IMG/VR virus record: IMGVR_UViG_3300027985_000278
Location: 1-21,041 of that record
Source: a virus
Direction: 5' to 3' (one strand)
Length of the DNA stretch: 21,041 bases
The notes under the pieces are model-generated. The model searched no databases and was not told the origin of the DNA. It saw nothing but the letters and a program-made list of their open reading frames with translations. The stretch's first letter is position 1, and each line of letters starts with the position of its first letter. Below, in pieces: positions 1 through 21,041 of the stretch. The translations under genes and the position numbers were made by a program.

Positions 1-31
1 TGTTGGACCGTTTGATTGCGTGTGGCAATGA
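1..31 (+). CDS. 3' end of an upstream gene (partial)
   Basis: Only the last nine codons and the stop are visible, in the frame starting at base 2 and ending with TGA at 29-31. The stop overlaps the ATG at 28 in an ATGA arrangement. The same kind of overlap joins several other genes in this genome (GTGA at 6944 and 9088, ATGA at 15271), which is why I read this as the end of a coupled upstream gene. Nothing can be said about its function. It shows that the window begins inside the replication operon. Confidence 0.4.
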   Translation, partial: VGPFDCVWQ

Positions 32-339
32 CAGCAATCTCTCGTAACTCGGACTTCCTGTTCCGTATGGTCCTCGTGGCTCATGAGGGTAATGAGTATG
101 GCGGGGAACCTACTGCACAGGATTGGATTGTCACTGCTACGTTCCGTCGCTTGCGTTCTGGTAGGGAGCGTGCGACGTTGCAGGCGGAGCATGTGCAAAC
201 GGGTGTGGTGTTGACGTGCCCGAAAGATGCTGATAGCATCATCAAAGTCCTGCCGGAAGATCACTGGCCGGAGTTCATCAAGAAAATGTGTTCGGAGGTT
301 CCGGGCACAAATCAGCCAACGTTGTTGGCAGAAGGGTAG
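28..339 (+). CDS. Small early protein of unknown function
   Basis: A 103-residue protein that I do not recognise. It looks soluble, with mixed alpha and beta character and no membrane segment or signal peptide. I chose ATG 28 because it overlaps the upstream stop (ATGA). In-frame TTG 16 and GTG 22 are also possible and would add up to four residues, but none of the three has a clear ribosome binding site. It sits directly before the putative ssDNA-binding protein gene with a 6-base gap. It therefore belongs to the replication operon, and an accessory DNA-metabolism role is the natural guess but is unproven. Confidence 0.7.
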   Translation: MTAISRNSDFLFRMVLVAHEGNEYGGEPTAQDWIVTATFRRLRSGRERATLQAEHVQTGVVLTCPKDADSIIKVLPEDHWPEFIKKMCSEVPGTNQPTLLAEG

Positions 340-345
340 TTCAAA

Positions 346-837
346 ATGTCTGATCAGGCTGCCGAACCCAAGGGCAACGAGGTTGCGCGTCGGGTCGTGT
401 CCTCTGATGATGTGCTTGCCAAGATCGCTTCCGTCAACGGGCAGAACATGTCGTTCTACTCGACGATGGATTCCAGCGATCCGGCAACCAAGATGGCGCT
501 GTTGCAGGCCATCACGGAATCCGAGCCGGTGGCTGACCACCTGCGGGAAACCATCAACCTCAAGAACTTCGCGTTGCAGTCCACGACCATGATCGACACG
601 GATACCGGTGAGGAAGTTCCGATCCTCCGTACCATCCTCATCGATGCGGACGGAACCGCGTACCACGCGATCAGTGATGGACTGTTCAAGTCCTTGCAGG
701 TCTACACCGGACTGCTCGGTCATCCGTCCACTTGGGAAGCTCCGGTTCCCGTGATCGTGGACGAGAAGCGGGGTCGCTCGGGTTACCGGTTCATGACGAT
801 CAAGCTTGCTCCGGTGGAGGACAAGCCCAAGAAGTAG
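346..837 (+). CDS. Putative single-stranded DNA-binding protein
   Basis: A 163-residue acidic-to-neutral protein. The central part reads like the short ssDNA-binding or replication proteins of small Gram-positive podoviruses and related elements: an N-terminal segment beginning MSFY near residue 35, a TGEEVPILRTILIDADGTAY core near 85-105, then SDGLFKSL and a basic KRGRSGYRF stretch near the C-terminus. In phi29 the ssDNA-binding protein (gene 5) coats displaced strands during protein-primed replication and lies in the same operon as terminal protein and polymerase; this gene has an equivalent position. The ribosome binding site AGAAGGG lies about 9 bases before ATG 346. Codons are strongly C/G-ending, consistent with high expression. 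A hairpin terminator follows. The family assignment is from memory of motifs and is moderate. Confidence 0.6.
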   Translation: MSDQAAEPKGNEVARRVVSSDDVLAKIASVNGQNMSFYSTMDSSDPATKMALLQAITESEPVADHLRETINLKNFALQSTTMIDTDTGEEVPILRTILIDADGTAYHAISDGLFKSLQVYTGLLGHPSTWEAPVPVIVDEKRGRSGYRFMTIKLAPVEDKPKK

Positions 838-862
838 GTGCTAGCCTGCTGTGGTGCACACT

Positions 863-900
863 TGACAGGGACCGGTTCTGCCCGGTCCCTGTCACTTCTT
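863..900 (+). terminator. Hairpin terminator between SSB and terminal protein genes
   Basis: A perfect 13-bp inverted repeat, TGACAGGGACCGG (863-875) and CCGGTCCCTGTCA (882-894), has a 6-base loop and is followed by a pyrimidine-rich CTTCTTCT. It would attenuate transcription after the abundant ssDNA-binding protein and lower the supply of terminal protein and polymerase mRNA. The U-tract is imperfect, so termination is probably partial. Confidence 0.7.
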
Positions 901-913
901 CTAAGGGCTTATT

Positions 914-1729
914 GTGACAGGGAATGATGAACTCAAGGCCGAGATTAAGCGTCTCCGCACATTGGTCACCAAGAAGATTTCCCGTGTGAAGCGTAACACG
1001 GGTGCCTTGGTTACCGGTACTAGCTTTGACCCTAGACGTTCAACAAAGGCTCTCGGCAGGCTTTCCGCCGATGAGCTATCAACATATCATGAGCAGTTGC
1101 AAGGCTTCCTGTCCCGGCAGCAGCAGTTTGTTGCTGGTTCCCGTGGTGCACCGATTGACCGCTCACGATGGCAAGAGTACAAGAAGCTTGAACAGTCAGC
1201 CAATAGTCGCAACCAACGCATGTTTGAAGAACTCAAGGACGTTCGGTTGCCGAATGGTATGACGGTTGAGGCTTGGCAGGCGATGAAAGCTGCTAGTCAC
1301 CCGCAAATGGTTAACCCGGCTGTGAACACACCGAAGCCTGTAAACAGGGAAGCTAAACAGTTTGATCGTGAAGCTTCCTTGGAAAAGATGATTGAGAAGA
1401 TGAAGGAACGTGACAATGATGATTACTTCCACCAGCAGGTTGCGGCAGGAAAGCAACAGTGGAATCAAATGGTTGATCTTATTGACACGGTTCGGCAGGA
1501 GCCTGAACAGCCACCTACTCAACGTGATCGGGTCAATGCTCTTTCGGATGATCAGTTCGCGGCACTTCTGTTCTATACCGAGTTCATGAATGATGCGTCC
1601 TTGAACTATGAGTACATGATGAAGATGTTCGGTCGAGCCGAACGGGCACATATCAAAACTGCGGCTGATAGGGCAATGGAAGATTATGACCGTCTCATCG
1701 AATGGGCGGAAGGGCTCAAGTTCGACTAG
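914..1729 (+). CDS. Terminal protein (primer for DNA replication), candidate
   Basis: A 271-residue, highly charged, mostly helical protein without membrane segments or catalytic motifs. I infer the terminal protein from three points. It lies immediately before, and overlaps by 44 bases, the protein-primed DNA polymerase gene, as gene 3 precedes gene 2 in phi29. Its length is close to phi29 terminal protein (266 residues). It is rich in Lys, Arg, Glu and Gln, with a basic N-terminal region (residues about 8-30) suited to DNA binding. In phi29 a Ser near the C-terminus takes the first dAMP; the priming residue here cannot be identified by eye. The GTG start at 914 has AAGGG 6 bases upstream. 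The sequence is very divergent in this family, so the call is from context. Confidence 0.65.
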   Translation: MTGNDELKAEIKRLRTLVTKKISRVKRNTGALVTGTSFDPRRSTKALGRLSADELSTYHEQLQGFLSRQQQFVAGSRGAPIDRSRWQEYKKLEQSANSRNQRMFEELKDVRLPNGMTVEAWQAMKAASHPQMVNPAVNTPKPVNREAKQFDREASLEKMIEKMKERDNDDYFHQQVAAGKQQWNQMVDLIDTVRQEPEQPPTQRDRVNALSDDQFAALLFYTEFMNDASLNYEYMMKMFGRAERAHIKTAADRAMEDYDRLIEWAEGLKFD

Positions 1730-3488
1730 GCTGGTAGCTGACTTCGAGACAACCACCGATCCACTCGATTGTAGAGTATGGGCATGGGGATTGGTGGAGA
1801 TTGATGATCCACTGTTGACAGTGGATATGGACACAACCATTGAATCATTCTGTGATCATGCCTCCATGATCGAAAATGCCATCATCTACTTCCACAATCT
1901 CGCATTCGATGGCATCTTCATAATCGACTTCTTGCTTCGCCACGGATATCGGTTTCTTCATGAGGGAAGACTCATGAAGCGTGAGTTCAGTTGCGTAATC
2001 TCTAACATGGGCAAGTTCTACACGATTACCGTTCGGTGGGCAAACGGTTGTGTAACAGAGTTCCGTGATAGTCTCAAGAAGCTCCCCATGACCGTTGCCC
2101 GGATCGCCAAGGCATTCAAACTACCCATGACCAAGGGCGAGATTGACTACCACGCTCATCGTCCTGTAGGGCACAAGATCACAGTGGAGGAAGCGGACTA
2201 TCTAGCACGCGATCTTCGCATCGTGGCAATGGCACTCAAGCAACAACTTGATGAGGGTATGACACGATTGACCGTGGGAGCCGATTCGTTGGCAGAGTTC
2301 AAGGACATTTTCGGTAAGAAATACTTTGAGCGTATTTTCCCTGTCCTGTCGCCAACGATGGATGAGGAAGTCAGGAGAGCCTACCGTGGAGGTTGGACAT
2401 ATGCTGATGAACGATGGAGAGGAAAGGTGCAGCACCGTAAGGGTAAGGTGTTTGACGTTAATAGCCTCTATCCTTATATCATGTATGATCGTGTTCTCCC
2501 ATACGGGATGCCAATCTACTGTGACGGAAAGCCAGAAATCACGCCAGAGTATCCACTATTCATTGTTACCGTCACATTGACTGCCAAACTCAAGCCCGGC
2601 CACCTTCCCTGTATCCAAATCAAAGGTTCCCCTCTGTTCGGAGCTAGCGAATACCAGAAGGTAATTGATGATCCTGTCACGTTGAGTTGTACGAACGTTG
2701 ACCTCGCGTTGTGGCAGGAACATTACGATCTGGACATTCTCTCATGGGATGGCGCGTGGCAGTTTGCTGGAATGCGTGGTGTGTTTGAGGAATACATCGA
2801 CAAGTGGATGCAAGTTAAGGCCACCACGGAGGGTGGTATGCGTGAGATTGCCAAGCTTCACTTGAACTCGCTTTACGGAAAGTTCGCCACTAATCCTAAC
2901 GTAACAGGTAAGTTCCCTGTTCTACAGGACAACATGGTGAAGCTTCTTCTCGGCCCCGAAGAAATGAGAAGCCCTGTTTACACTCCGATGGGGGTGTTCA
3001 TCACATCATACGCTCGTGATCTAACGATCCGGGCAGCACAGGAGAACTACAATGTATTCGCTTATGCTGACACCGATTCCCTACACCTTTTTGTTGACGC
3101 CAACCCTGACGGCTTGGACATTGACAAGAGTAGGCTTGGAGCATGGAAGCATGAAATGGATTTCGACTCTGCCATTTATGTCCGAGCCAAGTGCTATTCT
3201 GAACGGTACACAGATCACCCAATCCGGTGCACCTGCAACGTGGAGCCACCCTATGCACTAGGAGACAAGGACGGCTCACACGCCAAGGGCTGTGGCTACT
3301 CCACGCACATCGCAGGCGTGCCTTTGGAGATTGCCCGGCAGATCACGTTCAGCGACTTCTACAACGATCACAAGCTCCGGGGCAAGCTCACAGCCAAGAC
3401 CGTGCCCGGTGGCGTGGTACTGGTGGAGACGGAGTTCACTTTGAAAAATCCAGCTTGGGAGCTTGACACCGAACTTGTGGACGCATAG
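1686..3488 (+). CDS. Protein-primed family B DNA polymerase (phi29 type)
   Basis: A 600-residue polymerase (phi29: 575). The 3'-5' exonuclease motifs are DFETT (19-23, Exo I), NLAFDG (71-76, Exo II) and YLARD (172-176, Exo III). Polymerase motif A is DVNSLYP (257-263), motif B is KLHLNSLYGKFATNP (390-404), motif C is YADTDS (460-465), and the KxY motif is KCY (502-504). The C-terminal VPGGVVLVETEFTLK closely resembles the phi29 C-terminus. The regions between motifs A and B have the length expected for the TPR1 and TPR2 insertions that give protein priming and strand displacement. All catalytic acids appear intact. The start at 1686 has GGAAG 5 bases upstream and lies inside the terminal protein gene, so the two are translationally coupled. 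The thumb region after KCY carries an unusual Cys cluster (C515, C517, C536). Confidence 0.97.
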   Translation: MTVSSNGRKGSSSTRLVADFETTTDPLDCRVWAWGLVEIDDPLLTVDMDTTIESFCDHASMIENAIIYFHNLAFDGIFIIDFLLRHGYRFLHEGRLMKREFSCVISNMGKFYTITVRWANGCVTEFRDSLKKLPMTVARIAKAFKLPMTKGEIDYHAHRPVGHKITVEEADYLARDLRIVAMALKQQLDEGMTRLTVGADSLAEFKDIFGKKYFERIFPVLSPTMDEEVRRAYRGGWTYADERWRGKVQHRKGKVFDVNSLYPYIMYDRVLPYGMPIYCDGKPEITPEYPLFIVTVTLTAKLKPGHLPCIQIKGSPLFGASEYQKVIDDPVTLSCTNVDLALWQEHYDLDILSWDGAWQFAGMRGVFEEYIDKWMQVKATTEGGMREIAKLHLNSLYGKFATNPNVTGKFPVLQDNMVKLLLGPEEMRSPVYTPMGVFITSYARDLTIRAAQENYNVFAYADTDSLHLFVDANPDGLDIDKSRLGAWKHEMDFDSAIYVRAKCYSERYTDHPIRCTCNVEPPYALGDKDGSHAKGCGYSTHIAGVPLEIARQITFSDFYNDHKLRGKLTAKTVPGGVVLVETEFTLKNPAWELDTELVDA

Positions 3489-3502
3489 GATGGAGCTTGT
3501 CA

Positions 3503-3520
3503 GGTTGCAACAGGGCAACC
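3503..3520. promoter_or_regulatory. Small inverted repeat upstream of the regulator gene
   Basis: GGTTGC (3503-3508) and GCAACC (3515-3520) form a 6-bp dyad with a 6-base centre in the short gap between the polymerase stop and the ribbon-helix-helix gene. Its size fits an operator for a dimeric regulator such as the next gene's product, but it could equally be a small RNA hairpin. No other copy was noticed. Confidence 0.25.
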
Positions 3521-3544
3521 ACAACATCACGAAAGGCTGCTGAA

Positions 3545-3748
3545 ATGGCTGCTCCGAAGACCGTCAAGACCCCGAAGACCCCGAACAAGGCCGTCTCCTG
3601 CACCATGCCGGAGAACGTCTTCAAGGCTCTGGACGAGTACCGTTGGACGGTTCGCCAGAACCTGTCCGAAATGATCACCACCTGCGTCAAGGCCTACTTG
3701 GACGCCAACGGCGTGTCGTACGAGGTCGAGAAGCCCGCTGCCGAGTAA
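3545..3748 (+). CDS. Ribbon-helix-helix DNA-binding protein, putative transcriptional regulator
   Basis: A 67-residue protein. A Lys/Pro-rich N-terminal tail (residues 1-15) is followed by a ribbon-helix-helix pattern: a short strand around KAVSCTMP, helix 1 around ENVFKALDEYRWTVR, a turn, then helix 2 beginning LSEMITTCVKAYLDANG. Arc/CopG/MetJ-type proteins of this shape bind operators as dimers. I place the start at ATG 3545, after the leader GAAAGGCTGC, because the upstream ATG at 3497 lies in the non-conserved leader and lacks a ribosome binding site. Position after the polymerase suggests an early regulator, perhaps for the early-to-late switch, as p4 is in phi29, though it is not visibly related to p4. 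Codon use is strongly C/G-ending, implying high expression. Confidence 0.72.
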   Translation: MAAPKTVKTPKTPNKAVSCTMPENVFKALDEYRWTVRQNLSEMITTCVKAYLDANGVSYEVEKPAAE

Positions 3749-3829
3749 CCTCCTCCAACTCGGTAGTAAACACCCGGGTATGTGGATAAACTGCCCATCA
3801 CAACCACCACAAGAAAGGCTGCAAACATC

Positions 3830-3973
3830 ATGGCTGACGCCAAGCCCGTCGATGTTAAGAACTACTTCGGCTACCCGGACACCACCACGTTCATGCGTGA
3901 CTGGAAGTCCCTCACCGACAAGGACAAGGCCGATCTCAAGAAGGGAATCGGAGACGGTTCTCTGAACTACTAG
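3830..3973 (+). CDS. Conserved-looking 47-residue early protein
   Basis: A 47-residue protein starting at ATG 3830. The leader GAAAGGCTGC about 8 bases upstream is identical to that of the preceding regulator gene, and both genes open with ATGGCTG. The body is an amphipathic, charged pattern (FGYPDTTTFMRDWKSL followed by TDKDKADLKKGIGDG), ending SLNY. It reads like a compact helical protein. Small actinobacterial phages often carry proteins with a YFG...EW..L...DK..L..GI.NG..TY pattern, but no function is known to me. Heavy use of C-ending codons suggests strong expression. The 81-base gap before it (3749-3829) shows no clear promoter. Confidence 0.7.
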   Translation: MADAKPVDVKNYFGYPDTTTFMRDWKSLTDKDKADLKKGIGDGSLNY

Positions 3974-4090
3974 ACGTGGCGTCCGGATCGCGAGCCTGTA
4001 TGACTATCCGGCTTCGCTGGGGCTGATACCCTGCCGGGTAGCTCACCCTGTTGCATGGGATACTTGTTTCGCCCGTTTCGCCACAACACA
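3974..4090 (+). ncRNA. Gene-free stretch with two hairpins, candidate structured RNA
   Basis: No reading frame with a start and ribosome binding site is seen in these 117 bases. Two local structures can be drawn. GCGAGCC (3990-3996) pairs with GGC-TCGC (4010-4012 and 4014-4017) with one bulged T. GGGC (4020-4023) plus TACCC (4027-4031) pairs with GGGTA plus GCTC (4036-4044), with a 3-base bulge and the loop TGCC. The stretch lies between the last early gene and the late promoter. It may be a 3' untranslated region, or a small RNA analogous to the packaging RNA needed by the phi29 gp16 ATPase. I have no sequence similarity to support the latter. Confidence 0.25.
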
Positions 4091-4127
4091 GAAATGCCCT
4101 GCCGTGCTTGCACGGCAGGGCATTTCG
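4091..4127 (+). terminator. Strong hairpin terminator at the early/late boundary
   Basis: A 16-bp perfect stem, GAAATGCCCTGCCGTG (4091-4106) and CACGGCAGGGCATTTC (4111-4126), has the 4-base loop CTTG. The ATTTC on the 3' arm supplies the weak U-run. It ends the replication operon and shares its AAATGCCC/GGGCATTT outer arms with the hairpins at 6173 and 18452. Confidence 0.85.
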
Positions 4128-4136
4128 CTGTACCTT
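4108..4136 (+). promoter_or_regulatory. Late promoter, leaderless (scaffold/capsid)
   Basis: A -35-like TTGCAC (4108-4113) and a -10-like TACCTT (4131-4136) are separated by 17 bases. The -35 lies in the loop and first bases of the 3' arm of the terminator hairpin. The -10 is preceded directly by CTG and ends exactly 6 bases before ATG 4143, so transcription would start at or next to the A of the start codon. The same CTG-TANNNT-N6-ATG layout occurs at 12071 and 14225. Confidence 0.65.
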
Positions 4137-4142
4137 TGAGGC

Positions 4143-4463
4143 ATGGCTGACAGTATGCAGGAATGGCTCGACAAGTTGAGCCCTTACACAGAGGGAGAAT
4201 CACCTGCTCTCCCCACAGAAATCGTTGATGGGATTCGCGAAACGTGGAGTGCCAGCAACACCGCATTTGACGGTGCAACACACCGTATTACCGAACAGGA
4301 AGCGTCGATCACGGCCAAGGAAGCCGAGATTGCCAAGCTAAAGGCAGCCAACTACGATCTAACGATTAAAGCTTCGGCCAAGCCTGCTGAACCGCTTCCT
4401 GATCCGGACGACAACAAACCAACCGGTATTGCCGGACTTTTCACTCCGAGAGGAAAGAAGTAA
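4143..4463 (+). CDS. Putative capsid scaffolding protein (gp7-like)
   Basis: A 106-residue protein directly before the major capsid gene, overlapping it by one base (TAATG). Residues about 45-75 form a Glu/Lys/Ala-rich segment (EQEASITAKEAEIAKLKAAN) with coiled-coil heptad character, followed by a Pro/Asp-rich linker and a basic C-terminus (FTPRGKK). Small size, coiled coil, basic tail and position match phi29 gp7, the 98-residue scaffold that drives prohead assembly and leaves before packaging. There is no usable Shine-Dalgarno sequence: GAGG is only two bases from the ATG, which fits a leaderless mRNA. Function is inferred from position and composition. Confidence 0.68.
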   Translation: MADSMQEWLDKLSPYTEGESPALPTEIVDGIRETWSASNTAFDGATHRITEQEASITAKEAEIAKLKAANYDLTIKASAKPAEPLPDPDDNKPTGIAGLFTPRGKK

Positions 4464-6118
4464 TGCAAAAGGACATTCTCGATCTTCGAGACCTGTCGAA
4501 TGCGGAAGTCATGGACGCAATCCGCAATGAAGCCAGCATGGAATACCAGAACCGTATTCCCGAGGTTTCGCAGTCTTCCATCAAGGAAGCCGTTGACAAC
4601 CTCATGAACTACCGTCCCGCATGGAACGAGTTCATCAACACGTTCGTCAACCGCATTGGTCAGGTCTACGCTCGCACGCAGAGTTGGACGAACCCGTTCG
4701 CTGTGTACAAGAAGGGTCTCATGACCTTCGGTGACACCATTGAGGAATACATGGCGGATATGCTCGAAGCTCATGAGTACAGCGCCGACCGTGACTACGG
4801 GGAAAAGGTTCTGTTCGGGCAGGAACGTCCCGCTGTGGAGGTCAACTTCCACAAGGTCAACCGTGAGAACTTCTACAAGATCACGGTCAACGAGAAGCTG
4901 CTCCGTAGGGCTTTCCTGAATGAGGGTGGGCTTTCGCAGCTCATTGCTCAGATCATGGACGCGCCACTCAAGTCGGATCAGTGGGATGAGTTCCTGCTCA
5001 TGACCAACCTGTTCCGTGAGTACGAGAGCAACGGCGGCTTCTACAAGATGCAGGTTCCGGATTTCTCGGAACTCAACACCGGCGAGTACGAGGCACGTTC
5101 CGCGCTCAAGACAATCAAGAGCATGGCAATGAAGCTTCCGTACCTTTCTCGGGAGTTCAACGCTGCGCACATGCCTGTTGCGGCACAGCCCACTGAACTC
5201 ACGCTGATCGGCACGCCGAACTTCCTTGCCAGCATTGACGTGGACGGTCTCGCGCCCATCTTCCACATCGACAAGGCCGACACGTCATGGGATCGCACCA
5301 TTGCACTTCCGGATCAGTATTTCGGAATCGATGGGTGTCAGGGCATTCTGACCACCAAGGATTTCTTCATGGTGTTCGATACCCTGCTGGAAAACCGGAA
5401 TCAGCCGAACCCTGCCGGGCTGTACGAAAACTTCTTCCTGCACCACTGGCAGATCATTTCGGCAAGCCGGTTCGTTCCCGCGATCATGCTCACGTCCGAA
5501 ATGCAAACCATCACTCTCCGAGAGGACTTCACCGTGTCGAGCATTGCTGACACCGTTGTTTCCGACGCTGACGGTAACGTTGTCACCACCGTCAACCGGG
5601 GTGCCATTTACGCGCTCGATACGGCAGTCACCACCGATCCGGAGGGTGGCAACGTGGGTGTCGCGTACGCTGTTACCGGCAACGAATCCCACCACACGTA
5701 CATCACCAACAACGGTGTCCTGTACGTTGGCCAGGACGAGGCAGCCGATAGCATCACGGTCACGGCGATCACCACGTTCATCGATCCCACGAACCCGCGT
5801 CTCGATGGCATCACGTCTGACGTTGTGCTCACCGTGGCAGGCGACGTGCAGGCCATGTGGCCGGTGTACGGCACTCTCGCAGGAATCAAGATCGCCGGTG
5901 TCTCTGTGGACGCTGTTGATCCCGAAACCACCACGTACACGCTGGAACTGGCTACCGGTACCGTTGTGACCAAGGCCAAGGTGCTTGTGGACGTGGTTGG
6001 TTCTGCCAACGTCACCAAGACCGTCACGGCCACTGAGACTGGCTACGTTGTGGTTGTGTCGGTTGATCCCGGTGAGGGTGACGCCGTTGACTACACGGTC
6101 ACGGTGACTGTCCCCTGA
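4463..6118 (+). CDS. Major capsid protein with two C-terminal Ig-like domains
   Basis: A 551-residue protein in the capsid position. Residues 1 to about 345 are the probable HK97-fold shell domain, beginning MQKDILDLRDLSNAEVMDAI and rich in Phe/Tyr/Asn. Residues about 347-462 look like a BIG2-type domain (SIADTVVSDADGNVVTTVNR, then a TNNGVLYVGQDEAADSITVT segment), as in phi29 gp8. A further ~90 residues of Thr/Val-rich beta strands (about 463-551, ending DYTVTVTVP) look like a second Ig-like domain. This makes the protein about 100 residues longer than phi29 gp8 (448). The ribosome binding site GAGGAAAG precedes ATG 4463. A terminator follows, so the capsid message can be ended separately. 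Confidence 0.88.
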   Translation: MQKDILDLRDLSNAEVMDAIRNEASMEYQNRIPEVSQSSIKEAVDNLMNYRPAWNEFINTFVNRIGQVYARTQSWTNPFAVYKKGLMTFGDTIEEYMADMLEAHEYSADRDYGEKVLFGQERPAVEVNFHKVNRENFYKITVNEKLLRRAFLNEGGLSQLIAQIMDAPLKSDQWDEFLLMTNLFREYESNGGFYKMQVPDFSELNTGEYEARSALKTIKSMAMKLPYLSREFNAAHMPVAAQPTELTLIGTPNFLASIDVDGLAPIFHIDKADTSWDRTIALPDQYFGIDGCQGILTTKDFFMVFDTLLENRNQPNPAGLYENFFLHHWQIISASRFVPAIMLTSEMQTITLREDFTVSSIADTVVSDADGNVVTTVNRGAIYALDTAVTTDPEGGNVGVAYAVTGNESHHTYITNNGVLYVGQDEAADSITVTAITTFIDPTNPRLDGITSDVVLTVAGDVQAMWPVYGTLAGIKIAGVSVDAVDPETTTYTLELATGTVVTKAKVLVDVVGSANVTKTVTATETGYVVVVSVDPGEGDAVDYTVTVTVP

Positions 6119-6172
6119 CCCTCACCCGTTCTAGCAGCCGGGATGGGTGGGTAGGCTGAGCTATCAGCCGAA

Positions 6173-6215
6173 GAATGCCCCGTGTCGCTTCTGAGGGGTG
6201 CGACACGGGGCATTC
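6173..6215 (+). terminator. Hairpin terminator after the capsid gene
   Basis: A perfect 16-bp stem, GAATGCCCCGTGTCGC (6173-6188) and GCGACACGGGGCATTC (6200-6215), has an 11-base loop. It lies between the capsid gene and the endolysin gene, followed within 6 bases by a promoter-like -10. The 54 bases between the capsid stop and this hairpin hold nothing recognisable. Confidence 0.85.
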
Positions 6216-6217
6216 CC

Positions 6218-6226
6218 CTGTACACT
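6218..6226 (+). promoter_or_regulatory. Promoter -10 element for the endolysin/tail operon
   Basis: CTGTACACT (-10 TACACT at 6221-6226) follows the terminator stem directly, in the same relation seen at 4131 and 12071. No convincing -35 is seen at 16-18 bases. Here transcription would start near 6233 and give a short leader containing the ribosome binding site GAAAGGAAAAGGAA before ATG 6255, so this copy is not leaderless. Confidence 0.5.
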
Positions 6227-6254
6227 GTGATTATCCGTCTGAAAGGAAAAGGAA

Positions 6255-6947
6255 ATGGCTGACGCAAGACTCGCACAACACCTGATGCTTTCGCTTCTCG
6301 GAGTGAAATACAAGCTCGGTGCCGAGAACAATCCCGCTGATTATGATCTGACCAGCGAAGTGCCCGATTTCACTGATTGTTCCGAATCTCTGCAAATGAT
6401 CATGAGTGATCTTGGGCATCCTGAGTTCGGTGACGGTTCGTGGCTCCAATGGGCAAAGTGCAATAAGTGGAGCGGAAAGAATGTTGATTGGCCTTTCATG
6501 GGAATCGGCGTCCTGTTCAACAATCCCGCACACAATAACAAGGTTGGGCATATCTTTGCCAACGCTGGCAAGAATCGCCACGGAAAAACTATGATCTTCG
6601 AGTCCCGAGGCAATGCCTACGGTGGAACTCGACTCACCCGCATCTACGATATGATGCACAACCGTGGTTCTGCGGCTCTCGGCATTTATGAGCCGCTCGT
6701 TATCGATGGAGAGCCTGATTATCTGTACGCATGGCGCGGGAAGGATATCAGCCCGACCACGGCCAAGGTACAAACCGTTCTCCGTAAGCTCGGTTATAGT
6801 GGAGGCAACTTCAAGAAAATCACTGTTGATGGTGATTTCGGTCCTCTCACGCAGGCTGCCGTACGGGCATATCAGAAAGCCCGTGGCATGTTCCCTGATG
6901 GCGCTGTGACTGGTGATGTGTGGAATAACATGAAGGAGTTGCTGTGA
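6255..6947 (+). CDS. Endolysin: NlpC/P60-like peptidase with peptidoglycan-binding domain
   Basis: A 230-residue, two-domain protein. Residues 1 to about 150 resemble the N-terminal peptidase domain of actinophage LysA proteins: DCSE with catalytic Cys42, DGSWLQW (60-66), VGHI with His99 and a FESRGNAYGG segment near Glu116. Residues about 166-230 are a PG_binding_1 domain, with VQTVLRKLGY, VDGDFGPLTQAAVRAYQ and a DGAVTGDVW end. It should cleave stem peptides of the host wall. There is no signal peptide, so a holin is needed. It sits unusually between capsid and tail genes, away from the holin candidates at 15271, so a virion-associated role is an alternative. Excellent ribosome binding site; the stop overlaps the next GTG. 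Confidence 0.83.
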   Translation: MADARLAQHLMLSLLGVKYKLGAENNPADYDLTSEVPDFTDCSESLQMIMSDLGHPEFGDGSWLQWAKCNKWSGKNVDWPFMGIGVLFNNPAHNNKVGHIFANAGKNRHGKTMIFESRGNAYGGTRLTRIYDMMHNRGSAALGIYEPLVIDGEPDYLYAWRGKDISPTTAKVQTVLRKLGYSGGNFKKITVDGDFGPLTQAAVRAYQKARGMFPDGAVTGDVWNNMKELL

Positions 6948-9091
6948 GTAATCCTCCGTACGGTGAAGCCATCGAGCACGACGCGGGACAAGGTTTCAAC
7001 TATGCCGTGTGGTCAGCCGGTTCGCATGTTTCCTTGCACAATGTGCGCTGGAACAGTGACTACCGTGACATTGTGTACTTCGACACACAGCAGAAGCTTG
7101 ACGATTACCTTGCCACAGTGACAGGACCACAGTTCACTACTGTGTCGTACTGCAAGGCCAACGAACCGGTGAAGCTCGATCTACCATTCAATGCTTGCTA
7201 CATGTACAACTACCTCCGTGTGTACAACCCTGCACAGCCCATCACAAATGACGTACCACGCACGTTCTACTACTTCATTACCAACGTGGTGTACCTTTCT
7301 CCGAACACCACGCAGTTGACGTTGCAGTTGGACGTGTGGCAGACCTTCTCACGGTTCATCACGTTCGGAAAGTGCTACATCGAGCGCGGGCATATCGGGA
7401 TCGCCAACAAGAATCAGTTCGCTGATCATGGCAGGGAATACCTTACGGTTCCCGAAGGTTTCGACGTTGGCAATGAATACGTGATCAGTGCAGCCTACGA
7501 ATACACGCTCGCCAAGAAAGACACGGCAAGCGTTCTCGTAGCCTCAACAACCGACCTGAACATTGATCCCGGAACGGTAGATTCACCAAACCTGCTGTCC
7601 GCGTCGGGATCAACATTTGAAGGTCTGCCTAACGGTATGGCAATGTACTTGTTCCAAGACGTGCAGGACTTCCGAACCGCAATGGTACAAATGGTCAACA
7701 CACCGTGGATGACACAAGGTATTATGAGCATCACCTTGCTTCCCGGCGACTTCTGGAACAACTTCACCAACAACACCACCGTGGGAACCGTAACCTGCCG
7801 TGATGTGAGCAGCGACCCTGGACCAATCTCAAAGAGAATCACACTAGATGATCCGAGAGAAAAGTTCGGAATCCCTGAACGATACTCACGGCTTGAAAAG
7901 TTCAAGGTGTTCCCATACGCTGCCATTGAGATCACCACGTACAACAGCGCACCACTCCTGTTGAAACCCGAGTGTATCGCCACCGATCTTCTGTACACGC
8001 AGATCGCATATCACCTTGCACCACCCAATCCGCGCATTGTGATCTACCCTCTCAAGTACAACGGTAGGCAATACCAGTCAGACGCGGAAGCACTTGCCGA
8101 TATGAAGAATGATGAAGGGTTCTCGGCTGTCAATGACCGTTCAGAGTTCCTTGATTTCACTACAGGCATTCATGACTTCCCAATGTTCAGTCTGGTGAAC
8201 AACGGGTACTTGTCCTACATGGCAGCCAATGCCAACAGGATCGCTTACGCATATCAGAATGCTGAATGGACGCAGCAGCGTGCAATGGCGGGAGTGCAGC
8301 TAGGGTACAATCAAGCAACAATGGCAGCCAATACAGCACTCTGGCAATCCGGCAACCAGCAGAACCTTGCATTCCAGCAAACTGATTACATGAACAACAA
8401 CCGGATGGCACAGGCTGCTCTCGGTGGAATGCGTAACTTCATCGGTGGGTTCAACGGTATCGGTGGCGTCGGGGGAGCCGTTGTACAGGCTGGAAGCGGG
8501 CTTGCCGATATGGGCATGGGCCTTGCCTCTGCGGGCATGGACAGCGCAACGCAAATGGCAATCACCGGGGCACAGGCCGCCAACATGGCACAGAATGCTA
8601 GCCTTGCCTACAACAACTCCCTGTATGCGCGAGACACGAACCGTGAATACGGCAACTTCGCTGCACACGGTGACTACGCCAACGAAATCGCAGGAATCAA
8701 CGCAAGGGTGCAGGACGCCAAGCTCATTCAACCCACAACCTCCGGGCAGATGGGTGGTGAAGCGTTCAACATTGCAGCATTCAAGTGGGGAATCTTCACC
8801 AAGTTCAAGACCCTACAGCCTGCTGTTATGGCAACCATTGGCGAATACTGGCTCCGATACGGTTACGCAATCAACCGGTTCGGCCAGATGCCACCCACAT
8901 TCGGAGTCATGACCAAGTTCACATACTGGAAACTCCGTGAAACCTACATCACTTCCGCTGCCTGTCCGGAGGGTTTCAAGCAGGCCATTCGAGGCATCTT
9001 TGAAAAGGGTGTCACCGTGTGGACAAACCCGAACGAAATGGGTAGCATCGATATGGCGGATAACGAGCCATTGACAGGGGTAACGCTGTGA
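6944..9091 (+). CDS. Tail knob protein (phi29 gp9-like)
   Basis: A 715-residue protein (phi29 gp9: 599). The N-terminal half is rich in Tyr, Asn and Phe and carries features typical of gp9-type distal tail tubes: a FTTVSYCKAN segment, YNYLRVYNPAQP, FYYFITNVVYLSPNTTQLTL and an LDVWQTF motif. Residues about 490-552 are Gly/Ala/Met-rich and weakly hydrophobic; in phi29 the corresponding long loops line the tube and form a membrane pore for DNA entry. The GTG start overlaps the endolysin stop and has AAGGAG 6 bases upstream. The gene leads the block knob, connector, lower collar, as in phi29. Confidence 0.87.
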   Translation: MSNPPYGEAIEHDAGQGFNYAVWSAGSHVSLHNVRWNSDYRDIVYFDTQQKLDDYLATVTGPQFTTVSYCKANEPVKLDLPFNACYMYNYLRVYNPAQPITNDVPRTFYYFITNVVYLSPNTTQLTLQLDVWQTFSRFITFGKCYIERGHIGIANKNQFADHGREYLTVPEGFDVGNEYVISAAYEYTLAKKDTASVLVASTTDLNIDPGTVDSPNLLSASGSTFEGLPNGMAMYLFQDVQDFRTAMVQMVNTPWMTQGIMSITLLPGDFWNNFTNNTTVGTVTCRDVSSDPGPISKRITLDDPREKFGIPERYSRLEKFKVFPYAAIEITTYNSAPLLLKPECIATDLLYTQIAYHLAPPNPRIVIYPLKYNGRQYQSDAEALADMKNDEGFSAVNDRSEFLDFTTGIHDFPMFSLVNNGYLSYMAANANRIAYAYQNAEWTQQRAMAGVQLGYNQATMAANTALWQSGNQQNLAFQQTDYMNNNRMAQAALGGMRNFIGGFNGIGGVGGAVVQAGSGLADMGMGLASAGMDSATQMAITGAQAANMAQNASLAYNNSLYARDTNREYGNFAAHGDYANEIAGINARVQDAKLIQPTTSGQMGGEAFNIAAFKWGIFTKFKTLQPAVMATIGEYWLRYGYAINRFGQMPPTFGVMTKFTYWKLRETYITSAACPEGFKQAIRGIFEKGVTVWTNPNEMGSIDMADNEPLTGVTL

Positions 9092-10083
9092 GCGCAATCA
9101 AGCCCACCGATTATGTTGGTGGCATGTACCAAGACTTCCGCTCAAATCCGGGCCGTGATCAAATCAACCTCATCGAGCGATTCTATCTTCGCTACCTTAC
9201 GGAACTAGCCTGTAATCGCTTCAAATGGACAGGCTTTGAAGATGATGAACGATTCGACGTGCGAGTCCGATACCTTGAACTCACGCTGTTCAGGTACGCC
9301 GGTGTCGTGTTCTTCCAGCACGAGGAATGGAAAAAGTTCCTTGCGGTTCGCATGAGCGCACCGGGACCGTTGGATATGTACTTCGATCCCACCGTGTTCC
9401 ACCTGTACGGAAATGGAAGCACCAAGGGTGTTGATGGCCTAACCATTCCTGCTGATGAAGGTGTTCCCATTTGGGCTAACTTCCTTCGCCAGCCTGATTT
9501 GGATATGATCAGTATCTACACTCGCCGAATGGCAATCTTCGACAGGACTGTTGAAATCAACGCCAAAGCTATGCGGCACCCATACGTCCTTGCAGCGGAC
9601 ATGGAAACCAAGAAGTCCGTTCAAGAAATGTACCGACAGGTAGATGAAGGCCAGCCCGTTGTCTATGTGACCGGTGGACTCGCGGACAATCTGGACAAGT
9701 ACCTCAAAGTGCTCAACATGGACGTTGACTCTGAGCTGATCACCAACCTTCTGATTGACAAGAAGAAGATTTGGAATGAGTGCCTGACCTTCTTGGGAAT
9801 CAACAACGCCAATCAGGACAAGCGTGAGCGACTGGTACAATCCGAAGTATCAGCCAACGATTCCGAAGTTCTCGCAGCACGCAACATTGCACTTGATCAA
9901 AGGCTGGAAGCCTGCGAGAAGATCAATAAGAAATGGGGACTCAACGTTCATGTTGAGTGGAACGTCAACATCGAGTCGATGGCCGATATGCCCGGCATGG
10001 CGATTGGCACCAGCACGGCAGAGGACATTGAATCTGGTGAAGCCGAGGTTAGGCCCGGCATGGTGAGGGGAAAGGACAAGTAA
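9088..10083 (+). CDS. Upper collar / portal connector (phi29 gp10-like)
   Basis: A 331-residue protein (phi29 gp10: 309) in the connector position between tail knob and lower collar. It is mostly helical, with a central aromatic and acidic region (WTGFEDDERFDVRVRYLELT) and a long C-terminal helix (RLEACEKINKKWGLNVHVEW) followed by a Met/Glu-rich tail. The dodecameric portal forms the channel through which the packaging ATPase moves DNA. The GTG start overlaps the previous stop and has AGGGG about 8 bases upstream. The call rests on size, order and general pattern. Confidence 0.83.
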   Translation: MSAIKPTDYVGGMYQDFRSNPGRDQINLIERFYLRYLTELACNRFKWTGFEDDERFDVRVRYLELTLFRYAGVVFFQHEEWKKFLAVRMSAPGPLDMYFDPTVFHLYGNGSTKGVDGLTIPADEGVPIWANFLRQPDLDMISIYTRRMAIFDRTVEINAKAMRHPYVLAADMETKKSVQEMYRQVDEGQPVVYVTGGLADNLDKYLKVLNMDVDSELITNLLIDKKKIWNECLTFLGINNANQDKRERLVQSEVSANDSEVLAARNIALDQRLEACEKINKKWGLNVHVEWNVNIESMADMPGMAIGTSTAEDIESGEAEVRPGMVRGKDK

Positions 10084-10084
10084 C

Positions 10085-10879
10085 ATGGCAACCTTCACTA
10101 TCACGGTGCAAGATTTGTGGAATGCCAACTTTGACTTCGGACTCACACCCGAAGACTATCCGATTCTCCGTGAGGAACTACGAGGTTTCATCGATGATGA
10201 AAAGCATTGGCAGTTCAATCACGTCACCGATGATGCAAGCGGTCAACACTTCTTCGGACTCAATCGGCTCATCCTTGACAACTACTGGCATCAGGAAATC
10301 GGATTTGAAACTGAGGATATGTTCAGGTTCTACCTGAACAAAAAGATGCGGCAGATCATGCCTTACTACAACCAACTGTTGCATTCGGAAACCTACCAGT
10401 TCGATCCCTTCCAGACACAGGACAGCACGCACACATCGGCAACCACCAACGCCGAGAACGCAAGTTCTCATGATGCGCAATCCACCAGTGGAGAGACAAC
10501 CACGGACGCCAAGGGACGCTTGGTTTCGTCCAACTTCCCGCAAATGCTCTTGTCCAATGACAAGGATTACGCGAGTGCTGGCTCCGACAACAACACTCAA
10601 AGCACGGGCAGCACTACTACACAGGGAACTGGTGATTCCACCAGACAACTGAATATGACAGGCAACATCACGTCGCACGTAACCGGCTCGCAAGGCCACA
10701 CGGCAGCGTTGCTCATGCAATACCGACGTTCATTCCTGAACGTTGGCATGATGATTGTGAATGAACTGCAACCGCTGTTCATGATGGTTCTGGACAACAA
10801 CGATTCCTACATGAATGAAAGGAACGAACAAAATGGTCCGTTCGGGCTCGGGTATCCGTATTTTTTCCCCACTCTCTGA
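10085..10879 (+). CDS. Lower collar protein (phi29 gp11-like)
   Basis: A 264-residue protein (phi29 gp11: 293), joining portal to tail knob. Typical gp11 features are seen: an N-terminal helical part with WHQEIGFETEDMFRFYLN and PYYNQL, a long Ser/Thr/Asn/Gln-rich linker (about 110-195) containing FPQMLLSNDKDYASAG, and a C-terminal helix with LLMQYRRSFLNVGMMIVNEL. The ribosome binding site AAAGGA is 8 bases before ATG 10085. The end overlaps the next gene by 47 bases, in another frame. Confidence 0.85.
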   Translation: MATFTITVQDLWNANFDFGLTPEDYPILREELRGFIDDEKHWQFNHVTDDASGQHFFGLNRLILDNYWHQEIGFETEDMFRFYLNKKMRQIMPYYNQLLHSETYQFDPFQTQDSTHTSATTNAENASSHDAQSTSGETTTDAKGRLVSSNFPQMLLSNDKDYASAGSDNNTQSTGSTTTQGTGDSTRQLNMTGNITSHVTGSQGHTAALLMQYRRSFLNVGMMIVNELQPLFMMVLDNNDSYMNERNEQNGPFGLGYPYFFPTL

Positions 10880-12017
10880 CATTCAGCCGTTCAGTCACCG
10901 GGACGGTGACACGATGCTCACTGTCATTCGCGCAATGCGACAGAAGATCAGTGAAATCATTGCCGGACACAACACGCTGAACAACCACATGCGAACCGTT
11001 GAGAACGGTCTCGAAGACAAGTTCAACGGTCTCTACGAATCCGCTGCAACCAACGTTGAAGTTTTCACACAGCAGATCGATGACAAGTTCAGCGAAGTCA
11101 CCGGAAACATTGACACCGAGTTTGCTACCAAGAGTAGTGAACTCGATCAACAGTTCACTGATCTTGCCTCAACACAGCAAACCGCATTCGACACAAAGAA
11201 TGCGGAAGTAGACGCGACAATCACAGCTTTTGAAGGAACCGTGAACGCTGCGCTCACCACCATGCAGGAGAGTGCTGACGCAGCGAGTGCGTCGGCAGGC
11301 ACGGCTGCCACGCAGGCCACCAATGCCGCTACGTCCGCTGCCGCTGCTGCCGCTGCTGCCGAAGATGTTGCGAGCTTGACGGATAGTGGCGTTGCCGCTC
11401 TCGTTGACACTCCCAATAGCGAAACCCGCCAATCCATTATGTCCTACATTCAGAGTGCCGGGATTGTGTGGAGTCACGGTGAAATCACTCCGAATGGTGA
11501 TGCCAACTTCCCGAGTCTCATGATTGATGATGTTCCTCTGCTGGAATATCTCGCTTCGCAACTCACAACGCGCGGTCGCATGATCAAGACTAGCCAGCAG
11601 GCAATCACGTCTGGTGTTTGGGCGAAGGTGATTGGCTTTGCTGCCGCAACTGGTGTGCACGGCGTCACAGTGAATGAAGCCGCAGGAACGTTCACCATTC
11701 AGCAGGCAGGCTACTACGATGTGACGTTCTACCAGCGTTGGGAGCATTACGGCTCATCATCGTACGTTCGCCGAATGGGCGCAATCACCAAGAATGGCTT
11801 GCAACCGGCTGCCGATAACTCCAACACTATCGCAGGAAACGCTGCCACGCATGAGGGTTGGTACGCGGCATCGAGTGTTGCACAAGACGTTTATCTGTCC
11901 GCAGGTGACGTTATTAGTGGATGGGTTTACACGGAAACTGACACCACTTTCAACAATGTCACCACATCCCCATATCCTCCGTGGACCTACCTTGCAATCA
12001 CCAAGCGTCCTGATTGA
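10833..12017 (+). CDS. Tail fibre / appendage with C1q-like head domain
   Basis: A 394-residue protein. Residues about 40-180 form a long coiled-coil stalk with a run of eight alanines near residue 170. Residues about 240-394 look like a trimeric C1q/TNF-type jelly roll: GYYDVTFYQRW, a VTVNEAAGTFTIQQ strand pair, LSAGDVISGWVYTET and a C-terminal WTYLAITKR. Such domains bind host surface ligands. I prefer ATG 10833 to ATG 10815 because GAAAGGAACG lies 8 bases before 10833 and nothing lies before 10815. It occupies the slot of phi29 gp12 or gp8.5 without obvious similarity to either. A terminator follows. Confidence 0.78.
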   Translation: MVRSGSGIRIFSPLSDIQPFSHRDGDTMLTVIRAMRQKISEIIAGHNTLNNHMRTVENGLEDKFNGLYESAATNVEVFTQQIDDKFSEVTGNIDTEFATKSSELDQQFTDLASTQQTAFDTKNAEVDATITAFEGTVNAALTTMQESADAASASAGTAATQATNAATSAAAAAAAAEDVASLTDSGVAALVDTPNSETRQSIMSYIQSAGIVWSHGEITPNGDANFPSLMIDDVPLLEYLASQLTTRGRMIKTSQQAITSGVWAKVIGFAAATGVHGVTVNEAAGTFTIQQAGYYDVTFYQRWEHYGSSSYVRRMGAITKNGLQPAADNSNTIAGNAATHEGWYAASSVAQDVYLSAGDVISGWVYTETDTTFNNVTTSPYPPWTYLAITKRPD

Positions 12018-12030
12018 TCATTAGGGTGCT

Positions 12031-12065
12031 AAGGTCCGGCTATCGACTACCGGTAGCCGGACCTT
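12031..12065 (+). terminator. Hairpin terminator after the fibre gene
   Basis: AAGGTCCGGCTA (12031-12042) and TAGCCGGACCTT (12054-12065) form a perfect 12-bp stem with an 11-base loop. TTTGCTG follows, giving a short U-run that runs straight into the next promoter's -10 element. Confidence 0.8.
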
Positions 12066-12067
12066 TG

Positions 12068-12076
12068 CTGTAGACT
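12068..12076 (+). promoter_or_regulatory. Leaderless promoter of the tail lysin gene
   Basis: CTGTAGACT has a -10 TAGACT at 12071-12076, ending exactly 6 bases before ATG 12083. No Shine-Dalgarno sequence precedes the ATG. A matching -35 is not evident at the usual spacing, which would fall in the terminator loop. The layout is identical to those at 4131 and 14225. Confidence 0.6.
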
Positions 12077-12082
12077 GCAACC

Positions 12083-14107
12083 ATGATTTGGGATGATGCT
12101 GCTAAACTCCTTGCGCTCAAGACTCTAGGCACGTTGGAATCCAACCTCCAATACGATGCTATCAACATGTCCGATCCCATTACCGTTGGTTGCTTCCAAC
12201 TCTCGGGAGTACGGGCAGCCAACCTCATTCAGCGAATCGGAGCATCCGATCCTGGGTCACTTGACATTATTGAGGAAACTCTCGCAAGTGATCTTGCGGA
12301 ATACACCGTATACGAACCCACAGCGGTTCCGGTGAATCTTGCCTACGGAAACGTCAAGGCACACTACATGGACGACACCGAAGGCTTTACACCACTCCCT
12401 GACCGTATTGACACCCTCGTTGCCAAAATCAACTCGATGGGCGACATTTTCGGTGCAGTAGAAGTGAACTCTGACGATGATCGTGGAAATCCCGGACAAT
12501 ACATTCTCACTCACCTGCAAGCCTTGAATGCTAACTGGTCATTCAGCCTTGGCGCTTACTCCAATAGCCTCTACTACAGAAGTGACCTGTATGAGGTATT
12601 GGACGTTAAGAAGGTGACTATTGCAGGAGACAAGCGTGTCATCGACTACCACATGCAACAAATCTCCACTGGTTATGGCTTCCATTATCTTCTCACACAC
12701 TTCATTTCCAACCAAGACGGGGACAATGAAGACATTCGCGTAAAGGAAGCAAAGAACTGCGCAGACTACGCAAAGGGCATTCCTCGTTCCATTCTGGCCG
12801 GAGACTTCAACACTTGGGACACGTCTTCTGGTAGTCCCAAATACATTCTCAAGAATCGCGGCGGGTTGATTGGCTTGCAGAAACGAACTACACCTGTCAA
12901 TACAGATGTGGGAAGTCTGCATGGTGACGATACCGGGCATTGGATTGACGATATCCTCACAAAAACCAAGCAAACAGTTGTATCAGCAGCGCTCGTGCCG
13001 ACTGATGGCGCATCCGACCATTACGGCTTCATCAAGGCCATTGTGGACTTTGACGGAGAGCCCTCTCCTGATTCAGACACGGTAGAGTTTTGGGATAACC
13101 GGATGCTCACAGCAACCGAAGCAACAAGCCTAAAGCCTATCCTGTTCGATCACCAGCAGGTACAGAACCTGCAAATGCTGCAAGACTTCGACAGGTACAT
13201 GAGTGTTGCCATTTCCCTAGGAATGAACCCTGACGACAACACCAAGGCAGCAATCTTCTTCCTCATGATGTACCACCAGTCACCCAAGGCAGCCAAGCGT
13301 ACACTTTCCGTGGCAGGACCAAACTCAACGCTCACCCGGCTTTACAACAACTGCCTGAACAACGCTAGGTTTGGATTGTCGAAAGCACGTTACAAGGAAG
13401 CCAAGACAATCATTTCAGGTGAGGATAGCTCCGGTGTTGACCTTGGTGGGGACGTTGGCGAACCCACCGGAGAGGAACCCGGCGGAGACCCTTCCTATGG
13501 AAACGTGGAAGCATCGTCATATGTAACCGCTGTAGGATCACAGCTATTTATCACCAGTGATCTTGGAAGCAGAACAGTGGCAATGCCTACTGCGGGCGGA
13601 AACTGGATTATTAGTGGAGAAGACGGTAACGTTGACAGCCCGGATGCTGGCGACCCTGAACCCGGTGATCTTGGCGATACCCCCGGAGAGCGCGTACTAG
13701 CATGGGTGATCGCGCATATTGGTGACTGGAAATATTCGCAAGGCTCCGGGCGGTTGAATCCTTTCGAGTCCGGTTATACGGATTGCTCTGGCTGTATGTG
13801 GCTGGCATACAAGAAGGTTCTAGGCATCGATGTGGGATCGTGGACAGGTGCGCAATACAAGAAGGGTCGCTTGGTTACCACAAAACGCTCACAGATCGCT
13901 TCCGGTGAAGGTTTGCTTCCCGGTGATTTGATCTTCTACCACGCCTACTATTCTGCAACGCACCGGTTCAACCATGTGGAAATGTACGTTGACTCCACAC
14001 ACACCATTGGGCAAGTGGGAAGCGACGCACCCGGACCAAATCTGCACCCCACCCACCGTTACCTTGATTGGGGCAAGCTCGACGTGATGGCAAGACGGTA
14101 CGTGTAA
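12083..14107 (+). CDS. Tail lysin: lysozyme-like domain with inserted EEP phosphoesterase, plus NlpC/P60 peptidase
   Basis: A 674-residue protein in the position of phi29 gp13, the tail-tip wall hydrolase. Residues 1-75 look like a phage lysozyme-type domain (candidate acid Glu19 in LGTLESNLQYDAIN; DPITVGCFQLSGVRAANLIQ). Residues about 80-325 match the endonuclease/exonuclease/phosphatase (DNase I-like) fold: Asn90, GAVEVN (Glu127), LYYRSD, LLTHF (His206), LAGDFNTW (Asp241, Asn243), WIDDILT (Asp289-290) and GASDHYGF (Asp312, His313). Residues about 333-440 return to helices that fit the second half of the lysozyme-like domain, so the EEP domain appears inserted. A Gly/Asp/Pro linker follows, then an NlpC/P60 peptidase (about 535-674) with Cys568 in DCSG and His631 in FNHVEMYV. 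It likely opens the envelope during DNA entry; the EEP substrate is unknown. Confidence 0.82.
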   Translation: MIWDDAAKLLALKTLGTLESNLQYDAINMSDPITVGCFQLSGVRAANLIQRIGASDPGSLDIIEETLASDLAEYTVYEPTAVPVNLAYGNVKAHYMDDTEGFTPLPDRIDTLVAKINSMGDIFGAVEVNSDDDRGNPGQYILTHLQALNANWSFSLGAYSNSLYYRSDLYEVLDVKKVTIAGDKRVIDYHMQQISTGYGFHYLLTHFISNQDGDNEDIRVKEAKNCADYAKGIPRSILAGDFNTWDTSSGSPKYILKNRGGLIGLQKRTTPVNTDVGSLHGDDTGHWIDDILTKTKQTVVSAALVPTDGASDHYGFIKAIVDFDGEPSPDSDTVEFWDNRMLTATEATSLKPILFDHQQVQNLQMLQDFDRYMSVAISLGMNPDDNTKAAIFFLMMYHQSPKAAKRTLSVAGPNSTLTRLYNNCLNNARFGLSKARYKEAKTIISGEDSSGVDLGGDVGEPTGEEPGGDPSYGNVEASSYVTAVGSQLFITSDLGSRTVAMPTAGGNWIISGEDGNVDSPDAGDPEPGDLGDTPGERVLAWVIAHIGDWKYSQGSGRLNPFESGYTDCSGCMWLAYKKVLGIDVGSWTGAQYKKGRLVTTKRSQIASGEGLLPGDLIFYHAYYSATHRFNHVEMYVDSTHTIGQVGSDAPGPNLHPTHRYLDWGKLDVMARRYV

Positions 14108-14262
14108 TGTTCTGTGGCTCACGACACCCACGCTTCTACCATTGCATATGTCATTTGGAGCCTGACCATGAAGGCTTGTGCCAAGCCTATTACGGCAATC
14201 GGTTGCGCGAATGGAAAAAGCCTGTAGAATCAGGGTATGGCTGCAAGCAACAAGTTCCGTGA
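14107..14262 (+). CDS. Small Cys/His-rich (zinc-finger-like) protein
   Basis: A 51-residue protein whose ATG overlaps the tail lysin stop by one base (TAATG), so it is probably translationally coupled. It carries C3, H7, then HCICHLEPDHEGLC (residues 13-26), a spacing of Cys and His suited to a zinc knuckle, and a basic C-terminal part. Its end overlaps the ATPase start by 26 bases and contains the ATPase promoter. Function unknown; small zinc-binding proteins with CxxxxGHxGxC-like patterns are common in actinobacterial phages. Confidence 0.65.
   Translation: MFCGSRHPRFYHCICHLEPDHEGLCQAYYGNRLREWKKPVESGYGCKQQVP
14203..14230 (+). promoter_or_regulatory. Leaderless promoter of the packaging ATPase gene
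   Basis: A -35-like TTGCGC (14203-14208) and a -10 TAGAAT (14225-14230) are separated by 16 bases. CTG precedes the -10, and six bases separate it from ATG 14237. It lies inside the preceding zinc-finger-like gene. AGGG is only one base from the ATG, too close to act as a Shine-Dalgarno sequence. Confidence 0.6.
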
Positions 14263-15274
14263 AGGGACAGCAACGTTCTACCGTTACGGGCCGATTCTTT
14301 CCCGTAACGCAGTATTCAATGTTGTCATTGGTCCCCGTGGTGATGGAAAAACCTATGGCGCTAAGGAACATGCCATCAAGAAAGCCATCAAAGCCGGTGA
14401 GCAGTTCATTCTGCTACGCCGCTACAAGACGGAACTCAACACCCGCACGTCATTTTTTGCTGACATTGCAGATAACATTGATGATCAGTTTCCTGATCAC
14501 ACTTTCCGTGTAAACGGTGGCGAAGCCCAAATGAAGCGTCCCGGTGCGGACAAGTGGGAAACCATCGGCTACTTTGTTGCGCTTTCCAATAGCCAGCAGA
14601 AGAAGTCCGTTTCCTATGCCAAGGTAACAACGATCATTTTCGATGAGTTCATCATCGACAAGGGTGCCTTGCACTACCTGCCAAACGAGGTTCGCGCACT
14701 CATGGACTTCTACATCACCGTAGATCGCTACCAAGAGCGAACCCGTGTGTTTATGATTTCCAACACAGTCTCGATCATGAACCCCTACTTCATCGAGTGG
14801 GACATTCGCCCGAAGAAGAATCAGGAATGGATCATTCGCGGAGACGGCGTAATCTGTGTTCATCTGATTCGTGACCATGCATTCGCTGCGGAAGTCCGCC
14901 AGACCCGCATTGGGCAGTTCATCGATAACACCGAGTACGCTGACTATGCTGTTGATGGCGTCTTCTTGGACAACCATATGGAAATGGTTAAGCAAAAGAC
15001 ACCCGAAGCCAAATATTACGCAACCATCGAAACTGAAACTGGAATCTTCTCTTGGTGGATTGATCGGATCACGGGGCAGCACTTTGTTTCGGAAAAGCGG
15101 CCCAAGAATGAATGGATATGGACATTGCTGGCAGAAAAAATGACAGCAGACAAGGTGTTCATGCTTCCGAATGACAAGTCCCTTCAAGTGCTGCGTTCGG
15201 CGTTCTCCCGTGGTAGGCTGTTTTTCAGCAGCGCACAAGCTCGCAACGCATTCGTAGGAGTGATGAAACGATGA
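14237..15274 (+). CDS. DNA packaging ATPase (phi29 gp16-like)
   Basis: A 345-residue protein (phi29 gp16: 332). Walker A is GPRGDGKT (32-39) and Walker B is TIIFDEF with Asp136 and Glu137. Arg/Lys-rich segments RRYKTEL (61-67) and the following YITVDRYQERTRVFMISN segment, which fits the sensor region after Walker B, are typical of FtsK/HerA-type packaging motors. The C-terminal third resembles the RNase H-like vestigial domain region of gp16. It would pump DNA into the prohead through the gp10 portal. In phi29 this requires a packaging RNA; a candidate region here is 3974-4090. Start by leaderless promoter; the stop overlaps the next ATG (ATGA). Confidence 0.9.
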   Translation: MAASNKFREGTATFYRYGPILSRNAVFNVVIGPRGDGKTYGAKEHAIKKAIKAGEQFILLRRYKTELNTRTSFFADIADNIDDQFPDHTFRVNGGEAQMKRPGADKWETIGYFVALSNSQQKKSVSYAKVTTIIFDEFIIDKGALHYLPNEVRALMDFYITVDRYQERTRVFMISNTVSIMNPYFIEWDIRPKKNQEWIIRGDGVICVHLIRDHAFAAEVRQTRIGQFIDNTEYADYAVDGVFLDNHMEMVKQKTPEAKYYATIETETGIFSWWIDRITGQHFVSEKRPKNEWIWTLLAEKMTADKVFMLPNDKSLQVLRSAFSRGRLFFSSAQARNAFVGVMKR

Positions 15275-15459
15275 ACATCGGAATGTACTGGAAAGCCATT
15301 GTTGCTTTCATTGCACCGGCAGCGGTTGTCCTCACGTCTGCCGTAACTGCTGACTCTGTTGGCGGAACTGCCATCACTCCGGGCGAATGGGTGACAGCCA
15401 TTTGCGCTTGCGTGATCACAGCCGCTGCTGTTTACGCCGTTCCGAATGCCGAACAGTGA
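15271..15459 (+). CDS. Small membrane protein, putative holin
   Basis: A 62-residue protein with two hydrophobic segments, about residues 8-26 (AIVAFIAPAAVVLTSAVTA) and 40-57 (WVTAICACVITAAAVYAVP), joined by a short polar turn. Two membrane segments, small size, and a position after the packaging ATPase and next to a second membrane protein fit a class II holin. In phi29 the holin gene 14 precedes gene 16, so the order differs. AGGAG lies about 10 bases before the ATG, which overlaps the ATPase stop. Many Actinobacteria phage holins look like this, but sequence alone cannot exclude another membrane role. Confidence 0.68.
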   Translation: MNIGMYWKAIVAFIAPAAVVLTSAVTADSVGGTAITPGEWVTAICACVITAAAVYAVPNAEQ

Positions 15460-15764
15460 TCCATGACTACGAGCAAACAATCAGTTCACTGATTGTTGGT
15501 GGAGCAACCATCGTGGCTGCCGTACTTGCATTGTTCGGTGTGCTGCTCACAATCCTTGCTTACCAGACTTGGAGAATCAAGGAACGAATGAACGCTGTAG
15601 AAGACAAGTTCGACAGCGCCATTTCCCTCATCAACGCTGTGGGAGCTTGGTTTCGAGTTTCAGGTGTTGATCCTGCACATCTTCCTCACATTCCTGAAAA
15701 TCTCCGAGAGCATGTTACGGATTGGCCGGGAATGCGTGTCAAGTCAATCCAAGACTCTACTTAG
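15456..15764 (+). CDS. Single-span membrane protein, second lysis protein candidate
   Basis: A 102-residue protein starting at GTG 15456, which overlaps the previous stop (GTGA). The N-terminal eight residues are polar. One strong membrane segment follows (about 10-36, LIVGGATIVAAVLALFGVLLTILAY), then a basic helix, an amphipathic helix and a Pro-rich C-terminal tail. It is paired with the putative holin, so a second holin, an antiholin or a spanin-like factor is likely, and its 5' end is embedded in the holin gene. The longer open frame from 15387 would run antisense-like residues with no hydrophobic start and is not preferred. Confidence 0.65.
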   Translation: MIHDYEQTISSLIVGGATIVAAVLALFGVLLTILAYQTWRIKERMNAVEDKFDSAISLINAVGAWFRVSGVDPAHLPHIPENLREHVTDWPGMRVKSIQDST

Positions 15765-15773
15765 GAGCCACCA

Positions 15774-17435
15774 ATGGGCATCAAAGGAAGCAAGGCATTC
15801 GTCAACGAACAAATCGAACGTGACAATGCCAAAGAATACGAAACGTTCGTCACACACGCACAACTCACCGAAGCCATTGCAGGAGTAGAAGCCGGAACAC
15901 CGGACAACCTCGCAACCGTCGCCACCACCGGCGACTACGCAGACCTCACCGGAACACCCACGCTCGCCCCTGTAGCCACCAGCGGCTCCTACGACGACCT
16001 GACAGGCACACCCGAGCTTGGCAGCGCCGCAGGAGCCGATTCTGGCGCGTTCGCGACCGCTGCACAGGGTGCCAAGGCCGACACCGCGCTACAACCCGGA
16101 GGACTCGCCACGGTCGCCACCACCGGAGCCTACACAGACCTCACAGGCAAACCCACGCTCGCCACCGTGGCAGGCACAGGAGCCTACAGCGACCTCGTAG
16201 GACGCCCGGCACTCGGAACGGCTGCCGCCACATCGGCGGACAGCTACGCCACAGCGGCACAGGGCATCAAGGCCGACAGCGCCGTGCAGCCCGGATCACT
16301 CGCTGCGGTCGCAACCTCCGGAGCGTATTCCAGCCTTTCCGGAAAGCCCACTCTCGGCACGGCAGCAGCTACAGCGATCACTGACTATGCCACAGCGGCA
16401 CAGGGCACAAAGGCAGATGAAGCACTTCCCCGTGACGACACCACCGACTCGTATCCTCGCGTCTATGTGGTAGCCACCGACGGCGAACAGGTAATGACCA
16501 CTGTTCGTGCGTCAGCAGCCGCAGCGGACTCCATTGTTTCCCGCGATTCGTCCGGACAGGTATACGTTCCCGTAACACCCACGGCAGACGGACATAGCGC
16601 ATCAAAGAAGTACGTTGACGACACAGCGGCAGCCGTAGCAGCAGGCATTTCCCCCGGCGTTATCGTGCTGCAAACTGGTGATGAGGTTCCAGCGGAAACA
16701 CCCGTTGGAACCGTAATCGTATGGTACACACCTGTCGGACCTCTGACACCAGTTGTCTCCGCTGACGGCTACCAAATCAACACGGCCACTAGTGAAGGTG
16801 CTGTTACCACCGGGGCAGCAATCCCTGTTGGTGACATTATTCTTTGTTGCTACGGTCAAGGCACAGGAACCGGAACTCATGGTTCACAGGCAATCACGCT
16901 AAGTGCGGGTGCCGTGGATTCATGGCGGAACTCCAGTGCAGGCAGAGCTTCCACCGTTGAATGTGGTGTCATTTGGGGTAAGGTTACAACGGAAATCCCA
17001 GCAGGTGCAACAGTCACATTCGCTAGTCCGGGAAACACGAACTTCCGAGTGCTGTCAACCGTTATCAGTCTGCATAACGTGTCCACAGCAACACCTGACG
17101 CAACTTCTGGTGATGATGCCGATGGAGTTGCTTACAATGTTTCGGCAGGAGCTAATGCTTCGGCATCAACGCTTACAGCCTCCACTGATGCAGCAACCAC
17201 GGTTCCTGACACCATTGTGTTCGGCATTTTCGCTCATAGTTCAGCGCAAGTTTACTCGCTGAACTCGGGAACGGAAGTGTACAAGATTGTGACAGCGGCA
17301 GGATCGTCGGACCGTGCACTTCTCGTTGGATACAAGGTTGTGACAGCTACCGGTGTACAGTCAATGACTGCCACGGCTGCCAGTTCCACAGGTATTTGCG
17401 GTTGTGTGATTGCGCTGCCGATCACGATTGGATAG
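15774..17435 (+). CDS. Repeat-containing tail fibre / appendage protein
   Basis: A 553-residue protein with a strong ribosome binding site (AGGAG, 5 bases before ATG 15774). Residues about 45-230 are a repeat array: short units of the form VATTGxYxDLTGKPTL alternate with longer units of the form GTAAATSxxxYATAAQGxKADxALQPG. Such repeats are common in fibre shafts and in trimeric appendages. Residues about 235-300 hold a conserved fibre linker (ASKKYVDDTAAA). Residues about 320-553 are a Thr/Ser/Ala-rich beta domain, probably the receptor-binding head. Codon use changes between the shaft (strongly C/A-ending) and the head (more T-ending), suggesting a mosaic gene. Confidence 0.8.
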   Translation: MGIKGSKAFVNEQIERDNAKEYETFVTHAQLTEAIAGVEAGTPDNLATVATTGDYADLTGTPTLAPVATSGSYDDLTGTPELGSAAGADSGAFATAAQGAKADTALQPGGLATVATTGAYTDLTGKPTLATVAGTGAYSDLVGRPALGTAAATSADSYATAAQGIKADSAVQPGSLAAVATSGAYSSLSGKPTLGTAAATAITDYATAAQGTKADEALPRDDTTDSYPRVYVVATDGEQVMTTVRASAAAADSIVSRDSSGQVYVPVTPTADGHSASKKYVDDTAAAVAAGISPGVIVLQTGDEVPAETPVGTVIVWYTPVGPLTPVVSADGYQINTATSEGAVTTGAAIPVGDIILCCYGQGTGTGTHGSQAITLSAGAVDSWRNSSAGRASTVECGVIWGKVTTEIPAGATVTFASPGNTNFRVLSTVISLHNVSTATPDATSGDDADGVAYNVSAGANASASTLTASTDAATTVPDTIVFGIFAHSSAQVYSLNSGTEVYKIVTAAGSSDRALLVGYKVVTATGVQSMTATAASSTGICGCVIALPITIG

Positions 17436-17439
17436 CAAC

Positions 17440-18447
17440 ATGCTTCTCGCGACCATGGACCACCTGAAAGCCCGCGACGATACCGGACTGTTCGACGCCG
17501 ATCTGGAACAAGTCCTCACACCGTATGGGCTGATCGATGCTGACCTCGTACAAGTAGTTGTTTCCAACGATGTTGAACCTCCCCCGGTCGCATGGATCAA
17601 GCCCGTCATTGGAGCAGCAACCACGAACGATAGCTCAACCACATGGGCAGACTTGGAAGCACTTGTTGGCGACCTTCTGATCCGACGCTCCTACCTCGGC
17701 GGAAACCACCCAGCGTCTTACACCAGTACGGATATGGTGCTTGACGTTGCACAGGATATTTGGTCCTGTTGGTCATTCAAACCGGACTATTCCGGTGGCC
17801 AGATCACCTTCAACCACTCGTCCACATTGCAGAATGCTTTCTCTGCATTCTTGGACACAATACCATCCGGGCACAAGACAACCATCGTTGCATGGCACGA
17901 ACCGGAACAGGAAATCAACGCAGGATACTTCACCCTTGCAGAATGGGGACTCCTGCAAAACACGCTCGCAGACATAATCCACGCCAAAGGCAGGCCCGAA
18001 CTCACACTCGGCATTTGCATTATGGGACCGTGGACATTCAACGTGTCCTCAGCATTCCACACATGGGCATGGGACACATGCCTTGACTGGTCAAAGGTGG
18101 ATTACGTAGGCATCGACCCCTACCAAGGCTCGGGATCAACCACCAGTCTCGAAACACAACTCACAACACCGTCCGGTAGTATGCCATCAATGATGCAGAA
18201 GATCCTCACATGGGGACGTCCTTGGATGGTGATGGAATACAACACGAACAACTCCACCGTAACCAATCAGGCAACCTACTTCACGGAAGCCTACGCCTGG
18301 TTCAAGACGTGGAACCAAGCACACCCTGCAACACCATGCGCCGCAGCAATGGTGTTCAACGTCACGCTCTCGGGAGACAACACCCGATTCCTGACCGGTG
18401 AGTCCGCAGCCGCAGTCGCGGCAACCAACGCGGACAGTAAGGTCTAG
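17440..18447 (+). CDS. Glycoside hydrolase-like protein (clan A TIM barrel), putative depolymerase
   Basis: A 335-residue protein. Three motifs fit a retaining clan A glycoside hydrolase barrel: AWHEPE (151-156) as the acid/base segment with Glu154, VDYVGIDPYQG (220-230) as a barrel strand, and RPWMVMEYN (260-268) with Glu266 as candidate nucleophile. The early part (about residues 10-45) is acidic and may join it to the fibre. No signal peptide is seen, and as the last late gene, directly after the fibre, it is likely a virion-associated enzyme that degrades a host surface polysaccharide. I use ATG 17440, with weak GGA upstream. The GH family cannot be named with confidence; GH26-like is a guess. 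Confidence 0.72.
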   Translation: MLLATMDHLKARDDTGLFDADLEQVLTPYGLIDADLVQVVVSNDVEPPPVAWIKPVIGAATTNDSSTTWADLEALVGDLLIRRSYLGGNHPASYTSTDMVLDVAQDIWSCWSFKPDYSGGQITFNHSSTLQNAFSAFLDTIPSGHKTTIVAWHEPEQEINAGYFTLAEWGLLQNTLADIIHAKGRPELTLGICIMGPWTFNVSSAFHTWAWDTCLDWSKVDYVGIDPYQGSGSTTSLETQLTTPSGSMPSMMQKILTWGRPWMVMEYNTNNSTVTNQATYFTEAYAWFKTWNQAHPATPCAAAMVFNVTLSGDNTRFLTGESAAAVAATNADSKV

Positions 18448-18451
18448 ACAC

Positions 18452-18490
18452 AGAAATGCCCCGGTAGCCTAGTGCTACCGGGGCATTTCT
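18452..18490. terminator. Bidirectional terminator between convergent operons
   Basis: A perfect 17-bp stem, AGAAATGCCCCGGTAGC (18452-18468) and GCTACCGGGGCATTTCT (18474-18490), has a 5-base loop. It lies directly after the last late gene on the plus strand and touches the stop of the last minus-strand gene. T-rich ends on both strands suit termination from both sides. Confidence 0.9.
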
Positions 18491-18770
18491 ATACCGGTAA
18501 AGAAAACGGCTCCCACTCCTGCACCGGACACAACGTGCACACCCTCCACAACTCCGGAGCACGCCCGTCCCCGTGATGCACCAGACGCCAATCCGACCAC
18601 TCATGCTCACAGTAGCCCTCTGCCCGGTAGACAAGCTCACACGGGTCGACCGTGGGCTGCCGGAGGTACCGTACGCCACCGATCGACAGGACCGGTGCGG
18701 TGAGCTTGGCGTCACAGGCCTGTCGTGGTTGCGCGGCAGGCCCACCGATCAGAGTCAGGTGCAAGTTCAT
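18489..18770 (-). CDS. Zinc-ribbon-like small protein, last gene of the minus-strand operon
   Basis: A 93-residue protein. The C-terminal half has CEH (Cys54, His56) and, after about 20 residues, CTLC (Cys78, Cys81), a zinc-ribbon or treble-clef pattern with Trp-rich flanks. The start codon overlaps the stop of the upstream gene (ATGA). Its codons are more GC-rich than those of its operon neighbours. The stop lies at the base of the bidirectional terminator. Function unknown. Confidence 0.68.
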   Translation of the reverse strand: MNLHLTLIGGPAAQPRQACDAKLTAPVLSIGGVRYLRQPTVDPCELVYRAEGYCEHEWSDWRLVHHGDGRAPELWRVCTLCPVQEWEPFSLPV

Positions 18771-18916
18771 AGCTTACCCAACTCAAAATGTGCAATGCGT
18801 CCGCAATCACAGTAGGTGTCTGGCTCATTGGTCATAATAGCTCGAATCAGATATTCTCGACGGCCCCACCGAGCAATGTGATTGAGAACACATGCCCCAC
18901 AAAACACTTTGAGCAT
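18767..18916 (-). CDS. Small four-cysteine zinc-ribbon protein
   Basis: A 49-residue protein with Cys6 and Cys9 in VFCGACVLN and Cys36 and Cys38 in TYCDCGRIA, separated by a basic helix (ARWGRREYLIRAI). The CxxC and CxC pairs look like a single zinc-ribbon site. The frame is tightly bounded: the stop overlaps the next ATG (ATGA) and the start is 15 bases after the upstream stop. A Shine-Dalgarno sequence is weak. A minus-strand early gene of unknown function. Confidence 0.62.
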   Translation of the reverse strand: MLKVFCGACVLNHIARWGRREYLIRAIMTNEPDTYCDCGRIAHFELGKL

Positions 18917-18931
18917 TTTTTGCTTTGGCTT

Positions 18932-19090
18932 TCATTTCCACTCCCTGTTATCCCACGAAACCTCATCCCGATAAACCACGTCCCTATCCGAGCCGAGAGC
19001 GCGGTTCAGGGCATTGGCCTGTAGCTCGACACTACTGGCATACCTCATGGCGCGTTGCCAGAACGAGCCTTGTTTCTTGTTGCGTTTCAT
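18932..19090 (-). CDS. Small basic protein, function unknown
   Basis: A 52-residue protein beginning MKRNKKQGSFWQRAMRYASS, with a basic N-terminus and an acidic, Trp-containing end (VSWDNREWK). No cysteine and no membrane segment. GAGG lies about 8 bases before the ATG, which overlaps the upstream stop by one base (TAATG). Its tight packing on both sides supports a real gene. Confidence 0.62.
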   Translation of the reverse strand: MKRNKKQGSFWQRAMRYASSVELQANALNRALGSDRDVVYRDEVSWDNREWK

Positions 19091-19236
19091 TAGTGAGCCT
19101 CAATCCACATGGCTAGTAGTACGACAATAATCAGGATCACCCACCAACCGCCATCATTGGTAAACCGATTGCGCGGCGGTTGGTTCGATTGGTTGAGTTG
19201 TTGGTCCGGTTGGTAGTCCGGCGTCCAAGGTTTCAT
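19090..19236 (-). CDS. Small single-span membrane protein
   Basis: A 48-residue protein. The first 30 residues are polar and rich in Gln, Asn and Pro (YQPDQQLNQSNQPP); the end is one membrane segment, WWVILIIVVLLAMW, followed by IEAH. It is C-tail-anchored in form. I use ATG 19236, which overlaps the upstream stop (ATGA); ATG 19242 in the same frame would add two residues and has AAGG at a better distance. A membrane-directed host-control or lysis-timing role is possible but unsupported. Confidence 0.62.
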   Translation of the reverse strand: MKPWTPDYQPDQQLNQSNQPPRNRFTNDGGWWVILIIVVLLAMWIEAH

Positions 19237-19433
19237 TCCCATGACAAAACCTTGTCCGGTGGCAAAGCAACATGCCCAGCGCCCATGTAGGTCAAGTCAA
19301 CCAACAATGACGTAACCTTGTCACCGCTTCCCCTGTGCTTGTGTGCTGTCACCTTTCCGGAAACCGTCTGTTCACTGTGGATAGTGTACAGAATGAATGT
19401 CACGGTTGAGCCAACCGGAGCAATCTTAACCAT
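19233..19433 (-). CDS. Small early protein, function unknown
   Basis: A 66-residue, beta-rich protein (VGSTVTFILYTIHSEQ, then VSGKVTAHKHRGSGDK). The start at ATG 19433 follows the leader GAAAGGTGGAGGACA, shared with the next two genes upstream. This ribosome binding site lies inside the last codons of the upstream gene, whose end overlaps by 8 bases. No motif is recognised; an OB-like or SH3-like small barrel is possible. Confidence 0.66.
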   Translation of the reverse strand: MVKIAPVGSTVTFILYTIHSEQTVSGKVTAHKHRGSGDKVTSLLVDLTYMGAGHVALPPDKVLSWE

Positions 19434-19686
19434 TGTCCTCCACCTTTCCGTAAGCAAAGTCTCGGCGCATTTTGAGCAAACGGGCAACACTCGCTTTCGT
19501 CAAGTTCAAACCGTAAGGGTGCCCATCCGAACCGAAGTGCACAAACCCCGAACCACCATAGCCGAGAGAAAACACAAAAGCAATGTCATGCAGCGCACCA
19601 TTGCAGCGTGCAGGATACACAATGCCCCAACCGGGAACATAGCTTGTGTTCTCTCCGTTGTTGCTTTCCACCCTGTAACGTGCCAT
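19426..19686 (-). CDS. Small early protein, function unknown
   Basis: An 86-residue protein with a Gly/Phe/Tyr-rich centre (FVFSLGYGGSGFVHFGSDGH) and a basic C-terminal helix (ASVARLLKMRRDFAYGK). The start at ATG 19686 sits right after the 77-bp repeat and its ribosome binding site GGTGGAGGACA. A longer open frame reading into the repeat exists but would translate the intergenic cassette. Function not recognised. Confidence 0.68.
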   Translation of the reverse strand: MARYRVESNNGENTSYVPGWGIVYPARCNGALHDIAFVFSLGYGGSGFVHFGSDGHPYGLNLTKASVARLLKMRRDFAYGKVEDNG

Positions 19687-19763
19687 TGTCCTCCACCTTT
19701 CGTGTCTAGTAGGACAATCCCACCCACACCGATAAGGTGCGAGTGAGACAATCACACTAGGCC
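19687..19763 (-). repeat. 77-bp intergenic cassette, copy A
   Basis: Identical to copy B (19998-20074) except one base, 311 bp apart. Read on the minus strand, it starts with the stop codon of the upstream gene (GCC TAG), carries two GACAATC-type sites 34 bp apart (plus-strand 19713-19723 and 19747-19757), an imperfect hairpin around CACC-GATAA-GGTG, and ends with the strong ribosome binding site GGTGGAGGACA just before ATG 19686. Confidence 0.92.
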
Positions 19764-19996
19764 GACTGACCAAAGAAAATCAGGATGAAGTTGGGTGACA
19801 ACTTGCTACCGCAGCGCTCAGTAACACTCCGATCAATGAACCACTGATCAATGGTCACTGGACCGGTATCACCTACTTGGGTAAACAAACACGTCACAGG
19901 GTCGGCGTCGGTGTATTCCACAGTGGCATGGTAGCCAATCTGTCCCGCAACGCCAGTCAGTTTCTTGCCAATGGTGACCTTGGTTATTTCGGTCAT
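19757..19996 (-). CDS. Small early protein lying between the two repeat copies
   Basis: A 79-residue protein starting MTEITKVTIGKKLTGVAGQI at ATG 19996, directly after copy B of the 77-bp cassette with its GGTGGAGGACA ribosome binding site. It ends within copy A. It is beta-rich, with two Cys and a hydrophobic C-terminus (FILIFFGQSA). The frame reading upstream through the repeat is not used. Function unknown. Flanking by direct repeats makes this gene a natural candidate for gain or loss by recombination. Confidence 0.68.
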   Translation of the reverse strand: MTEITKVTIGKKLTGVAGQIGYHATVEYTDADPVTCLFTQVGDTGPVTIDQWFIDRSVTERCGSKLSPNFILIFFGQSA

Positions 19997-19997
19997 T

Positions 19998-20074
19998 TGT
20001 CCTCCACCTTTCGTGTCTAGTAGGACAATCCCACCCACACCGATAAGGTGCGAGTGAGACAATCATACTAGGCC
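19998..20074 (-). repeat. 77-bp intergenic cassette, copy B
   Basis: One mismatch to copy A (T instead of C at 20066, in the distal GACAATC site). It begins at the end of the 136-residue gene, overlapping its stop, and ends directly before the ATG of the 79-residue gene. The inner sites are at 20024-20034 and 20058-20068. Confidence 0.92.
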
Positions 20075-20478
20075 AGCATACCCCGAACCAAAGCCTTGTA
20101 AGCATCCTGCCGCGTCCCATGCTCCATGAACTCCCCCACGGTCTCAATGCTGAAACGCATCGCCCACACCATACCGTCCGGAGCCTTTTCTCCATATTCA
20201 TTGTCCCATGACCAACTGTTCAGGTCATTACGTGCTTCCCACGGGACAGCATGGTAGGTGACCTGTGCGCGTCGGACAGTGTAGCGACGGCCACCGTACA
20301 CCGAAGCGTCCGGACGCTCCGACGTGACAAACCACACCGAAAGGTCTTTCGGACTCACGCGGGTGAGTGACTCGCACAGACGCGAGTTGAAGAATCGCAT
20401 GGATTCACGGTTGAAGAACTTGTTGTTGCAACGGATTGCGGTCTGTCGCACGTCATGCATTGTGCGCATGATGTACAT
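20068..20478 (-). CDS. Early protein, function unknown
   Basis: A 136-residue protein starting MYIMRTMHDVRQTAIRCNNK. It has a basic N-terminal third, a Trp-rich middle (DLNSWSWDNEYGEKAPDGMVW) and a helical end (TRQDAYKALVRGMLA). AGGGG lies 9 bases before the ATG, which overlaps the upstream stop (TAATG). I recognise no family. It is the largest protein of the minus-strand operon. Confidence 0.72.
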   Translation of the reverse strand: MYIMRTMHDVRQTAIRCNNKFFNRESMRFFNSRLCESLTRVSPKDLSVWFVTSERPDASVYGGRRYTVRRAQVTYHAVPWEARNDLNSWSWDNEYGEKAPDGMVWAMRFSIETVGEFMEHGTRQDAYKALVRGMLA

Positions 20479-20852
20479 TACTTGTCCCCTCTCAGAGTCT
20501 TAATGTAGTCCGGACCTGTCACGTGAGCGTCACAGTGCAGCTTCAAAGCAACTTCTTTGACTTGTTCCGGCGTCGCTAGCGGATACGGCCCGCCAACTTC
20601 GGGACGAACGCTGGAAATGTCGCACGTGTGAAGGTCAAAGAATGCACCTTCCATCTTCCCGGAAAGCGTGAGTCGGAAGCCATGTTGTTGATTGGCGTAT
20701 GTGATTACACGCTCAATGGCAGTGTTGTCATGGATGCCATAGAAACGGTCTACCTGAACGCGAACATCGAACGAAAGCCGCTCAATGTGTCCACTAGGGT
20801 ACTGATGATCTGTGCGCTTGTGAACGCTCACCAGTAGCACAGGTGCTTGCAT
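20478..20852 (-). CDS. First gene of the minus-strand early operon, function unknown
   Basis: A 124-residue protein. The first two thirds look like beta strands with a short helix (LSFDVRVQVDRFYGIHDNTA; FRLTLSGKMEGAFFDLHT); a helix with TPEQVKEVALKLH follows near the C-terminus. The ribosome binding site GGAAAGGGAAGGAAAG directly before the ATG is very strong. It is the promoter-proximal gene of a nine-gene operon facing the late genes, in the place of the right early operon of phi29. Function unknown. Confidence 0.72.
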   Translation of the reverse strand: MQAPVLLVSVHKRTDHQYPSGHIERLSFDVRVQVDRFYGIHDNTAIERVITYANQQHGFRLTLSGKMEGAFFDLHTCDISSVRPEVGGPYPLATPEQVKEVALKLHCDAHVTGPDYIKTLRGDK

Positions 20853-21041
20853 CTTTCCTTCCCTTTCCTTGCTTGTGATACAAGCCTATCATGCCACCAT
20901 CGCATTATGCTTAGAATACCATTAACATATACTAAGAGAATACTGAGAATATATATGTTAATGTATGTACATAACACGCGCTCGGGCGTGTCGCAATGAA
21001 TCGATTCAAAGGGGAACCAACAGCCCAGCCAGAAACGAGCC
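20853..21041. promoter_or_regulatory. AT-rich control region upstream of the minus-strand operon
   Basis: 189 bases without a gene. 20905-20975 is markedly AT-rich in an otherwise GC-richer genome. It holds a perfect 12-bp inverted repeat CATTAACATATA (20920-20931) / TATATGTTAATG (20952-20963), three GAATA repeats (20914, 20938, 20947), the palindrome TATGTACATA (20964-20973) and a 6-bp GC-rich dyad ACACGC/GCGTGT (20974-20991). Several TANNNT -10 candidates occur on the minus strand (for example TATTCT), but no clear -35/-10 pair can be chosen. Bases 20992-21041 show nothing recognisable. Confidence 0.55.

Follow-up and report, generated by a model that had tools for sequence, protein, structure and literature searches.

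The window analysed here, a 21,041-nucleotide stretch of viral DNA (IMG/VR record IMGVR_UViG_3300027985_000278), represents most or the whole of a phi29-like podovirus genome, in which genes for a family B DNA polymerase, a gp8-type head protein, a gp9-type knob, a gp10-type portal, a gp11-type collar and a gp16-type ATPase are present. All window features described below lie on the plus strand. An open reading frame at positions 12083-14107 encodes a 674-residue tail lysin that is homologous to the antireceptor of Actinomyces phage Av-1 and to the lysins of Glutamicibacter phage Voltaire and of Bifidobacterium phages. This gene is flanked by a putative appendage or tail fibre gene (10815-12017), assigned by its position and a weakly BclA_C-like C-terminus, and by the gene for a gp16-type DNA encapsidation ATPase (14237-15274; PF05894, E 2.9e-62), and thus occupies the tail-lysin slot of related actinophages. 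The nearest packaging ATPases are those of Av-1 (47% identity) and of Arthrobacter phages (46%), from which it follows that the host is probably an actinomycete; the relatives of the podovirus are phages of Actinomycetota. A portal-based search returned no near kin of the phage, and Rfam detected no phi29-type packaging RNA in the window.

Three further genes of the window are noteworthy. A putative endolysin gene (6255-6947; NlpC-like by eye, followed by PG_binding_1) is located between the head and knob genes and not near the genome end. A fibre-like protein containing repeats of the type ATVATTGAYTDLTGKPTL is encoded at 15774-17435. The gene at 17410-18447 specifies a 345-residue protein that gave no Pfam, PHROG or PDB sequence match; its WHEPE and DYVGIDPY motifs suggest a glycosidase-like barrel, and its position corresponds to that of a gene annotated as an esterase in Arthrobacter phage Mendel.

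The preliminary description had likened the 674-residue protein to the phi29 tail lysin gp13, and both gene order and domain content bear this out. In phi29 and in the actinophage counterparts (the Av-1 antireceptor, VOLT_19 of Voltaire and the lysins of Bifidobacterium phages BadAztec, BadAargau and BD811P), as in the window, the lysin precedes a gp16-type ATPase and combines an N-terminal lysozyme-superfamily domain with a C-terminal peptidase; the full phi29 order of appendage, lysin and gp16-type ATPase is also matched. The window lysin shares 27-31% identity with its relatives over the common part. Its C-terminal domain (residues 533-674, 13679-14104) is a NlpC/P60 cysteine peptidase, as had been proposed, and scored 35.1 bits against PF00877 (E 1.3e-8; cut-off 23), with Cys-568 and His-631 invariant among the NlpC-type relatives. 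By contrast, phi29 gp13 and many soil relatives carry an M23-like peptidase. Exchange between the NlpC/P60 and M23-like types (HxxxD ... HLHxE) was noted within the lysin family in tail lysins L022, L024, L030, L031, L038, L041, L043, L044, L046 and L047. A gene of a Eubacteriales metagenome-assembled genome (L056:9353-10687) encodes a 444-residue lysozyme-like plus NlpC protein that is related to the same family.

Inspection of the lysin sequence reveals that the predicted glycosidase domain is divided. Its first half (residues 1-73, 12083-12301), which contains the invariant Glu-19 (12137-12139), corresponds to positions 1-73 of the family profile with a score of 77 bits. The profile match resumes at model position 78 from residue ∼334 (274 bits); the second half of the domain proper (residues 334-445, 13082-13417) accounts for 131 bits against profile positions 78-189, and its helices were modelled with pLDDT values of 60-80 when the whole protein was predicted. 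A linker with a small conserved beta element, delineated by alignment and secondary structure, follows at residues 446-532 (13418-13678). Shuffled versions of the two halves reached at most 5.3 and 7.8 bits against the family profile, and the score of the whole lysin rose from 353 to 369 bits when residues 76-330 were spliced out. The proposal that residues on either side of the insert form one split lysozyme-like domain was therefore sound: the halves are collinear on a single profile, and the uninterrupted domain of a relative (L020), modelled with AlphaFold2 from 34 sequences, is a single compact fold with a pLDDT of 96.

Structural comparison of the L020 domain model returned GH46 chitosanases as the best match (e.g. 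PDB 7c6c; Z 12.9, 186 of 200 residues, 3.6 Å, 8% identity), although helical folds can reach a Z of 13 by chance. Lytic transglycosylases and T4-type lysozymes came next, and Foldseek alone ranked the same chitosanases at the top (E 0.077, probability 0.99). A conserved glutamate near residue 19 is also shared with the GH46 enzymes; of the catalytic acid pair of that family, no Asp partner for the invariant Glu-19 was established. The glycosidase profile found chance matches only among PDB sequences, weak PF18013 matches were obtained for five of seven lysin relatives, and phi29 gp13 was absent among the structural matches listed for L020, an absence that is uninformative. Despite the chance Z values attainable by helical folds, the consistency of the match list and the invariant Glu-19 make it likely that the modelled domain is a lysozyme-superfamily enzyme. 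The original lysozyme-like label thus holds at the level of the superfamily, within which the nearest fold is that of the GH46 chitosanases; the substrate of the lysin domain is presumably peptidoglycan.

The interruption itself, residues 74-333 (12302-13081), is absent from all relatives found. The lysins of Av-1, Voltaire and the Bifidobacterium phages, at 413-442 residues, align to residues 1-∼74 and ∼331-674 of the window protein and lack the intervening stretch of 260 residues (five of five named phages). When viral contigs were scanned with an alignment of the first 208 residues of the relatives, 41 loci were recovered, 38 of them with complete open reading frames of metagenomic or reference origin (a few being the same reference phages as those named); none of the 38, all 411-468 residues long, contains the insert. 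In the L020 model the insertion point maps to a loop between helices 64-72 and 78-81, which indicates that the nesting of the insert within the modelled glycosidase domain is real. Close homologues of the insert were not found in the phages, plasmids, viral contigs and genome contigs searched. Matches to Mycobacteriophage minor tail proteins (E 1-8) were rejected, as Pfam identified no endonuclease/exonuclease/phosphatase (EEP) domain in them.

That the insert occurs on a single contig and is without close relatives might point to a contig that is chimeric or misassembled, or to a selfish element, for instance an intein. This reading is barely credible. The insert is in frame at both ends, falls in a domain loop and costs the profile only ∼4 positions, and its codon usage and GC content, which match those of the rest of the phage, speak against a chimera. 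Nor is an EEP among the domain types of inteins and homing endonucleases. The in-frame loop insertion and the matching composition led us to reject all three possibilities, namely an intein, a homing element and an assembly chimera.

The insert resembles the EEP (DNase I-like) superfamily according to two profiles. PF03372 matched the isolated insert with 24.3 bits (E 3.2e-5), 0.2 below the curated cut-off of 24.5, and an independent profile, for which 17 EEPs encoded in Bacillota genomes were used, gave 24.2 bits, compared with a maximum of 8.0 among 3,000 shuffles and -2.4 for the reversed sequence. A profile of non-ExoIII EEPs scored 17.6 bits, and the score with an ExoIII-type profile, representing the ExoIII/AP-endonuclease branch, was -0.3 bits, inside the shuffled range. 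The preliminary description had placed an EEP domain at residues ∼80-325; the assignment is upheld by these scores, albeit with the Pfam match marginally under its cut-off, and the bounds are better set at 74-333. The open reading frame, its coordinates and the residues named there (Asn-90, Glu-127, His-206, Gly-240-Asp-241-Phe-242-Asn-243 and Ser-311-Asp-312-His-313, together with Glu-19, Cys-568 and His-631) were exact.

The catalytic and metal-binding set of the superfamily (N, E, H, D-x-N, D, D-H) is complete and in order within the insert. Invariant or near-invariant EEP columns are occupied by Glu-127, Arg-185, His-206, Gly-240, Asp-241, Asn-243, Asp-289, Ser-311, Asp-312 and His-313. 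Among these, Glu-127 (12461-12463) corresponds to the metal-binding glutamate and His-206 (12698-12700) to the catalytic histidine, both in invariant columns; Asp-241 and Asn-243, likewise invariant, belong to the GDFN motif (residues 240-243; D241-N243 at 12803-12811), Asp-289 (12947-12949) to the conserved I-D motif with its invariant Asp, and Asp-312 and His-313 (13016-13021) to the SDH motif (residues 311-313), again in invariant columns. Asn-90 (12350-12352) aligns with the metal-site Asn conserved among EEPs, namely four from phage fibres and nine of the ten bacterial ones, an alignment that appears once the phage fibre EEPs are included. In an AlphaFold2 model of the whole lysin (seven sequences), the insert was predicted with pLDDT values mostly below 35, reflecting its status as a singleton lacking close homologues; the four-layer alpha/beta sandwich typical of EEPs is accordingly a prediction from sequence. 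Judged by its sequence, the insert is an EEP-like domain of the non-ExoIII type. It shares with that part of PF03372 the set and order of catalytic residues as well as profile similarity but, unlike the free-standing or terminal members of the superfamily, it is a highly divergent singleton nested in another enzyme domain.

Reuse of enzyme folds for binding is frequent, and the insert departs from bacterial EEPs in having Asp-183 in place of Glu and Ser-160 in place of Gly. The fold might thus have been kept as a catalytically idle module, serving as an adhesin for a phosphate polymer. We regard this as quite improbable, because all metal-binding and catalytic residues are kept despite strong divergence, and such retention suggests selection for activity.

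To place the insert among phage proteins, 43 related phage records were searched with PF03372, which yielded one other case, IMGVR_UViG_3300005293_000059. Here the EEP domain, with all motifs present and a score of 26.1 bits against the independent EEP profile, forms the C-terminal half of the product of a 350-codon gene (L058:1021-2073; contig 6106-7158) that lies between the head and knob genes, the slot of the endolysin in the window. The N-terminal half weakly resembles proteins annotated in Microbacterium phages as lysin A (E 0.007; one contig), and the protein is putatively an EEP fused to a second wall lysin; the phage's own tail lysin is without the insert. Aligned directly with each other, the two phage EEPs gave no meaningful result, and they were bridged by intermediate bacterial sequences.

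When bacterial EEP sequences served as queries against the phage collection, EEP domains came to light in tail fibres. Such a domain is present in 17 records, including Citrobacter CR44b, CR8 and CrRp3, Proteus PM 116, Cronobacter vB_CtuP_B1 and Salmonella Se-J, with Pfam E values of 2.4e-9 to 4.5e-16 for four of the records. In Escherichia BEK2/3, Citrobacter CR44b and CR8, Cronobacter vB_CtuP_B1 and others it constitutes the C-terminal, receptor-facing half of the fibre, after Tail_spike_N or T7-fibre N-termini, and the database record of the CR44b gp17 fibre notes mass-spectrometric detection. Fibre genes ending in an EEP domain are located at L106:1951-3468 (Escherichia BEK2), L107:2508-3971 (Cronobacter vB_CtuP_B1) and L109:763-2223 (Citrobacter CR44b). 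These fibres resemble the window lysin in presenting an EEP domain on a tail protein that faces the cell surface. They differ in that the domain is C-terminal, peptidoglycan hydrolases are lacking and the hosts are Gram-negative. Tail fibres that end in an EEP may form a class of surface-polymer enzymes that has escaped recognition; we found no papers discussing virion-borne EEP domains, even though deposited genomes carry them. Such domains are already in databases and are not new, so the earlier suggestion of a new kind of entry enzyme was overstated. What does appear to be new is an EEP nested inside a tail lysozyme or glycosidase domain, an arrangement found nowhere else.

The nature of the EEP substrate was considered in the light of these comparisons. 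The superfamily includes DNase I and many nucleases, and with the catalytic residues all present, the nested domain could be a DNase I-like nuclease that degrades nucleic acid, whether host or extracellular, as the phage enters; biofilm DNA or DNA released at puncture would be examples. We consider this unlikely. The insert is unlike the ExoIII branch, and EEPs on other virions take the place of domains that bind or cut surface glycans. Moreover, a nuclease at this site would sit where the phage's own DNA exits and would presumably endanger that genome. An envelope substrate is favoured over nucleic acid since EEP domains repeatedly adjoin wall lysins or replace surface-glycan domains. Of the two targets first suggested, an envelope phosphodiester and host DNA, the former is thus the likelier, to judge by the EEPs at fibre tips and the putative wall lysin.

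Non-ExoIII EEPs include neutral sphingomyelinases, and a tail lysin works near the membrane. A phospholipase C- or sphingomyelinase-like domain that breaks host membrane phospholipids, and so helps the tail knob to penetrate, is nevertheless quite unlikely: no membrane-inserting hairpin or lipid-specific motif was identified in the insert, and EEP-bearing fibres contact the cell surface and not the inner membrane. The inositol 5-phosphatases are distinguished by C-D-R in place of S-D-H, and this signature is absent near the end of the insert, where SDH occurs at residues 311-313 instead. Actinobacterial inositol phospholipids, which had been put forward as an attractive substrate, consequently find no support, and nothing in the insert points to lipids.

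The best explanation, and to us a moderately probable one, is that the tail-tip lysin of a phi29-like phage, with an actinomycete as its probable host, has gained, by loop insertion, an EEP phosphodiesterase whose target is an envelope polymer joined by phosphodiester bonds. Under this explanation, the domain would have been acquired in a surface loop of the glycosidase domain, and we infer that it is carried on the virion and catalytically active. During entry, the glycosidase (Glu-19) would cleave the glycan strands, leaving the stem peptides to the NlpC/P60 domain (Cys-568/His-631). The metal-dependent EEP (Glu-127, His-206, Asp-241, Asn-243, Asp-289, Asp-312 and His-313, with Asn-90 likely) would hydrolyse the phosphodiester-linked polymer and thereby clear a path for the tail knob. 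Phosphodiester-linked glycopolymers are common in actinomycete walls, and a wall- or lipo-teichoic-acid-like glycopolymer is a candidate substrate. More tentatively, and with slightly more doubt than belief, we suggest that one tail-tip protein unites three envelope-cutting enzymes, the metal-dependent EEP being housed in the glycan-cutting domain, such that both peptidoglycan and a phosphate polymer of the wall would be cleaved at a single site as the phage enters.

The pairing of a phosphodiesterase with a tail peptidase has a precedent in enterococcal phages, the tail modules of which contain GDPD domains that are always accompanied by a tail endopeptidase and have been proposed to cut teichoic acid (PMC10194240). 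The partnership of a phosphodiesterase with a tail peptidoglycan hydrolase is common to both systems. The enterococcal GDPD, however, is a TIM-barrel that occurs as a separate protein or a baseplate fusion, and is not nested as the EEP of the window lysin is.

To our knowledge, the entry enzymes of phages of Gram-positive bacteria comprise glycosidases, amidases and peptidases, besides a small number of differently folded phosphodiesterases that act on teichoic acid. With an EEP housed in the tail glycosidase, this repertoire would gain a fold, and the presence of EEP domains on unrelated phage tails would have a testable explanation. Should the domain prove to cut phosphate polymers of the wall, it would be of use as a reagent in work on the cell walls of actinomycetes.
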